Source: Rhodanobacter sp. ANJX3
Lineage (GTDB): Bacteria; Pseudomonadota; Gammaproteobacteria; Xanthomonadales; Rhodanobacteraceae
Direction of reading: 5' to 3'
DNA: 64,000 nt
Assembly (NCBI RefSeq): GCF_014200755.1
Contig: NZ_JACHCM010000001.1
Span: 352,218-416,217 of the forward strand
A program made the translations under genes and the position numbers. This document shows, in pieces, positions 1 to 64,000 of this stretch (positions are counted from its first letter, which is position 1; every line of letters begins with the position of its first letter). Under the pieces are notes generated by a model. It made no database searches, was not told the DNA's origin, and worked only from the letters and a program-made list of their open reading frames with translations.

Positions 1-509
1 CCGCCGTCGGGCTTGCCCTTCTGGGTCCAATAGAGGAAGCCACCTTCTGGATCGATCGCAACTCCGACGCAGTGACGGCGACGATCGCGGCGCTCCTCCT
101 CCGTTGAGCCTGTTTGAACAAGGATCGTCACCTCTGAGCCGTCGAGCCGGGCGCGCATGACGCGCAGCCCCTCGCGATCGCACCAGTAGATGAAGCTGCG
201 CTTTGCATCGCACTGCATTTGCTTCGGTGTGAAGGTTCCACCCTTTGGCACGATGGTCGTTCGGTTCTTACCATCGAAATCTACCCGTTCGATGGAGCCG
301 TCATTGACAAAGAAGTCTTCGCCATCATGGCTCGTGCCCATGTAGGTCCAGAAGATGTGACGGTGGATGGGGTCGATCGCGATGCCGTCAGGCGCTACGC
401 CGAGGTCGGCCACCAGAGTCTGGATGTCGCCGCCGTCAGGGGACGCCGACAAGAGGCGGGACGGATTGCCGATATTCAGCAGGAGAAGCCTGTCCGAGGA
501 CGTGGTCAT
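1..509 (-). CDS. YWTD/SMP-30-like beta-propeller protein, 3' end cut by window edge
   Basis: This minus-strand frame is open from an ATG at 509 to the window edge (169 codons seen). A GGAG stands about 10 bases before the start. The protein has no signal peptide. It carries repeated blade-like segments: GIAIDPIHRHIFWTYMG, SFIYWCDREG and VAIDPEGGFLYWTQKGK. This spacing of IxWxxxx and IDP motifs is typical of YWTD (LDL-receptor-type) or SMP-30/YncE-type propellers. It lies 34 bases after the CoA-transferase stop, so it is probably the last known gene of the operon starting at 4333. The substrate or partner is unknown. The fold call is inference from motif pattern. Confidence 0.75.
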   Translation of the reverse strand, partial: MTTSSDRLLLLNIGNPSRLLSASPDGGDIQTLVADLGVAPDGIAIDPIHRHIFWTYMGTSHDGEDFFVNDGSIERVDFDGKNRTTIVPKGGTFTPKQMQCDAKRSFIYWCDREGLRVMRARLDGSEVTILVQTGSTEEERRDRRRHCVGVAIDPEGGFLYWTQKGKPDG

Positions 510-543
510 GTGTTTGTCTCCAAGAGGGGGTTGTGGTCGGCGT

Positions 544-2040
544 TCAAAGCCACTGCGGTTGCGCGGCACCACGGGGTTCCAGCACGAAGCGGTAGTGGCC
601 CGGCGTCTCGGTCATCTCGACCTGCTCGGTCACCCCGGTATAGAGTCCTAATGGGGTGACGGCGCTGAACTGGTCGGGCGCCACATAGGTGTGCTCGTCG
701 GCGGAGCCAGCCGTCTCCGCGGCGAAGGCCTTGTCGAAGATGCCCATCGATATCAGCCAAAGCGTCACCTTCGACAGCGACACCACCACCTTGTAGCTGC
801 CGCCTTCGACCGCTCTCCGCTTCAATGCCTGGAGGACGCCTATGGTCGCAAGCCAGCCGGCGACGTAGTCGTTGACTACTTTGATAGGTGGGGGAGCGGG
901 TTTATCGTCACTACCTTCCAAGCAAAACAGGCCCATCGTCAAGCCCGTAGACACGTCAAAGCCTACGCGGTCGGACCATGGGCCCTGTTGATTGGCATAG
1001 ACAACTTGAGCATGAATGAGCCCCGGAAAATTCTTGCAAAGCGCATCGGCGGTGAGCTCGTGACGTTCAAGATAACCAGGGCGCCGGTTTGAGTAGAAGA
1101 TGTCGGCTCCGCCCATCAGTTCCATGAATTTGGCGCGCGCTTCGGCGTCTTTAATACGCAATGTCGCTGACCGCACACCGACGTTAGAGGTATAGAGGAA
1201 CACGTTGTGTTCCCAGTCCTCCGGCGCCCAGATATTGAGGGCGTCGGCCCCGTGCAAGGCCAGGGCTCGCCCGATGGACGCACCAGCGATCACGTGCGCC
1301 AGGCCCAATGCCCGGATACCTGACAAGGGGTCGCGGCCATTGGGGGCGAACGGCTTGGGTTCGCTCTCAGTGATCTTCTGCACGGAAATCAGGGGGAAAT
1401 CCCGCAGGCCTTGGCGAAACACATCCATCCCAAGGATTTGCTTCAGCGGTCGCGCGAGAGGCATAACGACGCCCGCGTCGACGGCGGCCTGTTCCAGGGC
1501 CTCGCTATCCCATTGCTTGATCGCCTTGGCGACGAGATCCGGTGTGCTCGGTACACCGAGTAGCGTGGCCATCTTGAGATGGATCTGCGGGTAAGGGTTA
1601 GTAGGCAGAACCCACTTGCCATCCTTGGTTTCGTACATCAAGGCGAAGTACGGATTGTCAGGGTCGGAATACATGCCGCCGTCGTAGCCATTCACCGTTT
1701 CCCACTTCCGGTCGATGAAAGGACTGAAGCGGCGTAGCGCCTTGCGCACATCGACTTGGATGTCTTGCGAGCGTCCGGTTCGCAGGCGCCAGATCGAGGC
1801 GATCTGCAGGGCTTTCGCGGCCAAGGCGACGGCGGCCATGGATCCGAAGCGCACCACACTCGGGACAATCGGATCCTTACCGTAGAAGGACAGCCGGCCG
1901 CCGCTTTCAGACGAGGTGGCACCGACGCTGTTCAGCACGGCCTCCGTCTCCGCAGCTAAGTCGAAATCGCAGCTTGTGGAGCGGTTCGACAGGTTGAACT
2001 CAAGCTGCTTGGTAAATTTCTCACCGGCTTCGACAGACAT
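544..2040 (-). CDS. CaiB/BaiF-type (family III) CoA-transferase
   Basis: The 498-residue protein belongs to the family III CoA-transferases, which move CoA between carboxylic acids through an aspartyl-CoA intermediate. The family's usual N-terminal motif is recognisable as GIRALGLAHVIAG...GADALNIW, but it starts only near residue 240. It is followed by SNRRPGYLERHEL and then GFDVSTGLTMG, which holds the expected acyl-carrying aspartate. The first 230 residues instead resemble the C-terminal lobe of the family (DGKWVLP, then LLGVP), so the domain order looks permuted. AGGAAG lies 5 bases before the start. It sits 32 bases after the NADH dehydrogenase gene and is probably co-transcribed with it. 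It likely activates the acid oxidised by the 3-hydroxyacyl-CoA dehydrogenase, but the substrate is not known. Confidence 0.85.
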   Translation of the reverse strand: MSVEAGEKFTKQLEFNLSNRSTSCDFDLAAETEAVLNSVGATSSESGGRLSFYGKDPIVPSVVRFGSMAAVALAAKALQIASIWRLRTGRSQDIQVDVRKALRRFSPFIDRKWETVNGYDGGMYSDPDNPYFALMYETKDGKWVLPTNPYPQIHLKMATLLGVPSTPDLVAKAIKQWDSEALEQAAVDAGVVMPLARPLKQILGMDVFRQGLRDFPLISVQKITESEPKPFAPNGRDPLSGIRALGLAHVIAGASIGRALALHGADALNIWAPEDWEHNVFLYTSNVGVRSATLRIKDAEARAKFMELMGGADIFYSNRRPGYLERHELTADALCKNFPGLIHAQVVYANQQGPWSDRVGFDVSTGLTMGLFCLEGSDDKPAPPPIKVVNDYVAGWLATIGVLQALKRRAVEGGSYKVVVSLSKVTLWLISMGIFDKAFAAETAGSADEHTYVAPDQFSAVTPLGLYTGVTEQVEMTETPGHYRFVLEPRGAAQPQWL

Positions 2041-2072
2041 GTTGACTTCCTGGATGGGAATATGTGAGTAAT

Positions 2073-3374
2073 TCAGTGGAGCTTGACGGGGGGCGCCGTG
2101 ATTCGGCGGAGACGATCAGCCAGTGCGAGGACAGCGGTCCGGCCCCAGCCGATCAGTGCACCGCGGTGCATCAGCTGGAGCGCTGAGTAGAGGACCTTGG
2201 GAGTCAGCCCGCGGAAGGTGATGGGGCTGCGTGCTGCGCGGGGTAATTCGCCAGCGGCAGGCGCGGTCCCGAGCGAAACCAAGGAACCCATCGGCCGATA
2301 AACGAAAGGGCGTGATGCGATCTTTGCCGGTGGCGCTGCCAGCTGCTTGGCAAGATAGTCAGCTTGCTGATGCGCGACCTGCGCCGTCGCCGGCAACGGG
2401 CGTTGCGTAGACGGATCGAGGGTCAGGGCGCAGTCACCTAGAGCGTAGATATCGTTAACGCCCTGGCAGCGCAGGTGGTCATCGCAGACCAATCGTCGCG
2501 ATCGGTCGACGGTAATTCCTTCGAGAGTCGCGGCTAGTGGCCGGCCGATGATGCCGGAAGCCCATACCTTCATCACGCACGGAACGAACTCGCCACCCTT
2601 GAGGAAGAGCCCTTCCGCGGTAATCCGCTCCACGCCGGCGTTTAAATGGACCCGTACACCAAACCGCTTGAGCGCGGTCATGGCGTACGCAGATGTCGAT
2701 GGGTCGCTGTTAGCAAGCACTCGTGGCGCCATGTCCACCAGCGTGATGTCGAGCTGCTCGGCAGGCATCAATCCACCGAAGCGATGCATGGCGCTTACGG
2801 CATGGTGGAGTTCCGCGGCCAGCTCAACACCCGTGGCACCCGCACCGACGATGCCAATGCTCAGGCGTTCAAGCGCGCCGTCCGAGACCCGGACCGCTTG
2901 TTCCAAGAGGTGACGTTGAAAGGCGAGCGCCTGGTCACCACTGTCCAGCATGTGGCAGTACTCAGCCACGCCTTCGATGCCGAAGTCGTTGACCTGCGAA
3001 CCGAATGCCAACACCAACTGGTCGTACTGGAGGTCGCGCGGACCCAAGAGATCGCCGCCCTGGGAGTCCTTGACGGCAGCCAGAGAGATGGTTTTAGCAA
3101 AAGGGGCGAGACCGACTAGGGCGCCCAGGCGAAATTGAAAATGGTTCGCCCGCCCAAGCGCCAGATAAGAGGTTTCGTCTTCACCGGCCCCGAGAAGGCC
3201 GGCGGCCACTTCGTGCAAGCGCGGCTTCCAGAGGTGATGGGTTGCGCAGTCAACCAGTGTCACGTTCATGGTTGAGCGGCCGAACCGTCGGCCCAGCGCC
3301 GCCGCCAGTTCGGCGCCGCCAGCGCCCCCGCCAACAATGACGATGTTCTTCGTACTGGCGGGTATCTGGCTCAT
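2073..3374 (-). CDS. ndh: Type II NADH dehydrogenase (FAD-dependent, non-proton-pumping)
   Basis: The 433-residue protein has two dinucleotide-binding motifs: IVIVGGGAGGAELAA near residue 11 (FAD) and IGIVGAGATGVELAAEL near the middle (NAD(P)H). It also has the late FAD motif DIYALGDCAL. This order is that of NDH-2 enzymes, which pass electrons from NADH to quinone at the inner membrane face. The start codon overlaps the stop of the upstream dehydrogenase by four bases (ATGA), so translation is probably coupled. Finding an NDH-2 inside a CoA-ester catabolic operon is unusual. It may reoxidise the NADH made by its neighbour; this is inference. A related sulfide:quinone or ferredoxin reductase role cannot be excluded. 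Confidence 0.85.
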   Translation of the reverse strand: MSQIPASTKNIVIVGGGAGGAELAAALGRRFGRSTMNVTLVDCATHHLWKPRLHEVAAGLLGAGEDETSYLALGRANHFQFRLGALVGLAPFAKTISLAAVKDSQGGDLLGPRDLQYDQLVLAFGSQVNDFGIEGVAEYCHMLDSGDQALAFQRHLLEQAVRVSDGALERLSIGIVGAGATGVELAAELHHAVSAMHRFGGLMPAEQLDITLVDMAPRVLANSDPSTSAYAMTALKRFGVRVHLNAGVERITAEGLFLKGGEFVPCVMKVWASGIIGRPLAATLEGITVDRSRRLVCDDHLRCQGVNDIYALGDCALTLDPSTQRPLPATAQVAHQQADYLAKQLAAPPAKIASRPFVYRPMGSLVSLGTAPAAGELPRAARSPITFRGLTPKVLYSALQLMHRGALIGWGRTAVLALADRLRRITAPPVKLH

Positions 3375-4333
3375 GCCGGGCTCTGGACTTGAGCCAATCC
3401 ATTGATGACAGCCACTTCCTTGTCGTCGCGGACTTCCGATAAAGCGTAGAAGGACGAGGTCCCGTAGGTAGTCGCGAGCTGTTTGGCGAGCAGCGCCTTG
3501 GTGGCGTCGTCAAAGCTGGCCTTTCCTAGATGCTTCCACGCGAGCTCCATCGGTGGGCCAAGGTGCTCAATGAAGTGGGAAAGGCCGCCCGGTCCCCCAC
3601 CAAGGTGGAACGACAGGAAAGGACCCGATGTCGCCCAGCGGATTCCAAGGGAACTGGTAACCACGTCGTCGAGCTGGTCCAAGCTGACCACGCCTTCGGC
3701 GACGAGAAAAACGGATTCCTGGAAGATTGCCGCTTGCAGCCGGTTCGCTACGAACCCGGGAATCTCCTTCCTGATCTCCAGTGCAATCTTGCCTACACCT
3801 CTGTAGAAAGCGAGTGCCTTCGCCGTGATCTCCGGGTCCGTCTTCGGTGTCGGGACGACCTCTACCAGCGGCATCAGGTGAGGCGGATTGAAGGGGTGGC
3901 CGATCAGTAGTCGTGACTGGTCAACCATCTGAGTGAACTGCGCCGAAGCGGGGATAGTCGAGCTCGATGAAAAAAGCAGTGCGTGCTTAGGTGCGGCTGC
4001 TTCGATGGTCTTCCACAGCGCCTGCTTGAACTCGACCTTTTCTGGTGCGCACTCCTGGACGATGTCCGCCTTAACGACTGCCTTGGCATTGTCCTTTTCA
4101 AAGGAGAGGTTTGCCTCGACATCGGTTGCCTTGTAACCAAGCGCTTTGAGCGCAGGCAGGGCCGCGGTTATCAGGGCCTCAGCCTTTGATTCAATCTCTG
4201 GGTCGGGATCACTGATTATCACCTTGAGTCCGTTGACTAGAAACAGCGCAGCCCAGGAAGCGCCGATCACGCCGCCACCTATGACAACAGCTGTCTTTCC
4301 AGCGTAGGAATTTATCGAACTGAGGGTATGCAT
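3371..4333 (-). CDS. 3-hydroxyacyl-CoA dehydrogenase family protein
   Basis: The 320-residue protein starts with a Rossmann motif (VVIGGGVIGASWAALF, residues 16-31), then an acidic residue in ISDPDPE that favours NAD over NADP. HPFNPPHLMPLVEVV and KEIPGFVANRLQ are the catalytic His and C-terminal-domain motifs of the 3-hydroxyacyl-CoA dehydrogenase superfamily. Its length matches short members such as carnitine 3-dehydrogenase, L-gulonate 3-dehydrogenase (lambda-crystallin) and 3-hydroxybutyryl-CoA dehydrogenase. The substrate cannot be fixed from sequence. Together with the CaiB-like CoA-transferase a carnitine-like or hydroxy-acid pathway is plausible. GGAG lies 8 bases before the ATG. It is the first gene of the minus-strand operon. 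Confidence 0.85.
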   Translation of the reverse strand: MHTLSSINSYAGKTAVVIGGGVIGASWAALFLVNGLKVIISDPDPEIESKAEALITAALPALKALGYKATDVEANLSFEKDNAKAVVKADIVQECAPEKVEFKQALWKTIEAAAPKHALLFSSSSTIPASAQFTQMVDQSRLLIGHPFNPPHLMPLVEVVPTPKTDPEITAKALAFYRGVGKIALEIRKEIPGFVANRLQAAIFQESVFLVAEGVVSLDQLDDVVTSSLGIRWATSGPFLSFHLGGGPGGLSHFIEHLGPPMELAWKHLGKASFDDATKALLAKQLATTYGTSSFYALSEVRDDKEVAVINGLAQVQSPA

Positions 4334-4873
4334 GATTCGTCTCCACGATGGTGCGGGGGGATGGAGCTCTGATCCCGAGCGAGGGCGTCACTGACAAGGC
4401 TATCGGTGAGCGCGATGCTGACGCATCCCCAAAACGAGGGGCTACCTGGACACACTCGCAGGACATGCTCAATCTTTCTCAACACGCGAATCGGCTGAAA
4501 TCCGCGACGAGGATCTAGTTCAACGTGGTAGTTGCATCGGGATCCAAGTTCGCTTGGTCCGGATTGAGTTGGCCACTATCTGTTCGCTCCGGATAAAAAG
4601 ATGCCGAGGTTTTGTGGCATCTAGTCTCCGATGATCAGATCGGTCACGAAATGATCGGATCGGCCATGTTCATGATTGGATCAGCTAAACCGTTGATAGG
4701 AGAAGCCACCTGACTACCTGTCCGGCACACAGCTCGGGAATCGCACGCGACTTTAAAAATAGGGACGTCGGCCACACTGGTTTACAGGATTTCCGCAGCG
4801 ATAACTTCGTCCTACGGTCGGTACGGGTGAGACAATAGTCACAATTCGCTAAAGCCACGCTGGGAAGGTGATT
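4334..4873. other. Non-coding stretch of 540 bases upstream of the catabolic operon
   Basis: I see no convincing gene on either strand. The stretch should hold the promoter of the minus-strand operon that begins at 4333. It contains three 20-base imperfect direct repeats (4631-4691) and a small hairpin with arms AGATGCC/GGCATCT at 4599-4605 and 4616-4622. Base composition is less GC-rich than the genes around it. Confidence 0.6.
4631..4691. repeat. Three tandem imperfect 20-base direct repeats
   Basis: Units start at 4631, 4651 and 4672, each opening with ATGAT followed by (C/T)(A/G)GATC(G/A)G. The first two units differ at only a few positions over 20 bases; the third is more diverged and is shifted by one base. 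Two-turn spacing like this is usual for operator arrays. The array lies about 300 bases upstream of the catabolic operon start, so it may bind that operon's regulator. No candidate regulator gene is adjacent. Confidence 0.6.
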
Positions 4874-5014
4874 ATGGCCAAGTTATCGAAGGTGGCAGAG
4901 TGCATGGCTTCGCATCTAGGACACATTGCCGCTGGCATGGCGCGCATACTTCAAGGCAAGATCGCGCAAACTTCTCGGGCCTTAAATTCTCGGCATTTAT
5001 TCGAGCTCCCTTAG
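4874..5014 (+). CDS. Possible small protein, 46 residues, unknown function
   Basis: A short open frame starts with ATG at 4874, preceded by a good ribosome binding site (GGGAAGGTG, about 4 bases upstream), and stops at 5012-5014. The predicted product begins MAKLSKVAECMASHLGHI and contains an alanine-rich, potentially amphipathic helix followed by a basic stretch. It precedes the cysteine-cluster gene by 56 bases. I do not recognise it. It could be a real small gene or a leader; the strong binding site is the only support. Confidence 0.3.
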   Translation: MAKLSKVAECMASHLGHIAAGMARILQGKIAQTSRALNSRHLFELP

Positions 5015-5070
5015 GGCGATGCGCGCGGGCGGGGCACAGTGAGAGACGTTCACTCAAGAGATCAAGCTCG

Positions 5071-5709
5071 ATGACACGATGGATCGATAACCCTGAAATA
5101 AATCCCACCTGGGCTGTAGTTCATGCCCATGAAAACGCTAGGCGCTTGGAGGCGGGTGTTTCCCCTTCGATCCAGGCTGACGAAAAAGTAATGCCAGAGA
5201 CGATTGCTGCTACGGCGGGCACACCAATAGAGCAGTTGCAAATACTTCACCAAAGAATAGCGCCGATTTATAAGGCGATCGGCCCGTTCACGGCTTGCCG
5301 GCGGGCCTGCAGTTCGTGTTGCTACTACAAAGTCGATGTATACCCCTTGGAAGCCGAACTCATCGCTCAATCGCTCGATCTGCCGTTGCCGTCGCTACCG
5401 GCGAGCCATCAGCCTGGGCACGGAAGACGCTGCCCCTTCCTCACCAAAAAAGCCACGTGCGGAATCTACGCCGTGAGGCCTATGGTGTGCCGACAGCATG
5501 TGATGCTTACAGAAACCAACTATTGGTGTTTGGCGGCACGGGCCCATCAAGTCAAGCTACCTTTAATGCGCTTGACGGGCATCGATGAAGCATTTGTCGA
5601 GATCGTCAAACGGGATGGCCGCAGCCAGCCGAGCCAGATACGCGACCTTCGTGATTACTTTCCGACTTCCCCTGTCACGAGTAGCGCAGGCGAATCCCTC
5701 TCACCTTGA
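5071..5709 (+). CDS. YkgJ-type cysteine-cluster protein
   Basis: This 212-residue protein has the CxxxCxxCC cluster ACRRACSSCCYY near residue 76. It is followed by RCPFL, TCGIYAVRPMVCR and a further Cys in YWCLA. The order of cysteine block, CPFL, C-x-IY, RP-x-x-CR is diagnostic of the YkgJ family, thought to bind zinc or an iron-sulfur cluster; its role is poorly known. I chose the ATG at 5071 because AAGAG lies about 10 bases before it. The frame is open further upstream (to 4900), but that part encodes an Arg/His-rich sequence with no protein character. It sits alone between two defence-like or catabolic blocks. Confidence 0.75.
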   Translation: MTRWIDNPEINPTWAVVHAHENARRLEAGVSPSIQADEKVMPETIAATAGTPIEQLQILHQRIAPIYKAIGPFTACRRACSSCCYYKVDVYPLEAELIAQSLDLPLPSLPASHQPGHGRRCPFLTKKATCGIYAVRPMVCRQHVMLTETNYWCLAARAHQVKLPLMRLTGIDEAFVEIVKRDGRSQPSQIRDLRDYFPTSPVTSSAGESLSP

Positions 5710-5991
5710 GTGGCGCGGCGATTTGGAAGGGTTATCGGGGGTGGGGCATACGCTCTCTACGGCCTTTGGTGGGTGCTCTGTTGGGTGTGTTCGCGAGGTC
5801 AGTCAGACCTCTGCTGGCCCGCCTGGCGGCATGCGCATCGTCATTGAATCGGAACGGCCAGGCACGGCTCCGGTGCCGTCGGTGTCCCTTACCAAAGCAC
5901 TGATGAGGCGATCACCTGTGGTCACCTCACCCAGCCATTCAAGCCGTTCTTGATGAAACGTAAACGCCGACTCAATAGAAGTTATGCCTAG

Positions 5992-7140
5992 TTGGGATAT
6001 TCGTCGCAGGGTGCGTCAAGGCAGAATATAGTGGGTCGAAAGGGATCCATCTATCCCAACCCTGGCCCGCGGGCGAACCCTACCAGGGGCCTATACTCAG
6101 GCACCGCGGAACTCATCAACACCACCAAGCACCAGCACTATCTGCCCCAGGTGGAGCAGCGATTGAATGCGGCCAACCCTGGGGCGGCGCGTGACCGACA
6201 GCGGATTTATTCGTTCAAGTTGGTGGACCGCGAGCAACGGACCTTGCAGTTGGAAAACCCAAAGGGCCGTTTGATTTCCGAGAACTCGGCTATCCGTGAT
6301 CTTTTCAGTTTCGATGTGGCACCGGACAACGGCTTGAGGGCCAACTTTGAAACGCTGTTCGGCCGATACGAAGGCGTTGTCAAAGCCACCACAGTGCGAG
6401 TGTTGGATCGCCTGAAGGCAGACGGCGCCGCTTGGGCGAACGGAAGGGATTTCAAAGAGGTGGATCCTTCGTTTCATCAGGATTTGAAGATGCTGTTCAC
6501 CGCGAAGATCTTGAACTTCGCCCGAAACCCCTATTGCGTCGAAAAGGTTCTGAACACATTTGGTGTGCTCGCCAACTATGAGCCGACGTGCCCTCAGAAA
6601 CGCGCTTACTTCGAGCGCATCCTCAACGGACGACGGCCCCATCAGCAATGGCTCTGTCAGGAACTGGGCATCACCGATCAAAACTATGTGGACTGGTTGA
6701 AAGCGCTCTTCATGCTGTTTGTCGAACGTGACAAGGGCGAGGGCGACGAAAACAGCATTCTCGCTGGCATGATGACCAGTCTCTTTGAAGGGCCGCAGGG
6801 TGCGGTGGGCGTCATGATCTGCACCTATGCCGATCCCGTGTGCTTGGTCTCGGATCGCGCATTCAGCACCAGCGTCCGAGAAAATGGGAAAGACGGATTT
6901 GATTTCAATCTGACGTCGCACGCCTTCATTCGCTACGTGTTCGGCCGGTTGGACGCCTTGGTGCCACATGCACCATCGTGGGTCGTGCAGGGCTATCACC
7001 GGCCACCCAACGAGCTGTTTTTTCACCACCGATCGGACGACATGACCCAGCTGGGTGGCTACAACAGAAATGTGATCTATCAGTGTGCCCAGCGTGTTTA
7101 CTCGGCCATGAAGGTGCCGGTGATCCCACCCATGGATTGA
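5992..7140 (+). CDS. DUF4238-type protein, possible defence-island gene
   Basis: The product (up to 382 residues) contains the hallmark KHQHYLPQ near residue 45. Further conserved-looking blocks are FARNPYCVEKVL, a core FVERDKGEGDEN, and a C-terminal YADPVCLVSDRAF segment. The HHYLP-type motif early in the chain is characteristic of DUF4238 proteins, which have no settled function but are often found in variable islands. The start is uncertain. An in-frame TAG at 5989-5991 bounds it, leaving TTG 5992 or GTG 6031 as the only plausible starts before the motif; neither has a strong ribosome site. It is transcribed toward the minus-strand defence block. Confidence 0.6.
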   Translation: MGYSSQGASRQNIVGRKGSIYPNPGPRANPTRGLYSGTAELINTTKHQHYLPQVEQRLNAANPGAARDRQRIYSFKLVDREQRTLQLENPKGRLISENSAIRDLFSFDVAPDNGLRANFETLFGRYEGVVKATTVRVLDRLKADGAAWANGRDFKEVDPSFHQDLKMLFTAKILNFARNPYCVEKVLNTFGVLANYEPTCPQKRAYFERILNGRRPHQQWLCQELGITDQNYVDWLKALFMLFVERDKGEGDENSILAGMMTSLFEGPQGAVGVMICTYADPVCLVSDRAFSTSVRENGKDGFDFNLTSHAFIRYVFGRLDALVPHAPSWVVQGYHRPPNELFFHHRSDDMTQLGGYNRNVIYQCAQRVYSAMKVPVIPPMD

Positions 7141-7894
7141 CCGATCGTTTTGGAACGCCGTGGGAAGTGAATGCCGCTCAAATCGCTGTCTAGATCGGCC
7201 GCCTTCCAACGAAGACGTATTTCGATTGGACGCTGTCGGCGTCCGGAGGATTGACTTAGGGGCGTCGTGATTCGGCGCGCGGGTGTCGGGTGAACAGTGC
7301 GCAAGCAACGTGCGAGTTCACGGTGGATGGTTTCGTCGGTCGTGAAGAGGAAGTCGTTACCATGACCCAAACCAAAGGTGACACAGATGAGTCAGCGGTT
7401 GCAGCCCTTTCCGATGGAAGAGAGAACGATGCGTTGTCCCTTGGCGCAGCGAGGCGTTTGCCTTGTTTACCAGCAGCACCGCGTCAACGGGATCAGCTCG
7501 GCAAGGTCTGGGATCAGCCGTGACGTCGAGTGCGGCGACGAACTCTCCTGTGCCCACGCGGGGGCGCCAGCGTGTCCCGCCCAACAATGCTGAGGGGGCG
7601 TTGACCTCGAGGCACCGTGATGCCAGGCCCACCCGGCTTTTCGTTTCTACCGCGGGAGGGCGCCGGCGCGTCAGGGTGTCGAGTCGGCGACCTTGGGGGC
7701 ATCCGGTGTGGGCGTCGCAACGTCTTGGGATGCAGCCGCGTCACGTTGGATGTGCGGTTCCCCAGGTTCGAAAATCTCGGGGCCCTTTTCTGTTTACGGG
7801 GGGGCTCGCCCGGATTTGGCTGAAGGGACATCGGCACTTCTGCGAAAAACTTGACGATGAGCGAGAGCGATGGCTTCGACGGCGGCGCGCTTGT
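7141..7894. other. Intergenic stretch of 754 bases, no gene recognised
   Basis: Several open frames cross this interval on both strands, but none shows protein-like composition or a good ribosome site. It separates the plus-strand DUF4238-type gene from the converging minus-strand defence block. It may carry decayed sequence from an earlier insertion, but I cannot identify a source. Confidence 0.5.
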
Positions 7895-8671
7895 CTACGC
7901 GGGGGCCTTTTGCGTGAGGTTCAGCGTGATGCCTCCGCGCAAATCATCGCCGCTGAGCCGCCATGCAATGTCTCGCAAAGAGCCCACTTGGAGGGTATGG
8001 GGTCTCGTTCCCCTGGTCTCGGCGTTGAACGCAAACCGATATTCGCTTTGAAAGTCGAATTCTTTGCGCTTTCGCAGCAGCGCCTCTTTCGGAGTGAACT
8101 CACCACTGAACATTTCGGGATCGTAATACTCAACCAATCCGGCGGTGCCCCAATGCCGGTTCCCTTTGATGGTGGCGGCGACCCGATCAATGAAGGGACC
8201 TGCCTGGACCAGCACGACGTGTTCTCCGAACTTGGCAAGGTCCATCGGCACGCGCAGCGACCCGCCGATCACATCGCTTCCGTCCTTCACCACATCCACC
8301 AGGTGGTCGCTGTGCGCCGCGTAAAGACAGAAGAGGTGGACGTCGTTGAGAACCGTAGCTTCGACCTGGAACGGCGCGGCAAGTTGGTTTATGTCGAAAC
8401 TCGTGGTGTCATCGATCGTCACCGTGAGTTTGATGTCCCCCGGTTGTCGCCACGTGACGACGCCCTCGAAGGGGTCGCCACGCGTTTGGCCTTGTGGATC
8501 TTCGATGCCCTTGAAGTAGGACAATCGATTGCACCAGAGCTTTCCATCTAAAAAGGCGTCGGCATGCGCCCCGTCGGTGAACACCTTGATCAAGAAGAAG
8601 ATAGCGCGGCGGCCAGGCTCTTTTGAGTCAAGGGCAGCTTCATCGCGTTCGACACTCATTGTTGCACTCAT
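7895..8671 (-). CDS. Uncharacterised 258-residue protein downstream of Gabija
   Basis: The protein begins after a Ser/Glu-rich leader with FFLIKVFTDGAHADAFLDGK and then NRLSYFKGIEDPQGQ, RGDPFEG and, near the C-terminus, EFDFQSEYRF. The pattern (an early aromatic-Lys segment, a GDPFE motif, a late E-x-x-YRF motif) recalls DUF2971-like proteins. The match is weak and I would not assign a function. There are no membrane segments. A second Met (MSVERD) lies 5 codons in and could also be the start. It follows the HEPN-type gene by 130 bases on the same strand and may be the last gene of an extended Gabija operon. Confidence 0.65.
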   Translation of the reverse strand: MSATMSVERDEAALDSKEPGRRAIFFLIKVFTDGAHADAFLDGKLWCNRLSYFKGIEDPQGQTRGDPFEGVVTWRQPGDIKLTVTIDDTTSFDINQLAAPFQVEATVLNDVHLFCLYAAHSDHLVDVVKDGSDVIGGSLRVPMDLAKFGEHVVLVQAGPFIDRVAATIKGNRHWGTAGLVEYYDPEMFSGEFTPKEALLRKRKEFDFQSEYRFAFNAETRGTRPHTLQVGSLRDIAWRLSGDDLRGGITLNLTQKAPA

Positions 8672-8801
8672 GTTTGGTCGGGATGGCCCGGGAGTCTAAT
8701 GGGCGGCGCACCCCCACTAAAGGTTCGACAAGGCCCCCGCCACGGATTCAGGGGCATTCCGTCGTATGGGGGCAGCGGCCCTTTCAGCACTGCGCTTGGG
8801 C

Positions 8802-10694
8802 TCAACTCCCCACGCCATGACGCCGGAGGCGCTGGTCCACGATGGCGCGAAGTTCTGCATACCGTCCAAAGAGCGGCAGCAGGGCCAGCCGAAACATCAG
8901 CCAACAGGCATAGCGGGCGTCGGCCGAGTAAGGCGTGCCGTCGTTCATCGTTCCATGCGCGACCGCGTGCCGGAGGCCAGGGCCCGATCGCGCCAGGAAA
9001 ACCCGGTCAATATCATCCACGATCGCCTGTCCGAAGATGGTGTTGAGCGTGTCGCGGAGCGTGTCGCGGAGCGTGTCGAACAACTGGGTGATCGACATGT
9101 CTTCCTGCGTGCCTGCCTCTTGGTCGTGACGGACGACATCCACTCCGTGCCCTTTGAGCACGTAGATCAGCGACGCCTCCAGCAGGGGGGTGAGCACCGA
9201 CAAGGCCACCGCCATGTTCCCGTGTAGGAATGCCGTCAAGCCCTTGGCGTAGGTGCGCGTGAGATCGGTCGGCACGAAAGGGCTCTCCCGGCACAGCAGG
9301 AGGAGATCATCTTCGACGATGGGATAGTGCATCGACAGGTTTTGGATGACAACTTTAATTCGACCTTCGACGATGAGGCTGCGGTTGAGCGACTCGGTTT
9401 GGCTGATCCGATGTTCAAGGGCATCGGGTAACGCTTGCCCGGGTAGCGCCCCCGATGCGCGAAACCGCACGTGCCCATCGCTGTCGTGTTGCTGGACGTC
9501 GAGCATCGCGGACAACGGGTTTTGGGCGATGAGCCGCCGCGCGTCTTCTGCCAATTCGTCCGGATCCGGAGAATGAGCCAGATCGGCCAACAGAAACAGC
9601 CCGTCAAACAGCGAGAGGCCTTCCGCTTCGGCGGCCGTCGCTTCGATGATGTCGGAGAGATCGATGGGTTCTTCAAATTGCCCCATCTCATCGTCAATGG
9701 CTTCCTGCTTGCGGATGAGCTCAATGCGAAGGTCCCGCTTGCGCTCCTTGGCCTTCAGCGACCGCAGTCCCCTAAGCAGGTCAATCGCCTGCTGCAACCA
9801 ATGCGATGCATGGAGCGCATGGGCAATGGCTTCGGCATGAGCAGCCAGGATGCTGCTGGCCTGCATGAGGCAGCGTTCGTTGCCCTCAACGCTCTTGGCT
9901 TGCCGCCACGCGTTGGCCGCCAACACAAACGTGTCGCTCTGAACATGTGGATCGCGTTCGGTCCATCCCTCCGCCAGCTTTTCGAGGCGTGTGGCGCAGG
10001 CTTCGGAGTTCCCGAGTTCGAAATCGTAAGCCAGGGTCAGCATGGCCAAGAGACCATCGCGTTGCTCAGTCGCTTCGAAGTAATCCGCCACTTCGAGGAC
10101 AAAGGTGGTGATCGCCGTCAACTCAGGTTCGTTCGGCCGCAGCTGCATGCAGATCTGCAATCCGCGTCGCAAAGCGTCCCGCATGGTGAGGGCTTGGGCG
10201 CCGGGAAACTCGGCGTCCATGGCGTTGACCAGCGTTCCATCGCGCAGGCCCTGGGCAATAGCCAGGTAGGCCACCGCCGCGCCGTGGCCCCCTTGCACGC
10301 GCTTTCGTTCGAGGAACCAGGCGACATCAAGGAGTCGTGCTCGGATCGCTGGGTGGGTTGCGCGTTGTCCGAGGCGTTCCAGGACTGCGACGCTCTCGCC
10401 TTGCCAATCGGCAGGAATGGCCGTTCGACCATCCCCCATCTGCATGTTGGGACCATAAGGGGCTTTCGGCAGATGGAGTTGCTCAAGCATTTGCAGGGCG
10501 GATGAAAGCAAAGCCAGCACGCGCACCCGAGGCACTTGGGTTGCATCGTTTTCCAACGCAGCGCGTTCGTGCGCATACTGCAAGCCGATGGCGTGCGCGG
10601 CCGCTTCCCGGATCGCCACCGCGGGAACGGCAAAGTCGAAGGCTTCGGCATCTTCGATCGTGGCTTGCGCCCATGGGATCAGGCGTTCGGTCAT
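8802..10694 (-). CDS. Large HEPN-type protein (DUF4209-like C-terminus)
   Basis: The 630-residue protein is mostly alpha-helical by composition. Near the end is LRHAVAHG (R575 to H580), an RX4H motif with His directly after Arg. This is the catalytic signature of HEPN RNases, and its position in an LR-x-x-x-AHG context resembles DUF4209 proteins. Upstream helices include the repeat TLRDTLRDTL, encoded by a 12-base tandem repeat at 9045-9078. The start is the ATG at 10694, with GGGAG 8 bases before it, rather than the ATG 8 codons upstream. It follows gajB by 99 bases on the same strand. RNase activity is inference from the motif; many DUF4209 proteins are uncharacterised. Confidence 0.7.
   Translation of the reverse strand: MTERLIPWAQATIEDAEAFDFAVPAVAIREAAAHAIGLQYAHERAALENDATQVPRVRVLALLSSALQMLEQLHLPKAPYGPNMQMGDGRTAIPADWQGESVAVLERLGQRATHPAIRARLLDVAWFLERKRVQGGHGAAVAYLAIAQGLRDGTLVNAMDAEFPGAQALTMRDALRRGLQICMQLRPNEPELTAITTFVLEVADYFEATEQRDGLLAMLTLAYDFELGNSEACATRLEKLAEGWTERDPHVQSDTFVLAANAWRQAKSVEGNERCLMQASSILAAHAEAIAHALHASHWLQQAIDLLRGLRSLKAKERKRDLRIELIRKQEAIDDEMGQFEEPIDLSDIIEATAAEAEGLSLFDGLFLLADLAHSPDPDELAEDARRLIAQNPLSAMLDVQQHDSDGHVRFRASGALPGQALPDALEHRISQTESLNRSLIVEGRIKVVIQNLSMHYPIVEDDLLLLCRESPFVPTDLTRTYAKGLTAFLHGNMAVALSVLTPLLEASLIYVLKGHGVDVVRHDQEAGTQEDMSITQLFDTLRDTLRDTLNTIFGQAIVDDIDRVFLARSGPGLRHAVAHGTMNDGTPYSADARYACWLMFRLALLPLFGRYAELRAIVDQRLRRHGVGS
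9045..9078. repeat. 12-base tandem repeat inside the HEPN-type gene
   Basis: The plus-strand unit GAGCGTGTCGCG is repeated with a period of 12 for 34 bases (about 2.8 copies). In the minus-strand gene it encodes a duplicated TLRD. Being a multiple of three, copy number can change without breaking the frame. Confidence 0.8.
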
Positions 10695-10793
10695 GCAGGA
10701 AGCTCCCGAAAGAAACATGTCGTCATGGATGGAGGGGAGGTGCTCAATGACGTCCCAAATCGCGTCCAGCCGCCGGCCCGGTGTTCGTACAAC

Positions 10794-12518
10794 TCAGATT
10801 TGATTAATGACGGTAGCACTGCCGAAGGACGTGAGGAGCAAGCTCAGTCGTGTCGCTTTGCTCTTGGGGATCGCCATCACCAACAACTGCTGAGCTCTTG
10901 AGGCGGCGACGTAAATCTTGCGTGCGTCCTCTCCGGCCTCAGCACCACCCGCACCCTCCAGATGGGCCAAGATATCGCCTGCCTTTTTGATCGTGAGGAC
11001 AACGCAGACGGCAGGGAACTCCATCCCTTTCGCTGAATGAATGGTGCGTGCCGGATGGAAATCCACTGGCGGGCTCGCCAATGCTGCGCCTAACTTGGCG
11101 TGCGACCTCAGTCTCTGCCCAATCGTTCCGGTGCCGATGAATCCAGGACCCAAGAGGTCGCGGGCGATGGTGAGCCATCCACCAGCATCCATTCCATCCG
11201 CAAACCGCAGAGCAGCAGCAATTTCGATGATTTCGGGCCTCCAGCGACCATCATCGAGGGCATTGGTCGCGACATATTCATGATATTCACCGAGCGACCC
11301 GATCTTATCTTGGATGAGTAGAACTGCACGATGGAGGCCAACGAGCGTCTCACGCCGATTTCCCAGGCCAAAGGAAAAATAAAAATCGGTCACGGCCCTG
11401 GCGAGGACCAGCGTCATGTGCTCGGTCTCCTCAAGTGATGGATGCCCAATCGCTTTGGCGGCGGTTACCAGCCTGGAGGCCAGAACAGGTGCATCTGCAG
11501 ACAAAATCTCGAGCGATTTGGTGATTTCGTTGAATCTCTTGCCAACCGCGTCGGGCACGGCTGTTCCGCCGTATGCCAGGATATAAACCGGAGTTAGGTC
11601 GCCCTTATGTCGTCCAAGCGCTTGATCGGGACTGGCTCGAGAAGCCGGCGGACGCAAAGCGACAATCGCCGAACAGATTGCCGGCGTTGATCGAAAGTTC
11701 CCACTCATCGGCAATCGGTCGCGGGCATCAAAGCGCGCACCGAATTTGTTGAGCTCGTCGGTGACGCCTCCCCGGAACTGATAGATCGACTGATTGGGAT
11801 CGCAGATCACTTTGACGGTCAGACCAGAATCCCGCAGCCATTGAACGATCTCGAGGTCTTCAGGGTTGCAATCCTGAGCCTCGTCAACCACTACCTCTCG
11901 GAAGCGTGCCGCGAGAGCCGTTCCCAATCGACTTGCGAATGCCTTATCACCAAGTCGCACGCGGACGCACTGGCGCACGTCATCGAAGTCCACATGCCCT
12001 TTGGTGAGTGCCGCGGTCAGTACCTTGAGCGCGTGCGCTTCATGGCGCGAAACGTCGCGATCGGCGGGATATCCTAGCTCCGCTGCAACCTGCCGGTTCA
12101 CTTTTCCGGTCTGGCGATCAAATGCACGAAGAGGTAGCGGCTGCATTTTTGGATGCGGTTGAATCTGCCATTCCCGCTTGTCCGGAATGAGGCGCGGAGC
12201 GACCTCACAACCTTCCATGCCGAACGGCGCGACGAAAAACTGCCAGAGGAATCGGTCGAACGTGCCAATGAAGCTCGGAAATAGCGGTGTCGGGAGGATG
12301 TTGAAGCTACGCAGACGGCTTTCAAGCTCATCAACTGCAGCGTTCGTGAAGGACAAGAAGGCTACGCCACGCCGATCGTCGTCATCGGTCATGAGTTGTC
12401 GGGCACGCTCGACCATCGTTCGTGTTTTCCCGGCGCCTGGACAAGCCGTTACGAACGCCGGGCCCTCATGCGCGACAATGGCTTCTTGTTCAGGCGTCGG
12501 CGAATAGGCGTCGGTCAT
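10794..12518 (-). CDS. gajB: Gabija protein GajB, UvrD-like helicase
   Basis: The 574-residue protein shows superfamily 1 helicase motifs in order: Q-motif region TPEQEAIV, Walker A ACPGAGKT (25-32), Walker B VVVDEAQD, DPNQSIYQFRG, GNFRSTP, TIHSAKGMEF and YVAASRAQQ. A compact UvrD-like helicase directly behind an OLD-type nuclease defines Gabija, an anti-phage system in which GajA and GajB assemble and respond to DNA ends and nucleotide depletion. Its ATG overlaps the gajA stop by four bases (ATGA), as expected for coupled translation of complex partners. It is slightly longer than the best-studied GajB. A non-defence repair role is possible but less likely given the partner. Confidence 0.85.
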   Translation of the reverse strand: MTDAYSPTPEQEAIVAHEGPAFVTACPGAGKTRTMVERARQLMTDDDDRRGVAFLSFTNAAVDELESRLRSFNILPTPLFPSFIGTFDRFLWQFFVAPFGMEGCEVAPRLIPDKREWQIQPHPKMQPLPLRAFDRQTGKVNRQVAAELGYPADRDVSRHEAHALKVLTAALTKGHVDFDDVRQCVRVRLGDKAFASRLGTALAARFREVVVDEAQDCNPEDLEIVQWLRDSGLTVKVICDPNQSIYQFRGGVTDELNKFGARFDARDRLPMSGNFRSTPAICSAIVALRPPASRASPDQALGRHKGDLTPVYILAYGGTAVPDAVGKRFNEITKSLEILSADAPVLASRLVTAAKAIGHPSLEETEHMTLVLARAVTDFYFSFGLGNRRETLVGLHRAVLLIQDKIGSLGEYHEYVATNALDDGRWRPEIIEIAAALRFADGMDAGGWLTIARDLLGPGFIGTGTIGQRLRSHAKLGAALASPPVDFHPARTIHSAKGMEFPAVCVVLTIKKAGDILAHLEGAGGAEAGEDARKIYVAASRAQQLLVMAIPKSKATRLSLLLTSFGSATVINQI

Positions 12519-14530
12519 GCCACAACCAACTGTTCGATGGCGGTCGCGATATAGGTTGGGACCGTGAACTCCTCGCCGTCCTCGATCAAGCGAGCGAGGA
12601 TCTGCGCGAAGTCTCCTTTTCGCGCTTTCTTGAAAATCGCATGCACAGCCTTGGCGCGCTCATCGCCCTCGAGCTTTATTGCATTGCGCCATTTCTTTTT
12701 TGATCGTGGATGGAGTTCGAGATATGACTTCTCAAGGATCTCCACGTTTCCTGCTTCGATGAGCTCCGACTCGAGTGAATACGTACTGGTGATAGCGGCG
12801 AAATAGTCGCTCGCCCCCAATTTTCCAACGAGCTTCTCCAGTGACGACTTACGCTGCTCGCCGGGAATGAGCGATTCTTCGACTTCATTCGCCTCCTCCC
12901 CGACGTCTTCAGCGCCTGCTTTGGATGATCCCCTCGGATCCGCTGGCGTTGCGGCTGGCATGCTGGTCGAGGCGGGCGCAGCATCATCCGCGAAGTCGCC
13001 TTCCTCGTCTTCGCCCTCTAATTTGAGCCCCTTATCGCCATCGGTCATCACAACGACACGATCAGCGATACGCACACCATTTAGCTCCGTAAGCAGGAGA
13101 GTCACATAGGGTGCGAAATCGACTCCATCGATCGGCAAAAAGACAGCCGAACGAAACAACCTGAGCTTTTCGGGATGATTCTTGAGCGTATGGTGCTTTG
13201 CGATGGCAGGCAAAAGGAGGGCCTCCGCAATACCTTCCACCAAAAGCGCACGTCCTCCAAACAGCAGTGCCGCCTTCGTCACATCGAGGTAACGGTCGAC
13301 CTTTCGTCGATCAAGAGGCGTAAGCGGCATGTTTGCGAGCGGCAAACATCGGGTTGCACGCCGGGGAACCGTGGCCGAGACGGTGGCTGCCACCGATCCG
13401 GCGCCAGCCTCGCCGCTGGTCATTTTCGAGTCCAATACACTCTCTATGATGCTGGCATCGAGCGATGCCGGCTCGTCCTGCGCGCGCTTCAATCCATTCG
13501 CCGACGAGATCACCGACTTGAACACCACCAATCGATCACTACTCACCCACGCGGAAAGGTGTGGCGAATGCGTGGCCACGACCACTTGCAGCTCACCCGC
13601 CGGCGCATGATCTGCGGGTGGGTTCAAGCGTGAGCGTTCTGCCTGATCCCGGAGGAAGGAAAGAACAGCCGCCTGAAGCTGTGGATGAAGATGGGCTTCA
13701 GGCTCTTCGACGAGGAATAGGGTCAGATCCGCTGTTCGAACTTTTTCGAGTTCGACTGCTATGGTGGCCATGAACAGCAGGTTCGCATACCCGTGACCCG
13801 AATAGCGCAAATCCTCTGGAGCGACGCCGTGATCTGCGAGCTTGAAGCGGAGATCACGGGCGATATCGATTAACGATTCGTCAGAGGCAAACCCGAGCGA
13901 TGCTGTCTGACGCCGCACGCCGCCGGTCAGTGCCGACAATCCCTTCTTCACGGCCAAGTCGACCTTCGTCAGGACGTCATGTCCTCGCGTGCGACCAAGA
14001 TCCTTAGCAAGATCTGCTGCGCTTGTCCCCTCGAGAAAGTGATTGAGGAGCGCCATGATTCGGGTCGGATTGCCCGAGGCGAGCGCGCGCTTGGCGTCAC
14101 GTAGCGTAGGCAGGTAAACATGCCGGATCATTTCATGGCAATCGGGCTCTGGGGCGTTGCCTTCCCTCCCGGCCCATAAGTGCGGCCTTGCGCCGCTGTA
14201 ACCGCCATCAAATCGAAGGCCGAAGCAGACCCTAGCCAAGCTCTCATCGGTAGCGGCCGAAATCAGTCGCCCCTGTTGCCCGGCAGAGAGATCCGCGAAG
14301 TGGGCTTCTAGCTCGAATTGGCTGGCGCCGCACTGGAAACGAACATCGGTCGTTTCACAATAGATTTCTCGACGGCCACTCAATGGCCTCGTCAACAATC
14401 GAATGGCATCGATCGCGTTGCTCTTGCCGCCATTATTCTCACCGACCAGGACAGTTAGATCCTTCTGCAATTCAAACTGTGAAGCATCGAACGATCGGAA
14501 ATTCTCTAATTTAACGCGCTGAAGATACAT
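12515..14530 (-). CDS. gajA: Gabija protein GajA, OLD-family ATPase/TOPRIM nuclease
   Basis: The 671-residue protein starts MYLQRVKLENFRSF, with Walker A GENNGGKS (30-37), a YSGHGYANLLFM signature region, Walker B FLVEEPEAHLHPQLQ and the H-loop ATHSPHLSAW. A TOPRIM domain follows: ALLVEGIAEALLLP (the Glu) and VVMTDGDKG (the DxD). This is the class 2 OLD nuclease layout. The start at 14530 has the strong site GGAAGGGGG; an upstream in-frame start at 14593 lacks one. An acidic, Ala/Pro-rich insert of about 60 residues follows the DxD motif, explaining the extra length compared with GajA of about 580 residues. In known systems GajA nicks DNA when ATP is low. Confidence 0.87.
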   Translation of the reverse strand: MYLQRVKLENFRSFDASQFELQKDLTVLVGENNGGKSNAIDAIRLLTRPLSGRREIYCETTDVRFQCGASQFELEAHFADLSAGQQGRLISAATDESLARVCFGLRFDGGYSGARPHLWAGREGNAPEPDCHEMIRHVYLPTLRDAKRALASGNPTRIMALLNHFLEGTSAADLAKDLGRTRGHDVLTKVDLAVKKGLSALTGGVRRQTASLGFASDESLIDIARDLRFKLADHGVAPEDLRYSGHGYANLLFMATIAVELEKVRTADLTLFLVEEPEAHLHPQLQAAVLSFLRDQAERSRLNPPADHAPAGELQVVVATHSPHLSAWVSSDRLVVFKSVISSANGLKRAQDEPASLDASIIESVLDSKMTSGEAGAGSVAATVSATVPRRATRCLPLANMPLTPLDRRKVDRYLDVTKAALLFGGRALLVEGIAEALLLPAIAKHHTLKNHPEKLRLFRSAVFLPIDGVDFAPYVTLLLTELNGVRIADRVVVMTDGDKGLKLEGEDEEGDFADDAAPASTSMPAATPADPRGSSKAGAEDVGEEANEVEESLIPGEQRKSSLEKLVGKLGASDYFAAITSTYSLESELIEAGNVEILEKSYLELHPRSKKKWRNAIKLEGDERAKAVHAIFKKARKGDFAQILARLIEDGEEFTVPTYIATAIEQLVVA

Positions 14531-14656
14531 GGATACCCCCTTCCTTGGCTTGGTAGCATAGACGACGGAACGGGCATCAGCGATAGTCCACAATGTTCCG
14601 GATCGGCATCAATTCTCTTTCGGAGATTGCGCCGAAAAAGCTCATTTCCTTATCCA

Positions 14657-15004
14657 ATGACTCATCGCCACATTGAGATCTTCAAGGCAAACGCAATGCT
14701 GCCCAGCCTGACAGACGCATTTGAAATCATCGCAAGCGCCGTGGTTCCCGCCGCAAAGGAAAAATCCGCGGGCGCCGCGGTCGCGGCAGCCGAACGATGC
14801 GGTTTAGTCGAACTCGGAGATGGCAAGCCGTCCCAGCACACGATTTGGGAGCGGCAAGATGGTGACGAGACCTTGCGCTTCGAATGGCGTTGGTACGATC
14901 AATCCAAAACCTTCTCCATCCAGCCTGACATGAACATCCTCACCGTTACGTTGTTCCTGGCCGCCAATGTCGTGCGCAACGTCGAGCATCGTTACGAAGA
15001 TTAG
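14657..15004 (+). CDS. Small uncharacterised protein, divergent from gajA
   Basis: This 115-residue protein (starting MTHRHIEIF) has protein-like composition: a helical region DAFEIIASAVVPAAKE, then RFEWRWYDQSKTFSIQP and a C-terminal helix. It lacks membrane segments and known motifs. The start is unsure: the ATG at 14657 and a TTG at 14627 are in frame, and neither has a well-spaced ribosome site. It is transcribed away from gajA, sharing an intergenic stretch of about 125 bases, so it may belong to the island's cargo. I do not recognise it. Confidence 0.5.
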   Translation: MTHRHIEIFKANAMLPSLTDAFEIIASAVVPAAKEKSAGAAVAAAERCGLVELGDGKPSQHTIWERQDGDETLRFEWRWYDQSKTFSIQPDMNILTVTLFLAANVVRNVEHRYED

Positions 15005-15192
15005 CCGTACTGGAAGGGCCGCCGCCCTGGCTTGCAAGGTCAAGTCAAACTTCGCCACAACGAAGTGTCCGACAGATCACTCGCGGTCCAAGGGCCTCGC
15101 AAGAATTGCCACAACCCCTGCCTAATATTCAGACCCCACCGAGGGTGATGACGTCATGCAAGGCGCCGCCAGCCGCGTGCCCGATCTTTCTG

Positions 15193-16302
15193 CTATCGGG
15201 TTTTCTCGGGCGAAGGCTTATCGTCCAGCAGCCGCGCAGCCGGATTCTGGTCGACCGAGCCGGTCTGGAAATAGCCCATCACGCTGGACACCGCACGATG
15301 CTCAGTCATCGCCATGATCGCCGGCAGCGACACCCCCTGGCGACTGGCCTCAGTCACGAAGCCAGACCGCAGGCTGTGCCCACCAAAGTCCCCGTCGAGA
15401 CCCGCAAGCTTGGCACGTCGCTGCACGATTTCGCCCACGGCTGCCGGAGAGAGGGCAGAGCCGACGCGGTGTTTCCATAGACGCCGAAAAAGCGCCCCCT
15501 CGTCGATACCTGCTGCTACCAACCAGGCCTCTAACGCTTGGCCGGCGCGATCCAGAACGGGCTTATCCGGCGTTGAGGATGACGTGACGCCTGCTTGCTG
15601 CGTTTTGCTGTGCTCCAGACGGTAGATGAAGCCCTGCGGACCGATCCGGCGGAGGTCGCGCAGGTCGGCCGCCGCCACCTCGCTGCGTCGGCGTCCGCCG
15701 CTGGCGAAGCCAAAGCAGAGCAGGGCGCGATCACGTAGACCCTCGAGGCTGTCGTCGCAGGTCGCCAGCATGGCTTCGAGCTCGGCCAATGTGATGGCGG
15801 TCTTCTTGCGCGGCCGCTCACCGCGCTTGACCGCCGCGCGGGCGGCCCGACTGAGTACCGTGCGGATCGCCGGTTGTTCGCACGGATTGGTCGCATGCTT
15901 GAGTCGATGTGCCGTCGACAGCACGGCAACCCGGTGGCGGACCGTGGCCAGCGTCCACGGTCCGAGCTTGGCCTTGAGGCCAGCGGCCACCAGGGCATGG
16001 TCGACGGCAGGCGGCAATTCCCAGGCGAGCTCGCCGTCGGCCGAGCGCCGCACCACATTATCGACCACAAACTGCAGCACGGTGGCTTCGGGCACTGGTA
16101 GCGTTATTTCAATGCCGTAGCGCGCCGCGTGCCAGCCGGCCCAGTAGCGCAAGGCGCTGGCGTAGCTGCGCGTGGTGTTAGCGGCGGCCGCTTCAGCTAG
16201 CAATTCGCGCACGGCATCGGCAGCTTGCTGAGCTAGCTGGATCGGCAGCGCCAAGCTGGAGGCTGGTTCGCTAAGTGTGGCGATTGTGGAATTTTCTTTC
16301 AT
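15193..16302 (-). CDS. Tyrosine recombinase/integrase
   Basis: The 369-residue protein has an N-terminal SAM-like DNA-binding region (about 25-135). Its catalytic domain carries the full pentad: R in GGRRRSE (205/206), K233 in HSKTQQ, H309 and R312 in HSLRSG, H335 in TEHRAVSS and nucleophile Y344 in VMGYFQTG. It is an intact enzyme of the XerC/phage-integrase family, likely responsible for moving the accessory segment. It is divergent from the KfrA-like gene with 105 bases between the starts. A short AT-rich word (ATATTATGT) overlaps its start and recurs at 18298. Confidence 0.9.
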   Translation of the reverse strand: MKENSTIATLSEPASSLALPIQLAQQAADAVRELLAEAAAANTTRSYASALRYWAGWHAARYGIEITLPVPEATVLQFVVDNVVRRSADGELAWELPPAVDHALVAAGLKAKLGPWTLATVRHRVAVLSTAHRLKHATNPCEQPAIRTVLSRAARAAVKRGERPRKKTAITLAELEAMLATCDDSLEGLRDRALLCFGFASGGRRRSEVAAADLRDLRRIGPQGFIYRLEHSKTQQAGVTSSSTPDKPVLDRAGQALEAWLVAAGIDEGALFRRLWKHRVGSALSPAAVGEIVQRRAKLAGLDGDFGGHSLRSGFVTEASRQGVSLPAIMAMTEHRAVSSVMGYFQTGSVDQNPAARLLDDKPSPEKTR

Positions 16303-16407
16303 ATTATGTAATTTATACTACGACTTAGACCGCCTAGCCACGATAATCGTCACTTATCACCAGTACGTCAAGATCAGGGCAGGGCGCCGATAAGGGAGAC
16401 ATGCGGT

Positions 16408-17349
16408 ATGGGCAAAGGCATCACCCAAGAACAGGTAAACGCTGCTGCGGATGCGCTGGTCACCGCCGGCGAGCGGCCGACGGTCGAGAAAATTCGAGCG
16501 CAGCTGGGCACCGGCTCGCCCAACACGGTGCTCCGGATGCTGGAAACGTGGCGCGGCGCGCTGGCCGAACGCCTCCATCAGGTACTGTCGTTACCGGATG
16601 TGCCGGCGGAAGTAGGGCAGGCGTTTACGGAGTGTTGGCGCTTGGCCATAGCTCATGCCAATTCCGCGGCGCAAGCCTCCCTGGCACAAGAGCAAAACGC
16701 CCTTCTCGCGACCCAGACCTCACTGATGCAAGAACGAAAGGTCTATGAGAACGCGGTTGCCGCCGCCCAGGAATTGGCCCAGGGCGCGGACCAGGCCCGC
16801 GAGATCGCCGAAACGCGGCTGGTCGACGTCCAACGTCTCGTGGAGCAACAAGCGGGCCAACTGACTGAACTCCTGCAGCAACGCGATGGTTTGCAACAAC
16901 GGGCGGATCAGCTTGCCGATTCGTTAGAAAAACACAAAAGCGTCGCAGCGACCGAACGCGAGGCCCAGGTGGCGCACATTCGCGCCATCGAGGATCGTGC
17001 CCATGCTGAAATTGATCGCGCCCGCGAAGAAACGAAGTCCCTGCAGGCAGCATTACGCCAGAAGGAACGGGACGCATTGACTTTAGCCGCACGGCTAGAA
17101 TCGGTGGTAGTTTCGACTCGTGCTGCAGAGAATCTGGCCTCCGAGTATGGAGCTCGCGCAAAAGCGTTGGAGCAGCAATTAGGACGAATGGATGGCCTTT
17201 CCGCCGCTTTGCTTGCCGCTCAAAAGTCTTTACACGCCGCTACTCAGCGGGAAACTGCGCTACGAGGCAAATTGGATGATCTAACCTTGGCAGCTAAAAA
17301 GCCAACAACCGGAAAACGAAAAGCGCGAGTTGCCTCAGCAGCGAGCTAG
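16408..17349 (+). CDS. KfrA-like DNA-binding coiled-coil protein
   Basis: The 313-residue protein has an N-terminal helix-turn-helix domain of the KfrA N-terminal type: ITQEQVNAAADAL, RPTVEKIRAQLGTGSPNTV (residues 5-45). A long heptad-rich coiled coil (about 85-290) follows, then a basic tail (KRKARV). KfrA proteins are plasmid-encoded DNA-binding repressors or stability factors. Chromosomal relatives often stand beside tyrosine recombinases in integrative elements. Its divergent placement suggests it regulates the recombinase promoter or helps element maintenance; this is inference from context. Confidence 0.8.
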   Translation: MGKGITQEQVNAAADALVTAGERPTVEKIRAQLGTGSPNTVLRMLETWRGALAERLHQVLSLPDVPAEVGQAFTECWRLAIAHANSAAQASLAQEQNALLATQTSLMQERKVYENAVAAAQELAQGADQAREIAETRLVDVQRLVEQQAGQLTELLQQRDGLQQRADQLADSLEKHKSVAATEREAQVAHIRAIEDRAHAEIDRAREETKSLQAALRQKERDALTLAARLESVVVSTRAAENLASEYGARAKALEQQLGRMDGLSAALLAAQKSLHAATQRETALRGKLDDLTLAAKKPTTGKRKARVASAAS

Positions 17350-17684
17350 GTTTCATCAGCCGCACCGTTTTGCCGACCACGAAGACCTTTGAGCGTCGAA
17401 GGAGCCTGCAGTTCGCCGGAGACTTTTGCACAATGTTCAGCGCATTTCCGAAGATAGTTCCAGCTTTAACTGCCTTCCTAGGAAGTTGCATAGTGCTAAG
17501 CGCCTCAGTTACACACCGTTTCTACCGCTGTTGCGCAATGAAGAGTGCCGATTCCCACCGGCACGAAGATTCTGTGCACACCGCTTTGCAGAAGTGGGAC
17601 GTGGGGGATGCGCTTTGGTGGGATCGACGACCGACCGCCGTGTTGTTGCCGAAAACGGGCTAAAAGGGCCTTAGTTGAGCCCAT
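17350..17684. other. Intergenic stretch of 335 bases, nothing recognised
   Basis: The open frames crossing here have no ribosome site and an atypical Arg/Cys/His-rich composition. I see no terminator or repeat. Confidence 0.4.
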
Positions 17685-17879
17685 TCAAGAGTCCCTGTAC
17701 TGATCGGTGATCTTTTGATCATGCTTGCGTTGTGCCTCATCCGTGGCCTGTTCAATCCAGAAATGAATCGTGCGCGCCAGACCCGTAAACGGCGCGAAAT
17801 AGCCGGCAACGATTACACTCCACGGCGACGCCTTGCCTTTGCGAAAGCCATCGCGCATGCCTAGTAGGAACTCACGCAT
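17685..17879 (-). CDS. Small protein of 64 residues, possibly membrane-associated
   Basis: The frame opens MREFLLGMRDGFRKGKAS, followed by a hydrophobic segment SVIVAGYFAPFTGLA (about residues 20-35) and a charged tail QRKHDQKITDQYR. GGAG lies 7 bases before the ATG, which is the main reason to accept it. The single hydrophobic stretch suggests membrane contact. I do not recognise a family. It lies between the KfrA-like gene and a non-coding stretch, so it may be the last gene of the mobile segment. Confidence 0.55.
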   Translation of the reverse strand: MREFLLGMRDGFRKGKASPWSVIVAGYFAPFTGLARTIHFWIEQATDEAQRKHDQKITDQYRDS

Positions 17880-18396
17880 GTCAGGACTCCGTCAACTGGG
17901 AACAGGCGGTATGGTGATCCTACTCTGCTTGAATCAAGTCATCATAGAAGGATGGCCGCTATAACCCGCAGAGCCGCACAATGTTTCCTTATCACGATTT
18001 CCTGCAAGACCGGAAGCGGGCGCGCTGATTTCTGAATTAAATCATTGTATGGCGCGAACAACTCGAGCAGTCTGGCACTCCAGTTCGTTATCCGCTGCCT
18101 AAGTTTTACTGCGGCACATTCTCAGGTGAGGGAGTCTCTCTGCAGACATTCCGCGCTGTAGAACTTTGTCTGGGCCATTTGCTTATGGTTTCTGCCGTGG
18201 GAGTAGAACTCGATGTGCGCAGAACAGCGGTCGAAGCCAGCCTGCGAGGTCGACGTGACGCAGACAGTTTCGCTGCCGACTTAATTTCGCATAATGTATA
18301 TTATGTCAAATCGCATTTTTATGCTTAGCGAGCTATTTCGACCCAACTGCTGCCTGGGATTGCCCTGGCGGTGTTCGTCTGCGGACCTTGGTTGCA
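17880..18396. other. Non-coding stretch of 517 bases at the presumed island edge
   Basis: I see no credible gene. The stretch is AT-richer than its flanks and carries the inverted repeat at 18283-18312. It separates the mobile-element genes from chromosomal-looking genes. Confidence 0.5.
18283..18312. repeat. Inverted repeat, possible recombination core site
   Basis: The arms AATTTCGCATAAT and ATTATGTCAAATC flank a 4-base spacer GTAT. The inner CATAAT/ATTATG pair is perfect and 10 of 13 arm positions are symmetric. Size and geometry (13-base arms, short spacer) fit the core of a tyrosine-recombinase site. The word ATATTATGT (18298-18306) also occurs at 16301-16309, over the recombinase start. 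An operator is the alternative reading. Confidence 0.45.
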
Positions 18397-18831
18397 TCAC
18401 ACGTGTGCGCGCATGCAGGTGATTGGTTCTGACGAATCATCCAATAGGTCGTCGGATAGCCGCTGCTCGATGCCCAAAGGAAACGTCTCGAAAACCTTGA
18501 GCTCGGTCCGCTCTCCGAAATAAACCGCACGACATGTTAAAGCCCCCTGTCGCAGCTCCAGGTCCGCCTTGATCCATGGATCGAGCGCTAGACCCCAGGA
18601 GAGTACCAACAATGTCCCCAGATACGCTGCCGATATGGCAATCGTCGCCAGTACAGTGAATATCCGATAACGAGTCTGTCGAACCCGCGCGAGCGCCAGG
18701 AAAGCCGCGCCACTGAGGGCAATGAAGACGATCAGCACGTTGGCCGCGGCCGACACGAACGAAACGCGTGCCATCACCGCTAACGCGACTACGACCCAAA
18801 GTATGGCCACGCCCAAGGCAACACTGCGCAT
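18397..18831 (-). CDS. Small integral membrane protein, unknown function
   Basis: The 144-residue protein has three hydrophobic segments: ALGVAILWVVVALAVMARV (residues 4-24), ANVLIVFIALSGAAFLAL (about 30-48) and VLATIAISAAYLGTLLVL (about 60-78). A soluble C-terminal part with two cysteines follows. AAGGGAA stands about 5 bases before the ATG. It lies alone on the minus strand and resembles no family I can name. Its GC content matches the downstream chromosomal genes. Confidence 0.65.
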   Translation of the reverse strand: MRSVALGVAILWVVVALAVMARVSFVSAAANVLIVFIALSGAAFLALARVRQTRYRIFTVLATIAISAAYLGTLLVLSWGLALDPWIKADLELRQGALTCRAVYFGERTELKVFETFPLGIEQRLSDDLLDDSSEPITCMRAHV

Positions 18832-18962
18832 GATTTCCCTTGCCTACATCTGGATCGACTCACGAATGGTGTTCTTCAATACGGCCCGAACGATGCCCTG
18901 AATATATCTGCTTCGGGCCAGAAGCTGACCTTCCCAGAATATAGCCGTGAGAGCTACTGTCG

Positions 18963-20180
18963 TCAGTCATTTACCGTTACGGACATAAACGACGTGGTGT
19001 TGGAACTGAGCACGACACGATTGCGCCCACCTCGTTTTGCCGCATAAAGGGCCTCGTCCGCGGCGACCACGATGCCTTTCCAGCTCTTGTTCGCGCTGGA
19101 TGTGGATGCCACGAAAATACCAATGCTCACTGTGCAGGATGATCTATCGCCTGATGGCATAACGATCGATTCTTGTTCCACGGCGCGCCTCATCCGTTCG
19201 GCGATATCTTGCACAGCTGCCGCGTGATGAATGAGCACCATGAATTCTTCGCCACCGACGCGCGCGAGGATGTCATTGTGGCGAACATGTTTCCTGAGCG
19301 TATCCGCGATGGCGACCAAGACATGATCGCCACCATCGTGTCCCCATCGGTCATTGATCGACTTGAAGTTGTCCACGTCGATCATGATCACGGCCAGATC
19401 GCCTTCGCCCTCGCCCAACTGCGCGACGCGTCGCTCGCCCTGCTCCCATATCACTCGTCGGTTGAAAACCCCAGTCAAGGGATCATGGCTGGCATAGCGA
19501 ATCATCTCCGCATCGAGTCGTCGCGTCAGTATCCAGAGAACGCCGGGGGCGATCACCCAGGTCAAAAGCATGCGCGACAACAACCCGAACGTCGATGTCG
19601 GATCCTGATTCGGGCTTGCCAGTGGATGGAAGGCCCACCAGGTCGCGCGGACCAGCAACATCAGTGCCCAAAGAAAATGGAAGGCAGCGATCAACCGCGC
19701 CACGGAACGTTTGGCTTCGTCGGTGCAACGCCAAAACGCGATACCGGTGACGACCGTAACCATCCCGGTCAACACGCCTCCGATGATGACCATCCACCGG
19801 AAATTTTCGCCCTCGCGCAGCACAATCCCCGTTTCTATCGCAGCCAAGACCAGTGCAGGGAACAAAACCCACAAGTAGCGCTTGCCCAGATTCAAATAGG
19901 TAACAACGGCCACCAAGCCGATGGCTACGCCAGTATCGATCGACAAATTGCCGACGATCCCGAGAGTCGGAAAAGAAACATGGAACGCAGGGAGAATCAA
20001 GATACCGAAACCGACCGCAAACGCAGCGTAGCTGAATCCCCACAGGCGCACTGACAAGAGTTTTTTGACTCTCGGATAGGTAAAGTACAGAGAAAAGAAA
20101 AACGCGGACGAAAAGGCTGCAAGCATGGCATTGACGATCAAAAGGGTGCCGGCATGAGCCAATCGTGCAATGGATTCCAT
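18963..20180 (-). CDS. Membrane-bound GGDEF diguanylate cyclase
   Basis: The 405-residue protein has about seven hydrophobic segments in its first 240 residues, then a GGDEF domain: DPLTGVFNRR, DVDNFKSINDRWGHDGGD, the active-site loop RVGGEEF and DEALYAAKRGGRN. GGEEF is a functional variant of the motif, so it should make cyclic di-GMP from two GTP. No RxxD inhibitory site is obvious before it. I chose the start at 20180 because AAAGGAGGGG stands just before it; a longer in-frame start at 20231 lacks such a site. The membrane part probably senses an unknown signal. Confidence 0.88.
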   Translation of the reverse strand: MESIARLAHAGTLLIVNAMLAAFSSAFFFSLYFTYPRVKKLLSVRLWGFSYAAFAVGFGILILPAFHVSFPTLGIVGNLSIDTGVAIGLVAVVTYLNLGKRYLWVLFPALVLAAIETGIVLREGENFRWMVIIGGVLTGMVTVVTGIAFWRCTDEAKRSVARLIAAFHFLWALMLLVRATWWAFHPLASPNQDPTSTFGLLSRMLLTWVIAPGVLWILTRRLDAEMIRYASHDPLTGVFNRRVIWEQGERRVAQLGEGEGDLAVIMIDVDNFKSINDRWGHDGGDHVLVAIADTLRKHVRHNDILARVGGEEFMVLIHHAAAVQDIAERMRRAVEQESIVMPSGDRSSCTVSIGIFVASTSSANKSWKGIVVAADEALYAAKRGGRNRVVLSSNTTSFMSVTVND

Positions 20181-20655
20181 GACCCCTCCTTTCGTAATCC
20201 ACCGTATATCAGCAGTCTCAGGAATGGGCAACGGATTTTGGGGCCACGCGCTACGCCATGGCGAATCATCGGTGGGGAACTAGCTGACTTTCGGCGTGGC
20301 GTCAGCTGGCAAGCGCAGGTTCTGCGTTTCTAAACGATGGCGCAACATATTGCTCGCTCCCGCTTGCAGGTCGTTGTTGCCGGGCCGCACCCATCGGCTT
20401 CTTCCGTTCGTTCCTCATGCTATTCCCATCGCCAGCGGTTGGCGCTCGCTCAGTTCGCGGTCAACCGGATAGCGAATCGGCTCGCGCCAGGGCGGCGCGC
20501 CCGCCACTTTTCGTCACGCACATGGACTCCCGATTCGGGCTGGAAGCGCCCGATTGGTTCTTCGACAGGACGCTTCTTTACGTCCCATCGCTTCACGCCA
20601 TGGATTGAACCTTCGGATCAGGGCGCTGCGCCAAACCCGGGGAGCGCCGTATGCG
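20181..20655. other. Intergenic stretch of 475 bases
   Basis: This interval should hold the promoter of the diguanylate cyclase and the 3' untranslated part of the OmpA-like gene (both minus strand). Open frames on the plus strand here are Arg/Ser/Pro-rich and lack ribosome sites. I see nothing else in it. Confidence 0.4.
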
Positions 20656-21327
20656 CTACCACCGCGGCTGATCGCTCACATAGGTGACAATTTCGACGCG
20701 TCGATTCGGTTGCAAGCACTGGATCAGCGTATTGCGGCTCCCGTTCGAGCACTGAACGATCGGGTCCTGGCTGCCGAGCCCTTCGGCGTGGATCTTTTCT
20801 GCCGGTAGTCCTTGGGCGATCAGTTCCGCTTTTACTGCCTCGGCGCGCCGTTGTGACAGGTCTAAGTTATAAGCGTCGGTACCGAGCCGATCGGTATATC
20901 CGCGCACTTCGACGTGCCCAAACGGATTGGTCCGCAGGCGCGCCGCGATCTGCGCGATATCGGCAAGGCCTTGCGGCCGAATGTCGTTGACGCTGCCCTT
21001 GTCGAAGGGAAAAAGCGCGTCTGCCGATAGACGCTCCACCCGCGGCGGCGGCGGTGCAGGCGGCGGAGGCGGAGGGACAACGACGACCCGATAGGGGGCT
21101 GGTTCAACCACGACAGGCGCCCATACACCCGGTGTCCATACGTAAGCGCCATGCGCCCAGCGCCAATAGCCCGAATGCCACACCATTCCCCTGCGCGGAG
21201 GCGGAAGCCTTTCGTAGTGATACACGGGCGGCGGTACGACCACGATCTGTGCACTGGCCATGATCGGAACCAGCAAACCCGTTGCGCTGGCCAGCTGGGC
21301 GACGAACGTCATGAGTTTTCGTTTCAT
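20656..21327 (-). CDS. OmpA-family outer-membrane protein with YXWGQ-like N-terminus
   Basis: The 223-residue protein has a signal peptide ending near ASAQ (residues 24-27). A region rich in Trp and Tyr (WHSGYWRWAHGAYVW) follows, then a proline-rich linker (about 80-95). The C-terminal OmpA/peptidoglycan-binding domain shows HVEVRGYTDRLGTDAYNLDLS and QRRAEAVKAEL and ends QPNRRVEIV. OmpA domains anchor the outer membrane to peptidoglycan. Two cysteines (QCSNGS and QCLQPN) may form a disulfide. A near-palindrome lies 36 bases upstream of the start. Confidence 0.88.
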   Translation of the reverse strand: MKRKLMTFVAQLASATGLLVPIMASAQIVVVPPPVYHYERLPPPRRGMVWHSGYWRWAHGAYVWTPGVWAPVVVEPAPYRVVVVPPPPPPAPPPPRVERLSADALFPFDKGSVNDIRPQGLADIAQIAARLRTNPFGHVEVRGYTDRLGTDAYNLDLSQRRAEAVKAELIAQGLPAEKIHAEGLGSQDPIVQCSNGSRNTLIQCLQPNRRVEIVTYVSDQPRW

Positions 21328-21760
21328 ATCGATGGCTCGCGAAATTTAAAATGTTGCATATACCGCCGTATACGACGGAACCGGCCCGACGCGAATGGCG
21401 TTTACGCTGACAAATTAACGACGGTGTCGCTCGCGACGTTGACAGGGTATGACCGACCCGGCGATCGGGTATTTAGCATTCGTTGCGATTGCTTTGGCTG
21501 TACATAGCTTACGTCGGAGCCCTTCCCCGCCATCGGTACGACGGCCTGCGACACCAGCGCGGCGCGTGCCGGCTTCCGGCGCCGATGATTGGTTTGCCGC
21601 CTTGACCCGCATAGGCCCGACGCTGGCAACATAGCGGCGCCGGGCCAACGTTTCTGCCTGCCACCTTGCGATACACATGCACCGCGGCAGGTTCGAAGGG
21701 CGCTGCCCTTGCCGCCGTACGACAGTCTATCCGCTTTAGAAAAGATGGCTGGTCATCTAT
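21328..21760. other. Intergenic stretch of 433 bases
   Basis: No credible gene. It holds the promoter side of the OmpA-like gene, including a near-palindrome at 21363-21378, and the 3' side of the alpha/beta hydrolase gene. Confidence 0.4.
21363..21378. promoter_or_regulatory. 16-base near-palindrome upstream of the OmpA-like gene
   Basis: CCGCCGTATACGACGG is symmetric except for one base pair, with a perfect CGTATACG core. It lies 36 to 51 bases before the OmpA-like start codon, a usual place for an operator. No binding protein is suggested by sequence. Confidence 0.4.
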
Positions 21761-22537
21761 CTATGGTGCGGCATGAGTCGCTGCCTGCTCGATCAAAGCG
21801 GCCACTTCTTTCGGGTGCGATTCGTAAACCGAGTGACTGGCGCCCTTCACTTCTATCGTGTGACTGTGGGCGCGCTTGGCGTACATCCGCTCGAGATCGG
21901 GATTGATGATGCGGTCGGCTGTGGCCACGGCGTACCAGCTCGGCTTGCTCTTCCAGGCCGGTTGACCGGCGGGCACGGTGAATACCGATGCGGCGGTGAG
22001 CTCCTGCGCGTTCGCTTCGAACTGCGCCTGCTTCAGCGGCAGATCGGCGGCGAAATCGGCTGGGTAGTGCGCCGGGTCCAGATACAGAAAACCATCGGCG
22101 GTCTTCTTGACGTCGTTGGTCTTGCTGGTGGCGTTCGGATAAAGCTTGCCGTTGGAGACTTCGGTCTCTCCCTGATCGAGCGCATGCGCCGCTATATAGA
22201 CAAGTCCGACCACCTTGGGATCATTGCCTACGTCGGTGATGATGGCGCCGCCGTAGCTGTGGCCGACGAGAATGGTCGGGCCATCCTGCCTATCGACAGT
22301 GCGCTTCACCGCGGTGACATCGTCGTCGAACGAGGTCAGCGGATGCTCGGCCACGGAGACGTGGTAGCCATCCTTGACCAGAATGTCGTACACGGGTTTC
22401 CAGCCGCTGCCGTTGACCCATGCGCCGTGCACGAGAACGATGTTGTGCACCGGGGTTGCCGCCATGGCCGTGCTGGATAACGTGGCCAGCGCCAGCGCCG
22501 TGGCTAGAAAAAGGCTCTTGGTGGTGTTGATTTTCAT
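21761..22537 (-). CDS. Secreted alpha/beta hydrolase
   Basis: The 258-residue protein has a signal peptide (hydrophobic SLFLATALALATL, cleavage near AMA-A, residue 27). An alpha/beta hydrolase fold follows: HNIVLVHGAWVNGSGW, the nucleophile elbow GHSYGG (Ser in the middle), and a late His in KGASHSVYES. These give a Ser-Asp-His triad. It resembles the salicylate esterase/EstC-like group often annotated only as hydrolase. It is divergent from the LysR regulator with 134 bases between starts, the classic arrangement for a regulator and its target. The natural substrate is unknown. Confidence 0.85.
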   Translation of the reverse strand: MKINTTKSLFLATALALATLSSTAMAATPVHNIVLVHGAWVNGSGWKPVYDILVKDGYHVSVAEHPLTSFDDDVTAVKRTVDRQDGPTILVGHSYGGAIITDVGNDPKVVGLVYIAAHALDQGETEVSNGKLYPNATSKTNDVKKTADGFLYLDPAHYPADFAADLPLKQAQFEANAQELTAASVFTVPAGQPAWKSKPSWYAVATADRIINPDLERMYAKRAHSHTIEVKGASHSVYESHPKEVAALIEQAATHAAP

Positions 22538-22671
22538 CGTCGTGTCCTTGGGGATGGGGGAAAGCTATCGTTTAGACTGCAGGCCGTGCTTGTTCATCAG
22601 GCAAATCGATCGTAATCCCTTCGGCGCTGCCGATTTATGAAGTTATCAGACGCCATTTAGAGGGATATCCG

Positions 22672-23520
22672 ATGCGCCCGCTGCCCTCCGATCTTCTGCG
22701 CACCTTTGTCGTTGTCGCACAGACCGGCAGCTTCACCGTGGCCGCCGACCACGTGAGCTTGTCGCAGTCCACCGTCAGCCAGCACATTCGCCGGCTCGAG
22801 GATGTGGTGGGCCAGCCACTGTTCGAACGGGACACGCGCAATGTCAGGCTGTCGCCGCACGGCGAAACGCTGCAACGCTACGCCGAAAAAATTCTGGCCT
22901 TGATGGACGAGGCGATGACGAGCCTGTGCGGGCCGCCGTTGAATGGCACCGTGCGCGTCGGCCTGCCGGAGGACTTTGCCTCCACGCGGCTGACCACCGC
23001 ACTGGCCAGCTTCGCGCAGCGCAATCCGGAAGTCGAACTGGTGATCGGCACCGGCCTCAGCGGCGATCTTTTTCGCGAACTGGACGAAGGTCGATATGAT
23101 CTGGTGTTTGCTAAACGGCTCAGCGGCAGCCAGCGCGGTACGATCGTGCGCACGGAACCGCTGCACTGGTGCGGTAGCCCTACGTCGCCGTTGACCCATG
23201 GCGAATCCGTACTGCCGTTGGCGGTACATCCCGAGCCGAGCGTCACACGTCGACGGATGTTCGAGGCGTTGAAAGCCGCCGGCCGTCCGTACCGGCTGGC
23301 CATCGTCAGCAGCAACATCATGGTGATCCAGGCCGCGGTCATGGCTGGGCTGGGCATCAGTGCGTTTGCCGGCTATGCGATTCCCGACGGTCTGGTGCGT
23401 CTCGATCTCGGTCTGCCGGAACTGGGTTCTCTCGATTACGTCATCGATCGACAGCCGTCGGTATCGCAAGCCGCGCTGGCGCTGGAAATGGTGCTTACCG
23501 ATGCGGCGGGCGAACTTTGA
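22672..23520 (+). CDS. LysR-family transcriptional regulator
   Basis: The 282-residue protein begins with the LysR winged helix-turn-helix: DLLRTFVVVAQTGSFTVAA, LSQSTVSQHIRRLE, PLFERDTRNVRLSPHGE (residues 7-64). A periplasmic-binding-like effector domain follows. It probably controls the divergent hydrolase and itself from the shared 134-base gap, as is usual for this family; I could not pick out one clear T-N11-A box. The stop is followed by a hairpin shared with the converging permease gene. Confidence 0.9.
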   Translation: MRPLPSDLLRTFVVVAQTGSFTVAADHVSLSQSTVSQHIRRLEDVVGQPLFERDTRNVRLSPHGETLQRYAEKILALMDEAMTSLCGPPLNGTVRVGLPEDFASTRLTTALASFAQRNPEVELVIGTGLSGDLFRELDEGRYDLVFAKRLSGSQRGTIVRTEPLHWCGSPTSPLTHGESVLPLAVHPEPSVTRRRMFEALKAAGRPYRLAIVSSNIMVIQAAVMAGLGISAFAGYAIPDGLVRLDLGLPELGSLDYVIDRQPSVSQAALALEMVLTDAAGEL

Positions 23521-23533
23521 CGTTGAGGCGTGG

Positions 23534-23570
23534 GGCAAAGGGCGCGTTGGCTAAATCCCTCGCCCTTGCC
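23534..23570. terminator. Hairpin between converging LysR and permease genes
   Basis: The arms GGCAAAGGGCG (23534-23544) and CGCCCTTGCC (23561-23570) pair with one bulged A around a 16-base loop. The position between two converging stops supports a shared terminator, though there is no clean T-run. Confidence 0.5.
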
Positions 23571-23579
23571 AACGTAAAA

Positions 23580-25499
23580 CTAAGGTTTGACGTTTTGACC
23601 GTCACGCGGAAAGCGGGCGATGGCCTGCTGCGCGGCTTCTTCCAGTGAGGTGACTACCTGGTTGACGCCGGGATCGGGCGGTGTATTTTCCGGCAGGGTC
23701 AGCAGCGCGGGAAGAAATACGGCGAGAATGCAGGCGTCGGGAAACCGGCGGCGCATTTCACTGGCCACCACGGCACTGCCCTCTCGTTCCTTGGTCGGCG
23801 ACGCGCTGACGATGTAGACCATCGAGACGCCGTCGCGCGTCACTTCCGGCGGCGGATCGGCTTCCAGCGTTTCGATATCCTGGATCGACAGATGGCGCGC
23901 GTCGATATTCAGATCGCGCAGGATGCGCGCGAGAATTTCGGTGGCCAGATCGTCGCCGATCGTGCCCAGGCCCGTGCACAGCACCACCGAGCGCGGCGCC
24001 ACAACCAGCGGCCCCTGCCAGCGCCCGCTCACGCTTTCGCGCCGCTGACGCAGCACCTGACCGATGCTGGAGCCTTCGAGCACCGACGCCGAGCGACGCC
24101 AGCGGGAATGCTTGCGCCCCTGACTGCCGAGCGATTCGATGACTCGCACGATCGCGCTGCGGACCACCACCTGCTGGCCCGGATCGATCAGCCCGTTCAT
24201 CAAATCGATGCGGGTGAGCTGCAGTGCCGGCAGCAATACGGCGTCGCAGTAGGCGGCGAAGGATTTGCGCTTTAGAAAGATGCGCGCGCTGGCGATGATC
24301 TCGTCGGAGTCGCCCGAAATCGCACGCTGATAAAAGCGCTGCGGCATGGTGAGCGCCGGCAGATCGCCGAGCAGGATATCCAGCAAATTCAGCGCTTTGA
24401 CATGGCGGCCTGCCACGACCAGACACAGCGTCAGCGGCGTCGACATGATCAGTCCGACGGGCCCCCACAGCCAGCTCCAGAAAATCGCGGCGACCACCAC
24501 CGCCAGCGGTGACAGCCCGGTGGTATGACCGTACAGCTGCGGCTCGACCAATTGCCCGACAACCGTTTCGACCACCATATAAAGGCCGATCGTCATCAGC
24601 ATCAGCGACCAGCCCGGATCGACCGCCGCCGCCAGCAAGGTGGCAAGAATCGCCGCCAGCCACACGCCGACATACGGCACGAAACGCAGGATGGCCGTGA
24701 GGGTGGCCCACAGCGGTGCATTGGGCACGCCGATGATGACCAACCCCAGCCAAATCACCAGACCCACGCCGAAGTTCACCGCGAACTGCGAGACGAAAAA
24801 GCGCGAAAGCCGCTCGCCGGCGTCGTTGATGGCTTCCGTGGTCGTGCGCAAATCGGCGCCGCCCGCCAGTCGGATGAAACGGTCACGCAAGGACTCGTGT
24901 TCCAGCAGCACGAAAATCAGTACGACCAGCACGATGCCGGCTGTCTGCAGCGGCGGCCAGATCGACGAAAAAATGCGCGTGACCACGCCCATCGGACTGG
25001 GCGGCGGCGTGCGGATTTCCACCGGCACGATGCTGGTCGATGCCTTCAGGCTCTGCTGTGCATCGGCCACTTGTTCGGGCTGTTCGCTCGTGTGATCGCC
25101 GAACTGGCTTGCCACCCGACCGATCTCGTCCTGCACGGCTTCGAGGCGGCCCGCCGTGAGTTTGCTCAGCGCCTGGATCTTGGTGTGCACCGTTTGCTCG
25201 TACTGCGGCAGGCTGCTGGCCATATGCGCAACCTGGGAGCCGATGATGGTGGCGAGTCCCGCCAGAAACATCACCAGCACCAGCACGGCGATCAGCACGG
25301 AAAGCGCATGGCCAAGGCCGATCTTGCGCAGCCAATGTACCGGTGGCGCGATCAGCAGACTCAGAATCAGCGCCAGCGTGATCGGCACCAGCACTTCCCT
25401 GCCCAGATATAGCAGGGCCAGCACCGTGGCGCTGGTGATAATGGCTATCGCGCGCGAATGCGCGGGAGCGGCGGGCAGCGGATCAGATGCGGTCGGCAT
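23580..25499 (-). CDS. AI-2E family (PerM-like) permease with C-terminal cytosolic domain
   Basis: The 639-residue protein has the AI-2E transporter topology. An N-terminal pair of helices (ITSATVLALLYLGREVLVPITLA region) is followed by a long extracytoplasmic segment (about 85-170) and five or six further helices, with signature PNAPLWATLTAILRFVPYVG and SPLAVVVAAIFWSWLWGPVG. Family members are usually about 350-400 residues. The remaining 240 residues form a soluble domain containing VVLCTGLGTIGDDLATEI, which looks like a Rossmann-type fold. Long AI-2E proteins like this occur in proteobacteria but the role of the extra domain is unknown. Whether it moves AI-2 is unproven for most members. 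Confidence 0.85.
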   Translation of the reverse strand: MPTASDPLPAAPAHSRAIAIITSATVLALLYLGREVLVPITLALILSLLIAPPVHWLRKIGLGHALSVLIAVLVLVMFLAGLATIIGSQVAHMASSLPQYEQTVHTKIQALSKLTAGRLEAVQDEIGRVASQFGDHTSEQPEQVADAQQSLKASTSIVPVEIRTPPPSPMGVVTRIFSSIWPPLQTAGIVLVVLIFVLLEHESLRDRFIRLAGGADLRTTTEAINDAGERLSRFFVSQFAVNFGVGLVIWLGLVIIGVPNAPLWATLTAILRFVPYVGVWLAAILATLLAAAVDPGWSLMLMTIGLYMVVETVVGQLVEPQLYGHTTGLSPLAVVVAAIFWSWLWGPVGLIMSTPLTLCLVVAGRHVKALNLLDILLGDLPALTMPQRFYQRAISGDSDEIIASARIFLKRKSFAAYCDAVLLPALQLTRIDLMNGLIDPGQQVVVRSAIVRVIESLGSQGRKHSRWRRSASVLEGSSIGQVLRQRRESVSGRWQGPLVVAPRSVVLCTGLGTIGDDLATEILARILRDLNIDARHLSIQDIETLEADPPPEVTRDGVSMVYIVSASPTKEREGSAVVASEMRRRFPDACILAVFLPALLTLPENTPPDPGVNQVVTSLEEAAQQAIARFPRDGQNVKP

Positions 25500-25616
25500 A
25501 GGCAGGCTCCTGATCGTGGAGGTTCAAACGTGGCTGATCAGGTCGCTACCTTAGCAAGACACAGGGCCGGGAAACCGCGGATCCATGGAACAAGCCTTCG
25601 CCTTCGATGCCGGCGA

Positions 25617-26228
25617 TTATTCGCCGCCCTTCTCCATCGCACGTCGATAGGCCGGCCGGGCCGCCATGCGCCGGTTGAAAGCGGCCAGGTGCGGAAACGC
25701 CTTCTCGCCGGCCAACCGTTCGGCGAACTGCGTGACGAAGATCAGCTGGATGTCCGCGCCGGTCAGTTCGTTGCCCACGAAGAAATCGCGCGAGGCGAGC
25801 TGGTCGTTGAGAAAGCCCAGATGATTCTGCATTTCGCCGTCGATGCGCGGCCACAGTGGCGTGGCCGCCTCGCCGAGACGGCTGGTATAGAACTTCAGCA
25901 GCAGCGGCAGCATGGCCGAACCTTCGGCGTAATGCAGAAACTCGATGTAACGGTTGTAGTCGGACGTATCCGGCGTCGGCGCCAGGCGACCGTTGCCGTA
26001 GCGGCGGATCAGATACTCCACGATGGCGCCGGACTCGAAAATCACCTCGTCGCCATCGCGAATCACCGGCGCCTTGCCCAGCGGATGGATCTTCAAAAGC
26101 GCCGGCGGCGCCAAACGGGTTTTCGGATCGCGCTGGTATTTGACGATCTTGTATTCCAGACCGAGTTCTTCCAGCAGCCAGGTAATGCGGCGCGAGCGCG
26201 ACTCGTTGAGGTGATGCAATTCGATCAT
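25617..26228 (-). CDS. Glutathione S-transferase
   Basis: The 203-residue protein has an N-terminal thioredoxin-like domain (IELHHLNESRSRRITWLLEELG; KAPVIRDGD with the cis-Pro; FESGAIVEYLI, residues 2-75). An all-helical C-terminal domain follows with the N-capping motif LTGADIQLIF. It conjugates or reduces substrates with glutathione. The N-terminal region has Ser rather than Tyr or Cys near the usual catalytic place (NESRSRR), as in theta or beta-like classes. It stands alone, with no operon partner. Confidence 0.9.
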   Translation of the reverse strand: MIELHHLNESRSRRITWLLEELGLEYKIVKYQRDPKTRLAPPALLKIHPLGKAPVIRDGDEVIFESGAIVEYLIRRYGNGRLAPTPDTSDYNRYIEFLHYAEGSAMLPLLLKFYTSRLGEAATPLWPRIDGEMQNHLGFLNDQLASRDFFVGNELTGADIQLIFVTQFAERLAGEKAFPHLAAFNRRMAARPAYRRAMEKGGE

Positions 26229-26359
26229 GGCGTGGTCCTTGAGTAGGTCGCGAATTTTATTTCAACGAACCGTATCGGGGGTGGCGTGAAAGCTTTTCAT
26301 AGCCATCAAAACAGTGAAACCATGGCCCGAGCGAATCGCCGAAAAATCACCGCATCGAG

Positions 26360-27844
26360 CTACCGGGATGTCTGCCCTGCTCTTGCCTGATTCGCCGCGG
26401 AGGATGCCTCCACGCCGTAGCCGCCGCCCAGCGCCTCGATCAAACGGATCGAAATATCGGCCTGCTGGCTTTCCAGCGCCGCGATGCGCTGATCGGCCAG
26501 CAGCAACTGCTGGCGGCTGATCAGCGGAGCCAGCGGCCCGCTCACGCCACCTTTGTATCCGGCAAGCGCTTGCTCCCAACTTTTGCGTGCGTCGTCCTGC
26601 GCACGTTTTTCCAGTTCGATCTGTTGGCGCACCGAGGTCAGCGCCGAGACCTGATCGGATACGTCGTTGATGGCCGCCACCAGCAGGCTGTTGTAGCGCG
26701 CCACCGATGCGTCGTAGACCGAGTCGCTGGCGGCCAGCTTGGCGCGCAGGCGGCCGCCGTCGAAGATCGGCAAGCTCAGCGCCGGGCCGACGCTGAACGT
26801 GCGCGCCGGCAGCTGAAATACGTTGGTGCTGTCGCCGACGGCCACCACGCCGGCCATCGCGCTGAGGCTGATATTGGGCAGAAACTCGGTCTTCGTGGCC
26901 TTGATGTCCTTGGCGGCCGCTTCGACCTGCCAGCGTGCGGCGACCAGATCGGCGCGGCGTCCCAGCAAGCCGACCGACAGTTGCTCCGGCAGCGCGATCT
27001 TGCCCTGATCGAGCCGATGCGGGCGAGTGATGGCGAGCCCGCGATCGGGGCCCTGCCCCAGCAGCACGGCGAGGCTGCTGCGCGCGGCATCGATGGCGCG
27101 ATCCGCCTGCACTTTCTGCTGCTGGGCGCTGGCGACCTGCGAGTCGGCCAGGTACGCCTCCTGCGTCGTGCCCAGCCCGCCCTCCACCAGTCGACGCGTA
27201 ATCGTCAGCGACTTGCTGGCGCGCTGCTGTTCGGCCTCGGCCACGTCCTGCTGTGCGAACGCGTAACCCAGCCTGACATACGCGCGCGCCACATTCACCG
27301 ACAGCTGGATACGTGCGGCATGCGCATCGATCTGCGCCGCGCGACTGCGCCCCAGCGCCGCCTCCCACGCGGCGCGCTTGCCGCCCCATACATCCAGATC
27401 CCACGAAAATCCGGCGGTCACCGACTTGGCCCAGGCAAAGCTGCCGAGGGCGTACTCGGGATAGACCGGATCCTTGCTCGAAAGCCTGGCGCCGATGGCG
27501 CTGGCGTCCAGCCCCACCTGCGGATCGCGCGCCGCATCGAGCCCATCGGCGGCGGCCTGCGCCCGATGCGCGCGCGCCTCCACTTCGGCCAGCGACGGAT
27601 TGTTCTTCAGCGCCTCGTCGATCAACGCGCTCAGCTGCGGATCGCCGAAGCTCACCCACCAATCCTGCGCGGGCCATGCCGTCGGGCTGAGCGATACGTC
27701 GGCGAAGCTGCGTTCGGATTTGAGACTGGCCGTGTCGGTCAGCTGGCCGGTGGTGTGCAGGCCGCCCGTGCTGACGCAGCCGGTCAGGGCGATACTCAGC
27801 GCCAGTGCGACGGCGCGAATCCATGGGTTCAGAGAAGGGTTCAT
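26360..27844 (-). CDS. NodT-family outer-membrane efflux lipoprotein
   Basis: The 494-residue protein opens with a lipoprotein signal ending in the lipobox LTGC (Cys near residue 23). The tandem OEP repeats of TolC-like proteins follow: LIDEALKNNPSLAEVEARA, SWDLDVWGGKRAAWEAALG and GRRADLVAARWQVEAAAKDI. It forms the outer-membrane channel of the tripartite pump encoded just upstream. Its ATG overlaps the adaptor stop (ATGA at 27841-27844), so translation is probably coupled. The same frame is open well upstream, but the lipobox and overlap fix this start. Confidence 0.92.
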   Translation of the reverse strand: MNPSLNPWIRAVALALSIALTGCVSTGGLHTTGQLTDTASLKSERSFADVSLSPTAWPAQDWWVSFGDPQLSALIDEALKNNPSLAEVEARAHRAQAAADGLDAARDPQVGLDASAIGARLSSKDPVYPEYALGSFAWAKSVTAGFSWDLDVWGGKRAAWEAALGRSRAAQIDAHAARIQLSVNVARAYVRLGYAFAQQDVAEAEQQRASKSLTITRRLVEGGLGTTQEAYLADSQVASAQQQKVQADRAIDAARSSLAVLLGQGPDRGLAITRPHRLDQGKIALPEQLSVGLLGRRADLVAARWQVEAAAKDIKATKTEFLPNISLSAMAGVVAVGDSTNVFQLPARTFSVGPALSLPIFDGGRLRAKLAASDSVYDASVARYNSLLVAAINDVSDQVSALTSVRQQIELEKRAQDDARKSWEQALAGYKGGVSGPLAPLISRQQLLLADQRIAALESQQADISIRLIEALGGGYGVEASSAANQARAGQTSR

Positions 27845-28878
27845 GGCGTCGCGGCCGCCTTGGTATCGGCATCGTCGGCCTTGTGCGGATGCACGATCAA
27901 CGTGGCCGTCATGCCGGCGGCCAGCACGGTGCCGGCCGGCAGGTGATCGGTATCGATCGCCACGCGCACCGGCACGCGCTGGGCCAGCCGCACCCAGTTG
28001 AAGGTCGGGTTCACGTCGGACAGCAGATCCGATCCGGTCGGATTGCCGGCATCGGTGATGCCGCGGGCAATGCTCTGCACGGTGCCATGCAGATGCACGC
28101 CGCCGCTCATCAGGCGGATATCCACCGCATCGCCGATGCGCACCTGCGGCAGCTTGGTTTCCTCGAAATAGCCGTAGACCCAGTAGGAATGGCTGTCGAT
28201 CAACGCCAGCCGCGGCGCGCCCGCACTGGCATAGTCGCCGACGCGCACCAGCAGATTGGTGACATAGCCATCGGTGGGTGCGCGGACGTCGGTGCGATCC
28301 AGATTGAGCTGGGCGGCCGCGACGGAAACCTGCGCCTGGGTAACCGCCGCCTGCGCCTGCTGTTCGGCCGCCATCGCCTGATCCAGGCCCGCCTGCGCCT
28401 TGTTCAAACCGGCACGCGCGGCATCGGCAGCCGAGCGTGCATCGGCGCGCGCTTCCTCCGACACCACGTCGCTGAGTCGCTGCCGGCGGCTCGACTGCTC
28501 GGCCGCCATGCCGTACGACGATTTGCTCTGCACGGCAGCGGCCGCCGCCGCTTCCACGTTCGCCCTGGCAGCGCGGGCGGCGGCCTGCGCCGCGGCCACG
28601 TTGGCCTTGGCCAGATCGAGCGCATTCTGGTATCGCGACGGGTCGATCTCGAACAGCCGATCGCCTTTCTTCACCGTCTGGTTGTCGACCACATCGACCT
28701 TGGTCACCAGACCCGACACGTCGGGCGCCATGCGCACGATCTCGGCACGCACGCGACCGTCGCGCGTCCAGGGCGAATACATATAGTGCTTCCACAGCGT
28801 ATGCCCGACGATAACCGCCGCCAGCACAACGATGAAAGTCACAACGAAACGAATCAGCGTGGCAGTTTTCATGGTCAT
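27841..28878 (-). CDS. HlyD/EmrA-type periplasmic adaptor (AaeA-like)
   Basis: The product of about 345 residues has an N-terminal membrane anchor (LIRFVVTFIVVLAAVIVG). A biotinyl-lipoyl-like half (IVRMAPDVSGLVTKVDV), an Ala/Gln-rich coiled-coil hairpin (about 75-190) and the second lipoyl half (DVRAPTDGYVTNLLVRVGD) follow. It bridges the inner-membrane FUSC permease and the outer-membrane channel. Two starts, at 28878 (MTMK) and 28872 (MK), are nearly equal; I list the former, which leaves 2 bases after the AaeX-like stop. In E. coli the equivalent AaeAB exports aromatic acids. Confidence 0.9.
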   Translation of the reverse strand: MTMKTATLIRFVVTFIVVLAAVIVGHTLWKHYMYSPWTRDGRVRAEIVRMAPDVSGLVTKVDVVDNQTVKKGDRLFEIDPSRYQNALDLAKANVAAAQAAARAARANVEAAAAAAVQSKSSYGMAAEQSSRRQRLSDVVSEEARADARSAADAARAGLNKAQAGLDQAMAAEQQAQAAVTQAQVSVAAAQLNLDRTDVRAPTDGYVTNLLVRVGDYASAGAPRLALIDSHSYWVYGYFEETKLPQVRIGDAVDIRLMSGGVHLHGTVQSIARGITDAGNPTGSDLLSDVNPTFNWVRLAQRVPVRVAIDTDHLPAGTVLAAGMTATLIVHPHKADDADTKAAATP

Positions 28879-28880
28879 TC

Positions 28881-29078
28881 TCAAAACAGGAGTAGCGCAA
28901 GGCCACCGAAGACACAAACGAAAAGCGCGAGTCGGAACACCGGCGGGTGCCAGACCAGTCGATAAAGTCCGAAGCGACCGGCGAGCCAGTCGATCAACCA
29001 CAGCAGCGCCAGCGAAAAAACGAACAGCAGCAGTAGCCCGGGCACCAGCGCATCACCCAGAGCAATTTCACGAGGCAT
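28881..29078 (-). CDS. DUF1656 (AaeX-like) small membrane protein
   Basis: This 65-residue protein starts MPREIALGDALVPGLLLLF and has two hydrophobic helices (LLLLFVFSLALLWLIDWL and a C-terminal FVCVFGGLALLLF). That matches DUF1656, the AaeX family regularly encoded between FUSC permeases and HlyD adaptors. The start at 29078 lies inside the end of the FUSC gene (11-base overlap); longer in-frame starts give an Arg-rich leader and were rejected. Its function in the pump is not known. Confidence 0.88.
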   Translation of the reverse strand: MPREIALGDALVPGLLLLFVFSLALLWLIDWLAGRFGLYRLVWHPPVFRLALFVCVFGGLALLLF

Positions 29079-31194
29079 GGGTCGACTCCTGGGCCGCCGG
29101 CGTCGGCGACATGTAATCGGCGATGGCCGACTCGCCATCGAGCAGCGCCAGCCGGATCAGATGCAGATGGTCGAGCAGCGGTCGTGCGCTGGGCTCGGCG
29201 GAGGCTCGGTCGATGGCGTTGGCGACGGCGTCGCGCGTGCGCGCATAACCTGCGCTATCGGGCCGCTCGTAGAAGCGAGCCAACGCGTCGATCGCTACAG
29301 CGATGCATCGATCGACCTCTTCCGGCATGCGGTGGGTCAACCGATCCTGACGCAGAGCGATCAGCGCGCCCCCGGTTTCATGCACGGCCAGCGCCCAGGC
29401 GATCAGCGCGCGGGAATCGGCGCTGCCGGGCGCGGTCTGCGCCACGATCTGGCTGAAGAGATCGTGGTTGACGCTTTCAAAGCGTTGGCGCAATCCGGCC
29501 AACGGTGCTTCCGCGGCCAGCGTCACTTGGCGGCGCAGCCGCTCCAGCTGGCGTCGCCGCAGCCAATGGCTGCCGATCGCCGGCGGCACCACGATAAACG
29601 CAATCGCTGCCGCACTCAGGCCGATCAGCTGGGCGATCACGTCGTTGAGGAAGCTGGACGGGTCGAAGACCATCGGGTTCTTCACCGCCAGAATATAGGC
29701 AAAGCCCATGCAGCCACCCAGCCCATAGCTGGCGACCGAAGGCTGCATTAGCAACATCAATCCCACCATCAGAAAAGGCGCGGTGCCGGCGACCAGCAGA
29801 CCGTAGCCATCCATTCGGGTGAGCACGAAAAACACGCATAAAAATCCGGCGGTCATGCCAGTGGCGTAGCCGGCCAGTATCGACCGGGTGGCGCGCACCG
29901 GATCGGCGGCCGTCGCAAACAGCCCCGCGAAGATAGTGGCGATAAGCATGGCGCTGCCACCCATCGGCCACGCCGAGTCGATCCAGAACATGCCCAGCAC
30001 CAGCATGGTCAGCGTGGTGCGAAACACGGCCAGACCCGCACTGGCGAAGTCATTGCCGCGCTCGAAGTTCACGCGCTCGGGCGTGCGCAGGACCAGCCTG
30101 GGCGCCTGCAGCGAGGCGGCCGATTCGACGTAGTCGTGCAGTTCTTCGACAAAGCGCAACAGCAGGCTGGCACCGGTATCGAAATCGCGCACGGCGTTTG
30201 GCCCGACCAGGCCATGACGCAGGAGAGGCGCGCGAGCGGCCATGGTCTTGCGTGCAGCAACGAGTCGCGGCAGCAGGATGGCCGCGGCGGCACCGGCCTC
30301 GATCGGGGCATCGAGCGCAGCGCCGATCGGGGCGTACAGTTCGATGATCGCTTTCGCCGACGCCGTTTGCCCATTGCGCTGCAGGCGGTTGATCAGGTGG
30401 TGCAGCGACTGAAAGCTGGTCGAGGCCGCCATGAAGCGCTGGTTGAACAATTTCAGATGGCCGCTGCGTGCACGCGCTTCGGCGTCTTCGAAGATCACCG
30501 AGCTGCGCAGGTCTTCCAGCGTCACCGCATCGCGCACGAAACGCAGGTGGGCATTTTCCATCGCGTCGCGTGGAATGGTGCCGCCGGTACTGCCCTGGAC
30601 GAAGCCGATGAAATGCGCGAACTGCGCCCTTGCCGTACGACGCAGCACGTCACGCATGCGGCTGGGCAACACGACGTCGTTCACCGCGCCGCTCACCATC
30701 AGCGCCAGCAGCACCTCGCTGATGCGTGCCACGGCGGAATCGAACACCGCCGGCGGATGATTGATCACCGGCACCGCGATAATCGCGGCGGTATAGCCGC
30801 CCAGCACGAACGCATACGATTTGAAATTGCGATACAGCGTGGCGCCACCGGCGCACAGCCCGATCCACAGCGACAAGGCCAGCAGAAACAGTTCACGCTG
30901 TTGTGGAAACAATCCCACGATAACGAACGCGGCGACCGCGCCGGCGAGCGTGCCGATCGCCCGGTAAAAGCTTTTGGCCAGCACCATGCCGGACTGGCGG
31001 TTGGCCACAATGATGACCGTAAGCATGGCCGTCGACGGCTGCGCCAGCGAAAAGCGCATGGCCAGCCAGCCGGTCAGGTAAAACGCCAGCAGGGTTTTGA
31101 ATACGAACAGCCACACGCCCGCTTCGTCGCGTAGCGTGTCGACAACGACAGTACGCGTTGGCGGCGAGACGATAGCGGTAGCGTCGACTGACAT
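29068..31194 (-). CDS. FUSC-family inner-membrane permease (AaeB-like)
   Basis: The 708-residue protein has two halves, each with about five or six hydrophobic segments followed by a long cytosolic part. The first cluster opens LFVFKTLLAFYLTGWLAMRF with SLAQPSTAMLTVIIVANRQSG; the second contains WPMGGSAMLIATIFAGLF. This is the fusaric-acid-resistance/AaeB layout. It likely exports aromatic acids or related toxic compounds with the AaeX-like protein, adaptor and channel encoded downstream. It follows marR by 10 bases and is part of one operon. Confidence 0.9.
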   Translation of the reverse strand: MSVDATAIVSPPTRTVVVDTLRDEAGVWLFVFKTLLAFYLTGWLAMRFSLAQPSTAMLTVIIVANRQSGMVLAKSFYRAIGTLAGAVAAFVIVGLFPQQRELFLLALSLWIGLCAGGATLYRNFKSYAFVLGGYTAAIIAVPVINHPPAVFDSAVARISEVLLALMVSGAVNDVVLPSRMRDVLRRTARAQFAHFIGFVQGSTGGTIPRDAMENAHLRFVRDAVTLEDLRSSVIFEDAEARARSGHLKLFNQRFMAASTSFQSLHHLINRLQRNGQTASAKAIIELYAPIGAALDAPIEAGAAAAILLPRLVAARKTMAARAPLLRHGLVGPNAVRDFDTGASLLLRFVEELHDYVESAASLQAPRLVLRTPERVNFERGNDFASAGLAVFRTTLTMLVLGMFWIDSAWPMGGSAMLIATIFAGLFATAADPVRATRSILAGYATGMTAGFLCVFFVLTRMDGYGLLVAGTAPFLMVGLMLLMQPSVASYGLGGCMGFAYILAVKNPMVFDPSSFLNDVIAQLIGLSAAAIAFIVVPPAIGSHWLRRRQLERLRRQVTLAAEAPLAGLRQRFESVNHDLFSQIVAQTAPGSADSRALIAWALAVHETGGALIALRQDRLTHRMPEEVDRCIAVAIDALARFYERPDSAGYARTRDAVANAIDRASAEPSARPLLDHLHLIRLALLDGESAIADYMSPTPAAQESTHAS

Positions 31195-31204
31195 GCGATG
31201 CGCC

Positions 31205-31699
31205 TTAGGCGGATAGTCCGTTCAACATTTTTTTCAGCAGCTTCTCCAGCTGTTTTTGCTCGGCCGAACTCAGGTCGCGGCCCTGACGCTCCAGCAGCCC
31301 GCAGATGTCGGGCAGAAAACGGTTGATCAGAGCCAGACCGGCTGGGGTGAGGCTCAGCTCCACCTTGCGTCGATCTTCGGCGCTGCTGGCGCGCACGATC
31401 AGCCCCTTTTCGCAAAGCTCGTTGGTCAGGCGGGTGATATTGGCCGATTTCTCGCCAGCTGCCTCGGCCAACTCCGATGGCAGCATCGTGCCGCTTTCCG
31501 TGCCGTAAATCATCATCATCAGGTTGTATTCGGGATGATTGATCCCGTAAGGCTTGAGGATGGCGTTGGCGTCATCGTGCATCGCCTTGTGAATGTGCTT
31601 TATCAGGCGTGCCAGCTTGCCCGGACCCATGGGAAAAGAAGGGTACTTTTTGCAGGTGACTGCCAGACGCTGTTCGGTGGGAGCAAAGCTGTTGTTCAC
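31205..31699 (-). CDS. MarR-family transcriptional regulator of the efflux operon
   Basis: The 164-residue protein has a MarR winged helix: YNLMMMIYGTESGTMLPSELAEAA, KSANITRLTNELCEKGLI (recognition helix) and SSAEDRRKVELSLTPAG (wing; the DRR motif is typical). As first gene of the pump operon it is probably an autorepressor relieved by the pump substrate. A perfect palindrome 47 to 64 bases upstream (31746-31763) is the likely operator. EmrR/AaeR-type functions are the closest analogies. Confidence 0.9.
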   Translation of the reverse strand: MNNSFAPTEQRLAVTCKKYPSFPMGPGKLARLIKHIHKAMHDDANAILKPYGINHPEYNLMMMIYGTESGTMLPSELAEAAGEKSANITRLTNELCEKGLIVRASSAEDRRKVELSLTPAGLALINRFLPDICGLLERQGRDLSSAEQKQLEKLLKKMLNGLSA

Positions 31700-32019
31700 T
31701 GGCGCATACCGTTTGGCTCGTGTGGTTATATTTTATATATGTAATATATGTTTGTAAACATATGGCGCTTGACCCTGCAAATGCCGGCCACAGACGACGC
31801 AAACCAAGCTCACCGAAAGTTGACTTGGCGCTCGATAGCCTGCGTCTGTCGTCCATGACTGGATTGTCCGAAACGCGCCACCTGATCCAGAACGCACCAT
31901 CGCGGCATGACTCTGCCTTGTCCCCTGTACGCCCCCGCTCGACCCCTCTTTTAACGCAGCCTATGGAAGGTTCTGCGTAACGCCATTCAACGCGACCAAG
32001 CCAGCCTCAGGAGCCAGCC
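31700..32019. other. Divergent regulatory gap of 320 bases between marR and paoA
   Basis: This gap separates the minus-strand marR pump operon from the plus-strand paoABC operon. Its left part is strikingly AT-rich (31725-31765) and holds the palindrome. I see no gene in it and no ModE-like box near paoA. Confidence 0.6.
31746..31763. promoter_or_regulatory. Palindrome, probable MarR operator
   Basis: ATATGTTT and AAACATAT form a perfect inverted repeat with a 2-base spacer (GT). It lies in an AT-rich stretch 47 to 64 bases before the marR start, overlapping or adjoining the expected promoter. MarR-family proteins bind such 16-20-base AT-rich palindromes. Confidence 0.7.
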
Positions 32020-32667
32020 ATGTCCGAGAAGAAATCGGGAGCCGACGTTCCCGCCACCCACGCACCGATCGATAGTGCCACGCTGAGCCGCAGAAATTTC
32101 CTGCAGATGGTCGGCGTGACCGGTGCGGCCACCGGTCTGGGTTTGCCAAAGGCCGGCCATGCGGTGCCGCTCGCTGCCACCGCGGAAATCAAGGATGCCG
32201 ACCCCGGAAAGCTTTCCTTGAAGCTGAAAGTCAACGGCAGCAACCAGACCTTGCGCGTCGACCCGCGCACGACGCTGCTCGACGCGTTGCGCGATCACCT
32301 GCAGCTCACCGGCAGCAAAAAGGGCTGCGACCACGGGCAATGCGGTGCGTGCACGGTTCATGTAAATGGTCGACGGGTGAACGCCTGCCTGAGTCTTGCC
32401 GCCATGCACGAAGGCGACGAGATCACCACCATCGAAGGCCTCGGTAAACCCGGCAGCCTGCATCCGATGCAGCAGGCGTTTCTGCAGCACGACGGCTACC
32501 AATGCGGCTACTGCACGTCGGGCCAGATCATGTCGGCCACCGCGCTATTGCATGAACCTTGTGGCTCGGCCAATGCCGACGTCAAGGAAGCCATGAGCGG
32601 CAACATCTGCCGCTGCGGCGCGTATTCCAACATCGTTGCGGCGATTCAGCAGGTCCGCAAAGCCTGA
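32020..32667 (+). CDS. paoA: Periplasmic aldehyde oxidoreductase, 2Fe-2S subunit
   Basis: The 215-residue protein has a Tat signal (SRRNFLQMVGVTGAATGLG, residues 24-42). Two 2Fe-2S domains follow: the plant-ferredoxin type GCDHGQCGACTVHVNG with a later Cys, and the helical type YQCGYCTSGQIM with ICRCGAY. This is the small subunit of xanthine-oxidase-family aldehyde oxidoreductases (PaoABC/YagTSR), which oxidise aromatic aldehydes in the periplasm. A GGAG precedes the start. It is the first gene of the paoABC-xdhC-mocA group. Confidence 0.93.
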   Translation: MSEKKSGADVPATHAPIDSATLSRRNFLQMVGVTGAATGLGLPKAGHAVPLAATAEIKDADPGKLSLKLKVNGSNQTLRVDPRTTLLDALRDHLQLTGSKKGCDHGQCGACTVHVNGRRVNACLSLAAMHEGDEITTIEGLGKPGSLHPMQQAFLQHDGYQCGYCTSGQIMSATALLHEPCGSANADVKEAMSGNICRCGAYSNIVAAIQQVRKA

Positions 32668-32677
32668 GGAGCGAGAC

Positions 32678-33679
32678 ATGGAACCTTTTACCTATTCGCG
32701 TGCCAGTCAGACGCGCGATGCGATCGCGGCGGCGGCCAGTGCCAGTACCGCCCAACAGGGTGCCGAAGTACGTTTCGTCGCCGGTGGCACCACCCTGATC
32801 GACCTGATGAAGCTCAACGTGGAGCGACCGCAGCAGGTGGTCGATATCAATCATCTGCCGTTGAGCGAGGTGGAGACGCTGGCCGATGGACGGCTGAAGA
32901 TCGGCGCGCTCGTGCGCAACAGCGACCTTGCCCACCACCCGGTCGTGCAGCGCGATTACGCGGTGCTGTCCGAGGCACTGCTGGCCGGTGCGTCCGCGCA
33001 GCTGCGCAATATGGCCAGTACCGGCGGCAACCTGTTGCAGCGCACGCGCTGCAATTACTTCCGCGATGCGGACATGCCGTGCAACAAGCGCGAGCCGGGC
33101 AGCGGTTGCTCGGCGATCAAGGGCGCCAACCGCAATCTGGCCATTCTCGGCACCAGCGATCACTGCATCGCCACCAATCCGTCGGACATGAATGTGGCGC
33201 TGGCGGCGCTGGAGGCGGTGATCGTGGTGCAAGGCACGCAGGGCGAGCGGCAGGTGCCGATCGACGCGTTCTTTTTGTTGCCGGGAACCACGCCGCAGCA
33301 CGAAACCGTGCTGCAGCCGGGCGATCTGATTACCCATGTGCTGCTGCCTGCGCCGGTCAAAGGCGCCCGCTCGCACTATCTGAAACTGCGCGATCGCGCC
33401 TCGTACGAGTTCGCCCTGGCGTCGGCCGCCGTGGTGTTCGCCACGGACGCCGGCAAGATCAGCCACGTGCGCATTGCGCTCGGCGGCGTCGGCACCAAGC
33501 CGTGGCGTTCATCGGACGCCGAGAAGGCGCTGCAGGGACATTCGCCCACGCCCGAAAATTTCGCCGCCGCGGCGGCCGTCGCCTTGCGCGACGCGCAGCC
33601 GCAGAGCGAGAACGCCTTCAAGGTGGATCTGGCACAGCGCTGCCTCACGCAGGCGCTCGCCACCGTGGCGAACGTCTGA
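32678..33679 (+). CDS. paoB: Periplasmic aldehyde oxidoreductase, FAD subunit
   Basis: The 333-residue protein has the FAD-binding motifs of the family: RFVAGGTTLIDLMKLNVE near residue 30 and the ASTGGNLLQRTRC loop. The cysteine set RCNYFRDADMPCNKR plus GSGC matches the extra 4Fe-4S cluster known in E. coli PaoB. The ATG at 32678 follows GAGGAGCGAG and lies 10 bases after paoA. It passes electrons from the PaoA clusters to FAD. An overlapping upstream in-frame start was rejected for lack of a ribosome site. Confidence 0.92.
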   Translation: MEPFTYSRASQTRDAIAAAASASTAQQGAEVRFVAGGTTLIDLMKLNVERPQQVVDINHLPLSEVETLADGRLKIGALVRNSDLAHHPVVQRDYAVLSEALLAGASAQLRNMASTGGNLLQRTRCNYFRDADMPCNKREPGSGCSAIKGANRNLAILGTSDHCIATNPSDMNVALAALEAVIVVQGTQGERQVPIDAFFLLPGTTPQHETVLQPGDLITHVLLPAPVKGARSHYLKLRDRASYEFALASAAVVFATDAGKISHVRIALGGVGTKPWRSSDAEKALQGHSPTPENFAAAAAVALRDAQPQSENAFKVDLAQRCLTQALATVANV

Positions 33680-33749
33680 CCGCGTCGCTACGCGATCGCC
33701 TGCTTCGCGCGTACCGACAATTCAAGATCGATGTTTCGAGGAAACGCCC

Positions 33750-35999
33750 ATGTCTACCGACACCCTGTCCAGCGACAAAACGGCCGCCACGTCCCTGCCC
33801 ATCATCGGCCGCTCGGCCACGCGCATCGACGGGCCGCTCAAGGTGAGCGGCGTAGCGCGCTACAGCTCCGACTTCCACTTTCCCGGCATGCTCTACGCCG
33901 TGCCCGTGTGCGCGCGCATCGCCAGCGGCACGATCCAGTGGATCGATACCGCGGCAGCGGCGGCCATGCCCGGCGTGCAGAAAATCTATACGCGCGAGAA
34001 CATCGGCACCTTCTATCGCGTACCAAAGTCGAGCAAGGCACAGATCGACGAACGCCGCCCGCCGCTGGAAGACGACGAGGTGCGCTACTACGGCCAGTAT
34101 GTGGCCATGGTCGTTGCCGACACCTTCGAGCAGGCCACCGCGGCGGCCGACAAGGTGGTGGCGACCTACGCCGGCACGAAAGCTCCCGATGTCCGCATGA
34201 AACTCAGCCCGGACGAGAAGCCGGAAACCGATACCGAACGCGGCGATCCGGACAAGGCGTTCGGCAAGGCGGCCGTCACCGTCGATCACGTCTACACCAC
34301 GCCTCCGGAAACGCACAATCCGATCGAGCTGCATGCCAGCGTGGCGCTGTGGGACGGCGAGCGCTTCACCTTGTACGAAACTTCGCAGGCGATCATGAAT
34401 CACCGCGCGGTGATGGCGAAGATGCTCGGCGTGCCGCAGGAGAATCTGCGCGTGATCACCGAATATCTCGGCTCTGGCTTTGGCGGCAAGCTGTGGCCTT
34501 GGCCGCATGCGCTGCTGGCGGCCGCAGCCGCGCGCGAACTGCATCGCCCGATCAAACTGGTGGTGACGCGGCAGATGATGTTTCACAACGTCGGCCACCG
34601 CACCAACACGCAGCAGCGCGTGCGCCTCGGCGCCGGCAAGGACGGCAAGCTGGTCTCGCTGCAACAGGATTTCATCCAGCACAGCTCGCGCCTGGACGAC
34701 ACCAAGGAAGACTGCGGCGAGGCCACCGGCTTTCTGTACAGCACGCCGAACCTGCGCGTGACCTCGGCCTTCGCCCGTCGCGATATCGCGCCGAATACCT
34801 CGATGCGCGGTCCCGGCGCGGTGCCCGGTTTGTACGCGGTGGAATCGGCGATGGATGAACTGGCCATTGCCCTGAAGATGGACCCGGTCGAACTGCGCCT
34901 GATCAACGAGCCGGAAATCGACGAAAGCAAGAACATACCGTTCTCGTCGCGACATCTGAAGGAATGCCTGACCACCGGGGCGGAAACATTCGGCTGGTCG
35001 AAGCGGAACCCTGCAGTTGGCTCGATGCGCGACAAAGGCGTGATCCTGGGCTGGGGCATGGCCGCGTGCAGCTGGATTGCCTCGCGCGCCGACGCCACCG
35101 CCAGCGTGATGATCAACGCCGACGGCAGCGTGCGCGTGGCCAGCGGCACGCAGGACATCGGCACCGGCACCTATACGATGCTGGCGCAGATGGTCTCCGA
35201 ATTGATCGGCGTCGACATGGACAAGGTCAAGGTGGTGATCGGTGACAGTAGCCTGCCGGCCGGTCCCTTCTCAGGCGGGTCCATGGCCACGGCGTCGCTG
35301 ATCCCCGCGGTGGCCGAGGCCTCACGCGAGGCTATCGAGCAACTTCTGAAAAGCGCCAGCGAAAGCGATGCAGCGTTCGCCAAGATCGATGCTGACGAGC
35401 TGGCTTTCACCGACGGCCGCGTGCATCGCAAAAACGAATCGGCCGATCGGGGCCGTCGCTTCGAGGACGTTCTGGCCGCCGCACGCCTCGGCCATGTCGA
35501 AGGCAGCGGCAAGGCCAAGGGCACGATGAACGACAAGCACCCGAAATATTCGTCGCACTCCTACGGCGCGCATTTCGTCGAGGTGAGCTGGGAGCCGGCG
35601 ATCGCCCAGCTGCGCGTCAGGCGCGTGGTCAGCGTGATCGACGCCGGCAAGATCATCAACCCGATGACCGGCCGCAACCAGATCGAGGGTGCGGTGACCA
35701 TGGGCATCGGCATGGCGCTGTTCGAGGAAACCAGCTACGACGCGCGCAACGGCATGGCGATCAACAGCAACCTCGCCGACTACGTCATGGTGACCCACGC
35801 CGACGCGCCCGATATCGACGTGGTGTTCCTCGACTACCCCGACACCAAGCTCAACGAGATGGGTGCGCGCGGCATTGGCGAAATCGGTATCGCCGGGCTG
35901 GCGGCGGCGGTCACCGCGGCCGTACATCACGCCACCGGCATACGCGTACGCGACCTGCCGGTGCACGTCGAGGATCTGCTGGTGTCGAAAGTCGCCTGA
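33750..35999 (+). CDS. paoC: Periplasmic aldehyde oxidoreductase, molybdenum subunit
   Basis: The 749-residue catalytic subunit has the molybdopterin-binding motifs of the xanthine oxidase family: YLGSGFGGKLWPWPHAL, SMRGPGAVPGLYAVESAMDE, GTQDIGTGTYTMLAQ and the active-site Glu motif RGIGEIGIAGLA near the end. PaoC enzymes use molybdopterin cytosine dinucleotide. The start at 33750 has GAGGAAAC upstream. A 70-base gap separates it from paoB. A strong hairpin after the stop may end or weaken transcription before xdhC. Confidence 0.93.
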   Translation: MSTDTLSSDKTAATSLPIIGRSATRIDGPLKVSGVARYSSDFHFPGMLYAVPVCARIASGTIQWIDTAAAAAMPGVQKIYTRENIGTFYRVPKSSKAQIDERRPPLEDDEVRYYGQYVAMVVADTFEQATAAADKVVATYAGTKAPDVRMKLSPDEKPETDTERGDPDKAFGKAAVTVDHVYTTPPETHNPIELHASVALWDGERFTLYETSQAIMNHRAVMAKMLGVPQENLRVITEYLGSGFGGKLWPWPHALLAAAAARELHRPIKLVVTRQMMFHNVGHRTNTQQRVRLGAGKDGKLVSLQQDFIQHSSRLDDTKEDCGEATGFLYSTPNLRVTSAFARRDIAPNTSMRGPGAVPGLYAVESAMDELAIALKMDPVELRLINEPEIDESKNIPFSSRHLKECLTTGAETFGWSKRNPAVGSMRDKGVILGWGMAACSWIASRADATASVMINADGSVRVASGTQDIGTGTYTMLAQMVSELIGVDMDKVKVVIGDSSLPAGPFSGGSMATASLIPAVAEASREAIEQLLKSASESDAAFAKIDADELAFTDGRVHRKNESADRGRRFEDVLAAARLGHVEGSGKAKGTMNDKHPKYSSHSYGAHFVEVSWEPAIAQLRVRRVVSVIDAGKIINPMTGRNQIEGAVTMGIGMALFEETSYDARNGMAINSNLADYVMVTHADAPDIDVVFLDYPDTKLNEMGARGIGEIGIAGLAAAVTAAVHHATGIRVRDLPVHVEDLLVSKVA

Positions 36000-36019
36000 G
36001 TACCACCGCATGTCGGGCG

Positions 36020-36063
36020 CAACGCAGCGGGCCGGTCAGTCGCATGATCGGCCCGCTGCGTTG
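36020..36063. terminator. Strong GC-rich hairpin after paoC
   Basis: The arms CAACGCAGCGGGCC (36020-36033) and its exact complement (36050-36063) make a 14-base-pair stem with a 16-base loop. It can extend further with one bulge. There is no T-run, so it may act as a partial terminator or an RNA-stability element that lowers xdhC-mocA expression relative to paoABC. Confidence 0.6.
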
Positions 36064-36132
36064 GCGCCGCGCGCAGCCTATGCTGTGTCCTGGGGCGCAC
36101 CCTGATTTTTCCGATTCCACTTCGAGGTAGGC

Positions 36133-37224
36133 ATGAATTCGGCGCAAGAACTCGCCACGCTGATCGCCGCGCTGCGCACGCTGTCGCACGATGCGCAGCC
36201 CCGAGCCGCCCTGGCCACCCTGGTGCGCACGCGCGGCTCGACCTTTCGTCGCGCCGGCACGCGCATGCTCGTACTGGCTGACGGCAGCGTGGTGTGCGAA
36301 CTGTCCGGCGGCTGCCCGCAGCGCGACATCGTGCAGCGCGCGCTGGAGGTGATGACAAACGGCGCGCCGCGGTTGGTCAGCTACAACGCCGAATCCGGCC
36401 TCGATGTGCTGATGGAAATGGGCTGCGGCGGCGAGCTTGAGGTGCTGCTCGAACCGCTGCTGGCGCCCAAGGCGATGGACTTCGTCGACGCGTTGGCCGA
36501 CTGCATGGCGCAGCGGCGCAGCGCCCGCATGGCCACGGTGTTCGCCGTCGACAGCGCGGTGGTGCCGCCGCAGCGTCTGCTGTGGTGCGGCGACGAGGTG
36601 CTTTACGACAGCATCGGCGATGCCGCCGTGATGCAGGCGATCTTCGACGCCATCGCCTCGAACGACGCGGCACGCCCGGTTGCCCTGCACCTGAGCGGCA
36701 CGCAAGGCAAGGTCGACGTACTGGTGGAACCGGTCGCACCGCCGCACGCGTTGATCGTGATCGGCGACAGCGCCGCCGCGCGCGCGCTGCTGCCCGTGGC
36801 AAGCGCGCTGGGCTGGCAGACGACCCTGGTCGATCACGATCCCGCGCGCCTTGCGGCCATCGACCTGCCCGCTGGATTGCGCGCCGTCTGCGCGGCACCG
36901 GACAAGGTTCGCGACGCGCTGCCGCTGGATGCGCACAGCTCGGTCGTAGTGATGACCCACAATATCGAACGCGACATGGCTTACCTCGCCGCGCTGCGTG
37001 ATGCGCCGGTCGCCTACCTCGGCACCCTGGGTTCGCGTGAGCGCGTGGGCCGCATGCGTGGCGATGTACAGCTCAAGGGCATTCGGCTGCATGCGCCGGC
37101 AGGCCTGGATATCGGTTCGGAAACGCCCGAGGAAATCGCCCTCGCCGTCGCCGCCGAAATCATGGCCGTGATCAACGGCCGCAGCGGGGGCCCGCTGCGC
37201 GACAACGAAGGCGCGATCCACTGA
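36133..37224 (+). CDS. XdhC-family molybdenum cofactor insertion chaperone (PaoD-like)
   Basis: The 363-residue protein has the XdhC/CoxI N-terminal domain (LATLVRTRGSTFRRAGTRMLV, residues 29-49, and VVCELSGGCPQRDIV) and a C-terminal Rossmann domain (LIVIGDSAAARALLPVASAL; YLGTLGSRERVGRM). Such chaperones load the mature, sulfurated cofactor into xanthine-oxidase-family enzymes. Here the partner is most likely PaoC. The stop overlaps the next ATG by one base (TGATG), so it is coupled to the MocA gene. Confidence 0.9.
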   Translation: MNSAQELATLIAALRTLSHDAQPRAALATLVRTRGSTFRRAGTRMLVLADGSVVCELSGGCPQRDIVQRALEVMTNGAPRLVSYNAESGLDVLMEMGCGGELEVLLEPLLAPKAMDFVDALADCMAQRRSARMATVFAVDSAVVPPQRLLWCGDEVLYDSIGDAAVMQAIFDAIASNDAARPVALHLSGTQGKVDVLVEPVAPPHALIVIGDSAAARALLPVASALGWQTTLVDHDPARLAAIDLPAGLRAVCAAPDKVRDALPLDAHSSVVVMTHNIERDMAYLAALRDAPVAYLGTLGSRERVGRMRGDVQLKGIRLHAPAGLDIGSETPEEIALAVAAEIMAVINGRSGGPLRDNEGAIH

Positions 37225-37844
37225 TGGCCGAACGCCGCGACAGTGCGCCGGTGATCGTGCTGCTGGCCGCCGGTGAAAGCCGGCGCTTCGGCGGCATCAA
37301 GCAGCTGGCCGATATCGATGGCGAAACGATGGTTCATCGCGCTGCCCGCACGGCGCTCGCCACCGGTGTAGCACTCATCGTCGTGACCGGCGCCAACGCC
37401 GGGCAAGTCGGCGCCGCGCTGTCCGACTTGCCGCTTCATATCGTCCACCACGCCGGCTGGGCAGACGGTATGGGCAGCTCGCTCGCTGCCGGCATCCGCT
37501 ACGTGGTCGATCGCTATCCCCAAGCCACCGGTGCCCTGCTGTGCCTCGCCGATCAGCCGCTGCTGAGAACAGCTTGCTACACCCGAATGCTGGCGCGGCA
37601 TCGGCAAAAGCCCGACCGAATTCTGGCGACGGAGCAACATGGCGTAGCCGGGCCACCGACCCTTTTTCCGCAGGACTGCCTGACCGAATTGATGCACTGG
37701 TCCGGCGACCGAGGCGCTCAGGCCTTGCTCCGGCGGGAGAACGACCGCGTGGAGTCGTTCACATGGCAAGGCATCATCGACGTCGACAGCCCCGATGACT
37801 TGAAGCTGGCGCGATCGCAGTTAGCGGCCAATCGCCTCGATTAG
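37224..37844 (+). CDS. mocA: Molybdenum cofactor cytidylyltransferase (MocA-type)
   Basis: The 206-residue protein has a nucleotidyltransferase fold: VIVLLAAGESRRFGGIKQLAD (residues 10-30; the LAAGxSRRFGxxK motif), AGWADGMGSSLAAGI, and ALLCLADQPLL with the metal-binding Asp. These are the MocA features that distinguish CTP-using enzymes from the GTP-using MobA. It makes the molybdopterin cytosine dinucleotide needed by PaoC. Coupling to xdhC supports this. Confidence 0.88.
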   Translation: MAERRDSAPVIVLLAAGESRRFGGIKQLADIDGETMVHRAARTALATGVALIVVTGANAGQVGAALSDLPLHIVHHAGWADGMGSSLAAGIRYVVDRYPQATGALLCLADQPLLRTACYTRMLARHRQKPDRILATEQHGVAGPPTLFPQDCLTELMHWSGDRGAQALLRRENDRVESFTWQGIIDVDSPDDLKLARSQLAANRLD

Positions 37845-37941
37845 GCGGCAAACGGTCACACCATTCCCACGCATGCCGTAACATCATTTGCCAGCGCAGC
37901 ATTCGCTACTAAGCCTCCGGCATCGAGCAAGGTGATAGTCC

Positions 37942-40242
37942 ATGAGTGAGAAAAAGGTTCCCGGCGTTGGCGAATACGACGGCCCCGCCGGTGGCTGGGG
38001 CGCATTGCGAGCGGTGGCCGGCGCCATCAGCAAGCAGATGGCGGTGGTGCGCGAAACCTCTGCGATGCGGCGGATGAATCAGCCGAACGGCTTCGACTGC
38101 CCCGGCTGCGCGTGGCCCGATCCGAAGCACACCTCGTCGTTCGAGTTCTGCGAGAACGGCGCCAAGGCAGTGAGTTGGGAAGCGACGTCGAAGCGCGCCA
38201 CGCCGGATTTTTTTGCAAAGCACACGGTGAGCGAACTGTGGGGCTGGCACGATCATCAGCTGGAGGACGAAGGCCGCCTCACGCATCCGCTGGCCTACGA
38301 CAAGGCGAGCGATACCTATAGGGAAGTGTCGTGGGAGGAAGCGATGCAGCGCATCGCGGCCGGCCTGCGCGCCCTGCCCGATCCGAATATGGCCGAGTTC
38401 TATACCTCCGGCCGCGCGTCGAACGAAGCCGCATTCCTCTATCAGCTGTTTGCGCGCGAGTACGGTACCAATAATTTTCCCGACTGTTCCAACATGTGTC
38501 ACGAAGCCACCAGCGTCGGCCTGCCGCAGTCGATCGGCGTCGGCAAGGGCACGGTATCGCTGGAAGACTTCGACCACTGCGATGCGATCTTCTCGATCGG
38601 CCACAACCCCGGTACCAACCACCCGCGCATGCTCGGCACCCTGCGCGAAGTAGCGCAGCGCGGCGCGCCGATCATCGTTTTCAACCCGTTGCCCGAGCGC
38701 GGGCTGGAGCGTTTTGTCTCCCCGCAGAGCCCGGCGGAAATGCTGACCGGCAACGCCACCCAGCTCGCCACTACCTATTACAAGGTCAAGGTCGGCGGCG
38801 ACGTGGCCGTGCTCAAGGGCATGATGAAGTACGTGCTGGCCGCCGATGCCGCCGATCGCGCGGCCGGTGGACCGGGCAAGCTGGACGACGCGTTTATCGC
38901 CCAGCATACGGTCGGCCTAGACGCCCTGGTGGACGATCTCAACGCCACGACCTGGGAGACGATCGAGCGCAAATCCGGCCTGTCGCGCGCCGATATCGAG
39001 GCGGCAGCGTCGGTCTACGTCAACGCCGAACGCGTCATCGTCTGCTACGGCATGGGCATCACCCAGCACAGGCACGGCACCGAGAATGTGCATCACATCG
39101 CCAACCTGCTGCTCATGCGCGGCAATATCGGCCGTGAGGGCGCAGGCATCTGTCCGCTGCGCGGACACTCCAACGTGCAGGGCGATCGCACGGTCGGCAT
39201 CACCGAAAAACCCAATGACGAGCTGCTCCATGGCATCCGCAAGCGCTTCGGCTTCGAGCCGCCGAGCGCGCACGGGCACGATGCGGTAGAGGCGGTCAAG
39301 GCGATACGCGACGGCCGATCCAAGGTGTTGATCTGCCTCGGCGGCAATCTGGCCGTGGCGATGTCCGACCCGGAAGCCACGTTTGCAGCGATGGCCAAAC
39401 TCGATATGGCCGTACATATCGCGACCAAACTCAATCGCTCGCACCTGATTCTGGCGCGCGAGTCGATCATCCTGCCCTGCCTGGGTCGTACCGAGCTGGA
39501 CCTGCAGGCCGGCGGTTTCCAGTCGGTGACAGTGGAAGATTCGATGTCGATGGTGCATGCCTCGCAAGGTCGGCTGAAGCCGGCGGCGCAGACGCTGCGC
39601 TCCGAGCCGGCTATCGTCGCGATGATGGCGATGGCGACGCTGCCGAATACCAAGGTCGACTGGCAGGCGATGATCGACGATTACGACCTGATCCGCGACA
39701 GCATCGAAGCGGTGTTTCCGATTTTCAAGAATTTCAACGAACGCGTGCGCAACCCCGGCGGCTTCCGCCTGTATATCGCCGCCTGCGAACGGATCTGGGC
39801 GACGCCCGACAAGCGCGCGCACTTTCTCGTCGGCAAAGGGCTGGACGAGGACGGTCCGGAAATCAAGGACGCGCTTACGCTCACCACCATCCGCTCGCAC
39901 GATCAGTACAACACCACGATCTACGGCATGGACGATCGCTATCGCGGCATCACCGGTCGGCGCGACGTGATCTTCATCCATCCCGGCGATCTGGCAGCGC
40001 GCGGCCTGCAGCACGGCGACCGCATCGACGTGGAAACCGTGTCCAGCCAGACCAACGGCAGCGACCCGCGCGCCGTGCGCGGATACACGGCGGTGGCTTA
40101 CGAGATCGCCCGGGGCTCGGTGGCGATGTACTACCCGGAAGGCAACTCGCTGGTCGCCCTGGAAAATTACGACGAACGTTCGGGCACGCCGGCGTACAAG
40201 TCGGTGCCGGTAAAGATCGTGTCGGCCCGCCAGACGGCTTGA
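37942..40242 (+). CDS. YdeP/FdhF-type molybdopterin oxidoreductase
   Basis: The 766-residue protein belongs to the YdeP group of the DMSO-reductase family. An N-terminal cluster-like motif DCPGCAWPDP (about 53-62) is followed by YTSGRASNEAAFLYQLFAREYGTNN and the motif SNMCHEATSVGL, which holds a Cys in the metal-ligand region. Later come MRGNIGREGAGICPLRGHSNVQGDR and a C-terminal molydopterin-binding domain. The reaction is unknown; E. coli YdeP is linked to acid resistance. A GC-rich terminator follows. Upstream is a 97-base gap after mocA, so it is probably separately expressed. Confidence 0.87.
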   Translation: MSEKKVPGVGEYDGPAGGWGALRAVAGAISKQMAVVRETSAMRRMNQPNGFDCPGCAWPDPKHTSSFEFCENGAKAVSWEATSKRATPDFFAKHTVSELWGWHDHQLEDEGRLTHPLAYDKASDTYREVSWEEAMQRIAAGLRALPDPNMAEFYTSGRASNEAAFLYQLFAREYGTNNFPDCSNMCHEATSVGLPQSIGVGKGTVSLEDFDHCDAIFSIGHNPGTNHPRMLGTLREVAQRGAPIIVFNPLPERGLERFVSPQSPAEMLTGNATQLATTYYKVKVGGDVAVLKGMMKYVLAADAADRAAGGPGKLDDAFIAQHTVGLDALVDDLNATTWETIERKSGLSRADIEAAASVYVNAERVIVCYGMGITQHRHGTENVHHIANLLLMRGNIGREGAGICPLRGHSNVQGDRTVGITEKPNDELLHGIRKRFGFEPPSAHGHDAVEAVKAIRDGRSKVLICLGGNLAVAMSDPEATFAAMAKLDMAVHIATKLNRSHLILARESIILPCLGRTELDLQAGGFQSVTVEDSMSMVHASQGRLKPAAQTLRSEPAIVAMMAMATLPNTKVDWQAMIDDYDLIRDSIEAVFPIFKNFNERVRNPGGFRLYIAACERIWATPDKRAHFLVGKGLDEDGPEIKDALTLTTIRSHDQYNTTIYGMDDRYRGITGRRDVIFIHPGDLAARGLQHGDRIDVETVSSQTNGSDPRAVRGYTAVAYEIARGSVAMYYPEGNSLVALENYDERSGTPAYKSVPVKIVSARQTA

Positions 40243-40261
40243 AACATTGCGTCATCGAAAA

Positions 40262-40298
40262 GGCCTTGTTCGCGACGCGAGCAAGGCCATCCCGTTTT
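40262..40298 (+). terminator. Intrinsic terminator after the YdeP-type gene
   Basis: Arms 40262-40273 and 40277-40288 form a 12-base-pair stem with one G-U wobble and a GAC loop. CCCGTTTT follows (T-run at 40295-40298). It lies 20 bases after the stop and is the clearest intrinsic terminator in the window. Confidence 0.85.
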
Positions 40299-40304
40299 CA
40301 AGCA

Positions 40305-40332
40305 TCGCACCTGCGATTTCTCGCAAGTGCGA
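40305..40332. terminator. Second hairpin between converging genes
   Basis: The arms TCGCACCTGCGA and TCGCAAGTGCGA pair with one mismatch around a TTTC loop. It sits between the converging YdeP-type gene and the AMTNG-repeat gene and may terminate the minus-strand transcript. Confidence 0.5.
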
Positions 40333-40341
40333 AACGCACCA

Positions 40342-41052
40342 TTACATCGGCGGCACCGTACCGTTGAGGCCGACAGCCACCAGACCAGCACCGACCGGAT
40401 TACCCGGTTTGCCGACCACGAACACGTGCGCGCCCTTGACGATGGCCGTCTTGTCGGCCGCCTGGAAGGTCACTACCGGTACGTTGGCCGGCACATTGAT
40501 GGTCTTTTCGCCCTTGCCGTAGTCGACCACGAGCGTGCGTGCGCCGCTGCCAGTGGAAGTCTTGACCGTACCGTTGGTCATCGCCGACATGGCCGGATGC
40601 TTCATCGTCTTGACGGTGCCGTTGGTCATCGCCGAAGCCATGACGCTGCCATTGGTCATGGCTGAGGCAGCACCGCTCTTGGCCGGCAGATCCCAGGCGT
40701 AATCGCCCAACCCGGAGCCCTTCATCGCATCGGGGAACACCACGACTTCGAGTGCGCGGGCACCGGAGGTACCGGGCACGTTGGCAGTACCGATAAACGT
40801 GCCGGCCTTGATCGCGTCGAGGGTGCTTGGCACCACGCCGGTGATCTTGGTATCGGGAGCCACGGCAATCGTCTGCGTGCCGGCAGGCGTCTGCACGGTG
40901 AAGCCTGCGTCGGTTACCGCAAGCACGGTGCCGCGGATATGCACCGGTGTCGCCGGCTGATCGGCGGCAACGACAGTCGTGCATGCAGTAAGGGCGAGCC
41001 CTGCTGCCATGGCGGTGAGGATGGCCTTGCGCTGGAGTGCGATCGTGTTCAT
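40342..41052 (-). CDS. Exported protein with AMTNG repeats (DUF5666-like)
   Basis: The 236-residue protein has a signal sequence with a possible lipobox (ALTAC, Cys about residue 24). Two small beta-rich domains (VHIRGTVLAVTDAGFTVQT; KTINVPANVPVVTFQAADKT) resemble DUF5666 OB-like domains. Between them is a linker with four copies of AMTNG(S/T)V separated by short variable pieces. The start at 41052 was chosen for the signal sequence. I cannot assign a function. It lies between two molybdenum-related blocks but shows no cofactor motif. Confidence 0.7.
   Translation of the reverse strand: MNTIALQRKAILTAMAAGLALTACTTVVAADQPATPVHIRGTVLAVTDAGFTVQTPAGTQTIAVAPDTKITGVVPSTLDAIKAGTFIGTANVPGTSGARALEVVVFPDAMKGSGLGDYAWDLPAKSGAASAMTNGSVMASAMTNGTVKTMKHPAMSAMTNGTVKTSTGSGARTLVVDYGKGEKTINVPANVPVVTFQAADKTAIVKGAHVFVVGKPGNPVGAGLVAVGLNGTVPPM
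40567..40665. repeat. Coding repeats giving AMTNG(S/T)V units
   Basis: A motif reading GTTGGTCAT on the plus strand (complement encodes MTN) recurs four times in about 90 bases. The copies flank variable spacers, suggesting local duplication within the gene. Confidence 0.7.
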
Positions 41053-41379
41053 GTGTCTGTCCTTGGTTGAGTAATGCGTTCGTGGATAAGTGCCCGACCT
41101 GTGCCATTCGCCCTGGAGCAACGAAAGGTTACGTCCTCCGATGCCGCCACTGCGTTGAAAGATGACTTCTCTGGCCACTGTTCAGGGAAAGTTTGCCCAT
41201 CGTGAACCTAGAGTCGTAAGGCCTTGTGAACCGCCAGCCGCGCTTCGGCTTAAGGCCGTGCCCTTTCATGGTGGGGCACCGGGATGCAAGCGCAGTGGCG
41301 TGATGCCGGACTACGCGCTGAAATCCCACGGTGGATTGATCGGCACAAAAATTTACGGGAAACGCATCGGCGAGGAAGC
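41053..41379. other. Intergenic stretch of 327 bases
   Basis: It lies between two minus-strand genes and should hold the promoter of the AMTNG-repeat gene. I see no gene, repeat or clear terminator here. Confidence 0.4.
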
Positions 41380-43008
41380 CTACGACATCATCTCGGTCAC
41401 CGCCGCAGCAGAAACCTCGCGCACGCCCAAGATAAAGTCCGCGGCGCGCTCGCCGATCATCGCGCTGGGCGCCTGGGTGTTGCCCGAAATCAACGTGGGC
41501 ATGATCGAGGCATCGGCAACACGCAGATGACTCACGCCGCGTACGCGCAATTGCGGATCGACCGGCGCCTGCGCATCGCTACCCATGCGGCAGGTACCGA
41601 CAGGGTGGTAGATGGTGTCGGCATGATCGCGAATGCTCTGGCGCAGCCCGTTCTCGTCCGCGCTGTCGGCGTTGTAATAAGTCTTGCCGGCGTAACGCGC
41701 AAACGCCGGCGCCGCCAGAATGCTCTGCGCGATGCGCGTGCCCGCCACCAGCGTGTCCAGATCGCCGGGATGCGACAGGTAACCCGGATCGATCATCGGC
41801 GCCTTGCGGATATCGTTCGACGCCAGCCGCACCACACCGCGGCTCTGCGGCCGCAGGTTGCATACGTGCAGGCTGAGTCCGCGCGTGAGATGCGTCTTGC
41901 GGTTGTGGTTGTCGACGATGCCGATGCACAGATGCAACTGGATATCCGGGCGATCCAACTCCTTGCGCGTTTTCAGGAAACCACCCGCCTCGGCCACGTT
42001 GCTGGTCAGCATGCCGGTACCCTGCCTGTACGGCTTGATCGCCCGCAGGATTTGCGGAAACACCGACGGCACGATGCCGAGCAGCTCGCGGTCGTTGGTG
42101 GCGCGGCAGATAGTGAAGTCCAGATGGTCCTGCAGATTGCCGCCGACCTCGGGGCTGTTGTGCAGCACGTCGATGCCCATGGAGCGAAGGTGATCGGCTG
42201 GACCGATGCCCGACATCATCAGCAGCTGCGGCGTGCCGAAGGCGCCGGCGGAGAGCACCACTTCGGCACGCGCGGCAAATACCTTGCCGTCGACACAGCG
42301 GATGCCGGTCGCACGGCCCTGCTCGATCAGCACGCGCTCGACCTGCGTCGTGGCGATGACGGTGAGATTCTTGGGCGCCAGGCCACCGATATAGGCGCGG
42401 GCGGCGTTGTAGCGGCTGCCGTTCTTCTGGAAGACCTGATACTGCCCTATGCCCTCCTGCGTGGCGCCGTTGAAGTCTGGATTCAGCGGGTGGCCGCACT
42501 GCTGGGCGGCCTCGATGAAATTTTTGGCGCAATCGGTGGGGCTGGCCAGGTCGGCCACATTCAATGGCCCGCCGGTGCCGTGCCATTCGCTGGCGCCGCG
42601 TTCGTTGTTCTCCGCGCGCAGGAAATACGGCATCACCTCACGCCACGACCAGCCGACGGCGCCGGCGTTCGACCAATCGTCGTAGTCCTCGTGCTGGCCA
42701 CGCATATAGATCATCGCGTTGATCAGGCTGGAGCCACCCACGCCGCGCCCGCGCGGCTGCACGCCGCGCCGTCCGCCGAGGCCCGGCTGCGGCACGGTGA
42801 GATAGGAATAGTTGCGTGCGTTTTGAAACGGCACGAGGCCCGCTACGCCCACGGGTACATCCGACAGCACGCCGCTCTTGGCCGGCCCGGTTTCCAGCAG
42901 CAGCACGGTGCCGCCTGGCCGCGCTTTCGCCAGCCGCGTGGCGGTAGCGCAACCGGCCGGCCCCGCGCCGACGACGATATAGTCAAACGTGGCAGTAATC
43001 GATGACAT
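41380..43008 (-). CDS. GMC-family FAD oxidoreductase (choline dehydrogenase-like)
   Basis: The 542-residue protein has the FAD-binding GMC signature near the start (YIVVGAGPAGCATATRLA, residues 10-27). The GMC signatures GRGVGGSSLINAMIYMRG and GAFGTPQLLMMSGIGP follow, and the C-terminal active-site region HPVGTCRMG holds the catalytic His. It oxidises an alcohol, with BetA-like choline or long-chain alcohols as possible substrates. A GAGGCTCC precedes the ATG. No operon partner is visible. Confidence 0.92.
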   Translation of the reverse strand: MSSITATFDYIVVGAGPAGCATATRLAKARPGGTVLLLETGPAKSGVLSDVPVGVAGLVPFQNARNYSYLTVPQPGLGGRRGVQPRGRGVGGSSLINAMIYMRGQHEDYDDWSNAGAVGWSWREVMPYFLRAENNERGASEWHGTGGPLNVADLASPTDCAKNFIEAAQQCGHPLNPDFNGATQEGIGQYQVFQKNGSRYNAARAYIGGLAPKNLTVIATTQVERVLIEQGRATGIRCVDGKVFAARAEVVLSAGAFGTPQLLMMSGIGPADHLRSMGIDVLHNSPEVGGNLQDHLDFTICRATNDRELLGIVPSVFPQILRAIKPYRQGTGMLTSNVAEAGGFLKTRKELDRPDIQLHLCIGIVDNHNRKTHLTRGLSLHVCNLRPQSRGVVRLASNDIRKAPMIDPGYLSHPGDLDTLVAGTRIAQSILAAPAFARYAGKTYYNADSADENGLRQSIRDHADTIYHPVGTCRMGSDAQAPVDPQLRVRGVSHLRVADASIMPTLISGNTQAPSAMIGERAADFILGVREVSAAAVTEMMS

Positions 43009-43274
43009 GGCTGGAGCCTCTGATAGGTGCCGCGGCCGATGGCCGCGCGGCACGGCGTCGGATGGGCTTGCGCGCCTGCCGAACGGCACGCTAGCACAGG
43101 CTTTCGGCGATTCCACGCTTCGTTGCAGCATGAAAAATGCCGCGCGGGAATGAGGCTTTCAAACGCGAATATCGAAGGTCCGACGTGTACTTGTCGTGGC
43201 CAGTGGACCGATACCACCAGGCAGCGGCGCTACAATAGAACGCTCGGATATCACCTACCACCCCATCGATCCCC

Positions 43275-43814
43275 ATGCGCAATCCTCTGCAGGAACAGCT
43301 GCTCAAAGCCGGCCTGGTCAACAAGACCAAGGCCGCTCAAGTCGTGCGCGAGCAGACCAAGCAACGCCACGGCAAAACCCCGACGCCAGCGCTGACCGAA
43401 CAGGTCGACGCGCAGCGCCTGCAGGCCGAACGCGCCGAGCGCGATCGCGCGCTGGCAGCCGATCGCAATGCGGCGGCACGCGCCGCCGAGCAGCGCGCGC
43501 AGGTGCGCCAGATCGTCGAGGCACACAAGGTGAAGCGCGAGGGCGAGATCGCCTATCGCTTCACCGACGCCGCGGCGATCAAGAGCGTGCTGGTCAACGA
43601 AGCGCTGCGGGCACAGCTGGCCAGCGGTACGCTGGCGATCGTGCGCCACGATCAGGGTTACGAACTGCTGCCGCGCGTCGCGGTGGACAAGGTCTATGCG
43701 CGTGATCCGGCGATGATCGTGCTGGATCACGGTCGCGCCGATGCGGGCCAGTCGGAAAGCGACGAGGACGCGTTCTACAAGCAGTTCGAAGTGCCGGACG
43801 ATCTGATCTGGTGA
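43275..43814 (+). CDS. DUF2058 family protein (YaiL-like)
   Basis: The 179-residue protein matches DUF2058: N-terminal MRNPLQEQLLKAGLVNKTKA, a charged coiled-coil middle (about 40-85), VKREGEIAYRFTD, and a C-terminal VDKVYARDPAMIVL. The E. coli homologue YaiL is a small nucleoprotein-like protein of unclear role. It converges on the short gene ending at 43837, with a hairpin between. Confidence 0.85.
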   Translation: MRNPLQEQLLKAGLVNKTKAAQVVREQTKQRHGKTPTPALTEQVDAQRLQAERAERDRALAADRNAAARAAEQRAQVRQIVEAHKVKREGEIAYRFTDAAAIKSVLVNEALRAQLASGTLAIVRHDQGYELLPRVAVDKVYARDPAMIVLDHGRADAGQSESDEDAFYKQFEVPDDLIW

Positions 43815-43825
43815 TCGCTCGGATG

Positions 43826-43850
43826 GCCGATCGCCGTTAGGACGATCGGC
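43826..43850. terminator. Hairpin between converging genes
   Basis: The arms GCCGATCG (43826-43833) and CGATCGGC (43843-43850) form a perfect 8-base-pair stem with a 9-base loop. It lies just after the DUF2058 stop and overlaps the end of the converging gene. No T-run follows. Confidence 0.5.
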
Positions 43851-44181
43851 GACGCCTCACGCTGTCACGCACGTCGACGTCAAAAAGCAGGGTCAGCACA
43901 TCCTCGACGCCGGCGCCCGAGAGAGAAAACCGCAAGCCTTCGCGCGTCGGCAGACGGCTCGCGTGTTCGCGCACGGCGGCCTCCGGCAGCGCGATTTTCC
44001 AGGCCTCGGCCTTCCCCGTCAGGTTTGCCGCTTCGGTTTCCACCAGGCCCAACTCGAAGCCGACGGAAAACGCGTTGGCGAAACGGGTGCGCGCATGGAT
44101 CGCCTCACCGGCTAGCAGGCACGCGAGTTCGTCTTCGTCGATGCGCACGCGCAGGTGCTGGCCTTCAATCTGCAGTTTCAT
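43837..44181 (-). CDS. Short conserved-looking protein next to moeA
   Basis: The 114-residue protein starts MKLQIEGQHLRVRIDEDEL, a pattern of a short beta strand and an 'R-x-R-I/L-x-x-x-E' stretch seen in DUF7009-like proteins. It ends with a basic tail. It has no cysteine and no signal peptide. It follows moeA by 23 bases on the same strand and is probably co-transcribed, so it may serve molybdenum metabolism. Family and function are tentative. Confidence 0.6.
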   Translation of the reverse strand: MKLQIEGQHLRVRIDEDELACLLAGEAIHARTRFANAFSVGFELGLVETEAANLTGKAEAWKIALPEAAVREHASRLPTREGLRFSLSGAGVEDVLTLLFDVDVRDSVRRRRSS

Positions 44182-44204
44182 AAGAGCACTCGATAAACCG
44201 GCCG

Positions 44205-45470
44205 TCAGTGCACGACACGCAAACGTGGAGACTCGCCGGGTTCAACGCCGACCACCTGCACGCGGGTTCCGGCAGGACAGTCGCCGGCGTCTTCGGGAAG
44301 CACGACCCAGACATCGGCGTCGGCGAACGGGCGAATGCGGAAGGGCTGCTGCTGTTCGGTAACGGTGACGTGCATTTGGCCGTCCGAATGCTGATAGAGG
44401 CTGGCTCGCAGAAAGTGCCGCAGGCCGGCTTTGGGCTGCTGAGGTGTGTCGAGCAGGGCATGCATGGCCGGTTCGCCGCTCTGCCCGCTCATCTCGCGCA
44501 AGGCCGGCATCACGATAAAGCGCAAACCGGCCGCGACCGCCATAGGCGTGCCCGGCAGCGCGACAACCAGCGGGCCATTCGCGAGCCTGGCGGCCAGCAG
44601 GGGCTTGCCGGGACGAATAGCCACCTTGTGGAACAGTAGCTGCGCATGAAAACGGCGCAGCGTGTCCGGCACGAAGTCGTAGCGGCCCATCGAGACGGCG
44701 CCGGTGCTGACCACCAGGTCGGCGCCGGCCTCGATGGCGCGCTGCAGGGCGCCGGCATAAGTCACTGCCGTATCGTCCACCGCCTCGCACGCAAGCACCC
44801 GCGCGTTGGCCGCGCCCAGCGCCGCGACAAGATAAGGCCCGTTGGAGTTGTGAATGCGCTCGGCACCCAGTGGATGGGTCGGATCGGACTGCAGCTCCTT
44901 GCCCGTGCAAATGACCGCCACACGCGGTCGCGTCACGACGGGCACCGTCGCAACACCCAGGGCGGCCAGCAGCATGATCTGGGCCGACCCGATACGCGTT
45001 CCCGCCGCCAACACCTGCGCACCCGGCGCCACGTCGGAGCCGGCGTAGCGCACGTTGTCGCCGGCACGCAACGCGTCGCGCAGGCGGATTCGCGTCGGCA
45101 TACCGGTGGGGCCGGTGGCGAGGCATTCGGTGCGCTCGACGGCGATCACCGCATCGAGGCCTTCGGGCAGCGACGCGCCGGTCATGATCTCGCAGGCGCC
45201 CTGCCCGACCTCGTGTTGACTGGCCTCGTGCAAGGCATCGCCTGCGGCGTGCGAGCCGTATATGGCGTGTTCCGATCCGGCCGCCCACGGCGTCGCGGCG
45301 TTCAAAGCATAGCCATCCATCGCCGCGTGATCGAACGAAGGCAGCGCGATCGAACTGGTAACGGCCTTCGCCAGCACCCGCCCCACGGCATCGCCGAGCA
45401 CGCAGTTTTCCCTCGGCAGCGGGCCGATCTGCGCCAGAAGTCGTTCGAGTGCCTGGGTGTAGTTGATCAT
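44205..45470 (-). CDS. moeA: Molybdopterin molybdenumtransferase
   Basis: The 421-residue protein has the MoeA domain order: ALPSFDHAAMDGYAL (near residue 50, with a conserved Asp), CEIMTGASLPEG, a MoCF-binding domain with VAVICTGKELQSD and RIHNSNGPYL, GAVSMGRYDFV and PLVVALPGTPMAV, then a C-terminal beta domain. It inserts molybdate into adenylylated molybdopterin. The usual TGDEL reads TGKEL and the usual GGxSxGE reads GAVSMGR, so it is a diverged copy. I chose the ATG at 45470 because the extra N-terminal codons do not match the family. Confidence 0.88.
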   Translation of the reverse strand: MINYTQALERLLAQIGPLPRENCVLGDAVGRVLAKAVTSSIALPSFDHAAMDGYALNAATPWAAGSEHAIYGSHAAGDALHEASQHEVGQGACEIMTGASLPEGLDAVIAVERTECLATGPTGMPTRIRLRDALRAGDNVRYAGSDVAPGAQVLAAGTRIGSAQIMLLAALGVATVPVVTRPRVAVICTGKELQSDPTHPLGAERIHNSNGPYLVAALGAANARVLACEAVDDTAVTYAGALQRAIEAGADLVVSTGAVSMGRYDFVPDTLRRFHAQLLFHKVAIRPGKPLLAARLANGPLVVALPGTPMAVAAGLRFIVMPALREMSGQSGEPAMHALLDTPQQPKAGLRHFLRASLYQHSDGQMHVTVTEQQQPFRIRPFADADVWVVLPEDAGDCPAGTRVQVVGVEPGESPRLRVVH

Positions 45471-45949
45471 CGGGTGCCGAGACGGGCTCTTAGAGTCAAG
45501 CGGCAAGTTTCTCACGTACGGCGGCGCCGCCAAGCCCTGACGCTGACACATTGTCGCGGCGAACCACGGATTGGCGGTCGAGCCGCACGTTTCGCCGCAA
45601 AAATCGCCGGCGAAGGTTGGTATCAGCGACCTTTCCTCGCACCAAAATTTTTACTGCGTTGCAGCGTGATACTTGGTAAGGCAACCGTGCATGGTACGGA
45701 TAGCGGAAGCTGTGAAGCGAAAGCAAGCTGCCGGTAGTGTCAGTCGCTGTCCGAATGACACTGGCATCCATGGGCAGCGGTGTCCAACGTACTTGATCGC
45801 GGAGTAACGCATTGAAATATCCAGCGTGAAAGTTTCACTTGGGCGCCAGTGACACGTTCAAAAGCAGTGATCGCAAGACGCGCTCGCCTGGTACGTTCGG
45901 CATCGCCGGATATTTGACATTTCATACACTCATTAGTGAGAGAACGCTC
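45471..45949. other. Intergenic stretch of 479 bases before the transporter and fds operon
   Basis: This is the divergent promoter area between moeA and the oxalate/formate transporter gene. It holds an inverted repeat AGTGTCA/TGACACT (45737-45743 and 45757-45763) that could be an operator. I see no gene and no ModE-like box. Confidence 0.45.
45737..45763. promoter_or_regulatory. Inverted repeat upstream of the transporter/fds genes
   Basis: The arms AGTGTCA and TGACACT are separated by 13 bases (two helical turns centre to centre). It lies 187 bases or more before the transporter start. A regulator binding site is a guess from geometry. Confidence 0.35.
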
Positions 45950-47611
45950 ATGGCAGGGGTACCAGAAGCAGTTGTTTCATCCGCGGGGACAGGAACGTCG
46001 CCGGGCTTTTTCGCGCGGGAACGCACCATCGCAGGCCCCCAATTCAATCGCTGGCTGGTACCGCCGGCCGCGTTGGCCATCCATCTGTGCATCGGCATGG
46101 CTTACGGCTTCTCGGTGTTCTGGCTGCCGATGTCCAAACTGCTCAGTACCACCGACGCTGCCACCTGCGCGAACCTCGGCTTTTTCGCCGCGTTGACCAG
46201 TACCAATTGCAACTGGACCGTCGCGCAGGTCACACACATCTTCGAAACGTTTATCGCGGTGCTCGGCATTTCGGCAGCGCTGTGGGGCGGCTGGCTGGAG
46301 CACGCCGGCCCGCGCAAGGCCGGTTTTGTCGCGGCGCTGTGCTGGGGCGGCGGCCTGATCATCGGCGGCCTCGGTGTGTCGAGCCATCAGCTGTGGCTGG
46401 TCTTTCTCGGCTGCGGCGTGCTCGGCGGCGTCGGTCTCGGGCTCGGTTACATCACGCCGGTGTCTTCGCTGATCAAGTGGTTTCCCGATCGTCGCGGCAT
46501 GGCGACCGGTTTTGCCATCATGGGCTTTGGCGGTGGCGCGATGATCGGTGCGCCGCTGGCAGCCGCGCTGATGAAGCACTTTTCCGAGACCAGCGCCCAG
46601 GGCGTCGCCACCACGCTTATCGTGATGGGCGCGATCTATTTCATCGTGATGGCGGCAGGTGCGCTCGGCTTTCGCGTGGCACCCAACGGCTGGTATCCGC
46701 GTGGCTGGACGCCGGCCGCCAAGGATGCCGGCAAGACCATGGTCACTCATAACCATGTCCATCTCAGCCGCGCGTGGAAGACGCCGCAATTCTGGCTGCT
46801 GTGGGCCGTGCTGTTTCTCAACGTGACCGCCGGCATTTCGGTGATCGCGGTGGCCAGCCCGATGCTGCAGGACGTGTTCGGCGGCAAGCTCGCCGGCCTT
46901 GCGGATGCCGCGGCCACGCTCACCGCCGCGCAGAAGGCCGCCGTCGTCGCTGCCGCGGCGGGACTAGTCGGGCTGATCAGCCTGTTCAACAGCCTGGGTC
47001 GCCTGTTCTGGGCATCGCTGTCGGACAAGATCGGCCGCAAGAACACCTATTTCGCGTTCTTCATTCTCGGCATTGTTCTGTACTGCCTGCTGCCGACCTG
47101 GGGTCATCTGGGTCTGGCCGGTCTGTTTGTCGCCACCGTCTGCGTGATCCTCAGCATGTACGGCGGCGGCTTTGCCACGATCCCCGCGTATCTGGCCGAT
47201 CTGTTCGGCACGCAGATGGTTGGTGCCATTCACGGCCGACTGCTTACTGCGTGGTCGGCGGCCGGCGTCATCGGTCCGTTCCTCATCGCTGCGATTCGCC
47301 AGACCCAGCTCGACGCTGGCGTGGCCAAGAACCTCGTCTACGACAACACGCTGTACATCATGGCGGGCCTGCTGCTGCTCGGTCTGATTTGCAACGCGCT
47401 GGTACGGCCGGTAAAGGCGTCGGTGTTCATGACCGATGCTGAGTTGGCGAGTGAGCGCGCGCTGCAGCACGAGGATCGCGTCACATCCACCGCCGAGACC
47501 TCGGCGCGTGGCGGCTTCGGCGCGGTTGGCGTGCTGGCGTGGCTGGCGGTCGGCGTACCGTTCCTCATCGGCTTGTATATCGCACTGGCCAAAGCTGCCG
47601 CGCTGTTCTGA
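45950..47611 (+). CDS. OFA-type oxalate/formate transporter (MFS)
   Basis: The 553-residue protein has 12 or more hydrophobic segments in the major facilitator pattern. It has the OFA features: an early [19 protein letters not shown] helix, [34 protein letters not shown], and [21 protein letters not shown] as the MFS signature between halves. Family members exchange oxalate and formate or carry related anions. Lying 22 bases before fdsG, it probably feeds formate to the dehydrogenase. The start at 45950 precedes the family's N-terminal region; an upstream extension was rejected. Confidence 0.88.
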
Positions 47612-47633
47612 GAAACACTTCGAAGGTGATGTG

Positions 47634-48134
47634 ATGAAACGTGCTGCCAACCCCAACGCGGTGCCGGATGTTCCAGAAGATATTCGCGCCGCGGTACTCG
47701 AGGTGACGAGCCGGCTGAAGGATATGCCCGGCGCCCTGCTGCCGGTGCTGCACGGCGTGCAGCAGGCGCTGGGCCATGTGCCGGAGGCGTCGGTGCCGTT
47801 GATCGCGCGGGAGCTCAACCTCTCTCGTGCCGACGTGCATGGCGTGATCACGTTTTATCACTTCTTTCGCCGCCAACCGTCCGGCAGGCGCGTCATCTAC
47901 GTCTGCCGGGCGGAATCCTGCCAGGCCATGGGGGCGGTGGCGCTGGAACAGCACATCAAGCAGCGCCTCGGCGTAGACTTCCATGAAACCACCGCCAATG
48001 GTGCGTACACGCTGGAGCCGGTTTACTGCCTCGGCAACTGCGCCTGCTCGCCGGCGATCATGGTGGATGACGAACTCAAGGGCCGAGTGACGCCGAAGCA
48101 GTTCGACGCGTGGCTCGCCGCGGAGGCAACATGA
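47634..48134 (+). CDS. fdsG: NAD-dependent formate dehydrogenase, gamma subunit
   Basis: The 166-residue protein is NuoE-like, with a helical N-terminus and a thioredoxin-like 2Fe-2S domain using [10 protein letters not shown] and [11 protein letters not shown]. It transfers electrons within the soluble FdsABG complex. GAAGGTGATG stands before the ATG. The stop overlaps the fdsB start by four bases (ATGA at 48131). Confidence 0.92.
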
Positions 48135-49690
48135 GCATCACGGTTTACGTGCCGCTGGATGCCGGCTCGCTATCGCTCGGCGCGGAAGCCGTGGCCGTCG
48201 CCATCGCGGCGGAAGCCAGGCAGCGCAATCTCGATATCCGGATCGTCCGCAACGGATCGCGCGGCCTGTACTGGCTGGAACCGATGGTCGAAGTCGCAAC
48301 GCCTGAGGGCCGCGTCGCCTTTGGCCCGGTGCAGGCGGCCGACGTGGCCGGACTGTTCGACGCGGATTTTCTGCATGGCGGCCATCACGCCCTGAGCCTG
48401 GGGTTGACCGAAGAGATCGGCTATCTGAAAAGCCAGCAGCGCCTGACCTTTGCCCGCGTCGGCATCGTCGATCCGCGCAGCCTCGACGACTACCGTGCGC
48501 ACGGCGGCTATCGCGGCCTGGAAAATGCGCTTGGCATGAGCGGTCCCGAGGTCGTTCAGGCGGTCACCGACTCCGGCCTGCGCGGCCGCGGCGGCGCAGC
48601 CTTTCCGGCCGGCATCAAGTGGAAAACCTGCATGGATGCGCAGGCGTCGCAGAAGTACATCGTCTGCAACGCCGACGAGGGCGATTCGGGCACCTACGCC
48701 GACCGCATGATCATGGAGGGTGATCCCTTCGTGCTGATCGAGGGCATGACCATCGCCGGACTGGCTGTGGGCGCGACGCAGGGCTATATCTATCTGCGGG
48801 TGGAATACCCGCACGCGCAGCGTGCGCTGGAGTCGGCCATCCAGACGGCCGAGGCTGAAGGTTATCTCGGCGGTGACATCCGCGGCAGCGGCAAGGCGTT
48901 TCACCTCGAAGTGCGCATGGCCGCCGGCGCGTATATCTGTGGCGAAGAAACATCGCTATTGGAAAGCCTCGAAGGCAAGCGCGGCATGGTGCGCTTCAAG
49001 CCGCCGCTGCCGGCGATCGAAGGCCTGTTCGGCAAGCCCACGGTGATCAACAACGTGGTGACGCTGGCCTCGGTGCCGACGATTCTAGACAAGGGCGCAG
49101 CGTTCTACCGCGACTACGGCATGGGCCGTTCGCGCGGCACCCTGCCGATGCAACTGGCCGGCAATCTGAAGCGTGCCGGTCTGGTGGAGCGCGCCTTCGG
49201 TCTGACCCTGCGCGAACTGATCGAAGACTACGGCGGCGGCACGGTCAGCGGCCGGCCGGTGCGTGCGATACAGGTCGGCGGTCCGCTCGGCGCGTACATC
49301 CCGGTCTCACAGCTAGATACGCCGATCGATTACGAAGCCTTTATTGCGATCGGCGGCATGCTCGGTCACGGCGGCATCGTGGTGTTCGACGACAGCGTCG
49401 ACATGGCGGCGCAGGCGCGCTATGCGATGGAGTTCTGCGCGATCGAATCCTGCGGCAAGTGCACGCCCTGCCGCATCGGCTCGACCCGCGGCATGGAGGT
49501 GATCGACCGGCTCAAGGCCGGCGATACCGCCGAACGCGATCGCAACGAAGTGCTGCTGCGCGATCTGTGCCAGACCATGCTCGGTGGCTCGCTCTGCGCG
49601 CTGGGCGGCATGGCACCTTTCCCCGTGCTCAGCGCATTGGATCATTTCCCCGAAGATTTCGCAGGCGCCGCCGAAGCGGTCACGCCCTGA
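48131..49690 (+). CDS. fdsB: NAD-dependent formate dehydrogenase, beta subunit
   Basis: The 519-residue protein is NuoF-like. A cysteine-free thioredoxin-like N-terminal domain (about 1-110) precedes the FMN-binding [16 protein letters not shown], the NAD-site region [14 protein letters not shown] and [15 protein letters not shown]. The C-terminal 4Fe-4S motif is [15 protein letters not shown] with a later Cys. It passes electrons from formate oxidation to NAD. Gene order and overlaps match the fds operons of Cupriavidus and Rhodobacter. Confidence 0.93.
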
Positions 49691-49704
49691 GGAGGTAACG
49701 CGCC

Positions 49705-52653
49705 ATGTTGTCCATCGTTGAGATCGATTACGGCACACCGAAAGCCGTATCCGAGAAAACCGTTGCGCTGCAGATCGATGGCAAGAGCATCCACGTGCCG
49801 GAAGGCACGTCGGTGATGCGCGCCGCCGCGCAGGCCGGAATCAATATTCCCAAGCTTTGCGCCACCGAGATGCTCGACGCATTCGGTTCGTGCCGCCTGT
49901 GCCTGGTCGAGATCGAAGGACGCAAGGGCTATCCGGCCTCCTGCACCACGCCGGTGGCCGACGGCATGAAGATCAGCACGCAGACGCCGAAGCTCGCGGA
50001 AATTCGTCGCGGCGTGATGGAGCTTTACATCTCCGATCATCCGCTGGACTGCCTCACCTGCCCCGCCAACGGCCACTGCGAACTGCAGGATATGGCGGGC
50101 GTGGTTGGCCTGCGCGAGGTGCGCTACGGTTACGAAGGCGCGAATCACGTGTTTGCCAAGATGCCGGCCAGCAAGGACAGCCAGATCGCGCTCGACGGCC
50201 GTGCTGCCGCGCCGGTAGCGAACCCGCTGTTCGCGCCGAAGGACGAATCCAACCCCTACTTCACCTTCGATCCGTCCAAGTGCATCGCCTGCTCGCGCTG
50301 CGTGCGCGCATGCGACGAGGTGCAGGGTACGTTCGCGCTGACCATTCAGGGCCGCGGGTTCGAATCCAAGGTCGCGGCCAGCCAGGACAACCGTTTTCTC
50401 GATTCCGAATGCGTTTCGTGCGGCGCCTGTGTGCAGGCCTGCCCCACGGCGACGCTGTCGGAGAAGTCGCTGATCGACAAGGGTCAGGCCGAGCACAGCG
50501 TCACCACCACCTGCGCCTATTGCGGCGTCGGCTGCAGCTTCCGCGCCGAGATGAAGGGCGAAGAGATCGTGCGTATGGTGCCGAACAAGGACGGCCATGC
50601 GAACCATGGCCACTCCTGCGTCAAGGGCCGCTTCGCCATCGGCTACGCCAGCCATCCGGACCGCATCACCACGCCGATGATCCGCGCCAATATCGCCGAT
50701 CCGTGGCGGATCGTCAGCTGGGACGAGGCGTTCGCCCACGTCGGCAGCGAGTTCAAGCGGCTGCAGGCCAAGTACGGCACCCACTCCGTCGGCGGCATTA
50801 CCTCTTCGCGTTGCACCAATGAAGAAACCTATCTGGTGCAGAAGTTGGTCCGTGCGGGCTTCGGCAACAACAACGTCGACACCTGCGCGCGCGTCTGCCA
50901 TTCGCCAACCGGCTACGGCCTCAAGGCCACCTTGGGCGAATCGGCGGGCACGCAGGATTTCGACTCCATCGAAAAGACCGACGTGGTACTGGTCATCGGC
51001 GCCAATCCGACCGACGCCCATCCGGTGTTCGGCTCGCAGATGAAGCAGCGGCTGCGCGCTGGCGCCAAGCTCATCGTGATCGACCCACGCCGCATCGACC
51101 TGGTACGCACGCCGCATATCAAGGCGGACTATCACCTCAAGCTGAAGCCGGGTACCAATGTGGCGGTGCTCAATACGCTGGCCCACGTCATCGTGACTGA
51201 AGGCCTGGTCGATAAGACCTTCGTCGCGCAGCGCTGCGAGGACGATGCCTTCGCCAAATGGTGTGACTTTGTCGCGCAGGACAAATACAGCCCCGAAGCG
51301 ATGGAAGCGCAGACCGGTGTGCCGGCCGACGCCGTGCGCGGCGCCGCGCGGCTGTATGCCACCGGCGGCAACGGCGCGATCTATTACGGGCTCGGCGTGA
51401 CCGAGCACGCGCAGGGTTCCACCACGGTGATGGCGATCGCCAATCTGGCCATGGCCACCGGCAATATCGGTCGCGAAGGCGTGGGCGTGAACCCGCTGCG
51501 CGGCCAGAACAACGTGCAGGGCGCCTGCGACATGGGCTCGTTCCCGCACGAGTTCCCCGGCTATCGTCACGTCAGCGACGTGGCCACGCGCGAGCTGTTC
51601 GAAAAAGCCTGGGGCGTGCCGCTCTACAACGAGCCCGGCCTGCGCATTCCGAACATGTTCGAGGCCGCGATGGACGGCAGCTTCAAGGGCTTGTACGTCG
51701 AAGGCGAGGATATCGCCCAGTCCGATCCGGATACCCAGCACGTCACCGCCGCGCTCAGCGCGATGGAGTGCGTGGTGGTGCAGGATCTGTTCCTCAACGA
51801 GACGGCGAAATATGCTCACGTGTTCCTGCCCGGCAGCTCGTTCCTGGAGAAAGACGGCACGTTTACCAACGCCGAGCGCCGCATCTCGCGCGTGCGCAAG
51901 GTGATGGCGCCCAAGGCCGGTTACGCCGACTGGGAAATCACCCAGAAGCTGGCGCAAGCCATGGGCTACCCGATGAACTACGAGCATCCCTCGGAGATCA
52001 TGGACGAGATCGCGGCGCTGACGCCGACTTTCCACGGTGTGAGCTTTGATCGCATCGACGAGCTCGGCTCGATCCAGTGGCCGTGCAACGAAGAGCATCC
52101 CGACGGCACGCCGGTAATGCACGTCGACAAGTTCGTGCGCGGCAAGGGCCGCTTCATGCTGACCGAGTACGTGCCCACGCGCGAAAAGGTGAATCTCGAG
52201 CGTCCGCTGATCCTCACCACCGGCCGCATCCTCAGCCAGTACAACGTCGGGGCCCAGACGCGGCGCACGGCCAACGTGATGTGGCATGACGAAGATCGTC
52301 TGGAAATCCACCCGCACGACGCCGAAGAACGCGGCATCGCCAGCGACGACTGGGTCGGTATCGCCAGCCGCTCGGGCGAAACCGTGCTGCGCGCCCTCGT
52401 CTCCGAGCGCATGCAGCCGGGCGTGGTCTACACCACCTTCCACTTCCCCGAATCCGGCGCCAACGTCATCACCACCGACAACTCGGACTGGGCGACCAAC
52501 TGTCCCGAGTACAAGGTCACGGCTGTGCAGGTGACCCGCGTGTCGCAGCCGTCCGAATGGCAGAAGCGCTTCCGCGCGTTCTCCAACGAGCAACAGTCGC
52601 TGCTGGAACAGTCGGCAGCGCCGCAACCGGCCAGCACGCTTGGGCCTGCGTAA
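49705..52653 (+). CDS. fdsA: NAD-dependent formate dehydrogenase, catalytic alpha subunit
   Basis: The 982-residue protein carries a ferredoxin-like 2Fe-2S domain (C52, C63, C66, C80) and a His/Cys 4Fe-4S site (HPLDCLTCPANGHCELQ). Two 4Fe-4S sites (CIACSRCVRACDE, CVSCGACVQACPT) and the family 4Fe-4S motif CAYCGVGCSF follow. The catalytic site is at RVCHSPTGYGL, with the Mo/W-binding Cys followed by His. Molybdopterin guanine dinucleotide motifs follow. It oxidises formate to CO2 and may run in reverse. A GGAGG stands before the start. Confidence 0.94.
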   Translation: MLSIVEIDYGTPKAVSEKTVALQIDGKSIHVPEGTSVMRAAAQAGINIPKLCATEMLDAFGSCRLCLVEIEGRKGYPASCTTPVADGMKISTQTPKLAEIRRGVMELYISDHPLDCLTCPANGHCELQDMAGVVGLREVRYGYEGANHVFAKMPASKDSQIALDGRAAAPVANPLFAPKDESNPYFTFDPSKCIACSRCVRACDEVQGTFALTIQGRGFESKVAASQDNRFLDSECVSCGACVQACPTATLSEKSLIDKGQAEHSVTTTCAYCGVGCSFRAEMKGEEIVRMVPNKDGHANHGHSCVKGRFAIGYASHPDRITTPMIRANIADPWRIVSWDEAFAHVGSEFKRLQAKYGTHSVGGITSSRCTNEETYLVQKLVRAGFGNNNVDTCARVCHSPTGYGLKATLGESAGTQDFDSIEKTDVVLVIGANPTDAHPVFGSQMKQRLRAGAKLIVIDPRRIDLVRTPHIKADYHLKLKPGTNVAVLNTLAHVIVTEGLVDKTFVAQRCEDDAFAKWCDFVAQDKYSPEAMEAQTGVPADAVRGAARLYATGGNGAIYYGLGVTEHAQGSTTVMAIANLAMATGNIGREGVGVNPLRGQNNVQGACDMGSFPHEFPGYRHVSDVATRELFEKAWGVPLYNEPGLRIPNMFEAAMDGSFKGLYVEGEDIAQSDPDTQHVTAALSAMECVVVQDLFLNETAKYAHVFLPGSSFLEKDGTFTNAERRISRVRKVMAPKAGYADWEITQKLAQAMGYPMNYEHPSEIMDEIAALTPTFHGVSFDRIDELGSIQWPCNEEHPDGTPVMHVDKFVRGKGRFMLTEYVPTREKVNLERPLILTTGRILSQYNVGAQTRRTANVMWHDEDRLEIHPHDAEERGIASDDWVGIASRSGETVLRALVSERMQPGVVYTTFHFPESGANVITTDNSDWATNCPEYKVTAVQVTRVSQPSEWQKRFRAFSNEQQSLLEQSAAPQPASTLGPA

Positions 52654-52660
52654 GCCAGCA

Positions 52661-53512
52661 ATGCCGGATGGCCAGGAAAAAGCGTCCGGCTTCGTCCATC
52701 GTGCGGTCGATCGATGGCGGCACGGCGAGTCGACCCACGAGGATGACTGCGTCGCCGAGGAAATGCCGATCGCGATGCTTTACAACGGTGTGAGCTTTGC
52801 CGTGATGATGGCGACGCCGCATGATCTGGAAGACTTTGCGCTGGGCTTTTCGCTCAGCGAAGGTCTGGTCACCGCACCGACGCAGCTCCTGCAGGTGGAC
52901 GTCCAGACCTTGCTCGAAGGCATGCAGCTGTCGATGAAGGTCGATGCCCAAGCGCACGGCGCACATCTCGCCCATCAGCATGAGCGCCTGCTGCCCGGCC
53001 GCAGCGGCTGCGGTATTTGCGGCACGCGCGAGCTGGAACAGGCGATACGGCACAGCCCGCCGGTCAGCGCAGGCATCACCGTGACGCGCAACGCACTGGA
53101 ACGTGCCCTGAGCCAGCTGCAGTCGCAGCAGCCGATCAACGCGGCCACTGGCGCCGTGCACGCAGCGGCATGGGCCAATCGCGACGGCAGCATTGTGCTG
53201 GTGCGCGAAGACGTCGGCCGCCACAACGCGCTGGATAAATTGATCGGTGCAATGCACCGCGCCGGCATCGATCCACAAAACGGCATGGCGCTGGTCACCA
53301 GTCGCGCCAGCTATGAAATGGTCACCAAGGCATCCAGCGCCGGCATCGCCCTGCTCGCGGCCATTTCAGCGCCCACCGCGCTGGCGATCGAGCTGGCGCG
53401 CAGCGCCGGCATCACCCTGATCGGCTTCGCCCGTCCCGGCAGCCATAACGTCTATACCCATCCCCATCGACTGCTGGACGATCAGCTGTCCGAACGTTTG
53501 CAGGAACCGTGA
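52661..53512 (+). CDS. fdhD: Formate dehydrogenase sulfurtransferase FdhD
   Basis: The 283-residue protein has the FdhD motifs EEMPIAMLYNGVSFAVMM, DLEDFALGFSLSEGLV, the sulfur-carrying loop SGCGICGTRELE and REDVGRHNALDKLIG. It transfers sulfur from a cysteine desulfurase to the molybdenum cofactor before insertion into FdsA (also called FdsC). The start at 52661 lies 7 bases after fdsA; the frame also opens slightly earlier inside fdsA. Its stop is joined to the fdsD start. Confidence 0.92.
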   Translation: MPDGQEKASGFVHRAVDRWRHGESTHEDDCVAEEMPIAMLYNGVSFAVMMATPHDLEDFALGFSLSEGLVTAPTQLLQVDVQTLLEGMQLSMKVDAQAHGAHLAHQHERLLPGRSGCGICGTRELEQAIRHSPPVSAGITVTRNALERALSQLQSQQPINAATGAVHAAAWANRDGSIVLVREDVGRHNALDKLIGAMHRAGIDPQNGMALVTSRASYEMVTKASSAGIALLAAISAPTALAIELARSAGITLIGFARPGSHNVYTHPHRLLDDQLSERLQEP

Positions 53513-53739
53513 TGCACATCGAACGACTGGTCACCATGGCCAACGACATCGCCACCTACTTCACATCAGAGCCCGACCACGCCACCGCCGTGACCGGCGT
53601 ACGCGATCACCTCACCCGCTTCTGGGACCCGGTGATGCGCCGACAGCTCAAAGACTTCGTCACCGATGGCGGCGAAGGCCTGCTGCCGCTGGCCAGCGAA
53701 GCGGTGAAGCAAATGAACGTTCCGGCTGTCGTCGGCTGA
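53512..53739 (+). CDS. fdsD: Formate dehydrogenase delta subunit
   Basis: The 75-residue protein starts MHIERLVTMANDIATYF and contains HLTRFWDPVMRRQL, the signature of FdsD. This small subunit ends fds operons and is needed for full activity, probably in cofactor insertion. The ATG at 53512 overlaps the fdhD stop (TGATG). It completes fdsGBA-fdhD-fdsD. Confidence 0.9.
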   Translation: MHIERLVTMANDIATYFTSEPDHATAVTGVRDHLTRFWDPVMRRQLKDFVTDGGEGLLPLASEAVKQMNVPAVVG

Positions 53740-53952
53740 GCGACGCCAGCACCCAGGCATTGCAACGACGTCGGCACGTTTCCTTTTCAAGCCCGGCTGC
53801 AGGACTCGCCAAAGATGTTCGAGCCGTAGCGCGGTGACTGACCCCTTGCCAGCTCTGAAACTCCAAAGGCAATCAACCTATGGGAGCCACCGGACAAATC
53901 GCCTATGCTGCTGCCGCGGCCAAGGGGAGGCCGCGCGACCCGGGGACGCTTT

Positions 53953-54357
53953 GTGATTCTGTCGAACCTTTTCACCCTGCCCGCGTTTGTGGCCTATCTG
54001 GCCGTGGGCATTGTCTATTTCGCAGGCTTTATCGTTGCCTACATCTGGATCACGCCACAGCGTGAGATAGCCTTGATTCGTGACGGCAATATCGCGGCGG
54101 CCATCAGCCTTGGCGGCGCCGCGGTGGGCTTTGTGCTGCCACTGGCCAGTGCCATCGCGCACGCCGTCAGTCTGACGGATGTTGCCCTTTGGGGGCTGGT
54201 TGCCTGGGTCGTGCAACTGCTCGCGCACTTCGTGCTGCGCCTGGTCTTTCACGACCTGCGCGGTCGTATCGAGGCGAATACGCAGTCGGTCGCGCTGTTC
54301 GTGGCGATCATTGCCATCTGCATCGGCACGATCAACGCCGCCGCCATGACGTACTGA
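53953..54357 (+). CDS. DUF350 membrane protein (YjfL-like)
   Basis: The 134-residue protein has four hydrophobic segments with the DUF350 pattern: FVAYLAVGIVYFAGFIVAYIW, AAISLGGAAVGFVLPLASAI, LWGLVAWVVQLLAHFVLRLV and SVALFVAIIAICIGTINAAA. I chose GTG at 53953 (GGGGA before it); an ATG at 53905 gives an Arg-rich leader. It is followed 11 bases later by the DUF1190-like gene. The trio resembles the E. coli yjfL-yjfM-yjfC cluster. Confidence 0.75.
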   Translation: MILSNLFTLPAFVAYLAVGIVYFAGFIVAYIWITPQREIALIRDGNIAAAISLGGAAVGFVLPLASAIAHAVSLTDVALWGLVAWVVQLLAHFVLRLVFHDLRGRIEANTQSVALFVAIIAICIGTINAAAMTY

Positions 54358-54368
54358 GGAGCAACGCC

Positions 54369-54800
54369 ATGGATACAAAGCCCAGGCTCCCGGCCAACTA
54401 CCGGCATCCGTCGTTTTATCCACCGGAAACGCCGCTGATCCGCAAGCGCTCGCTGGCGGTGCCACTGATGTCACTGGGCGCCGTCGCCGTCGGCGGCATG
54501 CTGGCGTTTGGAGGCACCAACGTTCAGCGCAATAGCTACAGCTCGCCGGAAGACTGTGAACGTGACTACTCCGCAAGCCAGTGCACACGCGATCAGTCGG
54601 TAAGTGGCTACGGCGGCTATCACTATTACGGTCCCTGGTACCGGGACGACTGGCGCAACGGCCCACTCAAGAACGATCCCGGTCCCGGCCGAACCTTGGC
54701 GCTGGGCGGCGACTCTGCCGGCCGTGGTCCGACCGGGCTCGACTTTGGCGAGCGCGGCGGATTCGGTTCGAGCGGCCGCGTTTCCGCGCGAGGCGGCTGA
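54369..54800 (+). CDS. DUF1190-like membrane-anchored protein (YjfM-like)
   Basis: The 143-residue protein has a basic N-terminus, one hydrophobic segment (PLMSLGAVAVGGMLAFGG, about 33-50), then a Cys/Tyr/Gly-rich exported part (SPEDCERDYSASQC and YGGYHYYGPWYRDDW). This matches the DUF1190 pattern. GAGGAGC precedes the ATG. Its stop overlaps the next start (TGATG). Confidence 0.72.
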   Translation: MDTKPRLPANYRHPSFYPPETPLIRKRSLAVPLMSLGAVAVGGMLAFGGTNVQRNSYSSPEDCERDYSASQCTRDQSVSGYGGYHYYGPWYRDDWRNGPLKNDPGPGRTLALGGDSAGRGPTGLDFGERGGFGSSGRVSARGG

Positions 54801-55900
54801 TGCGCCGCGAAACCCTCGTTCCACGCGACGATTGGCATAGCCGGGTCGAGGCGCTCGGCTTCGGCTTTCATACGATCGATGGGCAGGCCTACTGGCGCGA
54901 AGACGCCTGCTACCTGTTCGACGAAGCGGCAATCGATACTCTCGAGTCGGCGACCGACGAGCTGCACGCGCTGTTCATGGAAACGGTCGACCGCATTATT
55001 CGCGCCGGTCGCTACGCCGAGCTGGGGCTCGATGACCGCGCGGCGCGATTGATCGAGCGCAGCTGGTTCGACCGCGACCCGGCGCTGTACGGGCGAATGG
55101 ATCTGTCGTTCGACGGCCGTTCGCCGCCAAAGCTGCTGGAGTACAACGCGGACACGCCCACGTCGCTGTTCGAGGCCTCGGTAGTGCAATGGCATTGGCT
55201 TGAAGACGTAGCGCCCGACGCCGATCAGTTCAACTCGATCCACGAGCAGCTGATCGATCGTTGGCGACACGTCGGCGGCGGCCCGCGCGTGCATTTCGCC
55301 GCGTGTTACGACAACCCCGAAGACGGCACGACCACCGACTACCTGCTCGACACCTGCATGCAGGCCGGGCATCAGGTACAGGCGCTGGATATCGCATCTA
55401 TCGGGTGGTCGGGCAAGGCGTTTATCGACCTGGCCGATCGCCCGATCGAGCGGCTGTTCAAGCTGTATCCGTGGGAATGGCTGCTGAGCGAGAGGTTCGC
55501 GCCCCACATCGCGACCAGCGGCACGCGCTGGCTCGAGCCACCGTGGAAGATGCTGCTGTCGAGTAAGGCGGTTCTGCCGCTGCTGTGGGAGTTCTTTCCC
55601 AACCACCCGAATCTACTGCCCGCCAGCTATCAGCGCGGTGACATCGACGGTGCGGTTGTGTCCAAGCCTTTCTGGGGTCGAGAAGGCCAGGGCATCGTGG
55701 TACTCGACGCGCGTGACGCCGGCAGGCAGGCACCGTTTACCGTCTATCAGGCGCTGGCGCCTTTGCCGGTTTTCGATGGCCACCATGCGCTCGTCGGTTC
55801 CTGGATGATCGGCGACAAACCTTCAGGCATCGGCATCCGCGAGGACAACGACCGGATCACACGCAATACCAGTTGCTTCGTACCGCACCTGTTTCTCTGA
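54800..55900 (+). CDS. Glutathionylspermidine synthase-like ATP-grasp protein (YjfC-like)
   Basis: The 366-residue protein has family blocks DPALYGRMDLSFDG, LLEYNADTPTSLFEASVVQW, LFKLYPWEWLLSERF and the ATP-binding SKPFWGREGQGIVV. These are shared with the synthetase domain of GspS and with YjfC/YgiC. It probably forms an amide bond on a peptide or amine using ATP; the substrate is unknown. It lacks the GspS amidase domain. Translation is coupled to the DUF1190-like gene. Confidence 0.85.
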   Translation: MRRETLVPRDDWHSRVEALGFGFHTIDGQAYWREDACYLFDEAAIDTLESATDELHALFMETVDRIIRAGRYAELGLDDRAARLIERSWFDRDPALYGRMDLSFDGRSPPKLLEYNADTPTSLFEASVVQWHWLEDVAPDADQFNSIHEQLIDRWRHVGGGPRVHFAACYDNPEDGTTTDYLLDTCMQAGHQVQALDIASIGWSGKAFIDLADRPIERLFKLYPWEWLLSERFAPHIATSGTRWLEPPWKMLLSSKAVLPLLWEFFPNHPNLLPASYQRGDIDGAVVSKPFWGREGQGIVVLDARDAGRQAPFTVYQALAPLPVFDGHHALVGSWMIGDKPSGIGIREDNDRITRNTSCFVPHLFL

Positions 55901-56005
55901 CGTCGCCAGACAGGCGCCTGGCTCGCGGCTCATCCGCACGAACCGCGACGGTGGCGAAACGTAACCGAAGCCCCCGAGCGCACCATCATTTCGGCATTCG
56001 ACTGG

Positions 56006-56030
56006 CGCTATATACTCAACTACCTATCGA
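56006..56030 (+). promoter_or_regulatory. Probable ModE operator before modA
   Basis: CGCTATATA, a 6-base spacer, and TACCTATCGA match the ModE consensus of CG-x-TATATA, N6, TATATA-x-CGA closely, with two changes in the right half. It lies 28 to 52 bases before the modA start, where binding would block the promoter. The modE gene is in the same cluster. Confidence 0.8.
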
Positions 56031-56057
56031 GCTACTCCACGACTTTCCGGACTACCT

Positions 56058-56822
56058 ATGCGCAGGTTCACCTCCTCTCGCGTCGCCCTCGTTTCGTTAC
56101 TTATCGGCCTGCTCTGGTCGGTTGGCGCTACCGCCGGCGACGTGGTGGTATCTGCAGCGTCCAGCCTCACCGATGCGTTCAAGACGGTCGCCACCGCTTA
56201 TGAAACGAAGCACCCGGGCACCAAGGTAGTGCTCAACTTCGCGGCGTCGGATGTCCTGCTGCAGCAGATCGCCAACGGCGCACCGGCCGACGTGTTCGCC
56301 TCGGCCGATCAGAAAGCGATGGACAAGGCGCAGGCGCAGGGCGTGCTGCTGAACGGTTCGCGGAAAAATTTTGCTACCAACCAACTGGTACTGATCGTGC
56401 CGACGGCCAGCCAGTTGACCATCACCCGCCTGAAGGACCTCGGGCAGCCATCGATCAAGCGGATTGCCTATGGTGATCCGACATCGGTGCCGGTAGGACG
56501 TTATACGCAGGCCACGCTGCAGGCGGATGGTTCATGGCAAGCGGTCTCGGCCAAAGCGGTGCTCGCGGCCAACGTGCGGCAGAGCCTGGACTACGTGGCC
56601 CGCGACGAGGTCGATGCCGGCTTTGTATTTGCCACCGATGCGGCCATTGCGAAGGACAAGGTCAAGGTCGCGCTGCGGTTGAACTCGCCAACGCCGATCA
56701 GCTATCCGATCGCCGTGGTGTCGCAGTCGAAACATGTCGCCGACGCGCAGGCCTTCGAGAATTTCGTGCTGTCGCCGGAGGGCCAGCAGCTGTTGGCCAA
56801 ATCCGGATTTCTCAAACCCTGA
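56058..56822 (+). CDS. modA: Molybdate-binding periplasmic protein
   Basis: The 254-residue protein has a signal peptide (hydrophobic ALVSLLIGLLWSVGA; cleavage near ATA-GD). ModA motifs VVVSAASSLTDAFKTVA, APADVFASADQKAMD and GRYTQATLQADGSW follow. It captures molybdate (or tungstate) and passes it to ModB. A ModE-type operator lies just upstream, so it is likely repressed when molybdenum is ample. First gene of modABC. Confidence 0.93.
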   Translation: MRRFTSSRVALVSLLIGLLWSVGATAGDVVVSAASSLTDAFKTVATAYETKHPGTKVVLNFAASDVLLQQIANGAPADVFASADQKAMDKAQAQGVLLNGSRKNFATNQLVLIVPTASQLTITRLKDLGQPSIKRIAYGDPTSVPVGRYTQATLQADGSWQAVSAKAVLAANVRQSLDYVARDEVDAGFVFATDAAIAKDKVKVALRLNSPTPISYPIAVVSQSKHVADAQAFENFVLSPEGQQLLAKSGFLKP

Positions 56823-56831
56823 CAGCGGTCC

Positions 56832-57503
56832 ATGGGCATCTGGTTTCCACTGCTGCTGTCGCTGAAAGTGGCGATCTGCGCGACCGCGTTGAATTTGCTG
56901 CTCGGGGTCGCGGTAGCCTTCGGACTGTCGCGCTGGCGCTCGCCGCTGCGCGATCTGGTCGACTCGCTGCTCACCTTGCCGCTGGTCCTGCCACCGACCG
57001 TGCTGGGCTACTACCTGCTGGTGCTGCTCGGGAGACGCGGCGTGTTCGGCGCGTGGCTGGAGCGCTGGGGCATCAATCCGGTATTCACCTGGGAGGGCGC
57101 GGTGATCGCCTCGACCCTGGTGGCCTTTCCATTGATCCAGAAAGCCGCGCGCGCCGCCTTCGAAAACGTCGACCCGCAGCTGGAGAGCGCCGCACGCGTA
57201 TTGGGCCTGCCCGAGCGTGCGGTATTTTTTCGCGTCTCGCTGCCGCTGGCGTCGAAGGGAATCACCGCTGGCGCACTGCTCGCTTTTGCCCGCGCGCTGG
57301 GCGAGTTCGGTGCCACCTTGATGATTGCCGGCAACCTACCCGGCCGCACGCAGACACTCTCGGTGGCGATTTACGCCGCCGTGCAGGCGGGCGACGACCG
57401 CGGTGCCAATATTCTCGTCGTCGTCGCATCGATCACCTGTGTGGTCGTGCTGCTGATTGCCGGCCGGCTGATGCCCGATCGCTCGCGCCTGCGGGTGTAT
57501 TGA
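56832..57503 (+). CDS. modB: Molybdate ABC transporter permease
   Basis: The 223-residue protein has five to six hydrophobic helices, the helix LLTLPLVLPPTVLGYYLLVL and the EAA-loop region ALGEFGATLMIAGNLPGRT typical of ModB. It starts 9 bases after modA with a short gap and precedes modC by three bases. It forms the molybdate channel in the inner membrane. Confidence 0.93.
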   Translation: MGIWFPLLLSLKVAICATALNLLLGVAVAFGLSRWRSPLRDLVDSLLTLPLVLPPTVLGYYLLVLLGRRGVFGAWLERWGINPVFTWEGAVIASTLVAFPLIQKAARAAFENVDPQLESAARVLGLPERAVFFRVSLPLASKGITAGALLAFARALGEFGATLMIAGNLPGRTQTLSVAIYAAVQAGDDRGANILVVVASITCVVVLLIAGRLMPDRSRLRVY

Positions 57504-57506
57504 CGC

Positions 57507-58193
57507 ATGACCGTAGACATTTCTTTCCGCCGCCTGCTGGCCGATACCGATCGACGTTTCGAGCTGGATGTGGCGTTCCACTCGACCAGTCGGCGCGTTG
57601 TTCTGTACGGGCCGTCCGGCTCGGGCAAGAGCATGACGCTGCGTGCTATAGCCGGCCTGCTGACGCCCGACGACGGCCGTATCGTGGTCAACCAGCACGT
57701 GCTGTTCGATTCGGCGAAGGGAGTCAACCTGACGCCGCAGGTGCGCAAGGTCGGCTATCTGTTCCAGGACTATGCGCTGTTCCCTCAGTTGACCGTGGCG
57801 CAAAACGTGGCCTTCGGCATGCGCACCGGCATCCTCAACCCGCGCCGGTCGTCGATGCCGGAAGCGGCAGCGCGCTGGATCGATGCCTTCGAGCTGGGCG
57901 CCGTGGCGACGCACTACCCGTCGCAGGTTTCCGGTGGCCAGAAACAGCGCGTGGCGCTGGCCCGCGCGCTAGCCGCCGAGCCCGACATTTTGCTGCTCGA
58001 CGAGCCGTTCTCCGCACTGGATCCACCGCTGCGTGTGCGCATGCGCAGCGAGCTGGCGGCGCTGCAATCGCGACTCGATCTGCAGATGTTGATCATCACG
58101 CACGATCCGGCCGACGTCGATGCGCTGGGCGAGCACGTGCTGGAGATTCGCGACGGCCGTATTTTCAGCGACTCTGCCGCTACCGGCAGCTGA
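57507..58193 (+). CDS. modC: Molybdate ABC transporter ATPase, short form without Mop domain
   Basis: The 228-residue protein has Walker A GPSGSGKSMTLR (about 35-46), Q-loop LFQDYALFP, signature VSGGQKQRVALARAL, Walker B ILLLDEPFSALD and the H-loop ITHDP. It powers molybdate import. Typical ModC proteins are about 350 residues and carry a C-terminal Mop (TOBE) domain; this one stops right after the ATPase. The gene converges on modE with 15 bases between stops. Confidence 0.9.
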   Translation: MTVDISFRRLLADTDRRFELDVAFHSTSRRVVLYGPSGSGKSMTLRAIAGLLTPDDGRIVVNQHVLFDSAKGVNLTPQVRKVGYLFQDYALFPQLTVAQNVAFGMRTGILNPRRSSMPEAAARWIDAFELGAVATHYPSQVSGGQKQRVALARALAAEPDILLLDEPFSALDPPLRVRMRSELAALQSRLDLQMLIITHDPADVDALGEHVLEIRDGRIFSDSAATGS

Positions 58194-58208
58194 CGCGGCA
58201 ACGGATAG

Positions 58209-59003
58209 CTAGTCCGTCGTGCCAAGAATCACGCTGGACGCCTTGATGATGGCGATCGCCGCCAGCCCGTCGATCAGTCCGAGCGAGTCGACGCTGTCGT
58301 TGGTGACGATCGCCACCACCACGCCGCCACCGTCGAGCTGAATCGTCACCTCGGCATTGACTGCACCGCGCGTGATCCGACTTACCGTGCCGGCCAGCTG
58401 GTTGCGCGCCGACAGCTTCATCGACGCGCTGGGAATGCCCAGCAGCACCGACGATGCCTTGATCAGCGCCACCGCGGCTTTGCCCGGCACGAGCCCCAGA
58501 TTGTCGGTGCTGTCGCTTGTCACCGTCGCAACGATGCGCTGTCCGCCCTGAATCTCCAGCTCGATGGCGTCGTTGACGGCCCCCTTCTGCACCGATACCA
58601 CGGCGCCGGACAGCTGATTGCGTGCGCTGGTCTTGATCATGAATCGCCTCATCAATTCGATATCGCGGATCGACACATCGCTAAGAGCGCCGAGCTCTCG
58701 CATGAAGCGATGATGCTCCCGCTCCATGGCTCGAAATACGTCGATCAGCCGTTGTGCACGCGCAGTCAGCTCCGAGCCACCGCCACGCTTGCCGCCGACC
58801 ACCCGCACCACGAGCGGCTCGTCGGACAGATTGTTCATCGCGTCGATCGCGTCCCAGGCGCCTTTATAGCTCATGCCGACCGCGCGGGCCGCCGAGGTGA
58901 TCGAACCGGTTTCGCCGATTTTCTCCAGCAGTTCGATACGGTTGAGTCCGCCCAGCGTCCGATCGCCGGCGTGCAGCGACAGCATGCCTTTGAGTTCAAA
59001 CAT
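58209..59003 (-). CDS. modE: Molybdate-responsive transcriptional regulator ModE
   Basis: The 264-residue protein has an N-terminal winged helix (ELLEKIGETGSITSAARAVG; YKGAWDAIDAMNNL; VGGKRGGGSELTARAQ). Two tandem Mop domains follow, each with the SARNQL-G motif (at about residues 125 and 195) that binds molybdate. Full-length ModE represses modABC when molybdate is bound and can activate molybdoenzyme genes. The operator before modA is its probable target. Confidence 0.93.
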   Translation of the reverse strand: MFELKGMLSLHAGDRTLGGLNRIELLEKIGETGSITSAARAVGMSYKGAWDAIDAMNNLSDEPLVVRVVGGKRGGGSELTARAQRLIDVFRAMEREHHRFMRELGALSDVSIRDIELMRRFMIKTSARNQLSGAVVSVQKGAVNDAIELEIQGGQRIVATVTSDSTDNLGLVPGKAAVALIKASSVLLGIPSASMKLSARNQLAGTVSRITRGAVNAEVTIQLDGGGVVVAIVTNDSVDSLGLIDGLAAIAIIKASSVILGTTD

Positions 59004-59262
59004 GGCGGTCGGTCATGGCGTATCCCCGGGCGGCTCGATAGCCGGTCAGACCGCCAGTCTAGCGAGAAGCCATCGCAAAAGGCCGCCGGCCGAGTCCACA
59101 AAGCTGCCCGCGCTAGCGTGTTCGCAAGCCTGTGCCGCTGCCCAGGCTTGCAAGCCCGGCATGGCCGCTTCATGCTAGGGGAATGCTGCGGGCATCGCCT
59201 TCGGCCGCCGGAATTTGCCTGTCGGAGCGCCGGATTCTTCATGAACACAGGATCGTTTAACC

Positions 59263-59823
59263 ATGAGCGTCACCAGCCCCGCTGAACGTGAAGAGCTAAA
59301 TCGACTGCTGATACAAACCGGACGCAACGACCAGAAAGCTTTTGCCGAGTTATACAAGCGCACGTCGTCCAAGCTTTTCGGCGTGTGTCTGCGCATGCTG
59401 CGCGACCGCAGCGCGGCCGAGGAAGTGCTGCAGGAAACCTACACCACGGTGTGGCGCCGCGCCGCCGGCTTCGACGCGGCCAAGGCCAGCGCCATCACCT
59501 GGCTTATCACGCTGTCGCGTAACAAGGCCATCGATCGGCTGCGCCAGCATCGCGAAGAGCTGGTGGACGACCCCTCGCGGCTGGAGCAGGCAGTGGACGA
59601 TCAGCCCACGCCAGCGGTCGACGCGGAGACGAGCCAGGAGTACGGCCGGCTGCAGAAGTGTCTGGACGCACTCGAACCGCAACAGCGCGACTCGGTCCGT
59701 GAAGCTTTTTTCACCGGCGCTACGTATAACGAACTGGCGACGCGCTCCAAGGTGCCGCTCGGAACCATGAAAAGCTGGATCCGTCGCAGCTTGATGCAAC
59801 TACGGGTATGCCTGGAAAAATGA
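59263..59823 (+). CDS. ECF-type RNA polymerase sigma factor (SigK-like)
   Basis: The 186-residue protein has sigma region 2 (ELYKRTSSKLFGVCLRMLRD, EEVLQETYTTVWRRA, TWLITLSRNKAIDRLR). Region 4 follows (EAFFTGATYNELATRSKVPLGTMKSWIRR, the DNA-binding helix). No conserved region 3 is present, which fits the ECF class. Its stop overlaps the anti-sigma start by four bases (ATGA at 59820). It probably drives its own operon and the genes downstream. Confidence 0.92.
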   Translation: MSVTSPAEREELNRLLIQTGRNDQKAFAELYKRTSSKLFGVCLRMLRDRSAAEEVLQETYTTVWRRAAGFDAAKASAITWLITLSRNKAIDRLRQHREELVDDPSRLEQAVDDQPTPAVDAETSQEYGRLQKCLDALEPQQRDSVREAFFTGATYNELATRSKVPLGTMKSWIRRSLMQLRVCLEK

Positions 59824-60638
59824 ATACGCCAGCCGACGAGGGTAACGACAACTTGCGCTATGCCGAGTACGTGCTTGGCGTACTCGACGCCGACGCGCGC
59901 GCAGCGGTCGCCCAGGAAGTCCAAACGACGGACGAGGCTGCCGCCGCGGTCGCCCTGTGGCAGCGGCGCCTGATGCCGCTCAGCGAGCAGATCGCCAGCG
60001 TAACGCCGGCGCCCTATGTCTGGGCCAGAATTCGCGACGACCTGCGGCTGGACGCGCCAACGGCCGCCGCGCCGCGCCGCGAAAGCAAGGGACTCTGGAA
60101 CAATCTGGCGCTATGGCACTGGCTCGGTATCGGAGCCACCGCCGTGGCGGTGGCCCTGCTCGCGGTTGTCGTCACGCTGCCTCGCGAAAACATGCCGGCA
60201 ACGGCGGAAACCTCGTCGCCGAAAGCGCCGGCCGGTTATATGGTGTCCACCATCCAGCAGGACAGCGGCGTCACCGGCTGGACGGCCACCATGGATCTGG
60301 ATCGTGCGCGCATGATCGTCGTGCCGGCCGCGCCGTCGGCCTTGCCCAGCGGCAAAGCGCCCGAGCTGTGGCTGATTCCCGCGGGTGGCAAGCCGATTTC
60401 CGTCGCCATGATCAAGCGCGATGCGCCGACCACCATCGCGCTGGAACCGTCGTTGCTGGCAAAGCTGGGCCCGACCGCCGCACTGGCGGTATCGGTGGAA
60501 CCGGTGGGCGGCTCGCCGACCGGTCAGCCGACCGGTGCGGTGATCGCCAGGGGCGCCATCAGCGGTTCGCCGGAAACGCATGATCACGTGGTGCGCGTGG
60601 CAGCGATCAACGCGGCCGCCGCGCGCAAGTCCGTCTGA
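59820..60638 (+). CDS. Membrane-bound anti-sigma factor (RskA-type)
   Basis: The 272-residue protein has a cytosolic N-terminal anti-sigma domain (RYAEYVLGVLDADARAAV) and one membrane helix (WLGIGATAVAVALLAVVVTL, about 100-120). A periplasmic RskA-like domain follows (LPSGKAPELWLIPAGGKPIS). It should hold the sigma factor inactive until a membrane or periplasmic signal releases it. A zinc-binding HxxxCxxC motif is absent, as in RskA. I prefer the ATG at 59820, coupled to the sigma gene, over one 4 codons earlier. Confidence 0.88.
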   Translation: MNTPADEGNDNLRYAEYVLGVLDADARAAVAQEVQTTDEAAAAVALWQRRLMPLSEQIASVTPAPYVWARIRDDLRLDAPTAAAPRRESKGLWNNLALWHWLGIGATAVAVALLAVVVTLPRENMPATAETSSPKAPAGYMVSTIQQDSGVTGWTATMDLDRARMIVVPAAPSALPSGKAPELWLIPAGGKPISVAMIKRDAPTTIALEPSLLAKLGPTAALAVSVEPVGGSPTGQPTGAVIARGAISGSPETHDHVVRVAAINAAAARKSV

Positions 60639-60671
60639 CTTTGCAGGTCCCCTGTTGCGTATGAGCGGCGC

Positions 60672-62090
60672 ATGAGCACGGCACTGGTTCTATTCCGGCG
60701 CGATCTGCGCCTGAACGACAATCCCGCGTTGGCCGCGGCATGCGCATCGCATGAGCACGTGCTGCCGGTGTATATCCATGCGCCGGCTGAAGAAGGCGCA
60801 TGGGCCATCGGTGCCGCCAGCCAGTGGTGGCTGCACCATTCGCTGGCCTCCTTGCAGAAGCGGCTGCACAGTCACCATGCGGGGCTACATATCGCGCAAG
60901 GCGACAGCCTGGCTTGCCTGCGGGCACTGATCAAGCAAAGCGGCGCCGAGGCGGTGTACTGGAATCGACTGTACGAACCGGCCGCCATCGAGCGCGATAC
61001 CCGTGTCAAGGCCGCGCTACGGGAACAGGGCGTCGCCGTGCACAGCCACAATGCCTCGCTCTGGCTGGAACCGTGGCAGATCGCCACGCAGCAAGGCGAT
61101 CCGTATCGGGTATTCACGCCGTACTGGCGCAATCTACGCACGCAGATCAGCCCGGCCGAACCGTTGCCCGAACCGGCCATACGAGGCTGGAAGGCGCTAT
61201 CCGGCAACCTGGATCTGGAGGCGCTGAGGCTACTGCCGACCCTTTCCTGGGATGCCGGATTTGCCGAACACTGGCAGCCCGGTGAGTATGGCGCGGCGCA
61301 GATGCTGGATCTGTTTTGCGACGATGCGGTCACCGATTACGCGCATGCGCGCGACCTGCCAGCCCGCCACGGCACCTCGCGGCTTTCGCCGCATCTGCAC
61401 TTCGGCGAAATCTCTCCACGGCAGATCCACTTCGCGCTGGCCAACCACGTCAAGCGCACGGATACCAAGAAGCGGCCGGAGATCGAGCCTTACCTGCGCG
61501 AGCTGGGCTGGCGCGAGTTTGCCTACCATCTGCTTTATCACTTTCCCAAGACGCCCACCGAAAACTTCAATCCGCGCTTCAGGGACTTTCGCTGGAACCC
61601 GCCGGATAAAGCCCTGCTCAAACGCTGGCGGCAGGGGCGTACCGGCATTCCGCTGGTCGATGCGGGCATGCGCGAACTGTGGCATGCCGGCTGGATGCAC
61701 AACCGCGTGCGCATGGTCGTGGCGAGTTTTCTGACCAAGAACCTGCGCCAGCACTGGCACGAGGGCGAGCGCTGGTTCTGGGACACCCTGGTCGATGCCG
61801 ACCTGGCCAGCAACACGCTCGGCTGGCAGTGGGTGGCCGGCTGCGGCGCCGACGCCGCACCGTATTTCCGCGTGTTCAATCCGGTGACACAGTCGAAAAA
61901 ATTCGATCCTGAAGGCGTCTATCTGAAACGCTGGCTGCCGGAACTGGCGGATTTTCCTCGCGATCTGTTGCATGAGCCCTGGAAAGATCCCGACCGCTTG
62001 AGGCGCAGCGGCTATCCGTCGCCGATCGTGGATCTGGCGAAATCCCGCGAGAACGCTTTGGCAGCCTATCAGTCCGGGAAAGATCACTGA
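60672..62090 (+). CDS. phrB: Deoxyribodipyrimidine photolyase
   Basis: The 472-residue protein has the N-terminal photolyase domain (LVLFRRDLRLNDNPALAAA) and the FAD-binding C-terminal domain: TSRLSPHLHFGEISPRQI, the Trp-rich FNPRFRDFRWNP, GIPLVDAGMRELWHAGWMHNRVRM, and DADLASNTLGWQWVAGCG. These are typical of class I CPD photolyases, which repair UV-made pyrimidine dimers with blue light. It starts 33 bases after the anti-sigma gene. Confidence 0.94.
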   Translation: MSTALVLFRRDLRLNDNPALAAACASHEHVLPVYIHAPAEEGAWAIGAASQWWLHHSLASLQKRLHSHHAGLHIAQGDSLACLRALIKQSGAEAVYWNRLYEPAAIERDTRVKAALREQGVAVHSHNASLWLEPWQIATQQGDPYRVFTPYWRNLRTQISPAEPLPEPAIRGWKALSGNLDLEALRLLPTLSWDAGFAEHWQPGEYGAAQMLDLFCDDAVTDYAHARDLPARHGTSRLSPHLHFGEISPRQIHFALANHVKRTDTKKRPEIEPYLRELGWREFAYHLLYHFPKTPTENFNPRFRDFRWNPPDKALLKRWRQGRTGIPLVDAGMRELWHAGWMHNRVRMVVASFLTKNLRQHWHEGERWFWDTLVDADLASNTLGWQWVAGCGADAAPYFRVFNPVTQSKKFDPEGVYLKRWLPELADFPRDLLHEPWKDPDRLRRSGYPSPIVDLAKSRENALAAYQSGKDH

Positions 62091-62278
62091 TAGTTCGCGC
62101 GCATCCTGCGACGATGTAGTCTCGGTCGGGACGACAGCATCCCGCATCTCCACCCGCACCGCGGCGTGGACAAGGCCGGTCGTCGGGGGCAACACGACAG
62201 CGATTGCGCAGATTTGCCATGCATCCGAGTGGCATGCCGGTTCGTACGTATAGCCACAGGTAAGACAGGCAGAATTTC

Positions 62279-63283
62279 ATGGCATTTTCCAAATCCGTTT
62301 CGATGCCCTGCCCCGACGGCGTGGACTCCAAGTCGCTGGGTAGGCCGATGCCAACGGAAAAACGCTCCTGGGTCGTCCGGCAGCTGCGTGCGTGGTTCGA
62401 TACCTCGGCTATCGTGAGCGTGGACGACGAGCGGGCCGACCGCATCGACTGGCTGCGCGCCACGCCGTTCATCGCGATGCATCTGGCCTGCATCGCAGTG
62501 ATCTGGGTCGGCGTTTCGCCGGTAGCATTGATCGTGGCGGCAGCGCTCTACGCCGTACGTATGTTCGCGATCACCGGCTTCTACCATCGCTATTTTTCCC
62601 ACCGCACGTTCCGCACGTCACGAGCAGTCCAGTTCATTTTTGCGCTGATCGGCGCCTCCTGCGTGCAGCGCGGGCCGCTGTGGTGGGCGGCGCATCATCG
62701 CCATCATCATCGCCATGCCGATACCGAGCTCGATCCGCACTCGCCGAACGTCTACGGCTTTATCTGGAGCCACGTGGGCTGGTTTCTGACCCCGCGCAAC
62801 TTCCAGACCGATATCTCGCGCGTGCCGGACCTGGCGAAGTTTCCCGAGCTGCGCGTGCTCGACCGCTACGACACGCTGGTGCCGGTGCTACTGGCGGTGT
62901 CGATGTATTTCCTCGGCGTGCTGTTGCATCACGTGGCGCCGCAGCTGGGCACCAGCGGCGGGCAGATGCTGATCTGGGGCTTCTTCGTTTCCACCGTGGT
63001 GCTGTTCCATGCCACCGTCACCATCAACTCGCTGGCGCACCGCTTCGGTTCGCGTCGCTTCGAAACCAAGGACAGCAGCCGCAACAATCTCTGGCTGGCG
63101 CTGATCACCTTCGGCGAAGGCTGGCATAACAACCATCACTACTTTCCCGGCTCCAGCCGCCAGGGCTTTCGCTGGTGGGAAATCGATATCACCTGGTACG
63201 GCCTAAAGCTGATGTCGGCACTCGGACTGGTGCATGGGCTGAAGCCGGTGCCGGCGTGGGTTCATGCCAAGGCGCGGGGCTAG
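62279..63283 (+). CDS. Membrane fatty-acid desaturase (delta-9 type)
   Basis: The 334-residue protein has the three histidine boxes of acyl-CoA desaturases: HRYFSH, HHRHHHRHAD and HNNHHYFP. They are surrounded by four membrane helices (FIAMHLACIAVIWVGVSPVA and others). The diiron site inserts a double bond into fatty acyl chains. A Met some 24 codons in could also be the start. It likely adjusts membrane fluidity under the stress that the sigma factor senses. Confidence 0.92.
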   Translation: MAFSKSVSMPCPDGVDSKSLGRPMPTEKRSWVVRQLRAWFDTSAIVSVDDERADRIDWLRATPFIAMHLACIAVIWVGVSPVALIVAAALYAVRMFAITGFYHRYFSHRTFRTSRAVQFIFALIGASCVQRGPLWWAAHHRHHHRHADTELDPHSPNVYGFIWSHVGWFLTPRNFQTDISRVPDLAKFPELRVLDRYDTLVPVLLAVSMYFLGVLLHHVAPQLGTSGGQMLIWGFFVSTVVLFHATVTINSLAHRFGSRRFETKDSSRNNLWLALITFGEGWHNNHHYFPGSSRQGFRWWEIDITWYGLKLMSALGLVHGLKPVPAWVHAKARG

Positions 63284-63286
63284 ACC

Positions 63287-64000
63287 ATGCGTATCGCCGT
63301 GGTGGGATCGGGCATTGCCGGGCTGGCCTCGGCGTGGCTGTTGTCGCGCAAGCATGACGTCACCCTGTTTGAGGCCAGCGACTATCTGGGCGGCCATACG
63401 CATACGCACGACATCACCCTGCACGGGCGCAATTACCGGGTCGATACCGGCTTCATCGTGCATAACCCGCTGCACTATCCGCTGCTGACGCGATTGTTTG
63501 ACGAATTGGGCGTGGCCTGGCAGCCCACGACGATGAGCTTTTCGCTGCACAACGAGTCGAGCGGGCTGGAGTACAACGCCGCCACGCTGGATACGCTGTT
63601 CTGCCAGCGCAAAAATATCGTGTCGCCGCGCTTTATCGGCATGGTGCGCGACCTGATGCGTTTTTATCGCGAGGCGCCTGCCCTGCTCTTGCAGCAGGAC
63701 AACACCATGACGCTCGGCGACTATCTCGAGCAGAACCGCTACGGCGATGCCTTCCGCGACGAACATCTGGTGCCGATGGCGTCTGCACTGTGGTCCTCGC
63801 CGCCGACGCAGATCCTGGGTTTCCCCGCCCGCTATCTTGTGCAGTTCATGGCCAATCATCAAATGCTGCAGGTCAGCGATCGCCCGCAGTGGCGCGTGGT
63901 CAAGGGCGGCTCATCGACCTACGTCAAGGCGCTGCGCGCCGTATGGTCCGTGCATGAGCGGCTGAAATGTCCGGTGTATTCGATCAAGCGACACGTCGAC
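63287..64000 (+). CDS. FAD-dependent oxidoreductase (amine oxidase-like), 3' end cut by window edge
   Basis: The 238 codons seen start MRIAVVGSGIAGLASAWLLS with the Rossmann FAD motif, then LFEASDYLGGHTHTHD, VDTGFIVHNPLHYPLL and a MASALWSSPPTQILGFPARYL stretch typical of the flavin-containing amine oxidase-like family near cfa-type lipid genes. It starts 3 bases after the desaturase stop. Family members often sit with DUF1365 and cyclopropane-fatty-acid synthase genes, which may follow beyond the window; the exact reaction is unknown. Confidence 0.88.
   Translation, partial: MRIAVVGSGIAGLASAWLLSRKHDVTLFEASDYLGGHTHTHDITLHGRNYRVDTGFIVHNPLHYPLLTRLFDELGVAWQPTTMSFSLHNESSGLEYNAATLDTLFCQRKNIVSPRFIGMVRDLMRFYREAPALLLQQDNTMTLGDYLEQNRYGDAFRDEHLVPMASALWSSPPTQILGFPARYLVQFMANHQMLQVSDRPQWRVVKGGSSTYVKALRAVWSVHERLKCPVYSIKRHVD

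Follow-up and report, generated by a model that had tools for sequence, protein, structure and literature searches.

A Gabija pair and a PDC-S39-type protein with a probable HEPN-type C terminus beside a tyrosine recombinase-KfrA module in Rhodanobacter sp. ANJX3

Gene content and layout of the cluster

The window (the whole stretch of DNA that was analysed, 64,000 nucleotides of Rhodanobacter sp. ANJX3, contig NZ_JACHCM010000001.1, positions 352,218 to 416,217) carries four genes arranged in tandem on the minus strand, in the order gajA, gajB, p630 and p258:

14530-12515, minus strand: gajA, ABC-type ATPase with an OLD-like TOPRIM region, 671 aa (an upstream TTG start would give 692); PADLOC GajA PDLC00100, 1017.5 bits
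12518-10794, minus strand: gajB, UvrD-like helicase, 574 aa, overlapping gajA by 4 bases; PADLOC GajB PDLC00149, E 1.1e-242
10694-8802, minus strand: p630, PDC-S39-type protein with an N-terminal DUF7380 and a DUF4209-like (HEPN) C terminus, 630 aa (638 if translation starts at an in-frame ATG 24 bases upstream); PADLOC PDLC05012, 2.2e-80
8671-7895, minus strand: p258, accessory gene, 258 aa; PHROG 26561 (unknown function), E 1.3e-21

The Gabija family combines an ATPase/nuclease with a helicase, and a sequence-only reading of this DNA had assigned the first two genes to it, an assignment borne out by the PADLOC matches to both. Pfam models agreed, with AAA_15 (1.2e-27) and OLD-like_TOPRIM (1e-4, just at its cut-off of 23.2 bits) matched by gajA, and UvrD-helicase (6.1e-27) by gajB. 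Since the two genes match PDLC00100 and PDLC00149 near full length and are adjacent, overlapping and on the same strand, gajA-gajB is, as judged from these profiles, an ordinary Gabija system. The cluster differs from Gabija as known in the two genes that come after gajB, neither of which was found beside Gabija relatives.

The gap between gajB and p630 measures 99 bases and that between p630 and p258 measures 130 bases, so that the single strand and the spacing given for the four genes in the first reading hold on the gene coordinates. Neither gap has a promoter-like or terminator-like site according to a sequence scan, a type of scan that provides weak evidence. Candidate terminators were rejected in the first gap (z -1.27, with 22 of 200 shuffles folding equally well) and in the second (z 2.75, with 200 of 200 shuffles folding equally well). 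Given one strand, short gaps and no terminator-like site, the four genes may be co-transcribed in this strain, and may have become coupled later, in this lineage alone.

The p630 family and its C-terminal region

The PADLOC match of p630 to PDC-S39, where we take the S to stand for single, spans residues 51-618 of the 638-aa reading, and the Pfam family DUF7380 matches the N-terminal third of the protein at 1e-42. With these two matches p630 is not unclassified, and the HEPN-type C terminus proposed for it is supported by DUF4209 and motif conservation in the following region:

8871..9179 (approximate, calculated from residue numbers), minus strand: HEPN-like C-terminal region of p630, residues 506-608; DUF4209 match and conserved positions

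The DUF4209 match covers residues 538-602 (0.0021) and reaches 18.5 bits, below the curated Pfam cut-off of 22.3 bits, and the conserved positions run from E506 to W598. An RX4H motif from R575 to H580 had been read from the letters in a protein of 630 residues; it is present as RHAVAH, and its arginine and histidine proved to be conserved, beyond what chance would give, throughout an alignment of 33 sequences, namely the window protein and 32 relatives with 22-49% identity to it. Invariant in all 33 were R575, H576, H580, E506 and a YACW block. At position 510, R was found in 29 of the sequences, I in three (the window protein included) and V in one. DUF4209 was matched at E 0.1 or better by 28 of the 33 members, the window protein among them (best value 1.9e-7), and DUF7380 by every one; a few members weakly match TPR-like models.

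In the passages of PMC3710099 consulted, DUF4209 is counted as one of the families newly assigned to HEPN (2013), the chief HEPN motif is given as Rx4-6H with a polar residue after the R, frequently preceded by an Ex3[KR] element, and C6orf70, which overlaps DUF4209, is described as fused to TPR and located in restriction-related operons. The p630 family has an Rx4-6H motif with a polar residue after the arginine (R575, H576 and H580), and shares with the DUF4209/C6orf70 family of those passages the Rx4H spacing, the polar residue and a conserved upstream E. It differs in that the window protein falls below the Pfam cut-off and in that the same passages do not mention DUF7380.

The low DUF4209 score and the isoleucine that replaces the family R at position 510, within the Ex3[KR] element, speak against p630 as a HEPN RNase and are what would be expected if it were a non-enzymatic HEPN protein, or no HEPN protein at all; a profile search among solved structures also gave no credible relative of p630. 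The invariance of R575, H576, H580, E506 and the YACW block, together with the recurrence of DUF4209 in most of the family, nevertheless makes an inactive or non-HEPN protein unlikely. An hhalign comparison between this C terminus and two further HEPN-type proteins returned nothing, a result of little weight as single sequences were used. On motif and profile evidence, the C terminus of p630 is therefore regarded as probably HEPN-type.

Distribution of p630 relatives

The genome-contig set of p630 relatives comprised 54 loci, 38 of them flanked on each side by 5 kb or more. L003 and L030 denote a single locus, and L051, L058 and L079 hold interrupted relatives that were used unaltered. Matches were also found in 21 plasmid and two phage records, from which loci H1, H2, H31 and H32 were examined. 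Among sampled genomes, and counting the genome of the window itself, p630 was found in 5 of 250 from the order and 2 of 398 from the phylum. Single-sequence scans with p630 returned nothing from genome contigs and nothing from viral contigs.

Two rival explanations were considered for the genes behind gajB. According to the first, p630 and p258 extend Gabija, p630 being an RNA-cutting second arm triggered by GajAB and p258 a regulator or antitoxin, and the common strand, the short gaps free of terminator-like sites and the HEPN-type motif of p630 are in keeping with it. The relatives of p630 are distributed otherwise: a gajAB-like pair was detected by tblastn at one of the 54 loci (L039), on the opposite strand and about 2 kb away, and P2-type phages carry p630 relatives in the absence of gajAB.

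ORF612 of P2-EC46 can be aligned over 84% of p630, with 23% identity. ORF612 copies were found in 20 of 5426 complete E. coli genomes, and the 12 listed of those 20 were annotated as DUF7380. The one E. coli copy examined lies in a P2-type prophage, between gene A (replication) and the portal gene, and is followed by two small hypothetical genes; in the P2-like phage 569R9 a p630 relative likewise sits between gpA and the portal gene. The interval between the P2 replication and portal genes is described as a defence hotspot in the part of PMC9122126 consulted. PDC-S39, a candidate anti-phage system, is named in one paper, among systems predicted in PA01. The likeness of p630 to PDC-S39/ORF612 of P2-EC46 consists of the PDC-S39 profile and DUF7380, with ORF612 aligned by sequence only, and the setting differs, ORF612 lying inside a P2 prophage and the p630 of the window behind gajAB. 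Literature searches found no paper naming DUF7380 or P2-EC46.

Gabija relatives and the genes behind them

The same separation was seen from the Gabija side. Matches to gajA occurred in 165 plasmid records, of which eight cover at least 80% of the query; all eight were examined with flanks of 7-9 kb (two are unannotated and were checked by tblastn alone), and none carried p630 or p258. Neither gene was found at three remote Gabija loci in the order. The genes after gajB vary among the annotated plasmid relatives: in Sphingobium, for instance, an AbiGi-family gene is followed by one for a 641-aa protein, whereas Paraburkholderia has genes for a 163-aa and an nSTAND3 protein there. The distribution tests relied on tblastn with the window genes, by which very distant Gabija, p630 or p258 could escape, and no p258 relative or close p630 relative was found in the same family, so that the case for independence is built on relatives with 22-50% identity. 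Within that reach, relatives of p630 and p258 occur apart from gajAB, contrary to the extension proposed from the letters alone, and a Gabija enlarged by these two genes appears very improbable.

Relatives of p258 and partners of p630

The second explanation placed beside Gabija a separate two-gene system of p630 and p258, such as a HEPN RNase plus a neutralising or modifying protein, as suggested by two adjacent genes on one strand with 130 bases between them. By tblastn with the window gene, p258 was absent from all 54 p630 loci. Conversely, neither gajAB nor p630 was detected by tblastn at any of ten p258 loci, made up of eight of nine plasmid records (H25 was left out) and both viral contigs. 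A role of p258 as antitoxin of p630 was dropped in view of this distribution.

Close same-strand neighbours of p630 were counted at 56 loci, being 53 of the 54 genome-contig loci (L078 was dropped) plus L016, L020 and L021. A same-strand ORF of at least 100 aa within 150 bases was absent in 33 and present in 23, and the largest recurring neighbour family spans four loci. The three nearest relatives of p630 (L028-L030) have one upstream neighbour in common, so that p630 partners may exist in some lineages, a hint in favour of a two-gene system; the neighbour is however a different protein from p258, with a weak RiboL-PSP-HEPN match in L030. Taken with the mutual absence of p258 and p630 from each other's loci, a dedicated p630-p258 pair is hardly to be expected.

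The description of p258 as belonging to no recognised family stands for Pfam, NCBIfam and PADLOC, none of which gave a match, but not for PHROG 26561; phage families of unknown function match the protein, and its relatives are carried on plasmids and viral contigs. One plasmid relative adjoins a BsuBI/PstI restriction system, and the two viral relatives are read as lying in prophage tail-gene regions. Among the sampled genomes, 250 from the order and 398 from the phylum, p258 was found once in each set, in its own genome. It had no match in phage records, neither p258 nor gajA had one in viral contigs by single-sequence scan, and a profile search gave no credible solved-structure relative of p258. 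An interrupted relative in L023 was excluded from the alignments. Assignment to DUF2971 (PF11185) was rejected, as p258 itself does not match it and one of eight aligned members does so at E 0.6; no DUF2971 was found in the same genome, and literature searches found no paper linking DUF2971 with phage.

The recombinase-KfrA module and its cargo

Beside the defence genes lies a tyrosine recombinase gene, with a divergent DNA-binding protein gene and a dif-type site:

15193..16302, minus strand: tyrosine recombinase beside the defence genes; Phage_integrase 1.2e-13
16408..17349, plus strand: gene of a KfrA_N DNA-binding protein, transcribed away from the recombinase; KfrA_N 8.8e-23
18283..18311, plus strand: dif-type site AATTTCGCATAATGTATATTATGTCAAAT, on the KfrA side, 0.9 kb from the KfrA gene

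Of 31 genomes sampled from the family, 12 have a recombinase match, the genome of the window included. Thirteen related loci were compared, 11 from the other genomes with a recombinase match and two (L103 and L104) found earlier through gajA and p630; a second, partial recombinase match in genome G060 (L102) was left outside the wider comparison. A KfrA match adjoins the recombinase in all 13, and the ORFs behind the recombinase vary among them. First behind the recombinase, L103 carries a complete Gabija (GajA 8.1e-203, GajB 1232 bits) without p630, and L104 a PDC-S39 gene (5.1e-100) without Gabija. Since these two loci were found via gajA or p630, they show separate occurrence and do not inform on frequency.

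PADLOC and Pfam scans covered selected cargo genes of each locus. Among the remaining 11 loci, three gave strong hits to established systems, with a CBASS cyclase and TRIP13 (L109), Lamassu (L110) and SIR2-HerA (L112), and two further loci (L111 and L117) gave E1-E2/JAB matches of about 1e-20 to 1e-23. Suggestive matches were found in another three, namely a Hachiman-like helicase (L114), an LA2681-type HEPN protein (L113) and an nSTAND3 protein (L119). The assignment of L114 to Hachiman is doubtful, as HamB models match only part of the helicase and the gene that follows has no match. The genes scanned in the other three (L115, L116 and L118) gave no defence match.

Direct repeats considered as att sites comprised short, chance-like families alone. 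For an empty-site comparison, the flanking gene was sought in 20 relatives at E 1e-40, and none of them matched. In the literature searched, no title or abstract describing a recombinase-KfrA module was found, which is weak evidence of novelty given limited subscription coverage.

The dif-type site and the probable replication terminus

The sequence AATTTCGCATAATGTATATTATGTCAAAT, which we take to resemble E. coli dif, matches a single place in the whole genome when up to 3 mismatches are allowed, and a reversed control had no match. It is common to L103, L104, L109, L110 and L117 at 91-97% over 27-35 bases, although most of the intervening DNA is dissimilar. With as many as 5 mismatches allowed across 29 bases, a dif-type site was found in eight of the 13 loci (the five above, L112, L113 and L114), always on the KfrA side, and none was found in L115, L116, L118 or L119; L111 gave a half-site match. 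Orientation relative to the recombinase was as in the window in four of the eight (L103, L109, L113 and L117) and opposite in four (L104, L110, L112 and L114), which speaks against simple fixed insertion into dif. A second dif-type site, sought as the far end of the module, was absent from the window at up to 9 mismatches.

Of the stretches sampled for GC skew, 7 of the 9 to the left of the site were positive and all 11 to the right were negative. Cumulated across the window, the skew reaches its maximum at 10,869. Given this change of sign and the cumulative peak, the region of the dif-type site is probably the replication terminus. The defence genes and the recombinase lie near the site; recombinase-driven insertion there stays putative.

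Accessory genes adjoining chromosomal dif are described for IMEX elements (LME-1, the gonococcal island and EludIMEX-1) in the portions of PMC9765430 and PMC5357621 consulted, and the window likewise has accessory genes near a dif-type site. IMEX elements use host Xer and have no recombinase of their own, whereas the module of the window encodes the tyrosine recombinase at 15193-16302. With its own recombinase, one dif-type copy and varying orientation, the module falls outside the IMEX definition.

Discussion

The distribution of the genes and the differing cargo of related loci make it likely that the window holds stacked, independent defence cargo beside a recombinase, with p630 a predicted stand-alone HEPN RNase. 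Under this reading, the locus would be a small defence island whose genes were acquired separately and gathered as cargo beside the tyrosine recombinase-KfrA module near dif. The p630 protein would be of a stand-alone, abortive-infection type, in which an infection cue would be sensed by the long N-terminal part, probably helical, whereupon the C-terminal HEPN domain, probably dimeric, would cut RNA through the R575/H576/H580 site, with p258 as an independent accessory gene. Against stacked cargo stand the single strand and short gaps of four genes that could be coupled in this lineage, the close same-strand neighbour at 23 of 56 p630 loci, and the upstream neighbour common to the three nearest relatives.

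A wider reading, which we put forward tentatively, is that the recombinase-KfrA pair represents a family of mobile or hotspot-forming modules next to dif, where chromosome dimers are resolved, in this bacterial family, exchanging whole anti-phage systems at a single position behind the recombinase. The systems exchanged could comprise Gabija, PDC-S39, CBASS, Lamassu, SIR2-HerA and others, the cluster of the window being possibly a stacked example. Our confidence in this exchange, already below even, was lowered a little further because the orientation of the dif-type sites was evenly split.

With these results the proposed extended Gabija is dropped and replaced by a testable single protein, p630, with a predicted active site that can be mutated, from a candidate family (PDC-S39) whose relatives are spread over many Proteobacteria and also occur in E. 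coli prophages of the P2 type. The recombinase module is the more interesting lead at this locus. The recombinase-KfrA-dif arrangement could explain how unrelated defence genes come to stand in an operon-like row, and could serve as a marker to find defence cargo without prior knowledge of the systems. If the exchange of systems behind the recombinase is true, the replication terminus would be a site of defence-gene exchange with a recombinase of its own.

Recombinase, KfrA gene and probable replication terminus

The tyrosine recombinase, the divergent KfrA gene and the dif-type site, the only one in the genome at up to three mismatches, lie consecutively at 15193-18311 of the window. The recombinase-KfrA pair was found again beside different cargo in 13 fetched loci (L103, L104 and L109-L119), and in one of these, L119, a large nSTAND3 protein is encoded behind the recombinase (5925-10175). 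GC skew changes sign within the window (1-64000), which therefore probably spans the replication terminus.

Gene neighborhoods in related loci

A large nSTAND3 protein was also encoded downstream of Gabija in Paraburkholderia (L013, 13461-17444). On a Sphingobium plasmid (L012), the genes that come after Gabija, at 12778-15321, are one of the AbiGi family and one for a 641-aa protein that has no Pfam match.

The three nearest p630 relatives (L028-L030) share an upstream neighbor; in L030 this neighbor gave a weak, sub-threshold match to RiboL-PSP-HEPN and is possibly a second HEPN gene. The reading frame was interrupted in the p630 relatives of L051, L058 and L079.

In Aquicella (L025, 2872-6642), consecutive genes encode an AbiJ_NTD4 protein, KfrA, a tyrosine recombinase and a relative of p258. 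Relatives of p258 were also present in two related viral contigs:

L082, 5995-6714, p258 relative
L083, 5992-6714, p258 relative

They occupy the same position in both contigs, in what looks like a tail-gene region.
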